Source of the DNA: Labilithrix sp.
GTDB taxonomy: Bacteria; Myxococcota_A; Polyangia; Polyangiales; Polyangiaceae
Assembly: GCA_019637105.1 (NCBI GenBank)
Contig: JAHBWF010000016.1
Span: forward strand, 16,739 to 80,738
Direction of reading: 5' to 3'
Length of the DNA stretch: 64,000 nt
Shown in pieces: positions 1 to 64,000 of the stretch (position 1 is its first letter; every line of letters begins with the position of its first letter). The position numbers were made by a program, and so were the translations under genes. Below the pieces are notes generated by a model. That model was given only the letters and a program-made list of their open reading frames with translations, had not been told where the DNA came from and ran no database searches.

Positions 1-140
1 GGTCGACGTGCAACGACACGCGGGGCTCCCGCGCGGTCCGCTTCTGCGATCCGAACGCGGCGGTCGACGAGTGCGCGGCGAGCGGCAGGACCTGCGGCGC
101 GAGCCAGAGCTTGCCGGGCTACTTCGTCTGCCGGGACTGA
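1..140 (+). CDS. C-terminal fragment of a Cys-rich, probably secreted protein
   Basis: Only the last 45 codons are visible, read in the frame that begins at base 3 and stops at TGA 138-140. The fragment has five cysteines spaced across 45 residues and ends FVCRD. That composition is typical of disulfide-rich extracellular or lipoprotein tails, several of which occur elsewhere in this window. The family cannot be named from this fragment, and the start lies outside the window. Confidence 0.5.
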   Translation, partial: STCNDTRGSRAVRFCDPNAAVDECAASGRTCGASQSLPGYFVCRD

Positions 141-165
141 CGCGCACCTCCACCGGGGGCGAGGC

Positions 166-1782
166 GTGACGCGTCGAGCGAGCCTGCGACGCGGCGCGCG
201 GCCGAGCCGTTCGCGTCCGCTGCTCGCGGCGATCGCGATCGCCGGCTGCGCCCGCGTGGCGGCGTCCGCGAGCCAGGGCGACGCCGGCGCGGGGAGCGTG
301 TCGCCCGCGAGCGCGTCGCCGGAGGCCGGCGCCGTCGCGAAGAGCGCGCTCGTCGAGGCCGGCGCGCGCGCGGCGGCGGACGAGGTCGCGCCGCAGATCG
401 ATCCGGACGGCAACGACGACGACGAGGACCCGGGGAGCGGGGTGGTCCCCGCGCGAGCGCGCTGGGAGCGCGTCGGCGCGCCGCCGCTCGCGCTCACGCG
501 GATCTGCGATCTCACCCCGTTGAACGGCTCGCTCTACATGGCCCACGCGCACCAGCCGCTCGGCACCGACGGCGCGACGATCACGCGCTATACGCCGCCC
601 GACGACGCCCCGAGCGATCCCGCGGCCGCCGACGGCGCGCGCGGCGACAGGCCGAAGGCGGCGGCGAAGCGGCCGTTCCGCGTCGCGTTCGACTGGAACC
701 GGCCGGGCGAGCCCGCGAAGGGCGGCGGCGCCGGACAGGGCTTCGTCCGCGTCCGCGCGATCGACGGGAGGCTCTTCGTCCCCGACGCGGATCCGCCGTA
801 CGGCGGCCTCGGCGTCGTCGACTGGGGGACCGAAGGCTACGTCTTCGTGTCCGACCACGAGGGCGCGTTCGCGCCGCCGCGCGCGCCCCACTTCAAGCCG
901 CCCGCGTTCCCCGAGCTCCGCGCCGACGCCGGAGCGCGCGCCGGCGCGGGCGTGCTCCCGCGCGCCTACCACGTCCTCGACGTCATCCGGTTCCGCGGGG
1001 TGCTCTACGCGTCGACCGGCTCGGTGCCGCCGAAGGAGCGCGCGTGGAACGGCCCATCTCCCGGCGCGCTCCACCGCGCGAGCGAGGACGGCGCGCGGTG
1101 GACCTACGAGGTGGACTACCCGTACCCGTGGCAGAACGGCGTCTGGCGGCTCACGTACCTCGTCCGCTTCAAGGACCGGCTGTACGCCGGCATCCAGGAC
1201 TACGACGGGCGCGACCCGCACGACTTCGTCGTGTTCGAGCCGGACGCGTCGGCCGCCGACGCCGGCGCGCCGACGGTGCTCCGCCGCGAGGACGCGCACC
1301 CGACGCGCGTCACGCGCGCCGGCGCGTCGGGGACGCTCCGCTGGTGGGCCGACACGCGCGCGCGGCCGCCGCGCCTCTACTGGCTCGCGTGGACGCGCGA
1401 CGGGATCGCGCTCCGCGTCACGATCGACGGCGACCGCTGGGCGGCGATCGCGCTGCCCGCGGACGCCGGAGCGCCCACCGACGTCACGCGGTTCCGGGAC
1501 GCGGTGGTCGTCCTCACGACGGCGGGCCTCTACCGCCTCGACGGCGCCGCGATCGACGGCGCCGCGGACATCGCCGCGATGGACGGCGTGGCGGACGCGA
1601 TCGCGACGCCGATCGCGCCCGTCGACGAGGCCGCCGGAGACGCAGGCGCGCGCGCGAAGAAGAAGCCGAAGTCCCCGTTCGAGGTGACCGATTTCTTCTG
1701 CACCGCGCCGCTCGCGGTGATGAACGGCGTCCTCTACGCCGGCGGGCAGCGCGGAGGCGCCCTCTATCGCCTGGTCGAATGA
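166..1782 (+). CDS. Putative lipoprotein with beta-propeller-like repeats, unknown function
   Basis: A 538-residue protein starting at GTG. An Arg-rich N-terminus is followed by a hydrophobic stretch and a lipobox-like IAGC near residue 28, so export with lipid anchoring is likely. An Ala/Gly/Asp-rich linker to about residue 95 leads into a long body with recurring short beta-strand motifs such as GSLYMAH, DGRLFVPD, GVLYAS, DRLYAGI, AGLYRLD and GVLYAGG. These look like propeller blades, of the kind found in proteins that summarise measured values. No catalytic motif was recognised. It sits 26 bases after the preceding partial gene on the same strand, so the two may be co-transcribed. The propeller call is structural inference from the repeated motifs only. 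Confidence 0.7.
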   Translation: MTRRASLRRGARPSRSRPLLAAIAIAGCARVAASASQGDAGAGSVSPASASPEAGAVAKSALVEAGARAAADEVAPQIDPDGNDDDEDPGSGVVPARARWERVGAPPLALTRICDLTPLNGSLYMAHAHQPLGTDGATITRYTPPDDAPSDPAAADGARGDRPKAAAKRPFRVAFDWNRPGEPAKGGGAGQGFVRVRAIDGRLFVPDADPPYGGLGVVDWGTEGYVFVSDHEGAFAPPRAPHFKPPAFPELRADAGARAGAGVLPRAYHVLDVIRFRGVLYASTGSVPPKERAWNGPSPGALHRASEDGARWTYEVDYPYPWQNGVWRLTYLVRFKDRLYAGIQDYDGRDPHDFVVFEPDASAADAGAPTVLRREDAHPTRVTRAGASGTLRWWADTRARPPRLYWLAWTRDGIALRVTIDGDRWAAIALPADAGAPTDVTRFRDAVVVLTTAGLYRLDGAAIDGAADIAAMDGVADAIATPIAPVDEAAGDAGARAKKKPKSPFEVTDFFCTAPLAVMNGVLYAGGQRGGALYRLVE

Positions 1783-1904
1783 CCCGCGACGTCGGCCTCC
1801 GGTCTCGCTAAACAATTCGACACAGGTCGACAAGGCCGGCAACGCATCCGCCCGCCACGTTAGTCGGCGGGGGCACCGAGCGCCCCGACGAGCCTGGAGA
1901 CACC

Positions 1905-2786
1905 ATGACGAAGATCCTCGAAAAGGCCCCGCTCATCTCACGTCGCCAAGCCGCGCGCACGCTCCTCCTCGCCATCGGCGGGGCGGCGCTCTACGCGTGC
2001 GGCGGCGGCGCGGCGGAGGGAGACGGCGACACGGACGACGACGGCACGGGAGACGGCACCGGCACGGGCGGCGGCACGGGCACGGGCACGGGAGACGGCA
2101 CCGGCACGGGCGACGGCACGGGCTCCGCGACGGAGTGGGCGACCGGTGGCACGAAGTCGATGACCGACGCGGACTCGTACCCGGATCCGTTCGCCACGCC
2201 GGCGGCGGCCTGCGTCCTCGCGATCGCGGCGACCGAGGGCCCGTGCACCGAGGCGGCCGATCAGGTCCGCCAGGACATCAGCGAGGGCTACACCGGCCTT
2301 CCGATGCGCCTCGCGCTCCGCGTCGTCGACGCCGACTGCAACCCGATCAGCGGCGCCGGCGTGAAGGTCTGGCACACGCAGATCAACGGCAGCTACTCGG
2401 GCAACACGCCGAACAACGGGATGTGCCTGAAGGACTCGGCGGACTCGTCCAAGCACTACTTCCGCGGCTTTCAGACGACCGACGACGACGGCCGCGTCGA
2501 CTTCGACAGCTGCTTCCCCGGCTGGTACCGCGGTCGCGCGGTTCACATTCACTTCACGGTGTCGCTCTCGGGTCGCTCGTTCACGTCGCAGCTCGTCTTC
2601 GACCAGTCGCTCGTCGAGGAGATCTTCACCGATCACCCCGAGTACAAGGACTTCGGCCAGCCCGACACGACGAACGCCACCGACAACGTCGTCGGCGGCA
2701 ACGATCTCACGACCTACACGCTCACGACCGCCCGGATGAGCGACGGCGCGATGCTCGCGTCGAAGGACCTCGTGGTGAGCTTGTAG
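1905..2786 (+). CDS. Exported intradiol ring-cleavage dioxygenase-like lipoprotein
   Basis: A 293-residue member of the intradiol dioxygenase (protocatechuate 3,4-dioxygenase/catechol 1,2-dioxygenase) superfamily, which uses non-haem Fe(III) to split aromatic rings between the two hydroxyls. The likely iron ligands are present: Tyr164, Tyr208 (GWYRGR), His214 and His216 (HIHF). The N-terminus carries a twin-arginine-like SRRQ (12-15), a hydrophobic segment and a lipobox ending at Cys32. A Gly/Thr/Asp low-complexity linker (about 35-74) then tethers the enzyme away from the membrane. Most characterised family members are cytosolic, so an anchored form implies extracytoplasmic action, and the substrate is unknown. 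A GGAG ribosome site precedes the ATG. Confidence 0.85.
2041..2127 (+). repeat. Gly/Thr/Asp-coding short repeat in the dioxygenase linker
   Basis: Iterations of ggcacggg and gacggcaccggcacggg encode a GTGTGDGTG-type flexible linker between the lipid anchor and the dioxygenase domain. It is a coding low-complexity repeat, not a mobile element. Confidence 0.8.
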
Positions 2787-2879
2787 CCCGCCTCGCCCGG
2801 GGCCGAGCCACGCCCGTCCGCCGGCTCGACGGGCGGGGCCGGTTGACTCCGCGACGGCGACGTCGAAGTCTGAGCGTCG

Positions 2880-3404
2880 ATGTACCGAGGGGCCTCGCTC
2901 GCGTGTCCGGCTTGCGGAGGAGCGCTCGAGATCGCGACGGCGTCGCTCCCGATCCACGGCTGCCGCGGGTGCGGCGGCATGTGGCTCGGGCCCGACGCGA
3001 CGATGCACCTCCTCCAGGGGCGCGGCGGCGCGCTCGAGAGCGAGCTCGTCGAGTCGGACCAGCGCGCGTCGCGCGCGGGGGTCGCGCGCGCGGTCGTGCC
3101 GGACGGGGAGCCTCGACGCTGCCCGTCCTGCGCGCTCGAGATGGCGCCGCTCCTGGTCCGCGACGTCCGCGTGGACAGCTGCCCGACGCACGGGACGTGG
3201 TTCGATCGGCTCGAGGTCACCCGCGTCACCAAGGAGATCCTCCAGCTCCGGCGCGCGCGGAGGCGGCGCACGGAGCTCAGCGCCGGCACGCGCGTGCTCG
3301 CCGAGACCGGACGCAGGATCGTGGACGAGGTCTGGGCGTGGCTCACGCGCGGCGGACGGCACGATCGCGGGTGCGAGTGCGGCGACTGCGCTCGCGCCCG
3401 GTGA
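2880..3404 (+). CDS. Zinc-ribbon protein of the zf-TFIIB type
   Basis: A 174-residue protein with two zinc-ribbon-like halves. The first has CPACGG (residues 9-14) and CRGCGGMWL (28-36). The second has CPSC (about 81-84) and CPTHGTWFD (about 101-109). The C-x2-C...C-x2-CGG-x-W pattern followed by an acidic or aromatic residue is characteristic of the zf-TFIIB (PF13453) family, whose cellular role is not established. The C-terminal 50 residues are Arg-rich and end in another Cys cluster (CECGDC). Nothing in the neighbourhood fixes its function. Confidence 0.75.
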   Translation: MYRGASLACPACGGALEIATASLPIHGCRGCGGMWLGPDATMHLLQGRGGALESELVESDQRASRAGVARAVVPDGEPRRCPSCALEMAPLLVRDVRVDSCPTHGTWFDRLEVTRVTKEILQLRRARRRRTELSAGTRVLAETGRRIVDEVWAWLTRGGRHDRGCECGDCARAR

Positions 3405-3442
3405 CGCGCCGGCGTCGCTCGTCCGTCACGCGCCGCGGCCGC

Positions 3443-6046
<2,604 letters not shown>

Positions 6047-6165
6047 GGAGGCTTTCCGACGAGGGCGGCGCACTATAGCTGCGCCTTTCCGGGATGCACG
6101 TGGCAACGCGGTAACCTCTTGGAATCGCGCGGTCTCGTCTGAGTCTCACCATGTGGGAGAAGCGT

Positions 6166-6270
6166 CGAAGTGCCCGGATTGGCTCGCGTCACGGGCGGGC
6201 GGGCGAGGCGCGCGCCGCCGCGAGCGCGCCCCGAACGGCGAAAGTGCTCGGATTCGCTTGCGTCATGGCG
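6166..6270 (+). repeat. Pair of degenerate direct repeats in a divergent promoter region
   Basis: Two copies of a roughly 30-bp sequence, at 6166-6195 and 6239-6270, read cgaagtgcccggatt... and cgaaagtgctcggatt..., continuing ggctcgcgtca / cgcttgcgtca. Their starts are 73 bp apart. They lie between the divergent amidohydrolase lipoprotein gene and the radical SAM gene, so they could be operator sites. No regulator is identifiable. Confidence 0.6.
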
Positions 6271-6292
6271 CGCCCCTTCTAAAGAGCAGGCG

Positions 6293-7801
<1,509 letters not shown>

Positions 7802-7810
7802 CGCGCGCGC

Positions 7811-7865
7811 GCCGCGAATCGTCCGCCGGGCGCGGCGAGCCGCGAATTGTCGTCCGCCGGGCGCG
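7811..7865 (+). repeat. Short imperfect tandem repeat between genes
   Basis: gccgcgaatcgtccgccggg (7811-7830) recurs about 28 bp later as gccgcgaattgtcgtccgccgggcgcg. It fills most of the 89-bp space before the next gene, and its role is unknown. Confidence 0.55.
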
Positions 7866-7890
7866 ACGGCGCGCGGTAAACTCGGGGGAG

Positions 7891-8310
7891 ATGCTGCGCC
7901 GAGGTCTTCGATGGCAACGAGGCGCCGCCGTCGTCACGATCGTCGCGCTCGGTCGGCTCGCGGTCGCGACGGTCGTCGTGCCGGCCGCCGTCACCGGCTG
8001 CACCTGCGGGCAGCACGGCTCGGCGGTCGAGCTCGACCGCGCGTCGGTCGAACGCCGGCCGATCATCGCCGTCGAGGGGGACGCCTGCGACGCGACGAGC
8101 GTCTCCTGCGCGCGCCACGACACGACCGGTCGATGCGAGGTGTACTGGATCACCCCGACCCGCGAGGGGCGGTGCACGATCTCCGCGCGCTTCTCCGACG
8201 ACACGCAGATGGAAGACGAGATCGAGTACCACGCAGACAGCGAGTACCCGTGCCGGGGCTACATCCGCCCGCGCCACGACCCCGTCACGCGCTTCTACTC
8301 CAAGACCTGA
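7891..8310 (+). CDS. Small Cys-containing lipoprotein, unknown function
   Basis: A 139-residue predicted lipoprotein. ATG 7891 follows a strong cgggggag ribosome site. A hydrophobic segment (about 10-30) ends in the lipobox VTGC, and a further Cys follows at once (CTC). The mature part has a beta-rich pattern with paired cysteines (GDACDATSVSCARHD, GRCEVYWITP, GRCTISARF), resembling an immunoglobulin-like or disulfide-stabilised domain. No family was recognised. Confidence 0.7.
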   Translation: MLRRGLRWQRGAAVVTIVALGRLAVATVVVPAAVTGCTCGQHGSAVELDRASVERRPIIAVEGDACDATSVSCARHDTTGRCEVYWITPTREGRCTISARFSDDTQMEDEIEYHADSEYPCRGYIRPRHDPVTRFYSKT

Positions 8311-8460
8311 GCGCAACGAAAGGCGCGTGCCGCCGAGGACGGCGCGGCGAAGGTGCGTGCCGTCGAGCACGGGCGCGACGAGAGTCACGAGCGCGACGGG
8401 CGCGCGCCTGCGTCTCGGCGCCGCCTCCGCGGCGCGCGACGAGCGCGTAAGATGGCGCCC

Positions 8461-8889
8461 ATGGAGACGAACAAGCTTTACCGCGGAAGGCTCATCGATC
8501 ACCTGCAGCTCGTGGTCCGCGACCTCGACGCGAGCAAGCGCTTCTACGCCGCTGGCTTCGCGGTCCTCGGGATCCCGATCGGTGGCGAGGGAGAGGACTT
8601 CTTCTGGGCCGACGAGCTCTTCGTCTCGCACGTCTCGTCGAAGGCCGCCGCCGGCAGGCCGACCGGGCCGACCCACCTCGCGTTCCAGGCGAAGGACCGC
8701 GCGACGGTCGAGCGGTTCCACGCGGAGGCGATCCGCGCCGGCGGCAAGGACAACGGCGCGCCGGGCGAGCGCCCGTACCACCCCGGGTACTACGCCGCCT
8801 TCGTGCTCGATCCCGACGGCAACAACGTCGAGGTCGTCTTCCACGGCCCCGCGAAGAAGTCCGCCGAGGCGATCGAGATCACGTTCTGA
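8461..8889 (+). CDS. Glyoxalase/bleomycin-resistance (VOC) family protein
   Basis: A 142-residue protein of the vicinal oxygen chelate superfamily: paired beta-alpha-beta-beta-beta modules that bind a divalent metal. Module 1 begins DHLQLVVRDLDASKRFY. Module 2 begins THLAFQAKDRATVERF and ends DPDGNNVEVVFHG, with Glu as the usual last metal ligand. A GAPGERPYHPGYYAAFV segment precedes it. Family members act as lyases, dioxygenases or resistance proteins, and the sequence does not say which. An ATG three codons upstream (8452) is an equally possible start. Confidence 0.85.
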   Translation: METNKLYRGRLIDHLQLVVRDLDASKRFYAAGFAVLGIPIGGEGEDFFWADELFVSHVSSKAAAGRPTGPTHLAFQAKDRATVERFHAEAIRAGGKDNGAPGERPYHPGYYAAFVLDPDGNNVEVVFHGPAKKSAEAIEITF

Positions 8890-8914
8890 TCTCGCGCGCC
8901 CGACGCGGACGCGA

Positions 8915-10279
8915 TCAGGCGCGGAGGCGCGCGCGGATCCGGCCGATCGCCTCGGGCTCCGAGCGCCACCGAACGATGACGCCTTCCTCTTCCCAGCGCT
9001 CGTCGACGACGCGCCCGGCGTCGTGCATCTCGCTGAGCACCGCCTGGCGGTCGTAGGGGATCACGACCTCGATCTCCTCGTACGCCTCCTCGAAGATCGT
9101 GATGATCCGCTGCCGGACGGACGCGACGTCCGCGGGATCGCGCGCGGAGACGAACCACGCGTCGGGGAGGCGGCGCCGGAGGCGCTCGAGCACGTCCGGC
9201 TCGAGCAGGTCGACCTTGTTCATGACCAGCGTCGACGGGACCTCGGTCGCGCCGATCTCCGCGAGCACCTCCCGCGTCACCTCGAGCTGCGCCTCCCACG
9301 ACGGATCGGCGGCGTCGACGACGTGGAGCAGGTGCGACGCTTCGAGCGCCTCGTCGAGCGTCGACTTGAAGCTCGCCACGAGATCGTGCGGGAGCTTCTT
9401 GATGAAGCCGACGGTGTCGCTCACGAGGATGCGCGGCTTCGCCTCAGGCTGGAGCGCGCGCACGGTCGTGTCGAGCGTCGCGAAGAGCTTGTCCTCGACG
9501 TAGACCTCGCTCGCGGTGAGCGCGCGCATCAGCGAGGACTTCCCCGCGTTCGTATAGCCGACGAGCGCGATGCGGCGCGCCTGCCTGCGATGCGCGCGGC
9601 GCACGTCCTGATCGCGCTGGACCGCCTCGAGCTCGCTGCGCAGCTCGGCGATCCGGTCGCGGATCTTGCGTCGGTCGAGCTCGAGCGCCGCCTCGCCGGC
9701 GCCGCGTCCGCGCTGGCGCTCCTTGCCGCCCGGCGACTCGCGCAGGCGGGGCGCGGTGTACGTCAACCGCGCGATCTCGACCTGGAGGCGCGCCTCGCGG
9801 CTCTTCGCGTGGCGGTGGAAGATCTCGATGATGACGCCGGTCCGGTCGAGCACGCGGACGCCGGTGGCGCGCTCGAGGTTCCGCGCCTGGCTCGGCGAGA
9901 TGTCGTGATCGACCGCGACGAGGTCGACCTTCGCGTCGGTCTGGACGAGCTCTTCCTCTTCCTCTTCTTCGCCCTCGTCCTCGTCGCGGTCCTCGGCCTC
10001 GCGGCGGAGCCTCGCCTTGTCCCGGCGCTTCGGCGCCGTGGTCTCGAGCCGCCCCGTGCCGCCGGTGAGCTCGGCGAGCTCCTGCAGCTTCCCCTCGCCG
10101 ACGACCGCGGCCGCCTCGAGGTGCGCGCGCGGCTGCACCACGCGCGCGATCACCTGGTAGCCGAGGGTCGTGACGAGACGGCCGAGCTCCTCGAGGCTCG
10201 ACGCGAACTCGGAGTCCTCGACGCGAGGGAAATGGACCGCGACGATGACGGCCTTCGGGCGGGGCGTGGGGGTGGTCAA
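8915..10279 (-). CDS. hflX: GTPase HflX (ribosome-splitting GTPase)
   Basis: A HflX-family GTPase, which binds the 50S subunit and rescues stalled ribosomes under stress. The N-domain shows VGEGKLQEL, DHDISPSQARNLE and a helical arm rich in Arg (FHRHAKSREARLQVE...). The G domain has GYTNAGKSS (G1), DTTVRAL (G2), DTVGF (G3) and NKVD (G4). A highly acidic insertion (DEDEGEEEEEEE) sits inside the N-domain linker and is not usual for HflX. The start is uncertain. TTG 10279 gives 454 residues beginning LTTPTPRPKAVIV. The only in-frame ATG (10399) would overlap the preceding channel gene by about 50 bp and add Arg-rich sequence. Confidence 0.92.
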   Translation of the reverse strand: MTTPTPRPKAVIVAVHFPRVEDSEFASSLEELGRLVTTLGYQVIARVVQPRAHLEAAAVVGEGKLQELAELTGGTGRLETTAPKRRDKARLRREAEDRDEDEGEEEEEEELVQTDAKVDLVAVDHDISPSQARNLERATGVRVLDRTGVIIEIFHRHAKSREARLQVEIARLTYTAPRLRESPGGKERQRGRGAGEAALELDRRKIRDRIAELRSELEAVQRDQDVRRAHRRQARRIALVGYTNAGKSSLMRALTASEVYVEDKLFATLDTTVRALQPEAKPRILVSDTVGFIKKLPHDLVASFKSTLDEALEASHLLHVVDAADPSWEAQLEVTREVLAEIGATEVPSTLVMNKVDLLEPDVLERLRRRLPDAWFVSARDPADVASVRQRIITIFEEAYEEIEVVIPYDRQAVLSEMHDAGRVVDERWEEEGVIVRWRSEPEAIGRIRARLRA

Positions 10280-10349
10280 GAGGCGGAGAGGGCTACCACG
10301 GCGGACGCCTCGCGCGAAATCGGTTCGCGAGAGGCTCGAGCGCCGCGGG

Positions 10350-12062
10350 TCACCGCTGCGGCCGGGCGTACTCCCGCATGAAGGTCTCCCGTTGCTCAAG
10401 CGAGCCGATCGCGACGATCTCGCCGCCCTCCGGGAGGCGCGTCGAGGCGGCCGGGTTCGTCACGCACTCCCCGCTCCCCTCGATCGCGATGACGTTCAAC
10501 CCCGTGCGCGCGCGGATGTCGCTGTCCGCGAGCGTCTTGCCGGCGAGCGACGCAGGCACGGGCACGACGATGACGTCCGCGCCCTCCTCGAGGACGACGA
10601 GCTCGTTGCCGCGCAAGAACGAGAGCAGCGATTTGACGCCGAGCGAGCTGTAGCTCAGCACCGAGTCGGCGCCGGCGCGGTGGATCGCCTCGAGGTTCCG
10701 CTCGTGCGTGATGCGGCTCACGATGCGCACGTCCGGGTTGAGGCGGCGGCAGAAGATCGCGAGGAAGATGTTGGTGGCGTCGTCGTTCGTCGTCACCACG
10801 ACCGACGGCGCGCGACCGAGGCCCGCCGCCATGAGGATGTCGCGATCGGCCGCGTCGCCGATGAAGACCGCGTCGGCGACGCCCTCGAGCGCGCCGCGGA
10901 TGCCGTCGCTCCGCTCGACGACGTGCACCGCGACGTCGCGCTCGCGCAGGGCGCGCGCGGCGGCCATGCCGACTCGACCGCCGCCGATGACGACGACCGG
11001 GTTCTCGTTCGGCTCGTAGATGACGAAGAGCGAGTCGAGGAGCGTGAGCTGCTCCTCGGTGCCGACGACGACGGCGATGCTGTAGGGCCCGAGGACCGCG
11101 TCGGCGTGGGCCGGGCGGAGGATGCCCGCCTCCCAGTAGGCGACGATGTTCATCCCCGTGAGCTTGCGCAGCGACGTCTCGCGGATCGCCTTCCCCGAGA
11201 GGCCCGTGTTGTGGACCGGGAGCTCCGCGATCACGAGATCCCGGAAGCGACCGACGACGTGCGCGCGGATGTGCCCCGCGTCGACCCGCGCCGCGAGGTG
11301 CTCCCCGAGACGGCGCTTCAACGGCAGCGTGACGGTGGCGCCGCTCAGCTCGAGGACGTCCGCGGCGTCGTCGCTGTCCGCGAGCGCGGCGACCGGGAGG
11401 TCCGGCGCGTGCTCGCGCACCGTGAGGGTCGCGTTCGTGTTGCTCGCGTCGTCGAGGTTCGCGAACACGAGCCGCGCCTTCTCCGCTCGGAGCGCCGCGT
11501 ACGTCGCCCGGCTGTCGAACTCGCCGTGGACGACCGACACGCCCTCGGAGTGCAGCGCGCCGGCGGCCGTGGCGTCGCCTTCGATCACGAAATACGGGAC
11601 CGAGAGCGACTTCAGCCGCTCGATCAGCCCGCGCGCGATCGTGTCGTACCGGCAGAAGATGACGTGGCCCTCCACCGTCGACGGACACTCGCGCGGGACG
11701 CGCAGGCGGATCTGCGCCTCGAGCCACGGCGCGTAGAAGTACCGGATGAACGCGAACGGCAGCACGATGACGAACATCACGAGCCCCGTGAGCAGCACCA
11801 CGATGCTGAAGAGGCGCCCGACGTCCGTGTGGAAGGTGATGTCGCCGAAGCCGAGCGTGCTCATCACCGTGAGCGTCCAGTAGAGGCTCGTCGTCCACGA
11901 GTACTCGCGGCCCTCGACGACGAGCATGATCGTCCGGAAGCCGGCCGAGAACAGCGCGACCGTCCCGGCGATGACGGTGAGGAACTTCGCGAACGCGCCG
12001 AGGTTCTGACGGAGGTTCTTCTCCCGCAGAACGAAGGCGAGGAGCGGTGCGAGCGCCCGCAC
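10350..12062 (-). CDS. Two-transmembrane potassium channel with two RCK (TrkA) domains
   Basis: A 570-residue membrane protein: TM1 (LTVIAGTVALFSAGFRTIML), a pore loop with the K+ selectivity signature TLGFGD, and TM2 (FSIVVLLTGLVMFVIVLPFAF). Two cytosolic RCK domains follow. The first (EGHVIFCRYDTIARGL) lacks the usual GxGxxG nucleotide loop. The second has an intact VVVIGGGRVGMAAA and a C-terminal TrkA-C domain (NVIAIEGSG...GGEIVAIGS). Such proteins gate K+ flux in response to nucleotides or ions. GTG 12062 is chosen because it begins one base after the TAA of the upstream AAA+ gene, so the two are almost certainly co-translated. Upstream in-frame starts would lie inside that gene. Confidence 0.9.
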   Translation of the reverse strand: MRALAPLLAFVLREKNLRQNLGAFAKFLTVIAGTVALFSAGFRTIMLVVEGREYSWTTSLYWTLTVMSTLGFGDITFHTDVGRLFSIVVLLTGLVMFVIVLPFAFIRYFYAPWLEAQIRLRVPRECPSTVEGHVIFCRYDTIARGLIERLKSLSVPYFVIEGDATAAGALHSEGVSVVHGEFDSRATYAALRAEKARLVFANLDDASNTNATLTVREHAPDLPVAALADSDDAADVLELSGATVTLPLKRRLGEHLAARVDAGHIRAHVVGRFRDLVIAELPVHNTGLSGKAIRETSLRKLTGMNIVAYWEAGILRPAHADAVLGPYSIAVVVGTEEQLTLLDSLFVIYEPNENPVVVIGGGRVGMAAARALRERDVAVHVVERSDGIRGALEGVADAVFIGDAADRDILMAAGLGRAPSVVVTTNDDATNIFLAIFCRRLNPDVRIVSRITHERNLEAIHRAGADSVLSYSSLGVKSLLSFLRGNELVVLEEGADVIVVPVPASLAGKTLADSDIRARTGLNVIAIEGSGECVTNPAASTRLPEGGEIVAIGSLEQRETFMREYARPQR

Positions 12063-12063
12063 G

Positions 12064-13509
12064 TTACGTCGCCTCGAAGAGGTCGAGCATCCGTCGATCG
12101 GCGGACGCCCTCCGAGCGCGGGCCCGGCCCCACGCGCGGAGCGCCTGCACCTTCTCCTCGTAGAGCGTCGCGAGCGGGACGATCTCGCGCGCGGCCGCGC
12201 GGAGGTCCTCCTCGACGAGCTCACGGCGCTGCCCGAAGGCGCGGAAGAGCGCGCTCGCCACGACCTGCTCGAGCTCGGCGCCGGAGAAGTGCTCGAGCGG
12301 CTTGGCGACGCTGGCGAGGGAGATCCCGTCGGCCCGCCGCCCGCGCCGCCGCAGCGTGAGCGCGAGGATGTCCTCCCGCTCCTGCTGCGAAGGGAGGTCG
12401 ACGAAGAACACCTCGTCGAAGCGGCCGCGGCGCGCCAGCTCGGGCGGGAGGTGCTCGACCTCGTTCGCGGTCGCGGCGACGAACACCGGCGCGCTCCGCT
12501 CCTGCAGCCACGTGAGGAACGCGCCGAAGACCCGCACCTGCCGGGCGTCGACCGCGCCGCTCGCGGCGCCCGCGCCGAGCCCCTTCTCGATCTCGTCGAC
12601 CCACAGGACGGCCGGCGCGATGGCCGTGACGGCGCGCAGCCCCTCGCGCAGCGCCTGCTCGGGCGAGGGGCTCGCGAAGACGGCGGCGAAATCGAGGCGC
12701 ACGAGCGGCAGCCCCAGCACCGTCGCCGCGGCCTTGCTCGCGTGGGATTTCCCGCACCCCTGGACGCCGCAGAGGAGCATCCCGCGCGGCTCGGGGAGCC
12801 CGAACGCGCGCGCGTCGTCGCCGTAGGCGCGCACCCGAGAGGCGAGCCACGCCTTGAGGACGTCGAGGCCGCCGACGTCCGCGAGCGGCACGTCGTCCTC
12901 GACGAGCTCGAGGGTCGCGCTCTTCTGCAGCGCGCGGCGCTTCTGCGCGATGACGCGGCGGACCGCGTCGACCGCGTCGTTCTCCATGCGCGCGAGCTCG
13001 AACGCGCGCGCCGCCTCCGCGATCGTGAGGCCCGCGGCCGCGCGCGCGAACGCGCTCGTGTCCCAGCCCTGGCGCTCCTCGCGCGGGAGCAGCTCGAGCA
13101 GCGCGGCGAGCTCGTCGCGCGACGGGAGCGGCAGCTCGACGGCCGCGACCTCGCGCTCGAGGTCGAGCCCGAGCTCGAACGCCGAGCCGAGGAGCACGAC
13201 CACCGCGCGGCGCGACCCGAGGCCGACCTCGCGGAGCATCCGCTGGATCCAGGGATCCTCCAGGTAGGGCTGCGGATCGACGAGGACGAGGACCTCGCCG
13301 GGCCGCTCGACGTCGCCCTCGTCGATCGACTGCTCGAGCGTCGCGCGCAGCGAGGCGCCGCTCGTCGCGGTCCAGTAGGTCACGCGGAGCTCGAGGGCCT
13401 CGCAGGCGACGTCGATGAGCTGCCGGGCGCGCGCCTCCTCGCCGGTCTCCACCGTCAGGAGCGTGAAGCCCGCGTCGATCACGCGGCGGAAGTCGCTCAC
13501 GAAGTCCAT
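12064..13509 (-). CDS. Ycf46-like AAA+ ATPase
   Basis: A 481-residue AAA+ protein. An N-terminal Rossmann-like region (about 1-200) resembles that of Ycf46-type ATPases, beginning MDFVSDFRRVIDAGFTLLTVET. The ATPase core has Walker A GVQGCGKS, Walker B VLWVDEIEK, a sensor-like FVAATANEVEHLP and the arginine finger region ARRGRFDEVFFVDLP. Ycf46 homologues have roles in photosynthetic regulation in cyanobacteria, but elsewhere are uncharacterised. Here it is the first gene of a pair with the K+ channel, with a 1-bp gap, suggesting the ATPase assembles or regulates the channel. That link is inference from position. Confidence 0.85.
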   Translation of the reverse strand: MDFVSDFRRVIDAGFTLLTVETGEEARARQLIDVACEALELRVTYWTATSGASLRATLEQSIDEGDVERPGEVLVLVDPQPYLEDPWIQRMLREVGLGSRRAVVVLLGSAFELGLDLEREVAAVELPLPSRDELAALLELLPREERQGWDTSAFARAAAGLTIAEAARAFELARMENDAVDAVRRVIAQKRRALQKSATLELVEDDVPLADVGGLDVLKAWLASRVRAYGDDARAFGLPEPRGMLLCGVQGCGKSHASKAAATVLGLPLVRLDFAAVFASPSPEQALREGLRAVTAIAPAVLWVDEIEKGLGAGAASGAVDARQVRVFGAFLTWLQERSAPVFVAATANEVEHLPPELARRGRFDEVFFVDLPSQQEREDILALTLRRRGRRADGISLASVAKPLEHFSGAELEQVVASALFRAFGQRRELVEEDLRAAAREIVPLATLYEEKVQALRAWGRARARRASADRRMLDLFEAT

Positions 13510-13554
13510 CTCGCTCCTCCTTCGACGTCCGTGGGTCCGATCGTCATGCGACCG

Positions 13555-15381
13555 TCACTCCTCGACCGTGACGCGCAGGACCTCCTCGAAGGTGGTCAGC
13601 CCCTTGCCGAGCTTGCGCAGCGCCGCCTCGCGGAGGGTCATGAGGCCGTCGTTCTTCGCCTGGTTCAGGATCTCGCGGGAGCCCGCGCGCGCGATGACGA
13701 GCTTCCTGATCTTGTCGTCGACGACGAGCACCTCGAACACGCCCGTCCGCCGCAAGAGCCCGGTGCCGCGGCATTTCACGCAGCCCTCTCCCGCCGCCAC
13801 CATGAGCTGCGGCTCCTGACCGGCCGCGGCGAGCGCGTCGACGTCCAGCCCGAGCATGCTCATCTGGTCGGTCGTGAGGAACGTGTCGACGCGGCAGCCG
13901 GCGCACACGAGGCGCACCAGGCGCTGCGCGACGACGCCGACGAGCGTGGACGAGAGGATGAAGGGGTCGACGCCGAGCTCGATCAGGCGGGTGATCGCCG
14001 TCGCGGAGTCGTTCGTGTGGAGCGTGGCGAGCACGAGGTGGCCGGTGAGCGCCGCCTGCGTCGCGATCTGCGCCGTCTCCTCGTCGCGCACCTCGCCGAC
14101 CATGACGACGTCGGGATCCTGCCGGAGCACGTGGCGCAGCGCCTCGGCGAAGCCGAGCCCGATCCGCTTGTCGACGGACACCTGGTTCAGCGAGTCGAGG
14201 ACGATCTCGATCGGGTCCTCGATCGTGACGACGTTCAGCTCGGGCGACGCGATCATCCGGAGCGCGGCGTAGAGCGACGACGTCTTGCCGCTGCCGGTCG
14301 GGCCCGTGACGAGGACGAGGCCGTTCGGGCGGCCGAAGAACGCGCGCGCCGCCTCGAGCTGCGGCTCGGTCATCCCGAGCTCGCCGAGATCGCGCAGGAC
14401 GTTCTCGGGATCGAAGACGCGAATGACCATCTTCTCGCCGAAGGCGACGCTGATCGTCGAGACGCGCAGCTCGACCTCGCGCTGACCGCGCTCGGTCTTG
14501 ATGCGCCCGTCCTGCGGGCGGCGGCGCTCGGCGATGTCCATCCGCGCGAGCATCTTGATGCGCGAGAGGACGGCGGGGTGCACGACCTTCGGGAGCGTGT
14601 GGACCTTGTGCAGGACGCCGTCGATCCGCATCCGGACGACCGACTGCTCGCGCTGCGGCTCGATGTGGATGTCGGAGGCGCGCTGGTCGAGCGCGTAGTG
14701 GAGGAGGTACTCGACCGCGTTGACGACGTGCTGATCGTTCGCCTCGATGTCCTCGACGCGCTTCAGCTTCACGTAGCGCTCGAGGTTGCCGATGTCGACG
14801 AGGCCCTGCGCCTGCTCCTCCGCGCCGGCGACGGCGACGCGGAAGCCGTAGAAGTCCGTGATGAGCCGCTGGATGTCGGAGGGCGTCGAGACGACGAGCG
14901 TGGGGCGCCGCTTGACGTACTGGACGAGGTCGTCGACCAGGCCGCGATCGTACGGATCGGCGACGGCCACGGTCACCGAGCCCTCCTCCGCCGCGATGAC
15001 GAGCGCCGTGTGGCGCCGCGCGAACGGACGCGAGATGAGCTGCGGGGCCAGCTTGGCGTCGATCTTGAGCGGGTCGAGCTCGACGAACGGGAGGTTCGCC
15101 GCGCGCGCGACGACCTCCATCACCGTCTTCTCGCCGACCTTCCCCTCGGGGTTCCCCGCGTGCGGCAGCTCCATCGCCGCGATCACCTCGGCGGGGTGGA
15201 TGACGGCGTCGAGCGCGCCGCGCGGATGACGCTGCGGGCGGCCGGCCCGGGCTCGGATCAGGCGCGCCCGCTCGCGCTCCTCGCGGATCAGCGCCTCGCG
15301 CGCGTGCTCGGCGGAGAGGACCCGCGCCTGAACGAGCAGCTTGCAGACGGCCTCGAAGCCGAGCGCGCCGGGGCGAGACAC
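13555..15381 (-). CDS. GspE/PilB-family type II secretion or type IV pilus ATPase
   Basis: A 608-residue secretion/pilus assembly ATPase. An N-terminal MshEN/GspE-N-like region runs to about residue 215. The core shows SDIHIEPQ, Walker A GPTGSGKTSSLYAAL, the Asp box IEDPIE, Walker B MVGEVRDEETA and the His box LVLATLHTNDS. A tetracysteine zinc module (CAGC and CVKC) separated by about 40 residues is also present. GTG 15381 (VSRPGALGFEAVCKLL) is preferred. Extending upstream gives low-quality Arg-rich sequence that runs into the divergent thioredoxin gene. No other secretion or pilin gene is adjacent, so this is a solitary ATPase and its machine cannot be named. Confidence 0.88.
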   Translation of the reverse strand: MSRPGALGFEAVCKLLVQARVLSAEHAREALIREERERARLIRARAGRPQRHPRGALDAVIHPAEVIAAMELPHAGNPEGKVGEKTVMEVVARAANLPFVELDPLKIDAKLAPQLISRPFARRHTALVIAAEEGSVTVAVADPYDRGLVDDLVQYVKRRPTLVVSTPSDIQRLITDFYGFRVAVAGAEEQAQGLVDIGNLERYVKLKRVEDIEANDQHVVNAVEYLLHYALDQRASDIHIEPQREQSVVRMRIDGVLHKVHTLPKVVHPAVLSRIKMLARMDIAERRRPQDGRIKTERGQREVELRVSTISVAFGEKMVIRVFDPENVLRDLGELGMTEPQLEAARAFFGRPNGLVLVTGPTGSGKTSSLYAALRMIASPELNVVTIEDPIEIVLDSLNQVSVDKRIGLGFAEALRHVLRQDPDVVMVGEVRDEETAQIATQAALTGHLVLATLHTNDSATAITRLIELGVDPFILSSTLVGVVAQRLVRLVCAGCRVDTFLTTDQMSMLGLDVDALAAAGQEPQLMVAAGEGCVKCRGTGLLRRTGVFEVLVVDDKIRKLVIARAGSREILNQAKNDGLMTLREAALRKLGKGLTTFEEVLRVTVEE

Positions 15382-15639
15382 GCGTTCGACGCTACCAGCC
15401 GCCGCGCCCTCGGGCAGCCCTGGATCGGACGGCGCGTCGGCGGCGGCGCCTCGGCGCGACGCCTCGCGCGACGAGCCGAAGCGCGGACGAAAAGGGGCCG
15501 CTCGACGGTTTGGACCGCGAGCGCGCCGATCCGGGGTCGCCGCCCGTCCCGCTCGAGGTACGACATGACCCGACAGAAACATGCATCCGGCCGCGCCGCG
15601 ACGCTGCGAAATCACGCGGATTCGTGCGAGACTCCCGCC

Positions 15640-16500
15640 GTGGCCGGGCCGCAGAAAAACGAAGACGCCGAAGGCGACGAGACCGGCGCAGGCGAGGCCG
15701 GCGCGGGCGCGGCCGGCGGAGACGACGTCGAGAGCGCGGCCCGAGGCGAGGCGACGAGCAAGCCGACCCGAGCCGCGCGCGCTCCCGAGCGCGACGCGCC
15801 GAAGAAGAGGCGCGCGGCGCGCGAGGAGCGGACGGAGCCTTCGCTCCCGCTCGGCCCGGTCGCTCACCTCGTCTTCGTGATCGTCGCGGCGGTCGGCGTC
15901 TACAGCTTCGTCTCCGTCGCGAAGGAGGGCGAGCTCCGCCGCCGCTGCACGCCGACGTGCATCCTCCGCCCGAACTACGCCGGCTACGAGAAGAGGGCGC
16001 CCTCGTTCACGCTGAAGGACACGCGCGGTCGCGACGTCTCGCTCGACAGCTATCGAGGCAAGGTCGTCGTCCTCAACTTCTGGACGAAGACGTGCGGCCC
16101 CTGCATGGAAGAGATGCCCGAGATCGCCGATCTCTCGCGCATCCTCCGGTCGATGAAGGACGTCGCCGTCGTGACGATCTCGACCGACGAGACCGCCGAG
16201 GAGGCGACGAGCACCCTCAAGGCCGTCCTCAAGGAGGAGCCGCCCTTCCCCGTGTTGATGGATCCGGAGCTGACCGTCGTGCGCGACCGCTTCGGCACGA
16301 GCCTCTATCCGGAGACCTGGATCATCGACAAGAGCGGCGTCATCCGCGCGCGCTTCGACGGCGCGCGCGAGTGGTCGAACGCCACGGTCGTCGAGCTCGT
16401 GGACCAGATCCGCGGCGGCGGCTACTGCCCGGCGCAGGCGCGCGACGGCAAGTTCGTCGGCGAGAGCGCGCGCCTCTGCGACGGGATGAGCGGCGGCTGA
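15640..16500 (+). CDS. Membrane-anchored TlpA/ResA-like thioredoxin
   Basis: About 286 residues from GTG 15640. The N-terminal 75 residues are acidic then basic and Ala-rich, followed by one transmembrane helix (VAHLVFVIVAAVGVYSFVS). The periplasmic AhpC/TSA-Redoxin-type domain carries the redox motif WTKTCGPC with Cys152 and Cys155, preceded by the strand KVVVLNFW and followed by the cis-Pro loop YPETWIID. Such proteins reduce disulfides for cytochrome c maturation or envelope protein quality control. An in-frame ATG at 15565 has a GAGG ribosome site, but the 25 codons between it and 15640 have unusually many A/T third positions, suggesting they are promoter DNA. The gene converges on the deacetylase gene, which ends 4 bases away. 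Confidence 0.87.
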   Translation: MAGPQKNEDAEGDETGAGEAGAGAAGGDDVESAARGEATSKPTRAARAPERDAPKKRRAAREERTEPSLPLGPVAHLVFVIVAAVGVYSFVSVAKEGELRRRCTPTCILRPNYAGYEKRAPSFTLKDTRGRDVSLDSYRGKVVVLNFWTKTCGPCMEEMPEIADLSRILRSMKDVAVVTISTDETAEEATSTLKAVLKEEPPFPVLMDPELTVVRDRFGTSLYPETWIIDKSGVIRARFDGAREWSNATVVELVDQIRGGGYCPAQARDGKFVGESARLCDGMSGG

Positions 16501-16504
16501 CGGC

Positions 16505-17749
16505 TCACGGCGCGCGACGGCGCGACTTCGGCGCCGTCTTCGCCGGCCCGCCTCGGCCCTCGGCCGTACGGCGCGCGGCCTTCGTCTTGATCGGCGCGCT
16601 TCGCGGCTCGACCGAACGGGCGCGCGCGGCGGTCGCCTTCGCCGGGGCGGCGCGCACCTCGACCGGCCGGCGCGCGCGCGCGGCGGTCGTCTTCGCCGGA
16701 GCGTCGCGCCGCTCGTCGCGTTCGGTCTCCGGGGGCGCCGGCTCCGGGGCCGCCTCGCTCTCCGCGACGTCTCCCGCCGGCGCGTCCGCCGCCCTCGGCG
16801 ACGGGGCGACGCCGCGCTGACGCCGCTTCGCGCGGAGCTCGCGCGCGCCGCGCTCGGGCGGCGACGCCTCCACCGCGCGAAGGTACGTCGGGAGATCGAC
16901 GATCGCGTAGCCCTCGCGGTTCGGCCGCCCCGGGTCGTAGCGCCGCGCGTCGAGGTACGCGAGGAGCTTCTTCAGGATCGAGACCGACGTCCAGCGTATG
17001 TCGTGGAGGAGCACGACGCCGCCTTCGTTGTACGCGATCTGCCGGACGAGGTCGCGGTACATGCCCTGCGTGTCGTCGCGCTGCATGTCCCTGGCTTCGA
17101 CGTTCCAGAGGAGCACGTCGAGGTGGCGCGCGCGCGCGGCCTCCTGACCGAACTCGTCGAGCCCGCCGAACGGCGGCCGGAAGAGGATGGGCTTGTTCCC
17201 GAGCACGCGCTCGATCGAGGCGGCGCCGCGATCGATCTGCTCGAGCACCTGCGTGTGCGAGATCGCCGTGAGCAGCGCGTGGTCGTGGGTGTGGTTGCCG
17301 ACGAGGTGCCCCTCGTCGGCGATCCGCCGCAGCACCGCGCGCGACGCGCGCGCCCGCTCGTCGTCGCCGTCGAGGTAGCGTCCGATCACGAAGAAGGTCG
17401 CGCGGACGCCGTACTGCGCGAGCAGGTCGAGGACCCGCGGCGTGGTCTCGGGGAACGGCCCGTCGTCGAACGTGAGCGTGACGAGCTTTCGCTTGTCGCC
17501 CGGCCGGCGGTGAGGCCCCTCGGCGAGGCTCCACGCCTTCGCCATGTCCGCTTCGGGGTTGAGGCGCGGCCACGGGTGAGGCCCCGGCGCGCCGGCGGTC
17601 TCGGCGTGCGGCGCCAGATCGGGCGGCTCGGTCGCCGGCGGCGGCTCCGCGCGGGCCTCTTCGGGCAGGCCGGCTCCCGGGTGGAGCCCCACCCACGATC
17701 CGAGCGCGACCGACACGGCCGCCACAACCCCGCGAAGGAGCCCGCGCAT
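16505..17749 (-). CDS. NodB-domain polysaccharide deacetylase with a histone-H1-like basic tail
   Basis: A 414-residue exported enzyme of carbohydrate esterase family 4, which removes N- or O-acetyl groups from glycans such as peptidoglycan or chitin. The signal segment is residues 1-34. Catalytic motifs are TFDDGP (Asp95 base, Asp96 metal), HTHDH (His153 and His157), RPPFGG (191-196), DVLLW (211-215) and LLHD (His249). After about residue 300 the chain becomes Ala/Lys/Arg/Pro-rich, with repeated PAKTTAARARRP-like units, resembling a histone H1 tail. This could bind anionic surface polymers, but that is inference. The family core is normally about 200 residues. Confidence 0.9.
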   Translation of the reverse strand: MRGLLRGVVAAVSVALGSWVGLHPGAGLPEEARAEPPPATEPPDLAPHAETAGAPGPHPWPRLNPEADMAKAWSLAEGPHRRPGDKRKLVTLTFDDGPFPETTPRVLDLLAQYGVRATFFVIGRYLDGDDERARASRAVLRRIADEGHLVGNHTHDHALLTAISHTQVLEQIDRGAASIERVLGNKPILFRPPFGGLDEFGQEAARARHLDVLLWNVEARDMQRDDTQGMYRDLVRQIAYNEGGVVLLHDIRWTSVSILKKLLAYLDARRYDPGRPNREGYAIVDLPTYLRAVEASPPERGARELRAKRRQRGVAPSPRAADAPAGDVAESEAAPEPAPPETERDERRDAPAKTTAARARRPVEVRAAPAKATAARARSVEPRSAPIKTKAARRTAEGRGGPAKTAPKSRRRAP

Positions 17750-17818
17750 CTCCGCGATCGTACGAAGGCCGCGACGCGCGCGGCCAACAACCGGGCGCTC
17801 TCGCTTATCGAAGCGCCG

Positions 17819-19042
17819 TCACGGGAAGATGCCCGGGACGCGCGCGGCGGGCGCCCAGCCCGGCCTCCGGAGGGCGTCGCTCGCCCAGGTCGCGGCGAAG
17901 GCGTCGCGCACGACGAGCTCCGCGAGCTTCCCGCGCGGCGAGAACCCCCAGCCGGCCTCCTGCGAGACGTCGTCGGGATCGGCGTAGAGGCGCCACACGA
18001 AGAAGCCCATGAAGAGCGGCTCGTCGAGCAGCGGCGCCACGAGCGCGCGGTAGGCGTCCGCCTGCGCGACCTCGTCGATCCGGACGTCCTTCATGCCGTC
18101 GGGCCACTCCCACGGACGGATCGCCGGATCGGGGCGCGTCGTGTAGCCGATCTCCGTGAAGAGCACGGGCTTGTGCCACGTCTCCGCCAGCGCGTGGATC
18201 CGGTCGCGCACGCGCCGGCCGCCCTCGAGGAGGTCCTCGAACGGCGCGCCGTCCTTGTCGGCGAGCGGATAGAACGCGTTGATGCCGATGACGTCGAGCT
18301 CGCCGAGGACGAGCGTGTGGTCGACGTCGTCCCAGTTCGCCGAGTAGGTGATCGGACCGTGGTAGACGCGGCGGAGGTCGCGGACGAGCGCGGCGAAGCT
18401 CGGCGCGCGCGACGTCGTCACCCACGAGCGGAGCTCCACGCCGGCGGAGAACAGGTCGACGCCGGTCTGCTCGGCGACCTCCGCCCAGCCGCGCACGAAG
18501 GCGCCGTAGCTCTTGGCCCACGCCTCCCACGCCTCGTCGCTCCCGGGATCGATCTCCGCGCGCCACGCGCCCGACTCCACCCAGAGGTGCGGCACCAGCA
18601 TGACCGAGAGGCCGCGCGCGTGCGCCATCGCGACCGCGCGCCGGACGTCGTCGCGGTTCAGCGCGAACGGACGCTCGAACGTCGGGTCCACGCCGCGGCC
18701 GGCGAGGTCGAGCACGCGCCCGAACGGCGTGAGCGCGATCCACCGGGCCCCCATGCGCGCGCACTCGTCGAGCGTGCGCCCGTAGGCGGCGCTGCCGTAG
18801 CCGACGCCCGGGTGATAGCCGTTCTCGATCGGGCCGACGGTGATCCCGCGGACGCCGTCTTGACCGGCGGCGCGCCAGCCGTCCGCGCCCGGGCGCGGGA
18901 ACACCCGCGCTCGCGGGGGCTGCTCGGGCTCGCCGAGGCCCGAGCCCGACGCGAGCGTCGCCGCGAGCGCGAGCGCGGCGAACGCCGACGCGCGACGCGC
19001 GCCGCCCCACCTCCGCGCGGAGGACCGCCTCGCCTCGATCAA
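17819..19042 (-). CDS. Exported glycoside hydrolase, GH113-like TIM barrel
   Basis: A 407-residue protein read from TTG 19042, which overlaps the TGA of the upstream gene in a TTGA junction. N-terminal Arg residues and a hydrophobic stretch (ASAFAALALAATLASGSG) give a signal peptide. The barrel begins with GITVGPIENGYHPG. It includes GARWIALTPFGRV, LSVMLVPHLWVE, a likely acid/base Glu in FSAGVELRSW, ITYSANWD, and a likely nucleophile Glu in KPVLFTEIGYTT. The last motif is shared with GH113 beta-mannanases and related barrels. The glycan substrate is unknown. It is coupled to the TPR/PEGA gene and lies downstream of it. Confidence 0.8.
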   Translation of the reverse strand: MIEARRSSARRWGGARRASAFAALALAATLASGSGLGEPEQPPRARVFPRPGADGWRAAGQDGVRGITVGPIENGYHPGVGYGSAAYGRTLDECARMGARWIALTPFGRVLDLAGRGVDPTFERPFALNRDDVRRAVAMAHARGLSVMLVPHLWVESGAWRAEIDPGSDEAWEAWAKSYGAFVRGWAEVAEQTGVDLFSAGVELRSWVTTSRAPSFAALVRDLRRVYHGPITYSANWDDVDHTLVLGELDVIGINAFYPLADKDGAPFEDLLEGGRRVRDRIHALAETWHKPVLFTEIGYTTRPDPAIRPWEWPDGMKDVRIDEVAQADAYRALVAPLLDEPLFMGFFVWRLYADPDDVSQEAGWGFSPRGKLAELVVRDAFAATWASDALRRPGWAPAARVPGIFP

Positions 19043-20226
19043 AGGTCGACCCCCGCGCCGAGGCCCATGCCGATGCGCATCCACGCGCCGCTCGCGTCGC
19101 GGGGCGCGCCGCGCGTCCCGTCGAAGGCCGACTGGACCTGCCAGGTCAGCGGGAACGCCGTGAGGCGGACGGACTTCGTCAACGCGTAGTCGATCTGCGC
19201 GCCGAGCAGGAGGGCGGGCCTCACGCCCGGCGACGGAGCGCAGCTCGGGACGAAGACGTCGCCGCCGACGTCCTCGACGAAGTAGCCGGCGAGGCCGAGG
19301 CCGCCGATTCCGGTGACGCGCACCCGCTCCGCGACGTCGAACGAGGCCGTGCCGATCCCGAACACGGAGAGCGCGGTCCCGCGGTGCGGATCGCGGAGCG
19401 GCCCGCAGTCCGGCGCTTCGTTCGGCAGCCCCGTTCGATCGCGCCACGAGTCGCCGGAGAGCGAGAGGAGGCCGCCGGCGGCGAGCGACGCGCGACCGGC
19501 CGCCTTCACGCGATACGTCCCGAGCACGTAGAGCCCCGGCCCCGCGCGGCCGCCGACCGATCCGTGCCGCGGCAGCGTCACGGTGAGCGCCCCGCGGATC
19601 CCGACGGCGCCGCCTTCGACCCGGTCGTACGGGTTGGGCGGCGGTGGCGGACGCGCGCCGCCGTCGAACGCGGCGTCGACCACGACGGCGCGGCCGTAGC
19701 GGGCGTCGATCTCGCGCGTGAACGGCGCCCCGGACTCCGGGCTCACCGTCACCGTGTGGGGCCCCGGCGAGACCGAGATCGAGAGCGGCGTCCGACCCTC
19801 GACGCTCTCGCCGTCGACCGAGACCTGCGCGCCGCTCGGCGACGACGTGACGGTGAGCTTGCTCGGCCGCTTCTCGAGCGCCTCGAGCTGCCGCGTGGCC
19901 TCGGCGCGATCGGCCTTCGGGAGATCGGGGATCGAGAGGTAGCGCTCGAGGCTCGCCGCGGCCTGCTCGGGCTGATCGAGCCGGAGATAGCACTTGGCGA
20001 TGTTCCAGAGCTCGAACGCCGGGCCGCCGAGCCGGTAGGCCTCTTCGAACGCCCGGATCGCGTCGGCGTAGCGCCCCTCGCCGTAGGCCTTCGCGCCCTC
20101 GCGGTCGAGCGCGCGCGCGCGAGACAGGTCCTGACCGCCGCCCCCGCGCGGAGGCGCCTGCGCCTGGGCCGAGCCGGCGGCGAGCGCGACGGCGAAGAGG
20201 AGCGTGGCGAGGACGTTCGAGCGCAC
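19039..20226 (-). CDS. TPR and PEGA-domain exported protein with a barrel-like C-terminus
   Basis: A 395-residue protein from GTG 20226 with a cleavable signal (VLATLLFAVALAAGSAQAQ). TPR-like helices (about 35-110; EGRYADAIRAFEEAYRLGG) are followed by a PEGA domain (about 117-155; PSGAQVSVDGESVEGRTPL, then SPGPHTVTV), a surface glycan/protein-binding beta module. After a poly-Pro linker (PPPPPNPYD), the C-terminal 200 residues alternate Gly/aromatic strands (GLYVLGTYRVKAAG, GALTVTLPRH) and end GLGAGVDL. That looks like an outer-membrane beta-barrel. Signal-TPR-PEGA-barrel proteins are common in myxobacteria and mostly uncharacterised. The stop overlaps the glycosidase start. Confidence 0.8.
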   Translation of the reverse strand: MRSNVLATLLFAVALAAGSAQAQAPPRGGGGQDLSRARALDREGAKAYGEGRYADAIRAFEEAYRLGGPAFELWNIAKCYLRLDQPEQAAASLERYLSIPDLPKADRAEATRQLEALEKRPSKLTVTSSPSGAQVSVDGESVEGRTPLSISVSPGPHTVTVSPESGAPFTREIDARYGRAVVVDAAFDGGARPPPPPNPYDRVEGGAVGIRGALTVTLPRHGSVGGRAGPGLYVLGTYRVKAAGRASLAAGGLLSLSGDSWRDRTGLPNEAPDCGPLRDPHRGTALSVFGIGTASFDVAERVRVTGIGGLGLAGYFVEDVGGDVFVPSCAPSPGVRPALLLGAQIDYALTKSVRLTAFPLTWQVQSAFDGTRGAPRDASGAWMRIGMGLGAGVDL

Positions 20227-20322
20227 GAGCGCACCGAGTCTACCCGCCCGCTCGCGCGCGCGCCGACGAGATCGTCGTGAGCGCGCCCCGCCCGAGTCGC
20301 TCCGCGGCCGGCCGCGCGACGT

Positions 20323-21498
20323 TCAGCCGGCGACGATCACGAGCTTCGTGATCTCGGGCGGCGCCGCCACGCGCGACGGCGGCCCCGTCACGCCGAAGCC
20401 GCGGTTCACGTAGAGCGTCGAGCCCCCGCGGTCGTAGCGCCCGGCGACGAACTCCATCAGCGCCGCGGCCGGGCGAAACCCCGGGTTGATCTGACCGCCG
20501 TGGGTGTGCCCGCTGAGCTGGAGGGCGACGCGCCCCTGCGCCTCGAGGAAGTAGCGCGGCTGGTGCGCGAGCAGGACGCGCGGGACGTCCGGCGGGAGCT
20601 TCGCGAGGGCGCCGCCGAGGTCCGGGCCGCCGTGCCCGGCGGAGCCCGCCCGCCGCCCCTGGAGATCGTCGACGCCGAGGAGCGCGAAGCCCCCGCCGTC
20701 GCCGCTCCGGAGGCGGAGCCCGTCGTTGTGGAGCAGGCGCACCTTCGATCGACGGATCGACTCCGCGACCGCCGCGGCGCCCGCGTAGTGATCGTGGTTG
20801 CCGAGGATCGCGTACGCGCCGTCCCGCGCCCCGGCCCCGAGGAGACGCGCGATGAGCTCGCCGATCCGATCGGCTTCGTGGTCCACGAGGTCGCCGGTCG
20901 CGACGGCGACGTCGGGCTTGACGCGGCGCACGAGCTCGAACCCCTCGTCGAGCTCGCGATCGCCGACGAACGCGCCGACGTGGACGTCCGACACCTGCGC
21001 GATCACGTACCCGTCGAGCGCGCGCGGCCAGCCCGGCACCACGACGGGCACCTCCTCGATCGCGAACGCGTGCCGCCCGCGGACCATGCCCCACCCGAGC
21101 GCGGCGCTCGACGCGCAGGCGACGCCCACGCCGGCGATCCGCTCCACCGCCTCGCGGCGGCCGACGCGGGCCTCCGCGGCGACGCCGTCGACCGGCGGCC
21201 TCACCGCGTCGAACGCGCGCGCGACCGCTCGCGACACGAACGCCAAGGCTCCCAGAGGCGCGAGCGAGACGACGACCACGGCGAGCTCGACCATCGCGAT
21301 CGCGAGCACGTCGTGGAAGAACGGACCTCGGAACCACCACCCGAGGACACGCAGCGTCGCGAGCGCCACCGAGAGCGCGCACGCGACGGCGAAGACGAGG
21401 ACCCGCCGCTCCCGCGCCTTCGGGAACGCCGAGAGCACCCACCGCGCCGCCAGGAAGTGAGCCCCACCGCTCACGAAGAGAAAGACGAGGACCCGCAA
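20323..21498 (-). CDS. Membrane-anchored YkuE-like metallophosphoesterase
   Basis: A 391-residue protein starting at TTG 21498. Three or four N-terminal transmembrane helices (about 1-100) are followed by a second hydrophobic segment (about 125-140, GVGVACASSAALGWGM). The calcineurin-like phosphoesterase domain has QVSDVHVG, ATGDLVDHE, LGNHDHY, LLAHQP and SGHTHGGQ, all the two-metal ligand motifs. YaeI/YkuE homologues are peripheral membrane phosphodiesterases acting on lipid A intermediates or related lipids. The substrate here is not determined. No start other than TTG gives the full first helix. Confidence 0.87.
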   Translation of the reverse strand: MRVLVFLFVSGGAHFLAARWVLSAFPKARERRVLVFAVACALSVALATLRVLGWWFRGPFFHDVLAIAMVELAVVVVSLAPLGALAFVSRAVARAFDAVRPPVDGVAAEARVGRREAVERIAGVGVACASSAALGWGMVRGRHAFAIEEVPVVVPGWPRALDGYVIAQVSDVHVGAFVGDRELDEGFELVRRVKPDVAVATGDLVDHEADRIGELIARLLGAGARDGAYAILGNHDHYAGAAAVAESIRRSKVRLLHNDGLRLRSGDGGGFALLGVDDLQGRRAGSAGHGGPDLGGALAKLPPDVPRVLLAHQPRYFLEAQGRVALQLSGHTHGGQINPGFRPAAALMEFVAGRYDRGGSTLYVNRGFGVTGPPSRVAAPPEITKLVIVAG

Positions 21499-21544
21499 GA
21501 CGCCACAGCATAGCGAGCCCGCGCCACGACCACGAACGGAACAC

Positions 21545-21602
21545 GCGACCGGCCGAGCCGCTCACCCACGCGCGCGCGACCGGCCGAGCCGCTCACCCAC
21601 GC
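21545..21602 (+). repeat. Two exact 27-bp direct repeats between genes
   Basis: The 27-bp unit beginning gcgaccggccgagccgctc occurs at 21545-21571 and again at 21576-21602 (31-bp period). A partial third piece, gcggagccgctcag, follows at about 21611. It sits in the 122-bp gap between the prmC stop and the phosphoesterase start. The core gagccgctc also recurs at 30.1 kb. Confidence 0.8.
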
Positions 21603-21620
21603 CGGGCCGCGCGGAGCCGC

Positions 21621-22532
21621 TCAGGGCGCGCGGACCGGTCGAACCCCGCTCACCACGCGCTCGATCTTCCCGTAGTCGCGCTCGACGCTCACCTCGCCGT
21701 AGCCGCGCTCCTCGAAGAGCGACCGCGTCGCGGCGGCCTCGCCGGCGCCGATCTCGAGCGCGAGCACGCCGCCGGCGTCGAGGAACGCCGGCGCGCCGTC
21801 GACGATCCGCCGCACGAAATCGAGCCCGTCCGCGCCGCCGTCGAGCGCGCCGCGCGGCTCGAAGTCCCGGACGTCGGGCATCAACCCGTCGATGTCGCCG
21901 GTCGGGACGTACGGCGGGTTCGCGGTGATCACGTCGAAGCGGGCCCCCGCCGGGATGCGCGCGAACAGATCGCTCTCGACGAACGCCACGTTGTACGCGC
22001 CGAGGCGGTAGGCGTTGTCGCGCGCCACCGCGAGCGCGTCGGGGCTGATGTCCGACGCGAGCACCTTCGAGGTCGGCCGCTGCCGCGCCATCGTGATCGC
22101 GACGCAGCCGCTGCCGGTGCAGAGGTCGCAGAGGCGCATCGACAAGGAGACGTGGGCGCTCCGCGCGAGCGCGACGTCGACGAGCGCCTCGGTGTCCGGG
22201 CGAGGCACGAGCACGCGCGCGTCGACCCGGAACGTACGCCCGTAGAACTCGCGCTCGCCGCGGAGGTACGCGATCGGCTCGCGCGACCGGCGGCGCTTCA
22301 CGAGATCGCGCAGCAGCGCGAGCTCGCCCGCCTCGAGCGGGCGGAGCGACTCGATGATCACGCGCGTGCGATCGATCCCGAGCGCGAACGCGACCAACAC
22401 CTCGGCGTCGAGCCGCGGGTTCTCGATCCCCCGCGCGCGGAAGTCGTCGGTCGCCCACTTGACGAGCGATCCGATGGTCCAGGTCTTCTGTGGCTCAGCT
22501 TGCAAGCTTGGCGCGCTCCTCGGCGACCACAC
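21621..22532 (-). CDS. prmC: Peptide chain release factor N5-glutamine methyltransferase PrmC/HemK
   Basis: A 303-residue methyltransferase that modifies the GGQ glutamine of release factors. The N-terminal helical domain includes RREPIAYLRGEREFYGR-like features (SREPIAYLRGEREFYGR) and the conserved VLVPRPDTE. The SAM site is CDLCTGSGCVAI, followed by the catalytic ANPPYVP. Length and motif order are standard. ATG 22532 overlaps the end of the phosphomannomutase gene by 38 bp; TTG 22505 is a possible later start with an 11-bp overlap. The overlap suggests co-transcription. Confidence 0.93.
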   Translation of the reverse strand: MWSPRSAPSLQAEPQKTWTIGSLVKWATDDFRARGIENPRLDAEVLVAFALGIDRTRVIIESLRPLEAGELALLRDLVKRRRSREPIAYLRGEREFYGRTFRVDARVLVPRPDTEALVDVALARSAHVSLSMRLCDLCTGSGCVAITMARQRPTSKVLASDISPDALAVARDNAYRLGAYNVAFVESDLFARIPAGARFDVITANPPYVPTGDIDGLMPDVRDFEPRGALDGGADGLDFVRRIVDGAPAFLDAGGVLALEIGAGEAAATRSLFEERGYGEVSVERDYGKIERVVSGVRPVRAP

Positions 22533-23919
22533 CCTCCACCTCGCGGCGGATCGCGTCGAGCTCTTCCGAGGTCCCCGCCTCGAACCGCATCACCAGCACC
22601 GGCCCGGTGTTGGAGGCGCGGACGAGCCCCCACTTCGGCGGCGCGGCCTCGCCGCCGCCGGCGGTCGGCGCGAACGAGATGCGCGCCCCGTCGATGTCGA
22701 GCACGGCGTTCCCCGCGGCCTTGAAGCGCGCGGTCACCGCGGCCACGACCTGGAACTTGATCGCGTCCGGACAATCGACGCGGAGCTCGGGCGTCGTGAA
22801 GGTCTTCGGCACGTCCGCGAGCATCCCGCTGAGCGGCCGCGGATCGTTCGCGAGGATCTCGAGCAGGCGCAGCGACGCGTAGATCGCGTCGTCGTAGCCG
22901 AAGTAGCGGTCGGCGAAGAACAGGTGCCCGCTCATCTCGCCGGCGAGGAGGGCGCCGGTCTCCTTCATCTTCGTCTTGATGAGCGAGTGGCCCGTCTTCC
23001 AGACGACGGGGTTCCCGCCGTGCTTCGCGATGTCGTCGTAGAGCGTCTGCGAGCACTTCACCTCGCCGAGGATCGTCGCGCCCGCGCGCTGGGCGAGCAG
23101 CGCGCGCGAGAAGAGGATCATCAGCTTGTCGCCCCAGACGACGTCGCCGTTCTCGTCGATCGCGCCCAGCCGATCGGCGTCGCCGTCGTACGCGATGCCG
23201 ACGCGCGCCCCGGTCGCCTTCACGCGCTCGACCAGCGCCGCGACGTTCTCGAGCACGGTCGGATCGGGGTGGTGGTTCGGGAAGCGGCCGTCCATCTCGC
23301 AGAAGAGCGGCTCGGGCTCGAGGCCGAGCGCCTTCATCGTCTTCACCGCGAGCGGTCCGCCCGCGCCGTTCCCGGCGTCGACGACGAACCCGAGCTTCGG
23401 AGTCTTCGAGAAATCGAAGCGCTTCTTCATCTCGGCGACGTAGGCGTCCTCGACGCTCTCGATCTCGACGCGGCCCTGGCGCTCGGGGCCGAGATCGCCG
23501 CGCTCGATGCGCGCGCGCAGCGCCTGGATGTCGGGGCCGAAGAAGCTGCCCTTGCCGCGCATCATCTTGAAGCCGTTCTCGTCGCCGGGGTTGTGGCTCC
23601 CGGTGATCATCACGGCGCCGTCGGTCTCGAGGTGATGCGCCGCGAAATAGAGCATCGGCGTCGGCCCGACGCCCACGTCCACGACGTGCGCCCCCGACTC
23701 GACGAGGCCCTTCACGAGCGCGGCGAAGAGGCGGGGCGACGAGAGGCGGCAGTCGCGCGCGACCGCCACGCGGAGCGGCTCGCCGCCCGAGCGCTGCTCG
23801 GCGAGCATGGCGCCGAAGCCCCGGCCGACGCCGCGCGCGAGCGCGTCGCCGAGGTCGCGCTCGGCGACCCCTCGGATGTCGTACTCGCGGAAGACGTGAC
23901 CGGGGAAGGCGGCGCTCAT
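22495..23919 (-). CDS. Phosphomannomutase/phosphoglucomutase
   Basis: A 474-residue alpha-D-phosphohexomutase, interconverting hexose 6- and 1-phosphates for polysaccharide and LPS precursor synthesis. All four signature loops are present: the phosphoserine loop TGSHNPGDENGFKM, metal-binding DGDADRLGAI, the sugar-recognition loop GEMSGHLFF and the C-terminal phosphate loop RASNTGPVLVMRFEA. The GEMSGH loop is of the bifunctional PMM/PGM (AlgC-like) type, so dual specificity is likely. ATG 23919 (MSAAFPGHVFREYDIRG) matches the usual start just before the FREYDIRG motif. Confidence 0.93.
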   Translation of the reverse strand: MSAAFPGHVFREYDIRGVAERDLGDALARGVGRGFGAMLAEQRSGGEPLRVAVARDCRLSSPRLFAALVKGLVESGAHVVDVGVGPTPMLYFAAHHLETDGAVMITGSHNPGDENGFKMMRGKGSFFGPDIQALRARIERGDLGPERQGRVEIESVEDAYVAEMKKRFDFSKTPKLGFVVDAGNGAGGPLAVKTMKALGLEPEPLFCEMDGRFPNHHPDPTVLENVAALVERVKATGARVGIAYDGDADRLGAIDENGDVVWGDKLMILFSRALLAQRAGATILGEVKCSQTLYDDIAKHGGNPVVWKTGHSLIKTKMKETGALLAGEMSGHLFFADRYFGYDDAIYASLRLLEILANDPRPLSGMLADVPKTFTTPELRVDCPDAIKFQVVAAVTARFKAAGNAVLDIDGARISFAPTAGGGEAAPPKWGLVRASNTGPVLVMRFEAGTSEELDAIRREVEGVVAEERAKLAS

Positions 23920-24004
23920 CGGGCTCACAAAACCGCTTTTGTCGCGCCGCCGCAAGGCCAACGGTCCGTGACAGCCCCCGGGCGCGCGGGCTAAGGTCGC
24001 CGCG

Positions 24005-24610
24005 TTGGACGCGCCCTCCGCTCTTCCCCCGGCTCCGGATCAAGCGCCGTACGTCTACGCGGCGACGGACCTCCGTCCGCGGCAGACGCGCGAGATCGAG
24101 CTCTGCGAGAAGGCCTCGCAGTTCGACTGGAAGTACACCGGCGCGTTCGCGCTCGGCTTCGCGGCGAGCGTCTACGTCAACATCGAGCACTTGAAGCACA
24201 TGTCCGAGCCCGGGCTCCGCCTGCTCGGCCCCGGGCTCCTCGGGTTCTCGTGGGGCGGCTTCCTCAGCGGCGGCTACCTCTCGCTGCCGAAGTGCGATCC
24301 GATGTGGGCGTACGGGGCGCCGCCCGAAGGCAACGTGCGCGCGCAGTGGCCGATCGCGACGGCCATCGCCGTCATCGCCGGCGTGACCGCCCCCATCATG
24401 GACTACACGGTCCTCGGGCCGGTGAAGCTGAGCTGGCCGGTCGAGGAGCGGAGCGCGCGCGTGTTCGTCGCCGCGGGCGCGGGCGTGCTCGGCGCCCTCT
24501 TCCCGTACATCCTCCCGCCGCAGACGTGGTCGGCGGCCAAGGAGATCGAGAAGATGCGCGTCCAGGGGCTGCCCGGCGGCGCGCAGCTCTCGTACCTGCT
24601 CGCCTTCTGA
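24005..24610 (+). CDS. Multi-pass membrane protein, unknown function
   Basis: A 201-residue protein from TTG 24005. After a Pro-rich cytosolic N-terminus, four hydrophobic segments are visible: YTGAFALGFAASVYVNI, LLGPGLLGFSWGGFLSGGY, ATAIAVIAGVTAPIMDYTV and RVFVAAGAGVLGALFPYIL. Cys34 and Cys98 might pair. No family was recognised. It runs divergently from the phosphomannomutase gene (85-bp gap) and is followed by a zinc-ribbon membrane protein. Confidence 0.7.
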   Translation: MDAPSALPPAPDQAPYVYAATDLRPRQTREIELCEKASQFDWKYTGAFALGFAASVYVNIEHLKHMSEPGLRLLGPGLLGFSWGGFLSGGYLSLPKCDPMWAYGAPPEGNVRAQWPIATAIAVIAGVTAPIMDYTVLGPVKLSWPVEERSARVFVAAGAGVLGALFPYILPPQTWSAAKEIEKMRVQGLPGGAQLSYLLAF

Positions 24611-24703
24611 CGCGCGCGGGAGCCGCCCGCGCGCGCCGCGCCCGACGCCTCGCGCCTCGAAACGGCGCGTGACGGCGTGAGCGGATCCGGTAGCCTCCCG
24701 GCG

Positions 24704-25567
24704 ATGCAATGCCTCCACTGCGGTGGTCCGGTCGAGTGGGTGGGCGGCGGTCCCGACGCGCGGTGCACGCGGTGCTCCTCGCTCTTCCGACCGCAGAACG
24801 GCCAGCTCGCGCCCGTCCCCGGCGACGCGCCCGGCGGCGGATACGGCGCGCCCGGCGGCGGATACGGCGCGCCCGGCGGCGGATACGGCGCGCCCGGCGG
24901 ATACGGCGCGACGCCCGGCGGGTACGGCGCCCCCAGCGGGTACGGCGCGCCCGGCGGATACGGCGCCCCCAGCGCCCCCAGCGGATACGGCGGACCGCAG
25001 CCCCACCACGACGTGGGCGCCGGCGCCTTCGACATGGGCGGCGGCCACCGGCTCCACGTGCGGATCCACGGCACGACGCCCGAGGGCTTCGTGAAGGGCA
25101 AGGCCTCCAGCATGGTGTGGGGCTGGATCCTCGGCGCGGCGATCGTCGGCCTCGTCCTCGTCGTCTTCGCGGGCGTCGGCATCTACGCGTACGCGGCGAG
25201 CGACGCGAGCGACGACGCCGACGTCGCGCCGGGCGCGACCGCGGAGGCCGCGGAGACGTCGCGCTGGGACGGCAAGAGGCCCTTCGTTTGCGGCGGCAAC
25301 GACGTGGTCGCGCTGTCGGACGTCACCGCGACCGCCGGCGTGAAGGCGGGCGGCAACTGCCGGCTCACGCTCACGGACGTGAGCATCACCGCGCCCGTCG
25401 GGATCGACGCGAGCGCCAACGCCAAGGTCGTCATGACCGGCGGCCGCATCACGGCGTCGACGAGCGCCGTCGTCGCGAGCGCGAACGCGAACGTCGACCT
25501 CGTCGGCACGACCGTGACCGGCAGGGTGAAGCGGAGCGGAAACGCCAAGATCACCGGCGCCAACTGA
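24704..25567 (+). CDS. Zinc-ribbon, Gly-Tyr-repeat membrane protein with a beta-helix-like C-terminus
   Basis: A 287-residue protein. A zinc ribbon (MQCLHCGG...CTRCSSLF) is followed by a Gly/Tyr/Ala/Pro repeat tract (about 40-100; GGGYGAP units). A single transmembrane helix (VWGWILGAAIVGLVLVVFAGVGIYAYA) comes next. The C-terminal about 90 residues are short alternating strands (VVALSDVTATAGVKAGGNCRL, LTLTDVSITAPVGIDAS, KVVMTGGRITAS, ANVDLVGTTVTG), resembling a right-handed beta-helix stack. The layout suggests a sensor or scaffold with a cytosolic zinc ribbon and an external beta-helix, but no function is known. Confidence 0.7.
   Translation: MQCLHCGGPVEWVGGGPDARCTRCSSLFRPQNGQLAPVPGDAPGGGYGAPGGGYGAPGGGYGAPGGYGATPGGYGAPSGYGAPGGYGAPSAPSGYGGPQPHHDVGAGAFDMGGGHRLHVRIHGTTPEGFVKGKASSMVWGWILGAAIVGLVLVVFAGVGIYAYAASDASDDADVAPGATAEAAETSRWDGKRPFVCGGNDVVALSDVTATAGVKAGGNCRLTLTDVSITAPVGIDASANAKVVMTGGRITASTSAVVASANANVDLVGTTVTGRVKRSGNAKITGAN
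24829..24993 (+). repeat. 21-bp coding tandem repeats (GGGYGAP)
   Basis: The unit ggcggatacggcgcgcccggc repeats three times exactly with a 21-bp period, then decays into 18-bp and mixed units (GGYGAP, SGYGAP). It is in frame inside the zinc-ribbon membrane protein. Copy number probably varies by slippage, which would change linker length without changing frame. Confidence 0.85.
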
Positions 25568-25633
25568 CGCCACGCGCCCGGCGCCGCCACCTCGAGGCCC
25601 CGCGACCCGCGAGGCGGACGAGGAGCCCTCGAC

Positions 25634-25664
25634 GCGCGCGGACGCGACCCGAGCGTCCGCGCGC
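25634..25664 (+). terminator. Strong stem-loop between convergent genes
   Basis: A perfect 12-bp inverted repeat (25634-25645 with 25653-25664; arm gcgcgcggacgc) with a 7-nt loop. It lies in the 112-bp gap between two convergent genes and is well placed as a bidirectional terminator. There is no T-tract, which is common in very GC-rich genomes. Confidence 0.55.
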
Positions 25665-25679
25665 CGACGCGCGCCCGGC

Positions 25680-28600
25680 TCAGAACCGCGTGTAGCCGTA
25701 CGTCTGGTAGAGCCCGCGGATCAGATCCATCAGCTCGACCTGGTCCTGGAGCCGCGCGCGCGCGCGGTTGATGTAGTATTCACGGTTCTCCGCGTCGGGG
25801 GCCGCCGCGAGCCGCGCGTTGTAGTCGTCGATCAGCTTCTGGCCCTGCTTGATCAGGTCGGAGCCCGGGCTGTAGCGGCCGTCGGCGTAGTCGATCGCCG
25901 CGTACTGCTTGCCCGTCAGCGGATCGGTCATCGTGACGGGCGTGAGGCCGTCGCCGGGCGTGAACGCCTCGCCGCAGCCGACGCACCAGACGCGGACCGC
26001 GTCGTTCCACGACTGCGAGAAGTTCGACTGGAACTCCGCCATCGAGAAGAAGAGCGCGTACGCCTTGTAGAAGAAGTACCAGCCCGAGTTGATCGCCGTG
26101 CCGCGGAGCTCGCTCGCGGCCGGGGTCGTCACTGCGCCGTCCCTGCCGCCGAGCGTCTGGAAGACGTTCGGCGTCATGAGCGTCGGACCGCCCGTGAGCG
26201 AGCTCTCCACGCGCCAGGCGTATTTGTCGTACGAGTCGGTGGCGACGCCGCCGAACACGCCGCTCATGGCCTTCGGGTAGGCGAGGTAGAAGCCGATGCG
26301 GTAGCTGACGGCGTTCGTCTGATCCTGGCCGACGAAGTTGGTCGACGTGTTGGTCAGGGTCAAGAGCGCCGCGATCTTGTCGTAGAACGACCCGATGTTC
26401 TTGATGCGGTTGAAGAAGCCCTGACCGCTCGCGTTGTCGTAGCGGGTGTAGCGGTAGCGAGCGCCGCTCTCGATGTCGAGCGTGAGCTGCTTGTCGTTCG
26501 ACGTGCACTTCGTCGTGGCGCCCTGCGCGTCGCGGCACGCGTACGGCGAGGACGTCGCCTGGTCGAAGAACGCGCCGTCCTCCTGGAGCGCGCTGTCGGT
26601 GTTCGGGATGTACACGCCGACGTCGGGCGTGCCGAGGACGTCGATGAGGCGGTCGAGGCCCCACGTCGTGGCCATGGTCGAGCCGAGGCCGCCGGCGGGA
26701 TCCTTGAACCAGTCCGCGTTGGTGATGTAGCCGTTCTTCACGCCCTCGGCGCCGCCGAGGATCGCCCGCCAGTAGTAGTCGTACGAGCCCTGGTAGAAGA
26801 GCCAGTGGATGTACTGCGAGTGGACGTGGCTGAAGTACCGCGTGGCGATCTTCGAGAGGTAGCCCGCCATCATGTTGTAGCCGCCCGCGCGGCCGCGCGT
26901 GAAGGCGTCGAACACGTAGTACTGCTTGTAGCGGTTCATCGCGTCGGACACGACCTCCATCGGGTCCATGCCCTGGTCCCAGCGCTGGCAGAGCGGGCGG
27001 TTCGCGCTGCCCGCGAACTCGTCGCCGCAGTAGCGGTACGGGACGACGTCGTAGCCGCCGTTCTTGGACGTGGTCTTGACGTTGCTCGTGTTGCCCTTCG
27101 CCTTGAGGTACGCGACGCGCGCGTTCTCGACGACGTCCGCGAACGGCCGGATCTCGCGGCCGCCGCGCTTGATCGCGGCGATCCCGCCGTCGAACTCGCC
27201 GGGGATCATCGTGTAGTGGCGGTACTGGCGGTTGATGTCGTCGAGGACCTCGGCGCTGTAGCCGGTGAAGAAGCCGGAGCCGAACTTGTTCGCCGCCGCG
27301 GTGTAGAGCGGATCCTTGATCGCGCCCTTCGGGAACGTCTCGACGAGGTCGCCGTAGCCGAAGCGGATCGCGGCGTAGTCGTACTTGCCGAGACCGCGGA
27401 TGTCGGCGTTGAAGCGCGCGCCGTAGTCCATGACCGTCGAGTACTGGAGCTCCGTCATGCCGGCGTTCTTCTGGCTCTCCGTCATCGGAGCGCCGAACTG
27501 GAGGTTCTCCTGCTTGAGATCCCAGAACTCGTCGAAGAAGTTGAGCGCGTCGCTCGACCCTTCGAAGTTGTGACGGAGGCCGACGGTGTGACCGACCTCG
27601 TGCTCGAGCAGCCCGCTCAGGATGCGCGCGCGCAGGTCGTTCCACATGTCGTGCTGCGCCTGCTCCTGCTCCTGTGCCGATCCGGCCGACGCGTACTTCG
27701 CGGCCATCTGCCTCGCGAGGCCGACGATCGAGTCGTCGACGAGCGACGCGTCGAGGTAACAGTGGTGCTCGCCGAGGAACCGCTGGCGCTCGTTCTCCTG
27801 CTTGACCACGTCGGACGCGGCGAAGACGTCGGAGATGCGCTTCAAGTCGTCGTCGGAGAGCGCCTGCTCGGGCGTCTTTCCCGCGAGGAAATGCGTCTCG
27901 GGCGTGTCGAAGATCTTCCGCTCGAGCGGGGTCCCTCGGATCATCGCGCGACGCTCGGCGCCCGACGGGCCGGTGGCGAGCGGGAGGCCCTTCTCGGTGA
28001 TCGTCTTGAGGAGCGGGCGGTTGACGCCGCGCTCGACGCTGGCCTGCGCGGCCTCGAGGTCGAAGCCGGCTTGGCCCGGCGCGACGCCGGCGAAGCCGGG
28101 GACCGCGCTCTGACGCGGCCCGGGGACCTCGCCCCGCGCGAGGCGCTTGGCGTACTCGTCGGTGGAGACGCCGTTGACGTACTCGAACTCGCTCGTCTTG
28201 CCGTTGAGGAGGTTGACGATGTCGACCGCGCTCTGCGCGTAGGTGTCGAGCGCGCCGCCGTAGACGTAGGCGCTCGCCGTGAAGAGCTCGCCCGTGATCG
28301 GGTCGGCGTAGCTCGGGCCGAAGCCGAGCGGGCCGGACGGCTGGGGCTTCGACACCCAGTACATGAAGGAGTACCGGAGGTCGCCCTGGCGCGCGACCGT
28401 GCCGGGCTCGCCGCACGCCGCGGGATCGCCCTCCACGACCGGGTTGTTCGGGCAGAGGACGAACGAGCGCTCGCCCGCCTGCTTCATCCGCTCGACCTCG
28501 CCGCGGAGCTCCGCGTACGAGAGCGCCGAGCCCGGCTCGCGATCTTCGAGGAGGCGGAGCGACGCGACGGTCTCGTTGAACGCGTCGTTCCAGCCGTCGG

Positions 28601-29705
28601 CCGTGGCCTGCGCGACCGGCTTCATCGCGTCCGGCCACTCCGCGTTGAGGAAGTAGACGATCGGGCGGATCCGACGCGCCTTGTAGGGCTTCTTTACGTT
28701 CGTGCCGTTCTCGTGCTTGAGGATTTCGCCCTGCGCGTCGCGCTCGAACCACTCCTGCCAGAGGTTCCACACGTTCGCGCGGTAGAGGTACCTCCTCTCG
28801 AGCGTGCCGTAGCGCTGGTCGTACTGCGCGCGCTCGGTGCGGAAGAAGCCGAACTCGTCCATCACCGGGAGGCCGACGGGGTTGCCGCTCACGGTGCGGA
28901 TGGGATCGCCGTGGTCGTCGAGGAGCGGGACGCGGTCCGGGTACTCGCGGGGCTCGAAGTCCCGCTCGGGCACCTTCATGAAGGAGAGGCGCGCGCTGAT
29001 GTCGCCCGGCCCGCAGCCGGTGTCGCGGTAGTAGTAGAAGCAGGTGCGGATGTCGGGGCGCACGGTGTAGCGCGCGCTGATGTCGACGTAGTCCTTCTCG
29101 AACGTCGGGTGGTCGGGGTGATCGGCCGCCTGGACGAAGGTGGTCGACGCGCTGATCGCCTCGAAGCCGGGCGCGACGAACATCGACTGGCTGATTTTGT
29201 TCGTGCCCCAGTCGACGCGCATGTACTCGCGCTTGTCCCAGGTGCGATCGCTCGAGTTCTCCTCGATGACGTTCGTCTCCTCGCCGGTCCCCGGGTTGTA
29301 GCCGCGGCGGATGTCGAAGTGGCTCTCGATCGGGAACGCCGCGACCGTGCCGCCGTGCGGATCGCCGGAGTTCAGGATGTCCGGGTCCTCGCGGTAGGCC
29401 TGGAGCTCCTTGCCGTCCTCCGAGATGCGCCACTTCATGCGGTACATCTCGCCGGCCGCGCCGATGAACGCCGTGGCCTGCGCCGCGGGGACGTCCGTGA
29501 TGGTCGCGCGGAAGTACCAGCTGTCGCTGTCGTCGAGGTAGCGGCCCTGCGCGTCCGGCCGCAAGAAGATCGACTTCGGGACGACGTTCGCCTGAACGCG
29601 GTTGATGGGGTCGCGTTCCTCCGCGCACCCCTCCGCTCCACCGAGCGCCGTCAGCGCCACGGCGCCGAACACGGCCGCCTTCGCACGAAGCTTCCAATCA
29701 CCCAT
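25680..29705 (-). CDS. Large zinc-dependent metalloprotease lipoprotein
   Basis: A 1341-residue predicted surface protease. ATG 29705 opens a signal peptide (LRAKAAVFGAVALTALGG) with lipobox AEGC. The zinc site HEVGHTVGLRHNF begins at His702, giving ligands His702, His706 and His712 and catalytic Glu703. A Met-turn-like YSTVMDYGARF follows about 40 residues later, so this is a metzincin-type fold. The HExxHxxGLRHNF motif with large flanking domains matches the zinc-dependent metalloproteases grouped with DUF4953/DUF5117. The C-terminus has an acidic/aromatic region ending DLIRGLYQTYGYTRF. Size and anchoring fit degradation of extracellular or prey proteins, which is inference. Confidence 0.87.
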   Translation of the reverse strand: MGDWKLRAKAAVFGAVALTALGGAEGCAEERDPINRVQANVVPKSIFLRPDAQGRYLDDSDSWYFRATITDVPAAQATAFIGAAGEMYRMKWRISEDGKELQAYREDPDILNSGDPHGGTVAAFPIESHFDIRRGYNPGTGEETNVIEENSSDRTWDKREYMRVDWGTNKISQSMFVAPGFEAISASTTFVQAADHPDHPTFEKDYVDISARYTVRPDIRTCFYYYRDTGCGPGDISARLSFMKVPERDFEPREYPDRVPLLDDHGDPIRTVSGNPVGLPVMDEFGFFRTERAQYDQRYGTLERRYLYRANVWNLWQEWFERDAQGEILKHENGTNVKKPYKARRIRPIVYFLNAEWPDAMKPVAQATADGWNDAFNETVASLRLLEDREPGSALSYAELRGEVERMKQAGERSFVLCPNNPVVEGDPAACGEPGTVARQGDLRYSFMYWVSKPQPSGPLGFGPSYADPITGELFTASAYVYGGALDTYAQSAVDIVNLLNGKTSEFEYVNGVSTDEYAKRLARGEVPGPRQSAVPGFAGVAPGQAGFDLEAAQASVERGVNRPLLKTITEKGLPLATGPSGAERRAMIRGTPLERKIFDTPETHFLAGKTPEQALSDDDLKRISDVFAASDVVKQENERQRFLGEHHCYLDASLVDDSIVGLARQMAAKYASAGSAQEQEQAQHDMWNDLRARILSGLLEHEVGHTVGLRHNFEGSSDALNFFDEFWDLKQENLQFGAPMTESQKNAGMTELQYSTVMDYGARFNADIRGLGKYDYAAIRFGYGDLVETFPKGAIKDPLYTAAANKFGSGFFTGYSAEVLDDINRQYRHYTMIPGEFDGGIAAIKRGGREIRPFADVVENARVAYLKAKGNTSNVKTTSKNGGYDVVPYRYCGDEFAGSANRPLCQRWDQGMDPMEVVSDAMNRYKQYYVFDAFTRGRAGGYNMMAGYLSKIATRYFSHVHSQYIHWLFYQGSYDYYWRAILGGAEGVKNGYITNADWFKDPAGGLGSTMATTWGLDRLIDVLGTPDVGVYIPNTDSALQEDGAFFDQATSSPYACRDAQGATTKCTSNDKQLTLDIESGARYRYTRYDNASGQGFFNRIKNIGSFYDKIAALLTLTNTSTNFVGQDQTNAVSYRIGFYLAYPKAMSGVFGGVATDSYDKYAWRVESSLTGGPTLMTPNVFQTLGGRDGAVTTPAASELRGTAINSGWYFFYKAYALFFSMAEFQSNFSQSWNDAVRVWCVGCGEAFTPGDGLTPVTMTDPLTGKQYAAIDYADGRYSPGSDLIKQGQKLIDDYNARLAAAPDAENREYYINRARARLQDQVELMDLIRGLYQTYGYTRF

Positions 29706-29867
29706 GGTCGTCGCCCCTTCTCGAGCCCTGGCGTGTCCAGCGGCTGTCCTTCCCACGCGCCCGCAGCTCTTCCGCAGCATGGGGCGGCGCACCTTAGGCC
29801 AGCGGCCGATGCGCGACCCGATGGGGCGCTTCGCGCGTGGGTGGCAGAGCACCAACCGAGAGCGAGA

Positions 29868-29892
29868 AGAGCCCCGATCCTCGAGGGGCTCT
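29868..29892 (-). other. Stem-loop upstream of the metalloprotease gene
   Basis: A perfect 8-bp inverted repeat, agagcccc / ggggctct, with a 9-nt loop, 163 bp upstream of the metalloprotease ATG. It may be a leader hairpin, an attenuator or a terminator for upstream transcription. No T-tract is adjacent. Confidence 0.45.
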
Positions 29893-30092
29893 GCCGGCCC
29901 ACGCTGGCTCGCGCCCAATGCACGAGTCTTGCCACTTTCACGAATTGGAGATCACGCCTTATTTTCGAATCGACGTCGCGTCGAGCGGCCCGCCGTCAAC
30001 CTTCGAACGCCAGCCGCGCACGCTCAGCCGCGCCGCTCCGACCTCGACCGGCCGCTCCGCGCCGCGTGCTCGGGCGGGAGGGCGTCGCTCAG

Positions 30093-30196
30093 CCGCTCGT
30101 CGCGCTGAGCCGCTCGCCGCGCGGAGCCGCTCGGCCGCGTTGCCCCGCTCGTCGCGCTGCGCCGCTCGCCGCGTTGACCCGCTCGGCCGCGTTGAG
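30093..30196 (+). repeat. Six 17-18-bp tandem units arranged as a doubled triplet
   Basis: Units begin ccgctcg and run ccgctcgtcgcgctgag, ccgctcgccgcgcggag, ccgctcggccgcgttgcc; the same order of three variants is then repeated once. The block is thus a 17-bp repeat that expanded to about 52 bp and then duplicated. It is intergenic and its function is unknown. Confidence 0.8.
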
Positions 30197-30209
30197 CCTC
30201 ATACGCGCA

Positions 30210-30243
30210 AACGCACGAGCCCGCGGCCGCGAGCTCGTGCGTT
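30210..30243 (-). terminator. Terminator hairpin after the Cys-rich lipoprotein gene
   Basis: A perfect 11-bp stem (aacgcacgagc at 30210-30220 with gctcgtgcgtt at 30233-30243) and a 12-nt GC-rich loop. It starts 66 bp beyond the stop codon of the leftward Cys-rich lipoprotein gene. On the plus strand it is followed by ttctttcg, so it could act on either strand. Confidence 0.65.
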
Positions 30244-30308
30244 CTTTCGTCTCGGCGTCGCCGGCGGCGCGCGGGGTTCGTCGCCGCGGTTCGCTCACGC
30301 GCTCGGCG

Positions 30309-31718
30309 TCAGTTGCACGCCCCCGAGCACGCGTTGCCCGCGCACGACAGGAAGTCGTTGAATGCGTCGATGCCGTCCTCGTGCGCGCTCGCGCACTCCT
30401 GGGCGCACTGCTGCGTGGTGCACGCCTTGAGGCACGTCTCGAGCGCGCGACACGCCGTGTCGGCCCTGCAGGCGTCGTACGTGCCCTTGCACGCGCCGGT
30501 CTGCGCGGCCGTGACGCACGCGTCGCACGCCGTCGCCGGATCGACGCACTTCCCGCCGCCGCACGCCAGCCCTCCGCCGCAGGACTTCCCGCACGCGCCG
30601 CAGTTGTCGCGATCGGTCTGGAGGTTGGCGCACTCGCTCCCGCTGCCGCACGCCGTCTCGCCGGCGCCGCAGCCCTGGAACGAGGTCGACTCGCTCGAGA
30701 GCGTGATCAGATCGAGCCAGCCCTCGGGCTGGACCTCGACCTGCGAGAGCTCGCCCTTCGCGGTGAAGCCCTTGCGCGTCTCCTTGCGCTGGCGCGCGAC
30801 CGTCAGCGAGAGGTTGCGCGGCCCCGCCCCTTCGTCGTCGCCGAGCGCGGCGTCGATCGCCGCGCGCGGCAGGTCGAACTTGCCGGCGGCGTCGTTGGCC
30901 TTGCACGTGACGGCCCCGCCGGGGCCCGTGACCGTGACGAGGATCGCGTCGTCGCCCGCCTTCCAGGAGATCGGCAGCGCCCCGGTCCCGAAGACCTTGT
31001 CACGCGGGATCTTGTTCAGCGCGGGCGACGTCTGGAGGAACGTGGTGGCCTTGAACGACTCGTCGAACTTCTCGAAGCCGGCGTCGACCGCGCCCTGCGC
31101 CTGGACGGTGATCTCGGCCCCCGCGAGGAACGGCGCGCCCGTGTTGCCCTTGTTCTCGTAGGCGTACGGCGGGAACATCGTGATCGACGTGGTCGTACCG
31201 CTGAAGGCGATCGGGCCGGCGTCGAACGACTCGATCTTCGCGCAGACGGCCTTGCCGCTCTTGTCGAGCGTGCAGCTCTCCTCCTCGTCGCACTCCTTCG
31301 AGCACACCGCGATCGCCTTGCACTTCGGCGCGCAGTCGTCGTCGAGGACGCACGCCTCGCCGTCATCGCAGCCGGTGAACGAGTCCTCGTTGTCGGTGCA
31401 CTTGACGCGCGCGACGATCTCGCACGCCGCGTCGAGCTTCTTCTTGCAGACGCGCGCCTTCCGCGCGTCCGGGACGAACCCGACGCTGACGATCGGGTTC
31501 GGGGTGCCGCTCCCCGCCGCGTGGGTCTCGCCGAGGAGGATCGTCCCGAGCGAGTGCGGCGGCTGGTTCGCGGGATCGTCGGGATCGAGCTCGTCGCCGG
31601 CCCCGGCGTCCGCGTCCGCGGCTCCCGACGGATCGCCGCCCTGGTTGATGGTCGTGGTCGTGCACGCCGCGAGGGCCGCGAAGATCCCGAGGAGCGAGAC
31701 GCGATGAGCAAGCTTCAT
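30309..31718 (-). CDS. Large Cys-rich lipoprotein, unknown function
   Basis: A 469-residue lipoprotein: signal VSLLGIFAALAAC with lipobox Cys19 followed by Thr residues, then an Asp/Gly/Ala linker. The body has an early Cys-rich block (CKKKLDAACEIVARVKC...CDDGEACVLDDDCAPKC), a Cys-poor central beta-rich domain (about 165-350), and a C-terminal block of roughly 24 cysteines (NCGACGKSCGGGLACGGGKC, CDACVTAAQTGAC). The CxxC-type spacing is seen in myxobacterial surface proteins of unknown role. The cysteines probably form disulfides outside the cell. Confidence 0.8.
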   Translation of the reverse strand: MKLAHRVSLLGIFAALAACTTTTINQGGDPSGAADADAGAGDELDPDDPANQPPHSLGTILLGETHAAGSGTPNPIVSVGFVPDARKARVCKKKLDAACEIVARVKCTDNEDSFTGCDDGEACVLDDDCAPKCKAIAVCSKECDEEESCTLDKSGKAVCAKIESFDAGPIAFSGTTTSITMFPPYAYENKGNTGAPFLAGAEITVQAQGAVDAGFEKFDESFKATTFLQTSPALNKIPRDKVFGTGALPISWKAGDDAILVTVTGPGGAVTCKANDAAGKFDLPRAAIDAALGDDEGAGPRNLSLTVARQRKETRKGFTAKGELSQVEVQPEGWLDLITLSSESTSFQGCGAGETACGSGSECANLQTDRDNCGACGKSCGGGLACGGGKCVDPATACDACVTAAQTGACKGTYDACRADTACRALETCLKACTTQQCAQECASAHEDGIDAFNDFLSCAGNACSGACN

Positions 31719-31769
31719 GGCCGAGGGTTACGGCCGCCGGCGTCGAGGTCTTCCCTGGCAACTCCCGGA

Positions 31770-34214
31770 TCACCCGAGCTTCAGGAACCGCGCGAGGACC
31801 TTCTTTTCGCCCCAGCCGGGGAAGAACGCGACGACCGCGGGCTCGCTGGCGTTGACGATCTTCATGACCTCGCCGCGCCCGAACCGCTCGTGGACCACCT
31901 TGCTGCCGCGCCGCAGCTCCACGCCCTCGGACGCGTCGCTCGACTCGTCGTAGTCGACGAAGCGCTCGCCGGGAGCGCGCTCGGGCGTCGCGGCGCCGCT
32001 CCTCCGCCGCAACGCCTCCGGGCCCGGTCCCCACGCGCTCGAGGCCGCCTGGCTGCTCTCGTCGCCCGCGTACGCGCGCGCGCCCAGAGGATGACGCCAC
32101 GCCGCCCCCGCCGAGGACGCCCGGCGCTCCTGCTGCTGCCGCCACGAGGTCGGCGCCGTCGACTCGCGGTCGATCCAGCGCCCGCCCGAGCCCGCGGCGC
32201 GCGCGGCGGCGGTCTCGAGGTGCTCGATCGCGCCCGGCGGGAGGTCCCCGACGAAGCGGCTCGGGACGCCGAGGCGCGTCGTACCGAAGATCTGCCGCTG
32301 CCGCGCGTGCGTCACGACGAGGTGCTGGCGCGCGCGCGTGATCGCGACGTACGCGAGCCGCCGCTCCTCATCCATCTCCTCGGGGCTGCGCGGCTCCTGG
32401 CTCCGGTACGGGAACATGTCCTCCTCCATGCCCGTGAGGAGGACGAGCTCGAACTCGAGGCCCTTGGCGCCGTGGATGGTCATCAGCGTGACCTTCTCGA
32501 CCTCGCCGAGCTTGTCCGTGTCGCTGACCAGCGAGACGCGCTCGAGGAACCCCTCGAGCGTCGGCGCCTCGCCGCGCGCCTCGGCCTCCGTCTCGTAGTC
32601 GCTCATCGAGCCCTCGAGCTCGGCGAGGTTCTCGAGCCGGCCCTCGGCCTCGGCCGTGTCCTCGTCCTCGAGCGCCTTCTTGTAGCCGCTCTTCGCGAGG
32701 ACGATGCGCAGGACCTCGGCGGCCGGGCGGTCCTTCGCCTCGTTCGTCAACAGGGAGAGGAGCTCGCGGAACTGCCCGAGCCGCTTCCTCGGCGCGGAGC
32801 CCAGGTCCTCCGCGAAGTCCTCCAGCTTCCCGAGCGCCTCGACCAGCGATAGGCGGTGCGCGCTCGCGTAGGCCGCGAGGCGCTCGACGGTCGTGTGGCC
32901 GATCCCGCGCGAGGGCGTGTTGATGACGCGGAGGAGATCGACGTCGCTCCGCGGATTGACGAGCACGCGCAGGTACGCGAGCGCGTCCTTCACCTCGGCG
33001 CGATCGTAGAACCTCGTGCCCCCGACGATCTGGTAGGGGACGTCGACCGCGCGCAGCGCCTCTTCGAGGACGCGGGACTGGGCGTGCACCCGGTAGAAGA
33101 CCGCGATCTCCTTCGCGCCGATCCCGGCCTCGCGGGCGTCACGGATCGCGCGGACGACGCACGCGGCCTCGTCGCGCTCGTCCGCGCAGGCGATGACGCG
33201 GAGCGGCGAGCCGTCCTCCTTGTCGGTCCAGAGCTCCTTCGGCTCGCGCGTCGGCGAGGGCGCGATGACCGCGAGCGCCGACGAGACGATGTTCCCCGTC
33301 GAGCGGTAGTTCTGCTCGAGCTTCACGACCTTCGCGTCCGGCCAGTCACGGCGGAAATGGCGGATGTTCCGGACGTCGGCGCCGCGCCAGCGGTAGATCG
33401 ACTGGTCGTCGTCGCCGACGACGCACAGGTTCTTCGTCCGCGCCGCGAGCCGCTTGAGGAGGCGGTACTGGATCTGGTTCGTGTCCTGGAACTCGTCGAC
33501 GAGGATGTAGTCGAACTTCTTCTCGAGCGCCTCGCGCGCGCGGAGGACCTCGGCGGGGAACGAGCCGTCGCTCGGCGCTTCGAGGACGCGGACGACCGAG
33601 AGGATCAGGTCCTCGAAATCGAGCGCGTTTGCCGCGCGGAGCGCCGCCTCGTACCGCGTGTACGCCTTCTGGACGGCGTCGTCGAGGTAGCTGTCGAGGT
33701 GCATCTCCGCCGGACCGCGGCCCTCCTGCTTCTCCTTGTGGATGCGGCCGAGCACCGACTTCGGCGAGTAGCGCCGGTCGTCGAGGTTCATGTCGCGGAG
33801 GATGCGGGTGACCACCGCCTTCTGGTCGGTGGTGTCGTAAATGACGAAGCTCCTGGTCCGATCGATCGCCTCGGGGAAGAGCCGGAGGAACTTGGCGCAC
33901 GTGGCGTGGAAGGTCCCGACCCAGAGGTCGCGGGCGACCGGCCCCAGCAGATCGGGGCGCTCGAGGCGATGACGCATCTCGCCAGCGGCCTTGTTCGTGA
34001 ACGTCACCGCGAGGATCCGCCAGGGCGGTACGTGCTCGCGCGCGACGAGGTTCGCGATGCGGTACGTGATCACCCGCGTCTTTCCGCTCCCCGCGCCGGC
34101 GAAGACCAGGAGCGGGCCGCCCACGTGAGCGACCGCCTCGGCTTGCGGCGCGTTCAGCTCGACCGGCGCTCCTCCGGAGGCGCCGGGAGCGTGGGACTGG
34201 GGCACGTCTTGCAT
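31770..34214 (-). CDS. pcrA: UvrD/PcrA-type superfamily 1 DNA helicase
   Basis: An 814-residue 3'-5' DNA helicase of the PcrA/UvrD group, acting in nucleotide-excision and mismatch repair and in removing RecA filaments. Walker A is FAGAGSGKT (residues 38-46). Motif Ia is [12 protein letters not shown], Walker B is [11 protein letters not shown] (240-250), motif III is [13 protein letters not shown], and motif V/VI are [14 protein letters not shown] and [12 protein letters not shown] Ser/Gly-rich linker (about 660-750) leads to a C-terminal Tudor-like domain ([14 protein letters not shown]...[11 protein letters not shown]), the RNA polymerase-interacting module of PcrA. The linker is longer than usual. 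Confidence 0.94.
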
Positions 34215-34290
34215 TCCTTCCCCCGCTTAGCCCCCCCAGGTTCGAGGCGCCAGGAGCAAGCGCGAGAGCCGCTCCGCGGAGCGCACAGGC

Positions 34291-34321
34291 TTGTTTCCGA
34301 CCGCGTAACTTCAGGTATAGT
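34291..34321 (+). promoter_or_regulatory. Candidate promoter for grpE-dnaK
   Basis: ttgttt (34291-34296) and tatagt (34316-34321) are spaced by 19 bp in a lower-GC patch of an otherwise GC-rich gap, 22 bp before the grpE ATG. The -10-like hexamer is good and the spacing is long. No CIRCE-type inverted repeat or clear heat-shock sigma consensus was seen. Confidence 0.4.
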
Positions 34322-34343
34322 CGGGGGCCGAGGAACGGCTGAG

Positions 34344-34928
34344 ATGCCCGCACAAAGCGAAGAAAAGAACGACCTCACCGACGAGGCGAACGGCGAAGCT
34401 TCCCCTGCGTCCGGCGACGAGCCCGCGGCCTCGAGCGCACCCGCCGACCCGGTCGCCGAGGCCAAGGCCGAGGCGGCGCGCATGAAGGACCAGTGGATGC
34501 GCACCGCCGCGGACTTCGACAACTTCAGGAAGCGCGCGCGGCGCGAGCTCGAGGACACCCGCAAGGCGGGCAAGGAAGATCTCCTGAAGGAGTTCCTCCC
34601 GGTGTTCGACAACCTCGAGCGCGCGATCCAGAGCGCCCAGCGCGCGACGGACGTGAAGGCCGTCGCCGAGGGCCTGCAGATGGTGCTCCGGCAGTACCTC
34701 GACACGCTCTCGCGCGGCGGCATCACCAAGGTGCCGGGCGTCGGCGCGCAGTTCGATCCCACGCACCACGAGGCGATCCAACAGGTCGAGACCGACGAGC
34801 ACCCGGCCGGGACCGTGGTCGCGGAGGTCCAGCCCGGCTACATGCAGGGAGACCGCTTGATCCGGGCGGCGATGGTCGTGGTCGCGAAGCCGAAATCGAC
34901 GGCCGGCGAAGGCTCCGCGTCCGAGTAA
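34344..34928 (+). CDS. grpE: Nucleotide exchange factor GrpE
   Basis: A 194-residue cochaperone that releases ADP from DnaK. An acidic, Ser/Ala-rich N-terminus (about 1-50) leads to the long helix ([27 protein letters not shown]). The conserved head follows: [15 protein letters not shown], the [17 protein letters not shown] helix, and the beta-wing [20 protein letters not shown]...[18 protein letters not shown]. All family landmarks are present. It lies 12 bp before dnaK, so the pair is an operon. Confidence 0.95.
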
Positions 34929-34940
34929 CTTCGAGGGGAC

Positions 34941-36770
34941 ATGGCGAAGGTCATCGGTATCGACCTGGGCACGACGAACTCCTGCGTGGCGATCGTCGAG
35001 ACGAGCCCGACCGGCAAAGTCGACGTTCGGATCATCCCGAACGCGGAGGGCGCGCGCACGACGCCGTCGATCGTCGGCTTCACGGCGAGCGGCGAGCGCC
35101 TCGTCGGTCAGTCGGCCAAGCGCCAGGCGGTGACCAACGCACAGAACACGGTCTACGCCGTCAAGCGTCTCATCGGCCGCAAGTACCGCGACGGGGAGAC
35201 GATGCGCCAGGTCGAGCGGAGCCCCTACAAGATCATCGAGGCGCCGAACGGCGACGCGTGGGTCTCGGTCGCCGGGAAGGACATGTCTCCGCCCGAGGTG
35301 AGCGCGATGGTCCTCGCGCGGATGAAGGAGATCGCCGAGGCGTACCTCGGCGAGCCGGTCACCGACGCCGTCGTCACCGTCCCCGCCTACTTCGACGACG
35401 CCCAGCGCCAGGCGACGCGCGACGCCGGCAAGATCGCCGGGCTCGAGGTCCGCCGGATCATCAACGAGCCCACGGCCGCCGCCATCGCCTACGGGCTCGA
35501 CAAGAAGTCCGCCGAGCGCATCGCGGTCTACGACCTCGGCGGAGGCACCTTCGATATCTCGATCCTCGAGATCCAGGAGGGCGTCTTCAGCGTCCGCGCG
35601 ACCAACGGCGACACCTACCTCGGGGGCGAGGACTTCGACCTCCAGATCGTCGACGCGATCGCCGAGTCGTTCCAGAAGGAGCACGGGGTCGATCTCAAGA
35701 AGGACCGGATGGCCCTCCAGCGCCTGAAGGAGGCCGCCGAGAAGGCGAAGCACGAGCTGTCGTCCTCGCTCGAGACCGAGCTCAACCTGCCCTTCATCGC
35801 CACGAACTCGAAGGGCGAGCCGCTCCACGTCCAGAAGACGATGACGCGCGCCGAGCTCGAGCTTTTGACGGGCGAGCTCATCGAGCGCAGCCTCGAGCCG
35901 TGCCGGCGCTGCCTTCAGGACGCCAAGCTCACGCCGCAGGACATCAACTCCGTCGTCCTCGTCGGCGGGATGACGCGCATGCCCGCCGTCGTGAAGGCGG
36001 TGAAGGAGTTCTTCGGCAAGGAGCCGAACAAGGGCGTCAACCCGGACGAGGTCGTCGCCGCCGGCGCGGCGCTCCAGGGCTCCGCGCTCGGCGAGGAGTC
36101 TCCGATCGAGATGCTCCTGCTCGACGTCACGCCGCTCTCGCTCGGCGTCGAGACCGGCGGCGGCGTGTTCACCGTCCTCATCCCGCGCAACACGACGATC
36201 CCGACGGAGCGCAACGAGATCTTCACGACGAGCGTCGACAACCAGAACTTCGTGCCCATCCACGTCCTCCAGGGCGAGCGCCCGATGGCCGCGGACAACC
36301 GCAGCCTCGCGCGCTTCGAGCTCACGGGGATCCCGCCTGCGCCGCGCGGCGTCCCGAAGATCTCGGTGACCTTCCGCATCGACGCGAACGGCGTCGTGTC
36401 GATCGACGCGAAGGACCTCGGCTCCGGTCGCTCGCAGCAGATGAACATCACGCCGACGAGCGGCCTCTCGAAAGAAGAGATCGAGCGCATCGTCGGCGAG
36501 GGCGAGCGCCACCAGGCCGCCGACGCCGTCCGCAAGGAGCTCGCCGAGGTGCGCAACCAGGCCGAGACGCTCCTCTACACGACCGAGGCCGCGCTCGAGG
36601 GCTACCAGGACCTCGTCGACGGCGAGATGATCGAGCGCACGCGCGAGAGCTGCAACCGGCTCCGCGAGCTCATCGATCAGCAGGGCGACCTCACGAGCCT
36701 CCGCTCGCAGTACCAGGACCTCGAGGCGCTGACGTTCAAGATCGCCGAGTCCCTCTACGGCACCGGCTGA
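34941..36770 (+). CDS. dnaK: Molecular chaperone DnaK (Hsp70)
   Basis: A 609-residue Hsp70. The nucleotide-binding domain carries [65 protein letters not shown] and [10 protein letters not shown]. The linker [11 protein letters not shown] and the substrate-binding domain ([38 protein letters not shown]) follow. The helical lid is shorter and the C-terminal Gly-rich/EEVD-like tail is absent, so it is about 20-30 residues shorter than E. coli DnaK. dnaJ is not in the window. The terminus converges on a LuxR-type regulator gene. Confidence 0.95.
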
Positions 36771-36874
36771 CGCTCGGCCGAGCGGACGAACGGCCCCCGA
36801 GCCCGTGACCGGATCCGCGGAGGTCGCGCGCGACCGGCGCCGGCGGAGGGCCGAGGACGTCGCGACGCGGCCGA

Positions 36875-37990
36875 TCAGTCGAGCGTGTCGTCGCCCTCGA
36901 CCAGCGACGAGTCGGGCGGCGGCGAGATGACCGACGACGGCGCGCTCGACTTCGTCTCGGCGGGCGACATCAGCTTTCGGACGAGGTCGGCGCGGTTGGC
37001 GACGCCGAGCTTCTGGTAGAGGCGGCGGACGTACGTGCGGACCGTGTTCTCCGACAGCCCGGAGATCGCCGCGACGTTCACGCCGCTGTAGCCGGCGACG
37101 AGCAGCCGCGCGATCTCGCGCTCACGCTTGCTGAGGCCCTCGATGGGGGCGGCCTTCTCCTGCGGCTCGACGCGCAAGATCGCGCATTTGGCGTTGTTGA
37201 AGACGGGGTCGCCCTCGATCTTCGCGACCGCGACGACCGCCCCCGACGGCAGGCGCGGCGGCGTCGGCAGCGCCTCCTGCTTCGCGCGGGCCTGGAGCGA
37301 TTGCTCGGCGGCGTCGACGACGTGATCCTCGATCGGGAGCACGTCGGTCTCCCACTCGACGCCGCGCTCGCGGTTGGCCGCCCAGAGGACCTTCTTGCGC
37401 TCGCGATCCACGACGAAGAGCGTGCCGCTCACCTTGCTGAACGCGCGGAGCGCGGCCGCCTCGCGCGAGAGCTCGTCATAGGCGATCTGGACGCGGGCGC
37501 CCGCGGCGACGAACGGGCCGAGCGCCTCGAGCTTGTCGACGTCGGCCTGCGTGAACTCTCCCTCGGCCTCGCGACGCTCGAGCCCCGCGAGCCCGAACAG
37601 CACGCCGCCCTCGTGGAGGAAGAAGAGGATCGCGTGCTTCATCCCGGTCTCCGCGTGCGCCGCGAAGTAGGGCAACTTCATCCGCTCGTCGTCCGGATAG
37701 AGCTCGTTCGCGAGGTAGACGCGGCGCGTCGTCTCGACGACGCTCTTCGTCTCGAAGCCGAAGGCCTGGGTCAGCCGGATCGCCCCGTCCGATTTCAGAG
37801 CGCGCGCCACCCCGTCGACCAGCCGCGAGGAGTCGGCGTAGGCCCGAGCGTCCTCCGTCCCGAAGCACACGAAGGCGCCGGAGGCCGGGACGAGCTGACG
37901 CATCGCGTCCATGACGCGCCGCCGAAAGCTGGCGCGCGTGCCGTGTTGGACCACCGAGAGTCGCGCCGCATCAAGCCCAGCCTGTTCCAT
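36875..37990 (-). CDS. LuxR-family transcriptional regulator with a GAF-like sensor region
   Basis: A 371-residue regulator. ATG 37990 gives MEQAGLDAARLSVVQHG; upstream in-frame codons run into the promoter of the divergent LeuA-type gene. Residues of about 1-170 resemble a GAF-like ligand domain (ASGAFVCFG, GLAGLERREAEGEFT). The C-terminal about 45 residues before the tail are a LuxR/NarL helix-turn-helix (LSKREREIARLLVAGYSG, ISGLSENTVRTYVRRLYQKL). An acidic Ser-rich tail follows. It is transcribed away from the LeuA-family gene across 98 bp and could regulate it, but no site was seen. Confidence 0.85.
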   Translation of the reverse strand: MEQAGLDAARLSVVQHGTRASFRRRVMDAMRQLVPASGAFVCFGTEDARAYADSSRLVDGVARALKSDGAIRLTQAFGFETKSVVETTRRVYLANELYPDDERMKLPYFAAHAETGMKHAILFFLHEGGVLFGLAGLERREAEGEFTQADVDKLEALGPFVAAGARVQIAYDELSREAAALRAFSKVSGTLFVVDRERKKVLWAANRERGVEWETDVLPIEDHVVDAAEQSLQARAKQEALPTPPRLPSGAVVAVAKIEGDPVFNNAKCAILRVEPQEKAAPIEGLSKREREIARLLVAGYSGVNVAAISGLSENTVRTYVRRLYQKLGVANRADLVRKLMSPAETKSSAPSSVISPPPDSSLVEGDDTLD

Positions 37991-38088
37991 CGTGCCCTCC
38001 GGGTTCGGGTCGGGTCCTCTCGCGTCGTGACGATCCGGCGCCCGCGATGCCGCCGTCCGAGGCGCCGACTTCGTGGCATACTCTACCC

Positions 38089-39351
<1,263 letters not shown>

Positions 39352-39372
39352 GCCCCCTCGGGCGCGCGGCGC

Positions 39373-39798
39373 TCAACGCGTCGCGCGGAGCACGCTGAAG
39401 AGGACGTTCAGGCCGAGGAGCATGAGCGGCCCGAGGCCCATCAGCATCCCGATGATCACGCCGACGAGGCACGGGACGAATTTGCCGCCCATGCGCCTTC
39501 GGTACTCGTCGGCGCGCGCCACCATCAGGATCCAACCGACCCCGCTCGCCAGCGTGAGGATCGAGACGAGGGCGAACTGGTTCACGCAGGTCCAGCTGAG
39601 GAAGCCGAGCGCCGGCACCGCGATCGCGCTCGAGACGAGGCTGCCGATCGCGCGCTGATCGCCCTCGGCGATGGTCACGAGCGCGGCGCAGCTCCGGCAC
39701 ATGAGGTTCCCGCCCTTGTCGTAGGTCGCGGTGCTCGGATCCATCATGCCGCCGCAACGCGCACACTGAACGCCCACGCCGGCCCGGTAGTTCGACAT
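39373..39798 (-). CDS. Zinc-ribbon membrane protein
   Basis: A 141-residue protein: an N-terminal zinc ribbon (CARCGG at 12-17 and CRSC at about 34-37) followed by three or four transmembrane helices (SLVSSAIAVPALGFLSW, LVSILTLASGVGWILM, VPCLVGVIIGMLMGLG, LMLLGLNVLFSVL). An Arg-rich loop (ARADEYRRRMGGK) suggests the zinc ribbon faces the cytosol. No family was recognised. It is followed 9 bp upstream (leftward sense) by a lipoprotein gene, so it may belong to the same operon. Confidence 0.72.
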   Translation of the reverse strand: MSNYRAGVGVQCARCGGMMDPSTATYDKGGNLMCRSCAALVTIAEGDQRAIGSLVSSAIAVPALGFLSWTCVNQFALVSILTLASGVGWILMVARADEYRRRMGGKFVPCLVGVIIGMLMGLGPLMLLGLNVLFSVLRATR

Positions 39799-39807
39799 GA
39801 CGACGCC

Positions 39808-41232
39808 TTATCCCTTGGGGAGGCCGACGGGAAGGGTCGGCATCGCCTTCTGCACGAGGTCCGTCTGCGCCAGCGCGTCGGTGACCGTCTGGATCTCGGC
39901 GTTGTCCTTGAAGAACGAGAGCTGCTTCTCCGCGCGCTCGACGGCGAAGCGCGACGCGGTGTTGAGGACGAGGCCCTTCGCCTCCTTCGTCGCGGCCGCG
40001 GTCGCCGCCGCGACGAGCGCGTCCGACGAGAGCGATCCGGCGCTCTTCACCGTGTCGACGGTCGCCATCACGGTGCCGGCGATCTTCCGCGCCTTCTGCG
40101 TGTACTCGATGGCCTCGTTGATCACGAGGGCGACCTTGCCGCCGTGCGGGACGATCGCGACGATGGTCTGGAGATAGCCGAGGTAGTCGTGGTCGCCGCG
40201 CCAGACGTCGAGCACGGTGCGGTAGACCCGCGACGTCGGCAGCCCCGTCATCGCGTCGAGCGCCTGGAGGAAGGCGCCGACGGCCGCGAGCTTCTTCTCG
40301 CGCTCGTCCGCGCGCCATTTGGCGAACTCCGGGCTCGCCTCGATCTTGGCGACGAGCTCCCTGCCGGCGCCGAGCAGCTTCGCCTTCTCGCCCTCGTCGG
40401 CCGGGAAGAGCGGGGCGCGCGCGGGGGCGGCGCTGTCCTCGACGACCGCCAAGAGCACCTTGCGGATGCTCGCGGCGAGCGTGGCCGAGCCCGCGTCGGT
40501 CGCGCGCACGGTCATCCCGACCGCGATGATGTCGGCCTCGATCTGCGCGAGGTGCGCGCGGTCGTCTTCGAGGCGCTCGACGAGCAAGACGAGGATCTCC
40601 TCGTAGTCCTCGACCGTCACCTGGAACGGCAGCTCGTAGGGCAGGCCCTTCGGGTCCTTCTTCAGCTCGAGGAGCTGCTCGACGAGGCGGTACTGCTCGA
40701 CGCGGCCCTCCTCGATCGCGTTGCGGATCCGCTGGAGCTGCGCGAGCAGGCGCGTGAGCGCCCAGTCGAGTCGCCGGATCTCCTCGTAGTCCGTGTGGAC
40801 GTGATCGCGCGCCTTCTTCCACGCGGCCTCGGCGGCCTTGCGATCGGCGTCGGTCATGCCCGCGGTGAACATGAGGCGCTCCGGCACCTTCCGCTCGATC
40901 GAGAACGCGCGGCCGCCGCCGTCGACCCGCGCGTAGAACGGGACGTCGCGCGACTGCAGCGCGTCGAGCGCGACCACGCCCTTCTGCGCCAGCACGCGGT
41001 AGGCGTCCTGGCTGCTCTCGTCGGCGGAGGTCTGCACGTCGGCGTACTTGCCCGAGTACAGCTTGTATGCACCATGCACCCATTCGCGCCCATACAGGTG
41101 GGCGAGCGGAGTCTCCGGCGGACGCGAGCCGCACGCCGCGAGGAGCGCGGGCGAGCTGACGAGCGCGACGAGCGGGAACGTCGCGAAGCCGCCGAGCAGC
41201 GCGCGGCGGGTGACGCGTCGCGGGTCGCTCAC
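39808..41232 (-). CDS. Helix-rich lipoprotein coupled to a collagen-like lipoprotein
   Basis: A 474-residue predicted lipoprotein with an RR-containing, Tat-like N-terminus (RRVTRRALLGG) and lipobox LAAC near residue 34. The mature part is almost all helix, with Glu/Arg/Leu-rich segments (about 130-260; WALTRLLAQLQRIRNAIEEGRVEQYRLVEQLLEL). It ends in an Ala/Thr/Lys region and a low-complexity tail (PTLPVGLPKG). No domain was recognised. GTG 41232 overlaps the stop of the Gly-rich gene in a GTGA junction, so the two are translated together and probably form one complex. Confidence 0.75.
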   Translation of the reverse strand: MSDPRRVTRRALLGGFATFPLVALVSSPALLAACGSRPPETPLAHLYGREWVHGAYKLYSGKYADVQTSADESSQDAYRVLAQKGVVALDALQSRDVPFYARVDGGGRAFSIERKVPERLMFTAGMTDADRKAAEAAWKKARDHVHTDYEEIRRLDWALTRLLAQLQRIRNAIEEGRVEQYRLVEQLLELKKDPKGLPYELPFQVTVEDYEEILVLLVERLEDDRAHLAQIEADIIAVGMTVRATDAGSATLAASIRKVLLAVVEDSAAPARAPLFPADEGEKAKLLGAGRELVAKIEASPEFAKWRADEREKKLAAVGAFLQALDAMTGLPTSRVYRTVLDVWRGDHDYLGYLQTIVAIVPHGGKVALVINEAIEYTQKARKIAGTVMATVDTVKSAGSLSSDALVAAATAAATKEAKGLVLNTASRFAVERAEKQLSFFKDNAEIQTVTDALAQTDLVQKAMPTLPVGLPKG

Positions 41233-42458
41233 AGGATCGTGATCTCCGGAGCGTCGCGGAACTTCTCCTTGACGTCCCCCGGCTTGGCGGCGGCGCGGCC
41301 GGGCGGACCTTGGCGCCCGGCGCCGCCGGCGGATCCCTGCGACCCTTCGCTGCCGTCGGAGCCGCGCGGCGCCTGCGGCGGCGACTGACCGCTCGAGCCC
41401 GACGGCGTCATGCCGCTGCCGCCCGGCCCCGCGCCGCCGCCGTGCCCTCCCGCGCCCGCGCTCCCCGCGCTGCCGCCGCTGACGTCGAGGCGGATCTGGC
41501 CGGCGAGGTCGGCGAACCGTGCGTCATACACGAGATCGATCGTCCCGCCCGGGCCGCCGTTGCCGCCGTTGCCGCCGGCCCCGCCTTGCCCGCCCTTTCC
41601 GCCCGGTCCGCCGGGGTTGCCGCCGCCGCCGCGCCCCCCCCGCCCGCCGGCGCCTCCGTGACCGCCGACTCCGCCCGCGCCTCCGTTCGCGCGGAGCGTG
41701 ACGGGCTGTCCCTCCGGCACGAGGAGGAAGTCCTGCGTGTCGCCCTCGATGGTGATCGCGACGAGGCGATCGTAAAACGGCGTCTTCACGACCGTCGCGA
41801 ACGCCGTGAGGTGCGGCCCGGGCGCGCCGTCGCCGCCGGCCCCGCCGCCCGTCCCGCTGCCGCCGTCCCCGCCGGCGCCGCCGGCGGACGAGGTCGAGCC
41901 GCTCGCTCCGTCCTTGCCCGCCGCGCCCTCGCTGCCGTCGCTGCCGCTGGCGCCGGGCGACGCGGAGCCGCCCGCGCCCGTGATGCACGAGTAGTCGGGT
42001 TTGTACGTCGTGGTGAACGAGAACTTGTCGGGCCGGCGCTTGAAGACGCTCTTGATCTCGAACTCCTTGCCGGCCGTGGCGAGGACGTTGGGGTTCGGCG
42101 CGAACCAGCCGTCGCGATCGAACTTGCCTTGCTCGCTGTGGAAGGCGAAGTCGACGAAGTCGAGCTTGTCGTTCTTGTTCGCGTCGCGGCCGGCCCAGGT
42201 CTCGACCTGCTTCGCGCTCTTGTCGCCCTCCAGGACGACCTCCGCGAACACCGCCATCTGCACGGGCTCGCGCGGGCAGATCGTCTTCTGCTGGCGCCGC
42301 AGGTCGACGGCCATCGACTTCACCTCCGCCTTGTCCAGGCTGATGGTGTCGTTGCCGGCCAGACGGCGGAAAAATCCGCATCCGGATGCAGAGGCGACGA
42401 GGACGAGGGCGATGAGCGCGCGCGCGGGGCTGGACGAAGGCATGACGTTCGCGGCCAT
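41229..42458 (-). CDS. Lipoprotein with collagen-like Gly-X-Y tracts
   Basis: A 409-residue lipoprotein with a signal (ALIALVLVASASGC) and lipobox Cys near residue 27. The N-terminal 170 residues are a beta-rich domain with an Asp/Asn-rich motif (RDANKNDKLDFVDF). Three Gly-rich blocks then alternate with ordered segments. One includes perfect collagen triplets (GASGSDGSEGAAGKDGASG), another is GG-rich (GGPGGKGGQGGAGGNGG), and the last reads GSDGSEGSQGSAGGAGRQG. The alternating VVKTPFYDRLVAITIEGDTQ segment looks like a folded strap. Bacterial collagen-like proteins form trimeric stalks. ATG 42443 is a possible later start. Confidence 0.78.
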   Translation of the reverse strand: MAANVMPSSSPARALIALVLVASASGCGFFRRLAGNDTISLDKAEVKSMAVDLRRQQKTICPREPVQMAVFAEVVLEGDKSAKQVETWAGRDANKNDKLDFVDFAFHSEQGKFDRDGWFAPNPNVLATAGKEFEIKSVFKRRPDKFSFTTTYKPDYSCITGAGGSASPGASGSDGSEGAAGKDGASGSTSSAGGAGGDGGSGTGGGAGGDGAPGPHLTAFATVVKTPFYDRLVAITIEGDTQDFLLVPEGQPVTLRANGGAGGVGGHGGAGGRGGRGGGGNPGGPGGKGGQGGAGGNGGNGGPGGTIDLVYDARFADLAGQIRLDVSGGSAGSAGAGGHGGGAGPGGSGMTPSGSSGQSPPQAPRGSDGSEGSQGSAGGAGRQGPPGRAAAKPGDVKEKFRDAPEITIL

Positions 42459-42576
42459 ACTACGCCAGGCGGGCGCCGACCTTCCCGAATGGCGGACGCG
42501 CCTGGAGCCGTATCGGCTCGCCTCGCCCATCCGGGAGAGCCCGATTACGGCGTTCCCGAGGGTTGCGAGATGCGCT

Positions 42577-43137
42577 CTATTCGCAGGTCCCCGAGGTCGG
42601 GAGGCACTGGCGGCTCGACCCGAGCTGCGCGCAGGCGAAGCCTTCCGGACAGTCGGTCGACGAGCAGGCCTGACCGCAGAAGCCGCGCGCCGCCGGAGGG
42701 CCGGCGTCCTCGCCGTCCGCGCCGCTCGGCGGTCCGCCGCGGAGGACGCAGAGCGCCCCCGAAGCGCAGTCGTCGTTCGAGGTGCACGCGACGCAGAGCG
42801 CGCCGCCGCCGGTCGTCCCGCCGTCGTCGACCGGCGGTGCCGGGGCCGGGCCCGCGTCGGCGGGCGGCGGCTCGGGGAGCGGCTCGACGCCCGGACGCTG
42901 GCGGTCGGGATCGCGGTAGCAGTCGTCCCAGCACTGGTCCCAGCACGTCGGATAACAACCCCAGCCGTCGCACCAGTAATCGCAGACCGTACGGCAGCGG
43001 CGCACGACGTAGTCGCAGTCGCGGTAGCTCGCGCGGTCGTCGCCGCAGCTCGCGGCGAGCAGGACCGTGAACGCGGTCGCGCCGAGCGTGGCCGCGAGAC
43101 GCAGCGCGCTCGGGAGCTTCGATCCCGCCGGGGCCAT
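42577..43137 (-). CDS. Small Cys-rich lipoprotein
   Basis: A 186-residue lipoprotein with a signal (LRLAATLGATAFTVLLAASC) and lipobox Cys near residue 32. Two Cys clusters flank a Pro/Asp/Gly linker. The first is unusually Trp/Tyr/Cys-dense (CDYWCDGWGCYPTCWDQCW, about 46-64). The second is CVACTSNDDCASGALC and CGQACSSTDCPEGFAC. The first cluster resembles disulfide-rich micro-domains of secreted proteins. No family was recognised. It lies 66 bp beyond the EnvC-like gene stop. Confidence 0.75.
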   Translation of the reverse strand: MAPAGSKLPSALRLAATLGATAFTVLLAASCGDDRASYRDCDYVVRRCRTVCDYWCDGWGCYPTCWDQCWDDCYRDPDRQRPGVEPLPEPPPADAGPAPAPPVDDGGTTGGGALCVACTSNDDCASGALCVLRGGPPSGADGEDAGPPAARGFCGQACSSTDCPEGFACAQLGSSRQCLPTSGTCE

Positions 43138-43203
43138 CTCTCTTCTTTGCGCCTTCGCGGGCCAAAGCGCAATGTGCGCGCGCGGATCCTCCGATCCGCG
43201 CGT

Positions 43204-44247
43204 TCAGAGGCCGAGCCAGGCCGCCGGGGAGACCGTCTGCGTGGCGTGGCGGATCTCGAAGTAGAGCATCGGCCCGCGGCCCTCGTCGCCCACCGTGCCG
43301 ATCCGCTCGCCCGCGGAGACCTCGTCGCCGACCCTCACGTCCATCGCGGCGAGGTTGCCGCTCACGGTGTAGTAGTGATCGCCGTGGTCGACGATGACGA
43401 GGCGGCCGTAAGGACCGTAGCGATCGGCGAACGCCACGCGTCCGCCGAAGACGGCGCGGACGGGCGCGCCGAGCACGCTCTTGATCTCGAGGCCCGGGCC
43501 GTCGGTGCCCTCGCGCTTCGCGGGCCGGACCTCCGAGCGGCCCGCGAGCGGGAAGAGGAGCCGGCCCTTCGACGAGGCGAAGCCCCCCGGCAGCGCGGCG
43601 GGCGCCGCGCCGTTTCCGCCGTAGACCGCGACGTACTCGGTCGATCCGCTCGACGTCTCGAACGCGCGGTCGAAGGCCTGCTGCCGCCTCGCCTCGTCCT
43701 CCACGGCCAGGCGCGCGGCGTCCATCGCCGTGCGCTGGCTCGCGAGCGCGACGCGATCGCGCGCGATGCGCTCGAGCGCGTGAGAGAGCTGGACGCCGCG
43801 CTCGCGGAGCTTCTTCTCGGCGACGAGCTCCGCGGCGAGCGAGCGCCGCGAGCGCTCGACGCGCAGCGCGTGCGAGACGAGCTCGTTGAAGCCGCCGCCG
43901 ACGGGCAACATCCCCGCGCGCGTCAGCCGGTAGAACGCGCGGCCGCGCGTGAGCGAGCGCGCGTGGGCCGCGGCGATCTTCCCGCCGAGCTCCGTGAGCT
44001 CGCGCTTCGAGACCTCCTCCTCGGCGTCGAGATCGGCGATCCGGCGATCGAGCGCGGCGAGCGCGAGCGCGGGCGACGCCTGGCTGCTCTGGAGCGCCGG
44101 CGGCGCCGCCGCCGGGCCGACGGGGACGAGATCCGGATCGCGATCGTGCGCGCCCGGCGCCGCGTTGCCGTCGCCGGCGGACAGGACCGCCGCGGCGAAC
44201 GCGACGACGACGGCGAGCGGCGTCCGCGGCGAGGAGAGGCGGCTCAT
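43204..44247 (-). CDS. EnvC-like factor with coiled coil and degenerate M23 domain
   Basis: A 347-residue protein matching EnvC/murein hydrolase activator architecture: a signal peptide (about 1-30), a long coiled coil (about 65-200; LDRRIADLDAEEEVSKRELTELGG...) and a C-terminal LytM/M23-type domain (GPGLEIKSVLGAPVRAVFGGRVAFADRYGPYGRLVIVDHGDHYYTVSG split into shorter motifs IDG, VIVDHGDHYY, MLYFEIRH). EnvC activates amidases at the division septum and is regulated by FtsEX. ATG 44247 overlaps the ftsX stop in an ATGA junction. The first His of the HxxxD zinc site is absent from the expected position, consistent with a non-catalytic activator. Confidence 0.85.
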   Translation of the reverse strand: MSRLSSPRTPLAVVVAFAAAVLSAGDGNAAPGAHDRDPDLVPVGPAAAPPALQSSQASPALALAALDRRIADLDAEEEVSKRELTELGGKIAAAHARSLTRGRAFYRLTRAGMLPVGGGFNELVSHALRVERSRRSLAAELVAEKKLRERGVQLSHALERIARDRVALASQRTAMDAARLAVEDEARRQQAFDRAFETSSGSTEYVAVYGGNGAAPAALPGGFASSKGRLLFPLAGRSEVRPAKREGTDGPGLEIKSVLGAPVRAVFGGRVAFADRYGPYGRLVIVDHGDHYYTVSGNLAAMDVRVGDEVSAGERIGTVGDEGRGPMLYFEIRHATQTVSPAAWLGL

Positions 44248-45134
44248 ACCGTGACGAGCCTCCGGAGGCCGAGGAGCGCGGCGAACGTCCCGAGCAGCAT
44301 GCCGACCGCCACCATCCCGACGATGACCTGCCACGGCAAGAACGACGGCTCGACGCCGACGAGCGAGGCGAGCTCCGCGTCGAGCCGACCGCGCACGACG
44401 AAGAAGAGGCCGGCGAGCAGGCCGATGGCGCCGGTCGCGCCGAGCGCGCCCTGCGACATGCCCTCGACGAGGAACGGCCCCTTGATGAAGCGATCGGTCG
44501 CGCCGACGAGCTTCAGCACCTCGACCTCCGTCCGGCGGCGCTGCAGCGCGAGGCGGATCGTCGAGCCGACCACCGCGAGCACCGACGCGAAGACGACCAG
44601 CGCGAGCAGCGCGGCCGCGGCCACGCCGCCGCGGATCAGGCGCCCGAGCCGCTCGGTCCACGCCTGGTAGGTCTCGACGTCGTCGACCGCGGGGAGCTTC
44701 TGCAGCTTCCCGACGACGTCGGCGAGCTCGGCGTCGGTGACGTCGTTGCTCACCTCGATCTCGAGCGACGCCGGGAACGCCTCGACCGGCAGCGCGGCGA
44801 GCTCGGCGCGCGGGTCGGCCTCCTTCTGGCCGAACTCGGCGCGCGCCTGCGACGACGAGACGTAGCGGACGCTCGTGACGACGGGCACGGCGGCGAGCGC
44901 GGACTTGAGCTGCTCGACGTCCTGCGCCGCCGCGTTGTCCTTCAGGTAGATCGACGCGCGGCCGGCGTGCGCCCAGCGCTCCTCGATCGAGCGGAGGTTC
45001 GTGAGGACGAGGAGCGCGGCGCCGAGGCAGACGAACGCGACCGCGAGCGAGAACACGCTGAGCGCGTGCAGCCTCCACTCGCGGAGCATCCCGCGCCTCG
45101 CCCTTCGCGTCGTGCCGATGGATCCGTCGAGCAT
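44244..45134 (-). CDS. ftsX: Cell division protein FtsX
   Basis: A 296-residue FtsX-family permease-like protein with four transmembrane helices: one N-terminal (LHALSVFSLAVAFVCLGAALLVLTNL), then a periplasmic loop (about 60-165; IYLKDNAAAQDVEQLKSAL, VSNDVTDAELADVVGKLQKL), then three C-terminal (AAALLALVVFASVLAVVGSTI, GATGAIGLLAGLFFVV, PWQVIVGMVAVGMLLGTFAALLG). FtsX with FtsE transmits ATP hydrolysis to periplasmic amidase activators such as EnvC. ATG 45134 is chosen for the GAAGGA ribosome site five bases upstream; ATG 45164 would add ten residues. Confidence 0.92.
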   Translation of the reverse strand: MLDGSIGTTRRARRGMLREWRLHALSVFSLAVAFVCLGAALLVLTNLRSIEERWAHAGRASIYLKDNAAAQDVEQLKSALAAVPVVTSVRYVSSSQARAEFGQKEADPRAELAALPVEAFPASLEIEVSNDVTDAELADVVGKLQKLPAVDDVETYQAWTERLGRLIRGGVAAAALLALVVFASVLAVVGSTIRLALQRRRTEVEVLKLVGATDRFIKGPFLVEGMSQGALGATGAIGLLAGLFFVVRGRLDAELASLVGVEPSFLPWQVIVGMVAVGMLLGTFAALLGLRRLVTV

Positions 45135-45183
45135 GTCATTCCTTCGTGGGGATGACGCGGTCATCCCGAGGTCGGAGCGCCGG

Positions 45184-46056
45184 TCAGACCGGCAGCGCGT
45201 TGTCGTAGAGGTCGTCTTCGGCCATCGCCACGCCGTTGGGGACGTCGACGGCCTTGCCTTCGTCGAGGACGAGCAGCCGGCGCGCGCGGACGTCGAGCAG
45301 CGAGCGGTCGTGCGTCGCGAAGAGCACGGTGGTGCCGCCCTCGTGGATCTCCTCGAACAGGCCGAGGACGTCGAGCGCGAGCTGAGGATCGAGGTTGCCG
45401 GTCGGCTCGTCGGCGAGGATAAGCGCGGGCTCGCCGACGATGGCGCGGGCGACGGCGACGCGCTGCTGCTCGCCGCCGGAGAGCACGCCGGCCGGATCGC
45501 CGCCGCGGCCCTGGAGGCCGACGCGCTCGAGGGCCTCGCCGACGCGCGAACGGATGAGGCGCGACGGGAGGCCGAGCACCTCGAGCGTGATCGCGACGTT
45601 CTCGAAGACGCTCCAGGACTGCACGAGCTTGAAGTCCTGGAAGACGACGCCGATGTTGCGGCGGAGGAACGGGATCGACTCCTCGCGCAAGCGGACGATG
45701 TCGCGGCCGAGGAAGAGGATGCGCCCCTCGTCGGGCTTCTCCGCGGCGTACAAGATGCGAAGGAGGGTGCTCTTGCCCGACCCGCTCGGACCGGTGATGA
45801 AGACGAACTCGCCGCGCTCGATGATGAGGTTCAAGCCGCGGAGGACGGGGGCGCCCGGCCGGTAGGACTTGTAGACGTCCTCGAACATGAGGATGGGGCG
45901 GTTCGCGGCCTCACGCGTGAAGCGCTCGGCCCCGGCGCGGAGGAGCGGCCTGAAGGCGCGGGAGCTCGACTCGACCTCGTCGTCGTCCCGTGAAGCCACA
46001 CGCCCTCGCCCGCCCTCGGGCGCTCGCCGGAGGCTCCGATCCTCGCGATGACTCAT
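45184..46056 (-). CDS. ftsE: Cell division ATP-binding protein FtsE, with N-terminal extension
   Basis: A 290-residue ABC ATPase. The FtsE core begins at about residue 57 (MFEDVYKSYRPGAPVLRGLNLIIERGEF) with Walker A GPSGSGKST, the Q-loop VFQDFKLV, the ABC signature LSGGEQQRVAVARAI and Walker B LILADEPTGNLD. The final His switch is ATHDRSLLD. ATG 46056 includes a 56-residue Arg/Asp/Ser-rich extension not found in ordinary FtsE (about 222 residues). Starting at the internal ATG 45888 would give normal length, and neither start has a clear ribosome site. It heads the leftward ftsE-ftsX-envC cluster. Confidence 0.9.
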   Translation of the reverse strand: MSHREDRSLRRAPEGGRGRVASRDDDEVESSSRAFRPLLRAGAERFTREAANRPILMFEDVYKSYRPGAPVLRGLNLIIERGEFVFITGPSGSGKSTLLRILYAAEKPDEGRILFLGRDIVRLREESIPFLRRNIGVVFQDFKLVQSWSVFENVAITLEVLGLPSRLIRSRVGEALERVGLQGRGGDPAGVLSGGEQQRVAVARAIVGEPALILADEPTGNLDPQLALDVLGLFEEIHEGGTTVLFATHDRSLLDVRARRLLVLDEGKAVDVPNGVAMAEDDLYDNALPV

Positions 46057-46353
46057 GATTGTCCGGGTATCAGCTCGCTCGATCCACCGACAAGTTTTCG
46101 ACCGAGCGGGCGTTCGACCCGAGCCGTCCGGAGCGGCCTGGTACGGGGGAGGTGCGGGGCCGTCGGGCGAGCGCGGCGTCGGGGCGGACCGACGCCGCCG
46201 GCGCGCGGAGCGGCTTCCCTCGGGGGCCGGCCGGCGAATACCATCCGAGGATCGCCGTCGAACCTCGATGGCGCCCGAGACGCGCGGTCGCGACGGGACC
46301 GTCGAAAGCACGCGCCGTGGCCCTCGCCTCGGCGTCGAGAGGAGCGGAAGAAG
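46057..46353. other. 297-bp divergent spacer, no gene seen
   Basis: Between ftsE (leftward) and the papain-like gene (rightward). It is uniformly GC-rich with short g/c-rich runs and one ribosome site at its right end (gagaggagcgg before ATG 46354). No palindrome or clear promoter hexamer was seen. Confidence 0.5.
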
Positions 46354-47826
46354 ATGAGGGTGAAGCTAGCCGGGCTCATGGCCATGATTCTCACGGCGTC
46401 CTGTGCGGTGCAGATCGGCACCGACGGCGGCGGAGGCGGCAGCGGCTCGGCCCCCCGTTCACCGCAGGCGCGGCGCGCGCCGCCGCCTCCCCCTCCGCCG
46501 CCCGCGAAGCGCACCGCCGCCGCGACCCCGGCGCCCGCCCGGACGCCCGCGCGCACACCTACACCTGCACCTGCCACCAGCCCCACGCAGTCCACCGCCA
46601 CCGCGCCGAACAAGCTCCTCGCCATGACCGCGGACTCGGGCATCAACCTCGCGTTGGTCCAGACGATCGCGAAGCGCAACCCGAAGGGCTGCGGGTACGT
46701 CGAGGTCTCCAACAAGAACTGGGTCTACATCGACTGCGGCAAGTACCAGCCGGCGACCAAGGCGGTGCCTCGCCTCTCGCCGCGCAAGGCGAAGGTCGTC
46801 AAGTCGCGTCAGTACCTCTTCACCCCGCTCCGCACGCAGCTCCGCAACTCGGCGATCCGGATCGGACCGGCGACGGCGCCGAAGAGCGGCGGGGGCACCG
46901 CGGTCGCGACGGGCGGCGCGCCCGCCGCCGGCGGCCCCGTGCAGATCGGCGAGAATTACCCCGACACGGTCGACCACCGCACCACGAAGCTCGAGGGCCC
47001 GATCAAGAACCAGGGCGGGGTCGGCTCGTGCACCGGACACTCGCTCTCGAGCGCGCTCGACAACGCGGCGATCCGCGCCGGCAACCTCAAGCCGAACGAC
47101 CTCGATCGCATGACCTCGCCGATGCACGTGTGGTCGCGCTACGGCCTGCCCAACATGGGCGCCGCCGCCGACGGCAACATCGGTCAGCCGGTCTCGATCT
47201 ACACGACGTGGAAGCAGAACGACAAAGAGGCCTGCATGCTCTTCCAGGGGAAGGGCTCGTACGCGACCGAGTGCGCCGAGGCCTATGGCGTCAAGGCCAA
47301 CGGCTGGCGCGAGGACAAGGCCCTCATGGCCAAGTACGACAAGTCCCAGAGCGAGGGCATCTACAAGATCTCCTCGATCGAGAAGCTCAAGGTGGAGCCG
47401 CCGGACATGGACGAGCTGCTCGGCATCCTCGCGGGCGGCGCGGACATCTGGGCCGCCTTCCTGATCGACGGGCGGAGCTGGATGAACAGCGCGATGAAGA
47501 ACGCCGTGATGCCCGACTGGGCCGACTACTCCAGCGGCCACGCGGTGGTCATCTCGGGCTACCGCAACACGCCGAGCGGGCGGCAGTTCCTCATCCACAA
47601 CAGCTGGGGGACCTCGTGGGGCGACGGCGGCTACGCCTGGCTCAGCGAGAAGATGGTGACGAAGTTCTTGTATTATGCATACAGGGTCAAGATCACCAAC
47701 GGCGTCCCGAAGGAAGACCTCACCGACGACGACTGCGCGCCGGACGAGCTCGTCGACCTGACGACCGGCATCTGCGCCGTCATGTGCGCCGACGACACGC
47801 GCCCGAACAACGGCTGCAAGAAGTAG
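46354..47826 (+). CDS. Papain-like (C1) cysteine protease lipoprotein
   Basis: A 490-residue lipoprotein with a short signal (VKLAGLMAMILTASC) and lipobox Cys. A Gly/Pro/Thr-rich linker (about 20-90) and a roughly 100-residue N-terminal domain precede the peptidase. Catalytic residues are in place: Gln220 and Cys226 (KNQGGVGSCTGHS), His396 (SSGHAVVISGY) and Asn416 (IHNSWGTSWGDGGY). After Cys226, papain has Trp, whereas here it is Thr, as in many bacterial C1 enzymes. Role: surface or secreted proteolysis, possibly of prey or matrix proteins (inference). Confidence 0.9.
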   Translation: MRVKLAGLMAMILTASCAVQIGTDGGGGGSGSAPRSPQARRAPPPPPPPPAKRTAAATPAPARTPARTPTPAPATSPTQSTATAPNKLLAMTADSGINLALVQTIAKRNPKGCGYVEVSNKNWVYIDCGKYQPATKAVPRLSPRKAKVVKSRQYLFTPLRTQLRNSAIRIGPATAPKSGGGTAVATGGAPAAGGPVQIGENYPDTVDHRTTKLEGPIKNQGGVGSCTGHSLSSALDNAAIRAGNLKPNDLDRMTSPMHVWSRYGLPNMGAAADGNIGQPVSIYTTWKQNDKEACMLFQGKGSYATECAEAYGVKANGWREDKALMAKYDKSQSEGIYKISSIEKLKVEPPDMDELLGILAGGADIWAAFLIDGRSWMNSAMKNAVMPDWADYSSGHAVVISGYRNTPSGRQFLIHNSWGTSWGDGGYAWLSEKMVTKFLYYAYRVKITNGVPKEDLTDDDCAPDELVDLTTGICAVMCADDTRPNNGCKK

Positions 47827-47846
47827 CCGCGCGACCGCGGCGCGCG

Positions 47847-50800
47847 TCACTCTCCGTGGTGCGCGCCGTGGCCGTGACCGTCGCGCGACGGGACGGCGTC
47901 GTCGAACCCGTCGTCCTCGTCCTCCTCCGGCTGCAGCGCCTCGCGGCGCGCCGCGAGGAGGAGCATGGCGGGCAAGGCGAGCATCGACACGGCCATGCCG
48001 ATGAGGAGCCCGCCGATGACGACGGTGGCGAGCGGGCGCTGCACCTCGGCGCCCGTCCCGGTGGCGGTCGCGGCGGGGATGAAGCCGATCGCCGCGACGA
48101 GCGCGGTGCTGAACGGCGCGCGGAACGCCGCGAGCGAGGCCTTCCGCACACGCGCCACGACGTCCGGCTCGCGCGGCGTGGCGATGAGGCTCTGCGTCAT
48201 GACGATGCCGGTCATCACGGCGACGCCGCAGAGCGCGATGAAGCCGACGCCGGCCGGGATGCTGAACGGCAGCCCGCGCAAGATGAGCGCGAACACGCCG
48301 CCGCCGATCGCGAACGGCAGGTTCGCGAGCGTGATGAACATGTACTTCACGTTGCGGAACATGAAGACGAGCATCAGCGCGATGACGCCGAGCGACACGG
48401 GCACGAGCATCGAGAGGCGCGACTTCGCGCGGTTGAAGTTCTCGAACTGACCGCCCCACACGACCTCGACCGACTTCGGCAGCGAGAGCGCCTTGACCTT
48501 CGCCTGCGCCTCCTTGACGAAGCCGACCATGTCGCGCCCGCGGACGTTGGTCTGCACGATCAGGCGGCGCTTGTTCTGCTCGCGGCCGACGACGACGATC
48601 GTGTCTTCGGACTTCACGTCCGCGACCATGCTGAGCGGGACGAGGTTGCCCTGCTGGGTCGCGAGGGGGAGGCGCTCGAGGTCGCGCTCGTCGTCGACGC
48701 GCTCGCCGCCGAGGCGGACGACGAGATCGAACACGCGCTCGTCCTCGCGGACGACGCCGACGGACTGGCCGGCTCGCGCCATCGCGAGCGCGTCGAGGAC
48801 GCTGCCCGGGGGCACGCCGAGGCGCCCGACGTGGTCGCGGTTGATGACGACGCGGATCGACGGCAGCCCCGTGACGATCTCCATCTTGGTGTCCGCGGCG
48901 CCGGGCGTCGCCGCGACCGCCTTGCGGATGTTGTCGGCGACGTCCTGGAGCTGTTGGAGGTCGTCGCCGTAGACCTTGATCGCGACGTCTCCCTTCGTGC
49001 CGGCGACGAGGTCGTTGACGCGCATCTCGATCGGCTGGCTGAAGGCGTGGAGCGTCGCCGGGACCCGCGCCTCGAGCTTGTCCGAGAGCTCCTGCGCGAG
49101 CATCTCCGGCGTCATCCCCTTGCGCCACTGCTCGCGCGGCTTGAGGATGACGAAGCAGTCGCTCGACTCGGGGCCGGCGTAGTCGACCGCGCCCTCGGGG
49201 CGGCCGATGCGGTTCACCACCGTCTCCACCTCGGGCGCCTCGAGCAGCGTCTCCTCGGCGATCTTCGACAGCTCGATCGCCTGCTTCACGTTCGTGCTCG
49301 CCGGCCGGAGCGTGTCGAGGGCGTAGGCCCCCTCGAAGATGCGCGGGAGGAACTCGGCGCCCATCGAAATGCCCGTCGAGAGGAGCGCGATCGCCAGCGC
49401 GGCCGCGGCGCCGATGGCCGCCCAGGGCCGAGCGAGGACGAAGTCGAGCGCCGGCGCGTAGACGACGCGGAGCTTTCGGATGAGCCAAGGCTCCGTCGCG
49501 TCGGCGGAGCCGCGGAGGAACCGCGGCCCCACGGCGGGCACGAGGACGAGCGCGTAGAAGAGCGCCCCCGCGAGCATGAAGCAGAGCGAGACGACGACGG
49601 GGCGGAACATCTTCCCCTCGATGTCCTCGAGCGTGACGAGCGGGAGGAAGACGAGGATCGTGATGACGACGCTGAAGACCGCCGGCTTCGCGACGTCCGC
49701 CATCGCGTGCATGATGCGGCGACGGCGCCGGTTGCGGTCGGCGACGTTCGCGCCGTGCGTCATCGCGTGCTCGACCGTGAGCACCGCGCCCTCGACGACG
49801 ATGCCGAAGTCGATGGCGCCGAGGCTCATCACGTTGCCCGTGTAGCCGACGGCGTTGAGGCCGATGAACCCGACCAGCATCGCGAACGGGATCGCGCCCG
49901 CCACGAGCAGGCCCGCGCGGAGGCTCCCGAGCGTGAGGAGCAGGCAGATCACGACGATCACCGCGCCCTCGGTCAGGTTCTTCGCCACCGTCTTGAGGAC
50001 GCGGTTGATGAACTCGGCGCGGTCGTAGTACGGGGCGATGCTCACGCCGCTCGGCAGGTACGGCGTGATCTCCGCGATCTTGTCCTTCACGCCCGCGACG
50101 ACGTCGCGGCTGTTCGCGCCCTTCAGCATGAGGACGCTGCCGCCGACGATCTCGCCGCGCCCGTCGCGCGTCATCGCGCCCTGGCGCTGCGCCGGCCCCG
50201 TGTCGACGTTGCCGAGCTGGCTGAGACGGACCGGGATGCCGTTGTCGTCGGTGTGAACGACCGTCGCGGCGATGTCCTCGAGCCCCTTGTAGCGCGCGTC
50301 GCCGCGGAGGACGATCTGCTCGCCGGCGGACTCGACGTAGCCGCCGCCGCCGACGCGGTTGTCCTTCGAGATCGCCTCCTTCACCATCTCGATGGAGACG
50401 CCGTGCGCGGCGAGGCGCGCCGGATCGAGCGTCACGCGGTACTGCTTGAGCGCGCCGCCGAACCCGACGACCTCGATGACGCCCGGCACCTGCCGGAGCT
50501 TCGGCCCGAGCTGCCACTCGACGATCGTGCGGAGCTCCTCCGGCGAGCGTCCTTCGCCGCGGAGCTCGAACATGTAGATCTCGCCGAGCGCGGTCGTGAT
50601 GGGGCCGAGCTCGGGCTTGCCGAGCTCGGCCGGGATCTGCTCGCGGATCTGGATGAGCCGCTCGTTGACGAGCTGGCGGGCGAAGTAGACGTCGACCTCG
50701 TCGGTGAAGATGAGCGTGACGATCGAGATGCCGAGCTTGCTGATGCTGCGCGTGAGCTTGAGGCCCGGGATTCCGGCGACGCCGCGCTCGATCGGCTGGG

Positions 50801-50993
50801 TGATCTGCGACTCGACCTCGGTCGCGGACAGCGCCGAGGCGCGCGTCACGACCTGCACCTGGATGTTGGTGAGGTCCGGGACCGCGTCGATCGCGAGCTC
50901 CTTCGCCGCGTAGACGCCGGCGCCGATGATGCCGAGGCAGATCATGATGGCGACGAAGGCGTTCTTCGCCGCCCAGATGACGAGGGTCCTCAT
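47847..50993 (-). CDS. RND-family heavy-metal efflux pump, CzcA/CusA type
   Basis: A 1048-residue inner-membrane transporter. It has the 12-helix, two-large-loop RND layout starting MRTLVIWAAKNAFVAIM and an early motif AVPDLTNIQVQV typical of the heavy-metal (HME) branch. The proton-relay segment in TM4 is DFGIVVEGAVLTVEHAM: Asp395 and Glu408 align with CzcA Asp402 and Glu415, but the middle acidic residue is Glu401 instead of Asp408. This could alter cation specificity. The C-terminus ends with Asp/Glu and His-rich residues (EEDEDDGFDDAVPSRDGHGHGAHH), a possible metal-binding tail. Its partner adaptor is the next gene; no outer-membrane channel is adjacent. Confidence 0.92.
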   Translation of the reverse strand: MRTLVIWAAKNAFVAIMICLGIIGAGVYAAKELAIDAVPDLTNIQVQVVTRASALSATEVESQITQPIERGVAGIPGLKLTRSISKLGISIVTLIFTDEVDVYFARQLVNERLIQIREQIPAELGKPELGPITTALGEIYMFELRGEGRSPEELRTIVEWQLGPKLRQVPGVIEVVGFGGALKQYRVTLDPARLAAHGVSIEMVKEAISKDNRVGGGGYVESAGEQIVLRGDARYKGLEDIAATVVHTDDNGIPVRLSQLGNVDTGPAQRQGAMTRDGRGEIVGGSVLMLKGANSRDVVAGVKDKIAEITPYLPSGVSIAPYYDRAEFINRVLKTVAKNLTEGAVIVVICLLLTLGSLRAGLLVAGAIPFAMLVGFIGLNAVGYTGNVMSLGAIDFGIVVEGAVLTVEHAMTHGANVADRNRRRRRIMHAMADVAKPAVFSVVITILVFLPLVTLEDIEGKMFRPVVVSLCFMLAGALFYALVLVPAVGPRFLRGSADATEPWLIRKLRVVYAPALDFVLARPWAAIGAAAALAIALLSTGISMGAEFLPRIFEGAYALDTLRPASTNVKQAIELSKIAEETLLEAPEVETVVNRIGRPEGAVDYAGPESSDCFVILKPREQWRKGMTPEMLAQELSDKLEARVPATLHAFSQPIEMRVNDLVAGTKGDVAIKVYGDDLQQLQDVADNIRKAVAATPGAADTKMEIVTGLPSIRVVINRDHVGRLGVPPGSVLDALAMARAGQSVGVVREDERVFDLVVRLGGERVDDERDLERLPLATQQGNLVPLSMVADVKSEDTIVVVGREQNKRRLIVQTNVRGRDMVGFVKEAQAKVKALSLPKSVEVVWGGQFENFNRAKSRLSMLVPVSLGVIALMLVFMFRNVKYMFITLANLPFAIGGGVFALILRGLPFSIPAGVGFIALCGVAVMTGIVMTQSLIATPREPDVVARVRKASLAAFRAPFSTALVAAIGFIPAATATGTGAEVQRPLATVVIGGLLIGMAVSMLALPAMLLLAARREALQPEEDEDDGFDDAVPSRDGHGHGAHHGE

Positions 50994-51110
50994 CGCGCGC
51001 TCCGCGTGGCGCTCGCCGCGAGCGCCGCCCGCCGTCGGACGTCGGACCGGCCGTCCGGGTCACGCGTCACCGGCGCGCGCGCGTCCTCGCCGCGGACGGC
51101 CGCGCTCGTG

Positions 51111-51133
51111 GGGGCACGTTCGCCGTGTGCCCC
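51111..51133 (-). other. Intercistronic hairpin in the efflux operon
   Basis: ggggcac (51111-51117) pairs with gtgcccc (51127-51133) around a 9-nt loop in the 163-bp space between adaptor and pump genes. It might set relative expression of the two by mRNA stability or partial termination. It was located by eye only. Confidence 0.4.
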
Positions 51134-51156
51134 GCCTGGCTCGTACGACCGGCAGC

Positions 51157-52317
51157 TCATTGTTTCGTGACTTCACCGCGGAGCACGAAGGCGCCCTCGA
51201 CGACGATCTTCTCGCCCTTGGCGAGGCCCTCGCGGATCTCGGCGATCTCGGTGGTCTTCCGCGCGACCTGGACCTTACGGACCTCGAACGTGCCGACGTC
51301 CTTCTCGACGAAGACGACCTGGTCGTCGCCGATCGGCTGCACCGCGGGCGCGGGGATGAGGAGGCGGTCGTGCGCCGCGGTCTCGGGGAGCTTGATGCTC
51401 GCGCGCACGAAGAGGCCGGGCTTGAGGACGTCGTCCTGGTTCTTCACGTCGATGTACGCGCGCGCCGAGCGGCTCTGCTTTCCGATCTGCGGCTCCACGA
51501 GGGCGATCTTTCCCTTGAAGGTCTTGCCCGGCAGCGCGTCGACGAAGATCTCGGCCTCCTGGCCGACCTGGAAGTACGGCAGGTCCGCCTCGTAGACGTT
51601 GAGCGCCGCGCGGAGATCGTGGGGGTCCGCGATGACGAACGCGGTCTCCTTCGCCTGGAGGAAGCGCCCGAGGATCGCGTCGCGCCGTACGACCACGCCG
51701 TCGATCGGCGCGGTGAGCGAGAGCACGCCGGCGCCCGAGATGTTCGTCCCCCCCGTCGGCCGCCCGACGCCGAGCGCCTGGAGCTTCGCCTTGGCCGCGG
51801 CGAGGTCGGCGTCCGACTTCGCCGCCTCCGCCTTGGCCTGCTCGGCCTCGCGCGCCGTGGTGAGCCCCTTCTCGAGCAGCCCGTTCTCGCGCTCGAGGTT
51901 CGTGTTCGCGGACTTCGACGCCGCCTCCGCCGAGAGGTACTCGGCCTGGGCGTTCGCGATCGACGGGACCACGAGCGTCGCGAGGAGCTGGCCCCGCTTG
52001 ACGGCGTCGCCGGCCTTCACGGTGACGGCCGTGAGCCGGCCGTCGACCAGCGTTCCGACCTCGGCGTAGTTGTCGAGGTTGTACTCGAGCGAGCCCGGCA
52101 CCTCGAGGTCGAGCGCGCCCGTCCTGCTCCCCGCGGGCTCGACCTTGATCCCGAGTCGCTCGAGCGACTTCGGATCGAACTTCACGAGCTTCGTGCCGTC
52201 GGCGCGCAGCGGCGGCGCGTTCTCCTGCGCGCGGACCGGCTTCTCTCCCGAGCAGCCGGCGCTGCCGGCGAGGGCGATCACGAGCGAGTGGCTGAGGAGG
52301 AAGCGGAGCTTGGTCAT
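51157..52317 (-). CDS. RND periplasmic adaptor, CzcB/CusB type
   Basis: A 386-residue membrane-fusion protein. Signal and lipobox GSAGC near residue 22 anchor it to the inner membrane. It shows the usual order: first beta-barrel/lipoyl half (EVPGSLEYNLDNYAEVGTLV, KAGDAVKRGQLLATLV), alpha-hairpin coiled coil (AEYLSAEAASKSANTNLERE, AREAEQAKAEAAKSDADLAA), second lipoyl half (GVLSLTAPIDGVVVRRDAILGRF) and beta-barrel (VGQEAEIFVDALPGKTFKGKI). Adaptors link the RND pump to a TolC-like channel. It lies directly upstream of the pump in the leftward operon. Confidence 0.92.
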   Translation of the reverse strand: MTKLRFLLSHSLVIALAGSAGCSGEKPVRAQENAPPLRADGTKLVKFDPKSLERLGIKVEPAGSRTGALDLEVPGSLEYNLDNYAEVGTLVDGRLTAVTVKAGDAVKRGQLLATLVVPSIANAQAEYLSAEAASKSANTNLERENGLLEKGLTTAREAEQAKAEAAKSDADLAAAKAKLQALGVGRPTGGTNISGAGVLSLTAPIDGVVVRRDAILGRFLQAKETAFVIADPHDLRAALNVYEADLPYFQVGQEAEIFVDALPGKTFKGKIALVEPQIGKQSRSARAYIDVKNQDDVLKPGLFVRASIKLPETAAHDRLLIPAPAVQPIGDDQVVFVEKDVGTFEVRKVQVARKTTEIAEIREGLAKGEKIVVEGAFVLRGEVTKQ

Positions 52318-52686
52318 GTGTTGGCGACGGCAGACATTGCCTGTCCCGATGGGCCGTCATTCTGCCACCAAGCCGCGGCGAATTCCTACTTGGGAGATGG
52401 TTGGAGCTCAAACCATTTGCCACTTCGTAGCGAAACGCGACGACACGTGACCGACCGTAGACACCTGCCACGGTCCGAACGGCCCGGCGGCCGTCTCGCG
52501 CGGCGAGGAACGACGCGGGACCGTCGCGCGACGAGCCGTGGTGTCGCTCCCGCCTGCCGCGCGGCGCGGCGGCGTCGCGCGCGCCGCGAGCGACGAGGGC
52601 TGCGTCGAACGACGCGGGCTACGTCCTATCGACGCGGGTACGCGGCGCCGGCGGCGTCGCGCGCGCCGCGAGCGACGAGGGCTGCG
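52318..52686. other. 369-bp divergent-free gap upstream of the efflux operon
   Basis: No gene was seen. The left half, nearest the adaptor gene, is lower in GC and holds the palindrome at 52397-52416. The right half is very GC-rich and carries the 40-bp direct repeat ending at the AgmX-type gene stop. Confidence 0.6.
52397..52416 (-). promoter_or_regulatory. Near-perfect 20-bp palindrome, operator candidate for the efflux operon
   Basis: atggttggagctcaaaccat matches its reverse complement at 18 of 20 positions, centred on gagctc. It sits 80 bp upstream of the adaptor ATG in a local lower-GC patch. Read on the minus strand, tttgag inside it and taggaa 18 bp further on could be -35 and -10 elements. 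That is the usual place for a metal-responsive regulator, but none is encoded nearby. Confidence 0.6.
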
Positions 52687-52688
52687 TC
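52567..52688 (+). repeat. Two exact 40-bp direct repeats
   Basis: A 40-bp sequence beginning cggcggcgtcgcgcgcgccg and ending gagggctgcgtc occurs at 52567-52606 and 52649-52688, an 82-bp period. The second copy runs over the stop codon of the AgmX-type gene. The intervening DNA also contains a near-duplicate gacgcgggctacg / gacgcgggtacg. Function unknown. Confidence 0.85.
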
Positions 52689-54111
52689 AGCCTCCGACGC
52701 CGAACTTGAACGGGAAGCCGGCGACCGTCGTCGGTGAGTCGCTCGCCGGGAACTTCCAGCGCTGCACCTGGCGCACGACGCAGCCCTCGACGCGCGCGTT
52801 CGACAGCGTCGTCCCAGCGACCGAGGCGGTCGTCACGTTGCCGCCCGGATCGATCTGCCATTGAACCGTCACGCCGCCCTTGAGGCCGGGGTTGCGCTGC
52901 GCCTCGGACTCGTAGCAGGCGCGCACGGCGCCGATGTGGCTCATGACGACGCGTCGGATCTGCTCGGGCGAGAGCCCGCCCTTCGCGGCCGCCGTGCCGG
53001 TGGCCACGGCGACCCTCGCTTCGCCCGGGCCGCCTCCCGGTCCGTTGCCCGTGCCCGCGCCGCCGCCGGTCCCGCCCCTGCCGTTGCCGCCTCCGCCTCG
53101 TCCGCCCGGACCGCCGCCGCCCGCGCCGTAACCGCCGCCGTGGCCCGCGCCGAACCCGGTGTCGAGCGTCCCGGAGCCGAACGCGACGCCCGCGCCGGTG
53201 CCGCCGCCGCCGCCGCCCGCGCCCTTGAGGCCGGTGCCGGGGCCGCTGCCGAGGACGAGGTCCTTCGAGTTGAGGCCGGAGAGCGCGGACGAGACCGTGT
53301 TGATCGATTTGAGCGTGTTCTGGATCTCCTTGCCGGTGTCGCCCTCGAGGACCTCGCTGAGCCCGCCGTAGTGCGTGGTCGGCTTGATCTCGCCGGGGAG
53401 GCTCGTGTTGTCGGCGGTCTTGTTCATGCCGAGCTTGCCCTCGTCCCCTTTGATCTTCCGGCCGCCGCCCTGCTCCTTTTTGTCCTGGGCGCCCGGATCC
53501 TTGATGCCCGCGCCGCCCGCCTTGTCTCCTTCGGCCACGGCCGGCGGCGGCGGCTCGAGCTCCATGCGCTTCACCTTGAAGCGCGACGCGAGGTCCTCCG
53601 GCGACTCGAGCTCGGGAGGCTTCGGGTAGGGCAGCGGCGTCGAGAGCGTCGAGAGGAGGCCGATGCCGCCGACGTGCAAGATGGCGCTGCACAGCCCCGC
53701 GAGGAGCACGAGGAGCTCCGGCCCGCGGAACCCGGTGATCTTGATCGGCTGCGTGGTGTACTGGAAGAAGAGCGAGACCTGCCCGTACTGGATGAGGCCG
53801 AAGTCGCCCGGCATGATCGGGACGGCCGCGCTCGTCCGCGCGATCGCGACCGGATCTTCGGCGCGGCCGCGGAGCGTGAGCAGCCCGCCGAGGCACCCGC
53901 GCGCGTCGAGCTCCCATCCCCCCGCCGCGGCGCGCACCGGCACGGGCGACATCTCGACGCCCTCGGGGATCGGCAGGTTCGCGTCGGCCGAGTCGCCGAG
54001 GTGGAACGACTCACCACGCGAGAGCGTGCGCAGCGCGACGACCGTCGTGCCCCACACCACGGCGACACGAAGCGCGTTCGGCGGCTGCGGAGGAGCGGGC
54101 AGGTTCGCCAT
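52687..54111 (-). CDS. AgmX/PglI-type protein with TonB-like C-terminal domain
   Basis: A 474-residue protein. The N-terminal about 110 residues resemble an FHA-like or small-beta domain (VVALRTLSRGESFHLGDSADANLPIP). A transmembrane helix (about 128-150; LLVLLAGLCSAILHVGGIGLL) is followed by a long Pro/Lys/Glu then Gly-rich linker (about 155-370) and a C-terminal AgmX/PglI domain (VVMSHIGAVRACYESEAQRNPGLKG, then VRQVQRWKFPAS) with two cysteines. In Myxococcus, AgmX/GltJ works in gliding motility and focal adhesions and TonB-like function. The stop overlaps the second 40-bp repeat. Confidence 0.82.
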   Translation of the reverse strand: MANLPAPPQPPNALRVAVVWGTTVVALRTLSRGESFHLGDSADANLPIPEGVEMSPVPVRAAAGGWELDARGCLGGLLTLRGRAEDPVAIARTSAAVPIMPGDFGLIQYGQVSLFFQYTTQPIKITGFRGPELLVLLAGLCSAILHVGGIGLLSTLSTPLPYPKPPELESPEDLASRFKVKRMELEPPPPAVAEGDKAGGAGIKDPGAQDKKEQGGGRKIKGDEGKLGMNKTADNTSLPGEIKPTTHYGGLSEVLEGDTGKEIQNTLKSINTVSSALSGLNSKDLVLGSGPGTGLKGAGGGGGGTGAGVAFGSGTLDTGFGAGHGGGYGAGGGGPGGRGGGGNGRGGTGGGAGTGNGPGGGPGEARVAVATGTAAAKGGLSPEQIRRVVMSHIGAVRACYESEAQRNPGLKGGVTVQWQIDPGGNVTTASVAGTTLSNARVEGCVVRQVQRWKFPASDSPTTVAGFPFKFGVGG

Positions 54112-54247
54112 CGTCGTCGAAGCGTATCAGAGGCTCGAGCGCGACTCCGAGATCCTCGCTCCCGCGCGCGAGGCCGCGGCGAGCGCCCTACATGGACGCC
54201 TGCCGCCCCGCGCACGACATGTCGCACGCACGCGCCTCATCCCGGAG

Positions 54248-54281
54248 GGTGATGTCACCACGACGCCGCGTCGTGGTCACC
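54248..54281. promoter_or_regulatory. Palindromic site upstream of the addB-like gene
   Basis: accacgac (54257-54264) and gtcgtggt (54270-54277) form a perfect 8-bp inverted repeat around a 5-nt centre. ggtga (54248) and tcacc (about 54277) extend the symmetry further out. It lies 39 bp before the addB-like ATG within a 204-bp gap shared with the leftward AgmX-type gene. It looks like an operator, but the protein that would bind it is unknown. Confidence 0.45.
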
Positions 54282-54315
54282 TCGACCGGATGTGCGTCGA
54301 GGGGGAGCGGACGCG

Positions 54316-57090
54316 ATGAGGCCCATCGCGGGTCTGAGCCTGGGTGGGGCGGTCCTTCGGGAGCACACCGGCGCGCGCCGTGCGCTCCTCGGCGCGCCGG
54401 TCTGGGGCCCGAGCGGGCTCCTCCGGGATCTCGAGCTCCGGCTCGGGCTGCCCCCCGTCGACGAATCGACGACCGCGCGACTTCCCCGCTGGGCGGAGCG
54501 CGTCAAAGCGCCGGGCGACGAATTTGCATTCTACATGCGTTCGCTCGCGCTCGACGAGCTCGGGACCGCAACCGTGCTCCTCGAGTGGCGCGACGCGCTC
54601 GTCGAAGCGGGCTGGGACGGAGGACCGATCGCCGGCGGCGGCGAGCGCCTCGACGCGCTCGCCCGGCTCGAGCGCCTCGACGGCGAGGCGGTGCCACCAG
54701 GCCGCGCCGATCGTCTCGTCCGGTGCGCGCGCGCTCTCGCGAGCGCGCCGTCTCGGCCCTACGACGCGATCACGCTCGTCGACGACGCCTCGCTCTGGCC
54801 GCGACGATGGCGGGACATCTTCGATCGCCTCGAGGCGCTCGGGACGGCGTTCGCGCGCCTCGAGGTGGCACTTCCAGGCGCGCCTCCGAGCACCGACCTC
54901 GGGCTCCTGCAAGCGCGGCTCCGAGGCGAGGCGCGCGACGGGGCCGTTCGCGGCGACGGGACGCTCCTCTTCCTGCAGTCCGACACCCCGAGCGATCTCG
55001 CCGAGCTCACGGCGGCGCTGCTGGCGCAAGGGCGAACGCGGGGCTCGGACGTCGTCGTTCGCTGCCGTGACGCCCAGACGCTCGAAGCCGGGCTCGCTCG
55101 ACAGGGGCTTCCGGCGCAAGGCTGTTCGAGCGAGAGCGTCTGGCGTCCCGCGATGCAGGTGCTCGCGCTCGCCGTCGAGCTGGCGTTCGAGCCGCGCGAT
55201 CCGTACCGCGTGCTCGAGCTCCTCACGCTGGCGATCGGGCCGTTCCGCGGTCGCCTCGGCGCGCGCCTCGCGAGGGCGGTCACGCACCAGCCGGGCATCG
55301 GCGGCAAGGAGTGGACACGGCGGAAGGCCGAGGCCGCGACGCAGCTCCACGCGCGGCGCGTTCGAACCGAGCTCGCGCGTGGACGTTCGGAGAGCGAGGC
55401 CGAAGAGCTCGCCCGCGCGTTCGTTGCCGAGCGCCTCGAGCTCGTCGCGACGTGGCTCGAAGGCGTCGCGGCCGATCCGCGGGGCGCGCCGCGCGGCCAC
55501 CTCCTCGCCGCGGTCGAGCGAGCGCGCGCGTGGCTTCGTAGCCGCCTGCGCGACGGCGAGATCGACGTCTACGGGATCGCGTACGCGCAAGCGGCGACGT
55601 TCGCGCAGACGATCGCGAACGACACGCGCGAGCTGCTCTCGCAGGAGGACGCTCGCCAGCTGCTCGATCTCGTCGCGCGGAACGGGCAAGAGCACGCGCT
55701 CTCGGTCGAGCTCGCCGGTCGCGTCGCCCACGTCGACCACCCCGCCGGTCTGCTCGCGCCGTACGATCGCGTCTTCTTGTGGAGCTTCGTCGCGGGGGTC
55801 GAGCGTCGTCCTGCCCGCTCGACGTGGAACGAGGACGAGCGGGCCGCGTTGCTCGCGGCCGGCGTCGCCTTCCCCGATCCGTCGGCGCTGCTGCGGGCGG
55901 AGGCCGACGCTTGGCGACGCGCCGTGCTCGCGGCGCGGGAACGCGTGGTCTTCGTCGTCCCGAGGACGATCACGGGGACCGCGACGGCGCCGCATCCGCT
56001 CTGGGACGAGATCCGCGCGCGGCTCGAGCTCGACGAGCGCGGCGCCGCGCGGCTCACGCGGGAAGCCCGGCGGATCCTCGAGCGTCGCGGCGGTGTCGCC
56101 GACGCGAGCGCGCTCGTCCCGCTGGAGCACGCTCCGCCGCTCCCGCTCCCCGAACCGCGCAGCGCGTTTCGCGTGACGGGCGACGCGCTCGGGGCGACCG
56201 CGGGTGGCGGCCCGACCTCCGTGACGTCCCTCGAGAAGATCGCGACCTGCCCGCTCGCGTGGGTCCTCGAGCATCGCGCCGCGCTCCGCTCGGGAGCGAT
56301 GTCGAAGGTGGCCACGGGGGCGCTGCTCAACGGAGGGCTGAGCCATCGGCTCGTCGAGGAGCTCCACGGGGAGGACGCGTTCGCGCTCGCGGAGGACGCG
56401 TTTCTCGCGCGCGCGACGGCGGTCTTCGAACGACTGCTCCGCACGGAAGGCGCCACGCTCCTCCTCCCTGGCGCGTCGATCGAGCGGCTCCAGCTCACGC
56501 GCCAAGTGCGACAGGGCATACGCGCGCTTTACAGGTACCTCGCCGAGGGCGGATTTCGCATCGCGGGCGTCGAAGAGATCGTGACGACCGACTCGGTGGT
56601 CGGACCGCTGCACGGCCGTCTCGATCTGCGGCTCGTCGATCGCGACGGACGCTCGGCGATCCTCGACCTGAAGTGGGGCGCGTCGAGCTACCGCGCCCTG
56701 CTCGCGGACGGCCGAGCCGTGCAGCTCGCCGTGTACGCGCGCGCGGTGGCCGAGGCCTACGGCCAAGGCTCGACGCCAGCCGCCTACTTCGCCCTCTCGT
56801 CCGGTGAGGTGCTGGCCGCGGACCCGCGAATGAAGCCGGAGCGCGTCATCGATGGACCGTCGCTCGAGACGACCTGGACGCACATCGAGACGACCGCGAA
56901 GGCGGTGCTCGAGAGCCACGCTCGCGGGACCGTGCACGTCCCGGGCACGAAGCTCGCGCTGCCGCTCCTCGACGCATTGGGCGTGCCGGAAGCCGATCGC
57001 GACCGACACTTCGAGGCGGCGCGGGACGCCGCCTGCCGCTATTGCGACTATGACGCGCTCTGCGGCCGCAAGTGGGAGGCGCTGACGTGA
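54316..57090 (+). CDS. AddB-like nuclease subunit of a DNA end-resection complex
   Basis: A 924-residue protein. Its C-terminal quarter is a RecB-type PD-(D/E)xK nuclease with Asp770, Asp784 and Lys786 (ILDLKW). It also carries an iron-sulfur cysteine set: Cys645 (ATCPLAWV) and Cys907, Cys910 and Cys916 (CRYCDYDALC). That set is diagnostic of AddB rather than RecB. The N-terminal three-quarters have no obvious Walker A, as in AddB proteins with a degenerate helicase fold. AddAB resects double-strand breaks for recombination. ATG 54316 follows a gggggagcgg ribosome site. Its stop overlaps the next gene in a GTGA junction. Confidence 0.85.
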   Translation: MRPIAGLSLGGAVLREHTGARRALLGAPVWGPSGLLRDLELRLGLPPVDESTTARLPRWAERVKAPGDEFAFYMRSLALDELGTATVLLEWRDALVEAGWDGGPIAGGGERLDALARLERLDGEAVPPGRADRLVRCARALASAPSRPYDAITLVDDASLWPRRWRDIFDRLEALGTAFARLEVALPGAPPSTDLGLLQARLRGEARDGAVRGDGTLLFLQSDTPSDLAELTAALLAQGRTRGSDVVVRCRDAQTLEAGLARQGLPAQGCSSESVWRPAMQVLALAVELAFEPRDPYRVLELLTLAIGPFRGRLGARLARAVTHQPGIGGKEWTRRKAEAATQLHARRVRTELARGRSESEAEELARAFVAERLELVATWLEGVAADPRGAPRGHLLAAVERARAWLRSRLRDGEIDVYGIAYAQAATFAQTIANDTRELLSQEDARQLLDLVARNGQEHALSVELAGRVAHVDHPAGLLAPYDRVFLWSFVAGVERRPARSTWNEDERAALLAAGVAFPDPSALLRAEADAWRRAVLAARERVVFVVPRTITGTATAPHPLWDEIRARLELDERGAARLTREARRILERRGGVADASALVPLEHAPPLPLPEPRSAFRVTGDALGATAGGGPTSVTSLEKIATCPLAWVLEHRAALRSGAMSKVATGALLNGGLSHRLVEELHGEDAFALAEDAFLARATAVFERLLRTEGATLLLPGASIERLQLTRQVRQGIRALYRYLAEGGFRIAGVEEIVTTDSVVGPLHGRLDLRLVDRDGRSAILDLKWGASSYRALLADGRAVQLAVYARAVAEAYGQGSTPAAYFALSSGEVLAADPRMKPERVIDGPSLETTWTHIETTAKAVLESHARGTVHVPGTKLALPLLDALGVPEADRDRHFEAARDAACRYCDYDALCGRKWEALT

Positions 57091-60000
57091 ACGGCGCCGG
57101 GATCACGATCGTGGGCGCGAGCGCCGGGAGCGGCAAGACCTACCGCCTCACGCAGGAGGTCACCGCCGCCGTCGGAGCGCGTGGGGACGATCGCGTGGAC
57201 CTGTCCGGGCTCGTCGCGGTCACGTTCACCAAGAAGGCGCACACCGAGCTCGAGGCGCGTATCCGTCACGAGCTGGTCTCCCACCGAGCCTACGACGAGG
57301 CGCTTCGCCTCCCGCTCGCATACCTCGGGACCGTCCACGCGGCGTCGCTCCGCCTCTTGCAAGAGTTCGCGCTCGACGCCGGCCTCTCGCCGAGCGTCGA
57401 CGTCGTCGCCGGCAGCGAGACGAAGCTCCTCCGTCAGGCGTTCGAGCGCTCGCTCGACGAGGAGGCTCGCGCCGAGCTCGACGAGCTCGCCGCCCGGCTC
57501 GAGCTACGCATCGATCATCGAACGCGCCGCGCCGACTGGGTCACGCCCGTCGCCGACATCATGGACCTGGCGCGCTCGAATCGCATCGCGCCCGCAGCGC
57601 TCCCGGCGATGGCCGAACGCTCGATCGAGCGCCTCCTCGCGCTCCTGCCTCGCGCGGAGGTGGACGCGAGGGCGCTCGACGACGAGCTCGCGCGCGAGCT
57701 CCGCGCGGCGGCGAAGGCGCTCTCCGCCGCGAACGACGGACGCAAGAACACTGCCGACGCGCTGCTCGAGCTCGAACGCGCGAAGAAGCGGCTCGCCGAC
57801 GGAGAGCTCCGCTGGTCGGGCTGGGCGAAGCTCGCGGCGATCGCGCCGTCGAAGGCTTGCTCGGGCTGCGTCCAGGATCTACGCGCCGTCGCGGCGCGCT
57901 ACGAAGCGCACCCGCGCCTCCACGACGATCTGCGCCGGGCCACGCGCGCCGTGTTCGGCGCCGCGCGCGCCGGCCTGGTCGCGTACCAGGACTGGAAGAA
58001 GGAGCGCCGCGTCGTGGACTACGTCGACATGCTCGACGGCGCGCTCGCTCTCGTCGAGCACCCGCGCGTGCGCGCCGAGCTCGCGCGACGCCTCCGGTTC
58101 GTCGTCGTCGACGAATTCCAGGACACCAGCCCGATCCAGCTCGCGCTCTTCGTGCGCCTGCACTCGCTGGCAGGCCGATCGGTGTGGGTCGGTGACCGCA
58201 AGCAATGCATCTTCGAGTACGCCGGCGCGGATCCGATCCTGATGGACGCCGTCACCGGCTGGGTCGAGCGTGAGGGTGGGGCGCGGGATCGCCTGAGCGA
58301 CAACCATCGGTCGCGCCCGGAGCTCGTTCACGCGTGCTCCGAGCTCTTCGCCGCGGCGCTCGCGCAGCACGGCTTCACGCGTGAGGAGGTGGTCGTTCGC
58401 CCGCGCCGCCCCGCGCGCGACGAGCTCGCGGAGCTCCCGCCGATCGCTCTCTGGGCGCTCGACGTCGCGAACAAGGGCGACGACGCCGAGGCCGTCGCCG
58501 ACGGAGTCCGCCGGACACTCGAGGCTCCGCACACGACGCCGGTCCTCGATCGCGCGACCGGAGAGGTGCGGCCCGTTCGGCCCGGCGACGTCGCGATCCT
58601 CGTGACGACGAACGAGTGGGCGGCGAAGCTCGCGAAGGCGCTCCACGCGCGCGGGGTCCGCGCGGCGATCGCGCGCGCGGGTCTGTTCGAGACGCCGGAG
58701 GGGACGCTCGTCGATGCGGCGCTGCGCTGGCTCCTCGACGAGGGCGACGCGCTCGCGGCCGCGGTGATCGACGCGCTCACGGGGTGGGGAGGACAGGGTC
58801 CGGACGCGTGGCTCACGAAACGACTCCGCGACGTGGCGCGCCGAGCGGCGGCCGACGACGAGACGGTGAACGGAAGCGTGGTGGCGCGCCCAGCGCGTAG
58901 GGACGGAGAGAACGAGGTGGCGACGGCCGACAGGTTGGCGCGCGCGGCGCGATCCGACGGAGAGAATGCGGCGGCGCAAGACGGAGCGGTTGATTGCGCA
59001 AACGGAGGGCATGAGGCGGCGAACGACGACGATGATGACGACGGGGTGTTCGCTCCGGCGGCAGCGGAGGCGGAGGGATGGCGTGGCGCGCTCGGCGCGA
59101 TCCGCCCACGTCTGAACATCTTGTCCCCCGCCGAGGCGCTCGACGCGACGCTCTCGGCGATCGACGCGGTCTACCTCTGCGCGCGATGGCCCGATCCGGC
59201 CCAGCGGATCGCCAACCTCGACGCGCTGCGGGCCGCGGCGGCGAGCTACGAGGCGCGTTCGGCCCAGGAGCGCGAGGCGGCGACGGTCTCTGGGATGCTG
59301 CGGTACTTCGACGATCTGCGATCGCCCACGCTGCAGCGAGACGAGATCCTCCCATCGGACGATCAGCACGTACCGGCCGACGACGGCGCCGTGGTCGTCT
59401 GCACCTACCACAAGGCGAAGGGGCTCGAGTGGCCGGTCGTCGTCCTCACGGACCTCGACCGCGGAGAGCGCCGCGACGCGTTCGAGGTCACGCCCGAGTC
59501 CCTCGGCGCGACCTTCGATCCGGACCACCCGCTCGCGGACCGCGCGATCCGCTATTGGCCGTGGCCGCTCGGCGCCACCAAGAAGGCGCCGCTCGCCGTC
59601 GCCGCCGCCCAGTCCGACGAGGGACGGCTCGTCGCCCTTCGCGAAGAGAAGGAGCGCGCGCGCCTCCTCTACGTCGGCTTCACGCGCGCGCGCGATCACC
59701 TCGTGCTCGCCGCACGCGTCTTGAAGGGCAGCGCGAAGACGGCCTGGCTCGACGCGCTCGCCGACGTCGAGGGCGCGCCGCTCGTGGAGCTCCCCGCGGA
59801 CGCGCCCGACAGCGCGATCGGCGCGACGCGCATCCGGCTCCCCGACGCGAAGACGCTCGACGTCGCGACGCGCGTCCTCCGGCTCGGCGCGGAGCGGCCC
59901 GAGTCGCAAGAGGACGCGCCGCTGCCTGTGTGGTTCGCGCGATCGCCGGACGTGACGCCAGCGCTCGCGCGATCACCGGCCGTGACGCCAGCGCTCGCGC

Positions 60001-60647
60001 GATCGCCGGACGAGGCCTCGTGGCCCACGTATCGGATCATGCCGTCGGCGGGGGCGAGCGACTGGCCAGAGCTCGCGGCGCGCGTCACGGGCGCACGCCT
60101 CGGCGTCGTCGAGCGCCTCCCGCACGCGATCGCGCTCGACGGGCACTCGTACGACGACGACGTCCTCGGCAACGCGGTGCACGCGTTCCTCGCGGCCGAC
60201 GTCGAGGGGCTCACCGCCGAGGCACGGATGGATCGCGCAGGCGCGCTCGTCGAGGGCTGGGGCGTCGCGGGCGTCGTCCGCGCGGAGGCGCTGGTGGCCG
60301 CGGGCGACACGCTTCGCGCGTGGGTCGCAGGTAGGTGGCCGCGAGCGCGATGGCACCGCGAAATCTCCATCGAGGGGGCCGTCCCGTCGGAGCACGGCGA
60401 GCGGCGCGTCAGCGGGATCATCGACCTGCTCCTCGAGACGGACGCAGGGTACGTCGTGATCGATCACAAGTCGTTCCCGGGAAGTACTCCGGCAGCGTGG
60501 CGCGCGAAGTGCGGCGCGTTCATCCCGCAGCTCGCGGCCTACGCGATCGTGCTCGAGAGCGGGATGGCGAAGCGCGTTCTGGGGTGCTGGGTGCACCTGC
60601 CTGTCGGCGGGGGGATGGTCGAAGTGGTGTTGGGGGTTGGAGGGTGA
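57087..60647 (+). CDS. AddA-like helicase-nuclease subunit
   Basis: A 1186-residue UvrD-family helicase fused to a C-terminal RecB-type nuclease. Walker A is GASAGSGKT (10-18); motif Ia is AVTFTKKAHTELEAR; motif II is DEFQDTSPIQLALF (342-355); motif IV is NHRSRPEL; motif V is YHKAKGLEWPVVV; motif VI is LLYVGFTRARDHLVL. Nuclease residues are Asp1113, Asp1126 and Lys1128 (VIDHKS). A long low-complexity insertion (about 590-660) with an Asp run and lower GC separates helicase halves, and a 30-bp tandem repeat precedes the nuclease. GTG 57087 overlaps the AddB stop. Confidence 0.9.
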   Translation: MNGAGITIVGASAGSGKTYRLTQEVTAAVGARGDDRVDLSGLVAVTFTKKAHTELEARIRHELVSHRAYDEALRLPLAYLGTVHAASLRLLQEFALDAGLSPSVDVVAGSETKLLRQAFERSLDEEARAELDELAARLELRIDHRTRRADWVTPVADIMDLARSNRIAPAALPAMAERSIERLLALLPRAEVDARALDDELARELRAAAKALSAANDGRKNTADALLELERAKKRLADGELRWSGWAKLAAIAPSKACSGCVQDLRAVAARYEAHPRLHDDLRRATRAVFGAARAGLVAYQDWKKERRVVDYVDMLDGALALVEHPRVRAELARRLRFVVVDEFQDTSPIQLALFVRLHSLAGRSVWVGDRKQCIFEYAGADPILMDAVTGWVEREGGARDRLSDNHRSRPELVHACSELFAAALAQHGFTREEVVVRPRRPARDELAELPPIALWALDVANKGDDAEAVADGVRRTLEAPHTTPVLDRATGEVRPVRPGDVAILVTTNEWAAKLAKALHARGVRAAIARAGLFETPEGTLVDAALRWLLDEGDALAAAVIDALTGWGGQGPDAWLTKRLRDVARRAAADDETVNGSVVARPARRDGENEVATADRLARAARSDGENAAAQDGAVDCANGGHEAANDDDDDDGVFAPAAAEAEGWRGALGAIRPRLNILSPAEALDATLSAIDAVYLCARWPDPAQRIANLDALRAAAASYEARSAQEREAATVSGMLRYFDDLRSPTLQRDEILPSDDQHVPADDGAVVVCTYHKAKGLEWPVVVLTDLDRGERRDAFEVTPESLGATFDPDHPLADRAIRYWPWPLGATKKAPLAVAAAQSDEGRLVALREEKERARLLYVGFTRARDHLVLAARVLKGSAKTAWLDALADVEGAPLVELPADAPDSAIGATRIRLPDAKTLDVATRVLRLGAERPESQEDAPLPVWFARSPDVTPALARSPAVTPALARSPDEASWPTYRIMPSAGASDWPELAARVTGARLGVVERLPHAIALDGHSYDDDVLGNAVHAFLAADVEGLTAEARMDRAGALVEGWGVAGVVRAEALVAAGDTLRAWVAGRWPRARWHREISIEGAVPSEHGERRVSGIIDLLLETDAGYVVIDHKSFPGSTPAAWRAKCGAFIPQLAAYAIVLESGMAKRVLGCWVHLPVGGGMVEVVLGVGG
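59941..60012 (+). repeat. 30-bp in-frame tandem repeat in addA-like gene
   Basis: The unit gatcgccggacgtgacgcca plus gcgctcgcgc occurs at 59941-59970 and again, with two changes, at 59971-60000, then partially to about 60012. It encodes RSPDVTPALA and RSPAVTPALA. The length is a multiple of three, so copy number can vary without frame loss. Confidence 0.85.
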
Positions 60648-60805
60648 GGGTGGCAACAGACGTTGCGAACGGGAGGGAGCGATCATGACGGATTCGACGC
60701 CTGGCTCATGCGATCGAACGGCTCTTCGGTCCCGGACCGCGCGCTCGCGCGCTCTCGATGGGTCACGAGGCGCTCTCACCGATGCGTTTCCCGCGTAGGT
60801 AGGAC

Positions 60806-62698
60806 ATGGCCGAGCACAAACAGCAGAGCGACGCGCCGCCGACGGCGCCAGCGCGCGCCAAGCCTCTTCCGCGGCGGCTGCCGCTCGCGACCGATCCGCC
60901 CGCGCTCGTGCCCGCGCGGATGATCAACGAAGCGCTCTACTGCGAGCGCCTCATGTACCTGGAGTGGGCGCAAGGCGAGTTCGCGGACAACGCCTTCACG
61001 GTCGACGGCCGCGCGGTCCACGCTCGCGCCGACGTCGCGGGCGGCGCGCTTCCGCCCGTGCCGGCGCCGGACGCGTCGCACGGCTCGTCGAGCGCGCGAA
61101 GGGAGGCGGACGACGACGAGGACGACGACGAGCCCGAGCCCCCTCCCTATCAGGCGCGCTCGCTCTGGTTGTCGTCGGAGGCGCTCGGGATGACCGCCAA
61201 GATCGACGTCGTCGAGGGCACGGCGGCTGGCGCGGTCGTCCCCATCGAATACAAGCGAGGCGCTGCACCCGACGTCGCCGAAGGAGCGCACCTGCCGGAG
61301 CGTGCGCAGCTCTGCGCGCAGGTGCTCCTCCTCCGTGAGCACGGCTATGCCTGCGACCACGGCGAGATCTACTTCGCCCGGACACGCAGGCGCGTGCCGA
61401 TCGAAATCGACGACGCGCTCATCGAGACGACGCGCGAAGCGGCGCGCCGCGCTCGCGAGCTCGCGGCGGAGGGCGTCATGCCGCCGCCGCTCATCGACAG
61501 TCGCAAGTGCGAAGGGTGCTCGCTCGTCGGGATCTGCCTCCCCGACGAGACCAACCTGCTGCGTGGTCACGCGCCCGAGGCGCCCACCGACGACGGAGGA
61601 GCGTCCAACGCCATGGACGACTTCTGGCCGATCGAGGCTGCCGGAGACGACGACGCCGGCGAGCCGGAGATCGAGCTACGCAGGCTCCAACCTGCGCGCG
61701 ACGACGAGCTCCCCCTCTACGTCCAGGAGCAAGGCGCTCGGATCTCGCTCTCGGGCGAGGAGCTGATCGTTCGCGGCAAGAAGGGCGACACGCGCGCGCG
61801 GCTCCCCAACGTCTCGCAGGTGAGCCTCTTCGGGAACGTGCAGATCACGACGCAGGCTCTGCGCGCGACGCTCGAACGAGGCATCTCGGTTTCGCTCCTC
61901 AGCACCGGCGGGTGGTTCTACGGACGCGCCACCGGTGTCGAGTCGAAGAACGTCGAGCTCCGCGTCGCGCAGCACCGCGCGATGGCCGACGCCGAGACGT
62001 GCCTTCGTCTCGCGCGGGGCGTCGTGGCGTCGAAGATTCGCAACTCGAGGACGCTCCTCCGCCGGAACCACGCGGCGGCGGCGGAGGTGACGCTGTTCGA
62101 GCTCGAACAGCTCGCGAAGAAGAGCGAACGCGCCGAGTCGCTCGCGTCGCTGCTCGGCCTCGAGGGGACCGCCGCGCGGAGCTACTTCTCGGCGTTCTCC
62201 GGGATGCTGAAGGGCGGCGCCGCGGAGACCTTCGACCTCGACGGCCGCAACCGGAGGCCGCCGAAGGATCCTGTGAACGCGCTGCTCTCGCTCGCGTACT
62301 CGCTCCTCACGAAGGAGCTCGCCCACGTCACCGCGTCCGCGGGCCTCGATCCCCTCCTCGGGTTCTACCATCAGCCACGATTCGGCCGACCCGCGCTCGC
62401 CCTCGATCTGATGGAGGAGTTTCGCCCCATCGTCGCCGACTCGACCGTCCTCTCGGCGATCAACAACGGCGTCGTCGGGCCGTCCGACTTCGTCTCGCAC
62501 TCGACGGGCGTCGCGCTCCGTCCCGCAGGACGTCGTCGCTTCCTGCTCGCCTACGAGCGGCGCATGGACCAGCTCGTCACGCACCCCGTCTTCGGGTACC
62601 GCGTGAGCTATCGACGCGTCCTCGAGGTCCAAGCGCGCCTCTTCGGTCGCTTTCTCCTCGGCGAGATCCCCTCGTACCCCGAGTTCCGAACCCGGTGA
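60806..62698 (+). CDS. cas4-cas1: Cas4-Cas1 fusion (CRISPR spacer acquisition)
   Basis: A 630-residue fusion. The Cas4 part (about 30-255) has RecB-type nuclease residues Asp134 and Glu148-x-Lys150 (IEYKRG), preceded by a His72 candidate. Its iron-sulfur cysteines are Cys46, Cys235, Cys238 and Cys244 (CEGCSLVGIC). A 30-residue acidic linker separates it from Cas1 (about 300-630). Cas1 metal residues are Glu453 (GLEGTAARS), His522 (FYHQPRFGR) and Asp534/Glu537 (DLMEEFRP). Cas4 selects PAM-flanked ends and trims prespacers, while Cas1 integrates them. Such fusions are typical of subtype I-G (formerly I-U) and some V-B loci. An aggtagg ribosome site precedes the ATG. Confidence 0.93.
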   Translation: MAEHKQQSDAPPTAPARAKPLPRRLPLATDPPALVPARMINEALYCERLMYLEWAQGEFADNAFTVDGRAVHARADVAGGALPPVPAPDASHGSSSARREADDDEDDDEPEPPPYQARSLWLSSEALGMTAKIDVVEGTAAGAVVPIEYKRGAAPDVAEGAHLPERAQLCAQVLLLREHGYACDHGEIYFARTRRRVPIEIDDALIETTREAARRARELAAEGVMPPPLIDSRKCEGCSLVGICLPDETNLLRGHAPEAPTDDGGASNAMDDFWPIEAAGDDDAGEPEIELRRLQPARDDELPLYVQEQGARISLSGEELIVRGKKGDTRARLPNVSQVSLFGNVQITTQALRATLERGISVSLLSTGGWFYGRATGVESKNVELRVAQHRAMADAETCLRLARGVVASKIRNSRTLLRRNHAAAAEVTLFELEQLAKKSERAESLASLLGLEGTAARSYFSAFSGMLKGGAAETFDLDGRNRRPPKDPVNALLSLAYSLLTKELAHVTASAGLDPLLGFYHQPRFGRPALALDLMEEFRPIVADSTVLSAINNGVVGPSDFVSHSTGVALRPAGRRRFLLAYERRMDQLVTHPVFGYRVSYRRVLEVQARLFGRFLLGEIPSYPEFRTR

Positions 62699-62707
62699 GT
62701 CGCGATC

Positions 62708-62998
62708 ATGCGGCAGACCTTCATCGTCAGCTACGATATCTCGTGTCCCAAGCGCCTTCGACGCGTCTATCGCCTCATGCGTGGATGGGGAGATCACATC
62801 CAACTCTCCGTCTTCCGTTGCGAGATGAACGCTCGTGAGCTCGTCGAGCTTCGCTCGCGACTCGCTCACGTGATCAACAACGCCGAAGATCAGGTGCTCT
62901 TCGTCGACGTCGGACCGGTCGAAGGACGCGGCAGCACGTCCATCCGCGCGATCGGGAAGGTCTATACGGCGCCGGAGAGGCGGGCCATCGTGGTGTAA
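62708..62998 (+). CDS. cas2: Cas2
   Basis: A 96-residue Cas2 with ferredoxin-like beta-alpha-beta start RQTFIVSYDISCPKRL (conserved Asp10), a central helix (RVYRLMRGWGDHIQLSVFRCEM) and terminal strand (QVLFVDVGP). The length matches Cas2 of I-G type loci. It starts 9 bp after the cas4-cas1 stop, so they are one transcript. Together with Cas1 it forms the integration complex. The GTG-free ATG at 62708 is the only good start. Confidence 0.93.
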   Translation: MRQTFIVSYDISCPKRLRRVYRLMRGWGDHIQLSVFRCEMNARELVELRSRLAHVINNAEDQVLFVDVGPVEGRGSTSIRAIGKVYTAPERRAIVV

Positions 62999-63501
62999 CG
63001 CGGTAGCCGCACGTGTTCCGCTCCAATCGGAGCCCGCACCAGCGAGGCCGACGAAGCCGCTCGATGCGAGGCTGGACGGAGGCGGACTGGTTCGACGGCG
63101 TCACGGACGACGGAGGCCAGCCTGGACAGGGCTGCGGCCCATCGGCATCATCCTCGGATGAGCGCCGTCCGCGCCAAGGACGTCACGCCGCCGACGGCGC
63201 CCTTCGACGAAGCAGACGCCTTCGGCTCTCCACAAGATCCCCACACACGACGCCGGCTTCGCACGCGAAGCCGCCCCCGCCCTCTCCTCATCGCTCTCGA
63301 CTGTCCCTTCTCGACGAGCACCGAATTGCAAGCCAATCCCCCCGAAGCGCTCGCAAGTCACTTGTTCTTTGAAATTCCAAGCATCGCGAGCGGTGGCACG
63401 ACACTGCACCGCCCATCGGAGGGGCTTCGCCGCGCCCTCACGTGCCACCGCTCGCAACTCGCTCGCCAACCCCCCGTCATCACTGGAGTCCTACGCGGTG
63501 A
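62999..63501 (+). other. CRISPR leader region, 503 bp, no gene seen
   Basis: Between cas2 and the first repeat. Frames across it are Arg/Ser-rich with no family match. It contains a lower-GC patch at 63355-63380 (cttgttctttgaaattcc), a perfect 15-bp inverted repeat at 63386-63455 and a short hairpin gctccaatcggagc at 63020-63033. The leader would supply the array promoter and integration anchoring. Confidence 0.75.
63386..63455 (+). promoter_or_regulatory. Perfect 15-bp inverted repeat in the CRISPR leader
   Basis: gcgagcggtggcacg (63386-63400) is matched exactly by its reverse complement at 63441-63455, with a 40-nt middle that itself can fold (gaggg/ccctc). The right arm ends 47 bp before the first repeat. 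Candidates are a leader-anchoring site for Cas1-Cas2 or a DNA-bending protein, or a regulator operator. Confidence 0.8.
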
Positions 63502-64000
63502 CTCTCCGCCGATCACGGTCGGCGGCTCCGTTGAAGCGCGGATGGCGTGGGCCGCGACGAAGCGCAGGCGCCCGCCGTACTCTCCGCCGATCACGGTCGG
63601 CGGCTCCGTTGAAGCGCGACCGCCGACGTCGGCATGTCGGTGTCGATCGTCTCTCCGCCGATCACGGTCGGCGGCTCCGTTGAAGCCGAGCTCCCCACGC
63701 TCGACCAGCTCGTGACCGTCGTTCTCTCCGCCGATCACGGTCGGCGGCTCCGTTGAAGCGAGACCTCGCGACGGGCAGACCGCGCGAGGTCTTTTCTCTC
63801 CGCCGATCACGGTCGGCGGCTCCGTTGAAGCACCTCACCTGCAGGGAAGTGGAGCCTGACGTGGGGACTCTCCGCCGATCACGGTCGGCGGCTCCGTTGA
63901 AGCGAGGAGAGCAACGCGCGCCTCTCCGGCATCGAGACGCTCTCCGCCGATCACGGTCGGCGGCTCCGTTGAAGCATACGCGTGGCATCATTCCTGCCTG
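63502..64000 (+). CRISPR. CRISPR array, seven 36-bp repeats seen, open at the right edge
   Basis: Repeats of 36 bp begin at 63502, 63580, 63651, 63724, 63796, 63868 and 63940 and are identical in all seven copies. They start ctctccgccgatcacggtcg and end gcggctccgttgaagc. Each has a perfect 7-bp stem, ccgccga / tcggcgg, around a 6-nt loop, so transcripts should fold for processing. Spacers are 42, 35, 37, 36, 36 and 36 nt, and the seventh runs past base 64000. The first spacer is the longest, which is unusual. The GTTGAAGC end is of the kind seen next to Cas4-Cas1 systems. Effector genes are not in the window. Confidence 0.97.
63761..63795 (+). other. Spacer 4 contains a terminator-like hairpin
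   Basis: Within spacer 4, agacctcgcg (63761-63770) pairs perfectly with cgcgaggtct (63783-63792) around a 12-nt loop and is followed by tttt (63792-63795). That is the shape of an intrinsic terminator on the array sense strand, inside a spacer. Confidence 0.75.

Follow-up and report, generated by a model that had tools for sequence, protein, structure and literature searches.

The window analyzed here is a stretch of 64,000 nucleotides from Labilithrix sp. assembly GCA_019637105.1 (positions 16739 to 80738 of contig C68, which is 80738 bp long). Its right end carries genes for an AddB-like protein, an AddA-like protein, a Cas4-Cas1 fusion, and Cas2, followed by a leader and a CRISPR array, in that order and on one shared (+) strand. 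The addB-like gene (54316..57090; 924 amino acids [aa]) overlaps the addA-like gene (57087..60647; 1186 aa) by 4 bp (GTGA), and a gap of 158 bp (60648..60805) precedes the cas4-cas1 fusion (60806..62698; 630 aa), cas2 (62708..62998; 96 aa), the leader region (62999..63501), and the array (63502..64000). This layout, from the overlap to the array, had been proposed in a sequence-only reading of the same DNA and is borne out by the coordinates. A simple scan of the gap found no promoter-like or terminator-like site on the + strand, a result that is a weak argument for linkage on its own because only sigma-70-type promoters are detectable by it; the leader, between cas2 and the first repeat, has one weak promoter-like site (63123-63151). 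The earlier proposal would have been taken as chance adjacency had a terminator and an independent promoter been present in the gap and the gene order been missing in relatives, but the scan was empty and the order recurs (see below). To the left, on the opposite strand, a 474-aa gene (52687..54111, -) marks the insertion site; a Pfam search gave no match for it, and TonB-like is used as a label only.

The AddA-like protein combines the N-terminal and C-terminal UvrD helicase domains (PF00580 and PF13361) with a PD-(D/E)XK nuclease domain at its C terminus (PF12705), its helicase and nuclease motifs are intact in a motif check, and among PDB entries its profile matches AddA 3u44 best (2.7e-39). 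With 148.7 bits against TIGR02785 (cutoff, 707.65) and 144.6 bits against TIGR02784 (cutoff, 860.75), it falls below both curated equivalogs and is therefore called AddAB-like rather than filed as the housekeeping enzyme. The predicted AddB has a PD-(D/E)XK nuclease domain (PF12705, 2.7e-21) with four cysteines of the iron-sulfur type, a pattern that is an AddB trait, and residues C645, C907, C910, C916, D770, D784, and K786 are invariant in the five sequences compared. Together, these features show the pair to be a predicted helicase-nuclease of the AddAB type, intact in the motifs checked. It shares with the AddAB of 3u44 the addB-addA order, the UvrD helicase and nuclease in AddA, and the four-cysteine nuclease in AddB, but differs in the low equivalog score of AddA and in an AddB for which the motif check found no Walker A motif and the searches found no NCBIfam family or PDB sequence match. 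Fusions of UvrD and Cas4 have been proposed as ancillary parts of several defense systems (PMC5704561), and these are likewise helicase-nucleases with a Cas4-like domain beside such systems. However, they are single fused proteins beside type III restriction-modification or Dcm/Vsr genes, whereas the window holds a pair of overlapping genes, one of them coding for an AddB partner, and the pair and its relatives lie beside cas4-cas1 or BREX.

The adaptation genes belong to subtype I-G: the Cas4-Cas1 fusion scores 730.8 bits against NCBIfam cas4g_cas1g (NF049935; cutoff, 560), and Cas2 (PF09827, 1.7e-16) has Cas2g as its best PADLOC model (1.1e-25). The array has seven perfect 36-nucleotide repeats at 63502-63975, with spacers of 35 to 42 nucleotides, and is cut at window base 64000, where contig C68 ends. 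It resumes at positions 1-1061 of contig C9, on which the same repeat occurs between 65 and 1061 as 12 perfect copies, two copies with 2 and 3 mismatches, and a cut copy at the edge. Contigs of this assembly break at arrays. No effector gene was seen in the window 3' of AddAB, as already noted in the earlier reading, which suggested that the array may be served by another locus or by genes beyond the right edge. The I-G effector genes to be looked for (cas7g, cas5/6g, cas3g, and cas8g) are in the genome, as an operon with an array of its own on contig C289, without a cas1 in the part seen, and no Cas1 other than that of the window was found in the genome. An effector immediately past the edge appears unlikely, as the three genes scanned next to the array on C9 are CBS, alcohol dehydrogenase, and APH-family genes, none of them cas. 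The locus thus has what a type I-G adaptation module has (a Cas4-Cas1 fusion above the I-G cutoff, cas2, leader, and array, with effector genes in the genome), but it is headed by addAB and its effector lies on a separate contig.

The genome encodes a second AddA, on contig C195, whose best PDB match is also AddA 3u44. This type was found in all 13 genomes of the genus, whereas the window type was present in 6 of 13, and a close form was present in 19 of the 318 genomes of the class. A housekeeping AddAB is expected in nearly all genomes of a group; unlike the AddAB of 3u44, the window pair is an accessory copy, extra to another AddA, patchily distributed, and placed at defense loci. That it is such an extra copy was a point absent from the sequence-only reading. 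Within the genus, the AddAB-cas unit occupies two chromosomal sites, one common to G000, G256, G257, and G251 and another in G254. One of the sites is empty in three genomes; the 474-aa flanking gene is found in 11 of the 13 and, where the site is empty, adjoins the gene found here on C9. The possibility of a housekeeping AddAB that merely happens to be the next-door neighbor was discarded on the basis of the distribution and the empty sites.

To see what accompanies the close form, 23 AddA loci were compared: 11 lie at cas4-cas1, 2 adjoin BREX genes, 4 are next to neither system, and the remaining 6 are truncated at the end of a contig. In 10 of the 11 cas4-cas1 loci, AddAB is upstream and on the same strand, and in 5 no gene intervenes, so that cas4-cas1 itself, and not the effector, is the direct neighbor; in four relatives the I-G effector is placed between the two. 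The distance from addA to cas4-cas1 ranges from 158 bp down to 2 nucleotides (stop to start, in G296), and the order recurs outside the genus, in genera g24, g40, g44, and g46. The survey for AddAB beside cas4-cas1 that had been suggested at the outset therefore shows that the pair repeatedly heads a cas4-cas1-cas2 locus as its two leading genes, and that it does so at more than one place in the chromosome. Three loci count against an adaptation operon: in G186 AddAB is on the opposite strand about 9 kb away, the cas4-cas1 frame of G288 is truncated, with 308 aa left, and G251 has retained cas4-cas1 and cas2 but, of AddAB, no more than a remnant of AddB. At the level of genomes, cas4g-cas1g was also present in 17 of the 19 with a close AddA versus 86 of the other 299 of the class (Fisher's test, P = 1.7e-7) and, within the family, in 14 of 16 versus 32 of 93 (P = 1.5e-4), both tests being based on manual tallies uncorrected for relatedness. 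Conversely, 86 of the 103 genomes with cas4g-cas1g lack a close AddA, which also speaks against that reading, as does an AddB in which no Walker A motif was found and which has no curated or PDB sequence match.

The distances between AddA and between Cas4-Cas1 sequences were correlated over 10 loci (r = 0.884; 2 of 20000 permutations), a correlation that is driven by two close clusters and fails for G295 and G296, where partners were exchanged and the gene order was kept, a pattern that favors the operon reading. On an AddA tree from which short rows were left out (G278 [C452], G134, L158, L179, and L185), the type of neighbor changed about six times, a rough count because "other" neighbors, 19 of the 32 rows, include the short-flanked L143, L157, L160, and G047. 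More distant AddA genes precede one type I-B and one type I-C operon; in the class of the Verrucomicrobia genome with the latter, 1 of 384 genomes matched at an E value of ≤1e-100, only the one already known. Cas1 was present in all five genomes checked (L156, L143, L157, L160, and L138), with its distance from AddAB worked out for L156 alone. When 135 neighbors of 60 AddAB loci were compared with PADLOC, Cas3 was found in six and Cas4-Cas1 in six (among the best 25 of 263 families), and a recheck named five of the six Cas3, one of the six Cas4-Cas1 being the cut G288 frame. For 120 neighbors of 20 C195-type AddA loci, used as a control, the matches were mostly of the kinase type (among the best 25 of 80 families). 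As both comparisons cover the best 25 families alone and the AddAB set includes loci already known as CRISPR and omits 25 actinobacterial and six plasmid loci, we consider this test weak as support for a CRISPR link.

The DNA fragments used in CRISPR adaptation are generally taken to come from repair enzymes with a housekeeping role. RecBCD has been reported to be necessary in some type I systems, and adaptation in a type III-A system to be enhanced by AddAB (PMC9048733); the function that we infer for the window pair is the same, but the enzyme described there is a housekeeping one, whereas here it is encoded among the adaptation genes. Our preferred reading, held tentatively and at somewhat less than an even chance, is that an accessory AddAB-type helicase-nuclease is now part of a type I-G adaptation operon, with prespacer supply as its likeliest role. 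AddA-AddB would load onto foreign DNA, linear or broken, at its free ends, unwinding and cutting it; Cas4 would trim the resulting fragments and Cas1-Cas2 would integrate them, one operon for all coupling fragment supply to integration, and the crRNAs might then serve the effector encoded on C289. If this were true, the dependence of adaptation on housekeeping enzymes could be tested directly by supplying or deleting a single pair of genes. It is possible, if rather doubtful, that the pair is a mobile cassette acting as a dedicated, prespacer-generating third element beside Cas4-Cas1-Cas2, used by subtypes I-G, I-B, and I-C and also by BREX, which would free adaptation from the host RecBCD or AddAB.

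The main rival to the prespacer role is a general antiphage nuclease common to defense systems, which would destroy phage DNA ends alone or with the neighboring system and supply spacers at most as a by-product; we regard it as a serious possibility, though one that leans toward doubt. It is favored by the BREX loci: the brxA-brxB-brxC genes of G208 come after AddAB and a 188-aa gene, and pglZ and brxL lie farther along, and in G305 AddAB is also ahead of BREX genes. AddAB is not known to be among the BREX genes. With these two loci beside BREX and four others beside neither system, the pair is also used without cas1, which counts against the adaptation reading. Of the earlier claim of a dedicated supply line, the meaningful adjacency stands by its recurrence, and the dedication to prespacers is no more than a possible reading; the same AddAB group also heads BREX operons. 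Such pairs point to a DNA-end step common to unrelated defense systems. Six neighborhoods read among 27 plasmid records with a relative have ThiF/Mov34, WYL, methylase, restriction endonuclease, SIR2, phospholipase D, or SNF2 annotations nearby, in keeping with a general nuclease, as is the SNF2/HKD helicase 3' of AddA in L202. Against it, CRISPR is by far the commonest neighbor in the close group (11 versus 2 of 23), with cas4-cas1 rather than the effector directly adjoining in 5 of the 11. More broadly, the presence of relatives of this AddAB beside CRISPR or other virus defense genes in other bacteria suggests that it helps in the handling of viral DNA. In the literature searched, which included PMC5704561, PMC6452273, PMC9048733, and PMC9419969 and few subscription papers, no report of AddAB beside cas4-cas1 or BREX was found.

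We think it unlikely that the pair is a spare end-processing complex, that is, a divergent AddAB that escapes the phage proteins inhibiting the RecBCD or AddAB of the host, which would let repair and end degradation continue during infection and for which any defense system would be a suitable neighbor. Phages do encode RecBCD inhibitors, copies of different genera are only 47 to 57% identical, and the pair occurs beside unrelated defense systems, but the 2-nucleotide coupling to cas4-cas1 would be left unexplained and nothing in this analysis separates such a complex from a general nuclease. Finally, although the site shared by four genomes indicates that common descent accounts for some of the shared order in the genus, it is very unlikely that a pair of repair genes came to lie next to a CRISPR locus by chance, because the order recurs in relatives, at a second site in the genus (G254) and in four other genera, with a patchy distribution, and distant AddA genes precede other CRISPR subtypes (I-B and I-C) in other lineages.

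Re-examination of the window bore out the placement of features in the sequence-only reading, which had taken an AddAB pair directly before Cas4-Cas1-Cas2 to suggest a dedicated, co-expressed prespacer supply: addB (54316 to 57090), addA (57087 to 60647), a fused cas4-cas1 (cas4-1, 60806 to 62698), cas2 (62708 to 62998), a leader and a repeat array (63502 to 64000) follow one another on the forward strand, as called by a codon-model script written for this analysis. The GTG start of addA lies at 57087, and the TGA stop of addB at 57088 to 57090. A terminator and an independent promoter in 60648 to 60805, combined with a lack of this gene order in related genomes, had been named as signs of chance adjacency; a simple scan of the forward strand revealed neither kind of site across the 158 bp before cas4-1. 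Over 54000 to 64000, the same scan returned a single promoter-like site, at 63123, within the leader.

The assembly (8.45 Mb, 334 contigs, completeness of 91.5% and contamination of 2.08%) breaks here, as contig C68, of which the window covers 16739 to 80738, terminates at the final base of the window. The repeat resumes in unchanged orientation on contig C9 (65 to 1061), where 12 perfect copies are followed by a pair carrying 2 and 3 mismatches, so that C9 carries the trailer end of the array; an additional copy on C9 is cut by the contig edge. Seeing no effector in the visible part, the sequence-only reading had suggested that another locus or genes beyond the right edge may serve the array; a type I-G operon (cas7g, cas5/6g, cas3g and cas8g, all on one strand) was found on contig C289. 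Csb1 family matches occur in the genome only there, and Cas1 family matches only in the window. The I-G-type array adjoining cas8g (L015:21-131) has a different repeat, alike to that of the window at 28 of 36 positions, with further copies at the end of another contig (C303:37162-37993). No cas4, cas1 or cas2 was seen beside this operon and array in the visible part. With an effector and two arrays present, one known adaptation module is therefore common to both, unless the unassembled DNA holds a second one. C289 might have been assigned to this genome by a binning error, but its proteins are 64 to 88% identical to the effector of a congener, G257. Contig C305 (L017:8040-8160) holds a lone repeat-like copy with 2 mismatches and a second, more decayed one, perhaps an array remnant.

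Other large UvrD-type genes are found on C195 (1180 aa) and C283 (1216 aa), both with a further long gene ahead of them on their strand. AddA (3u44, 9.4e-33) is the best PDB match of the C195 product, and the gene ahead of it has no PDB match; the C283 product matches PcrA, UvrD and AddA. At an E value of ≤1e-50, the C195 AddA was detected in all 13 genomes of the genus and 58 of 109 of the family. The window-type AddA was found in 6 of the 13 genomes of the genus and, at the same threshold, in 38 of 318 of the class (E=0 in 19 of these, with an 8-row profile), although further copies may have been missed, since the search scored only two candidates per genome. The fused cas4g-cas1g of subtype I-G occurred in 17 of the 19 genomes with a close (E=0) AddA versus 86 of the 299 others (p=1.7e-7, kinship ignored). 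AddA is intact in the motifs checked, and AddB in its nuclease and cysteine residues; a Walker A motif, searched for in AddB, is absent.

We compiled 23 close AddA loci, 22 with E=0 in the class search and one, L138, from an Acidobacteriota MAG, whose AddA sits in the same fully supported clade. Eleven lie at a cas4-1 locus on the same contig (the window, G254, G256, G257, G271, G272, G234 [C475], G288, G295, G296 [C13] and G186), two adjoin BREX (G208 and G305), four showed neither CRISPR nor BREX (G278 [C26], G296 [C40], G027 and L138), and six are cut by contig ends or have little flank (G255, G258, G067, G268, G234 [C197] and G278 [C452]). Genes that share a contig are securely adjacent; co-occurrence at the genome level hinges on binning, and the absence of a gene may be assembly loss, since most of the surveyed genomes look like metagenome assemblies. 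For 10 of the 11 cas4-1-linked loci, AddAB is upstream on the shared strand, and in five no gene intervenes, with gaps of 158 (window), 80 (G254), 70 (G234), 130 (G295) and 2 nt (G296), measured from gene starts in our own calls. An I-G effector intervenes in four (G256, G271 and G272 by PADLOC, G257 by similarity to C289). In G288, one extra gene intervenes and the cas4-1 frame is just 308 aa, and in G186, AddAB lies 9.2 kb from cas4-1 on the opposite strand. The G251 locus (L056:4030-14905) has AddAB shrunk to an AddB remnant before the effector, cas4-1 and cas2; the cas4-1 match is split into three frames, and the Csx17-type I-G effector, cas2 and a long array are kept. The AddAB neighbors in G278 (C26), a 320-aa gene with a subthreshold WCX match and a 553-aa gene, both recur at a CRISPR locus of G276. 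Beside AddAB, effector and cas4-1, G257 carries a very long I-G array: the 8 kb of L225 contains >100 repeats, and L054, which overlaps it by about 0.6 kb, contains 46. In G254 (L051, 16064 to 19901), addB-addA-cas4-1-cas2 has no repeat array within 3.8 kb past cas2 and no adjoining effector. A gene of 163 to 173 aa recurs just upstream of AddB (L119:15866-16357, L077:6921-7442 and L095) and at the CRISPR locus L058; the L119 copy belongs to the Uma2 family.

The order of AddAB and cas4-1 is not a single inherited neighborhood. The gene at C9:9359-9781 and the 474-aa left-flank gene (52687 to 54111, reverse strand) nearly adjoin in G254, G261 and G262 (about 46, 323 and 875 bp), marking the site as empty there, and G254 has its addB-addA-cas4-1-cas2 on another contig. 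In G255 and G260, the site is taken up by other DNA (8.4 and 2.9 kb, respectively) that shows no similarity to AddAB or the queried cas proteins; it holds an island with AddAB or its remnant in G000 (the window genome), G256, G257 and G251. In the AddA tree, built by a quick method with SH-aLRT support only, the rows linked to CRISPR divide among three subclades, the sister of BREX-linked G208 is G288, a CRISPR-linked row, and a rough minimum of 6 label changes is needed over 32 labeled rows. The AddA of G296 is 47 to 49% identical to the other nine, yet its Cas4-1 is 75% identical to that of G271; conversely, the Cas4-1 of G295 is 53 to 57% identical to the other nine, yet its AddA is 57% identical to that of G234. 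Partners were swapped, with gene order kept.

AddAB, type I-G and helicase-nucleases as defense helpers are already known. Some type I systems reportedly require RecBCD for adaptation, and AddAB boosts that of a type III-A system from free ends (PMC9048733); the activity of RecBCD or AddAB has likewise been called upon to explain spacers near replication termini (PMC9419969). UvrD-Cas4 fusions are proposed as ancillary to several defense systems (PMC5704561), and AddAB is reported to co-occur with CRISPR subtypes at the genome level, gene adjacency going unreported (PMC6452273). The literature searched yielded no description of AddAB ahead of BREX or as part of a CRISPR adaptation operon. Gene order, distribution, intact motifs and the repeated pairing are direct observations; in their simplest reading, the accessory AddAB would load at free DNA ends and make fragments, coupled to Cas4-Cas1-Cas2. 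The strongest rival is that AddAB is a general DNA-end nuclease, because the pair beside BREX must have a use without spacer acquisition: addB and addA are followed by a 188-aa gene, brxA, brxB and brxC in G208, with pglZ and brxL farther along, and by two genes, brxB, brxC and the start of pglX, where the contig ends, in G305.

More distant AddA relatives, surveyed outside the actinobacterial clade, also reach other CRISPR types. In G052 (type I-B), one precedes cas3, a Cas8b gene and cas4-1. The L156 locus of a Verrucomicrobia MAG is type I-C: addB and addA precede cas3, a 291-aa ORF, a Cas8c-type protein (PDB matches 7kha and 8dej), further ORFs, cas1, a 96-aa ORF in the cas2 position and an array, with cas5, cas7, cas4 and cas2 named from position and size alone. 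Its AddA type was found in 1 of 384 genomes of its class. Relatives also occur on plasmids (27 of 72,556 records, 30 to 38% identity); by depositors' product names, five of six neighborhoods read have defense-type genes and the sixth has an SNF2-related gene. Not all distant relatives are at defense loci, the adjoining gene in L154 reading as DNA polymerase III alpha. On Bradyrhizobium barranii and Rhizobium leguminosarum plasmids (L228 and L231), ThiF-family genes occur one or two genes away from AddAB relatives, and Mov34 or multiubiquitin domains are encoded close by, which gives a ubiquitin-like defense context. Two distant AddAB pairs, in L126 and L168, have the same two neighbors: a gene for a DEAD/Lhr-type helicase, 702 aa long in L126, and a gene of 442 aa.
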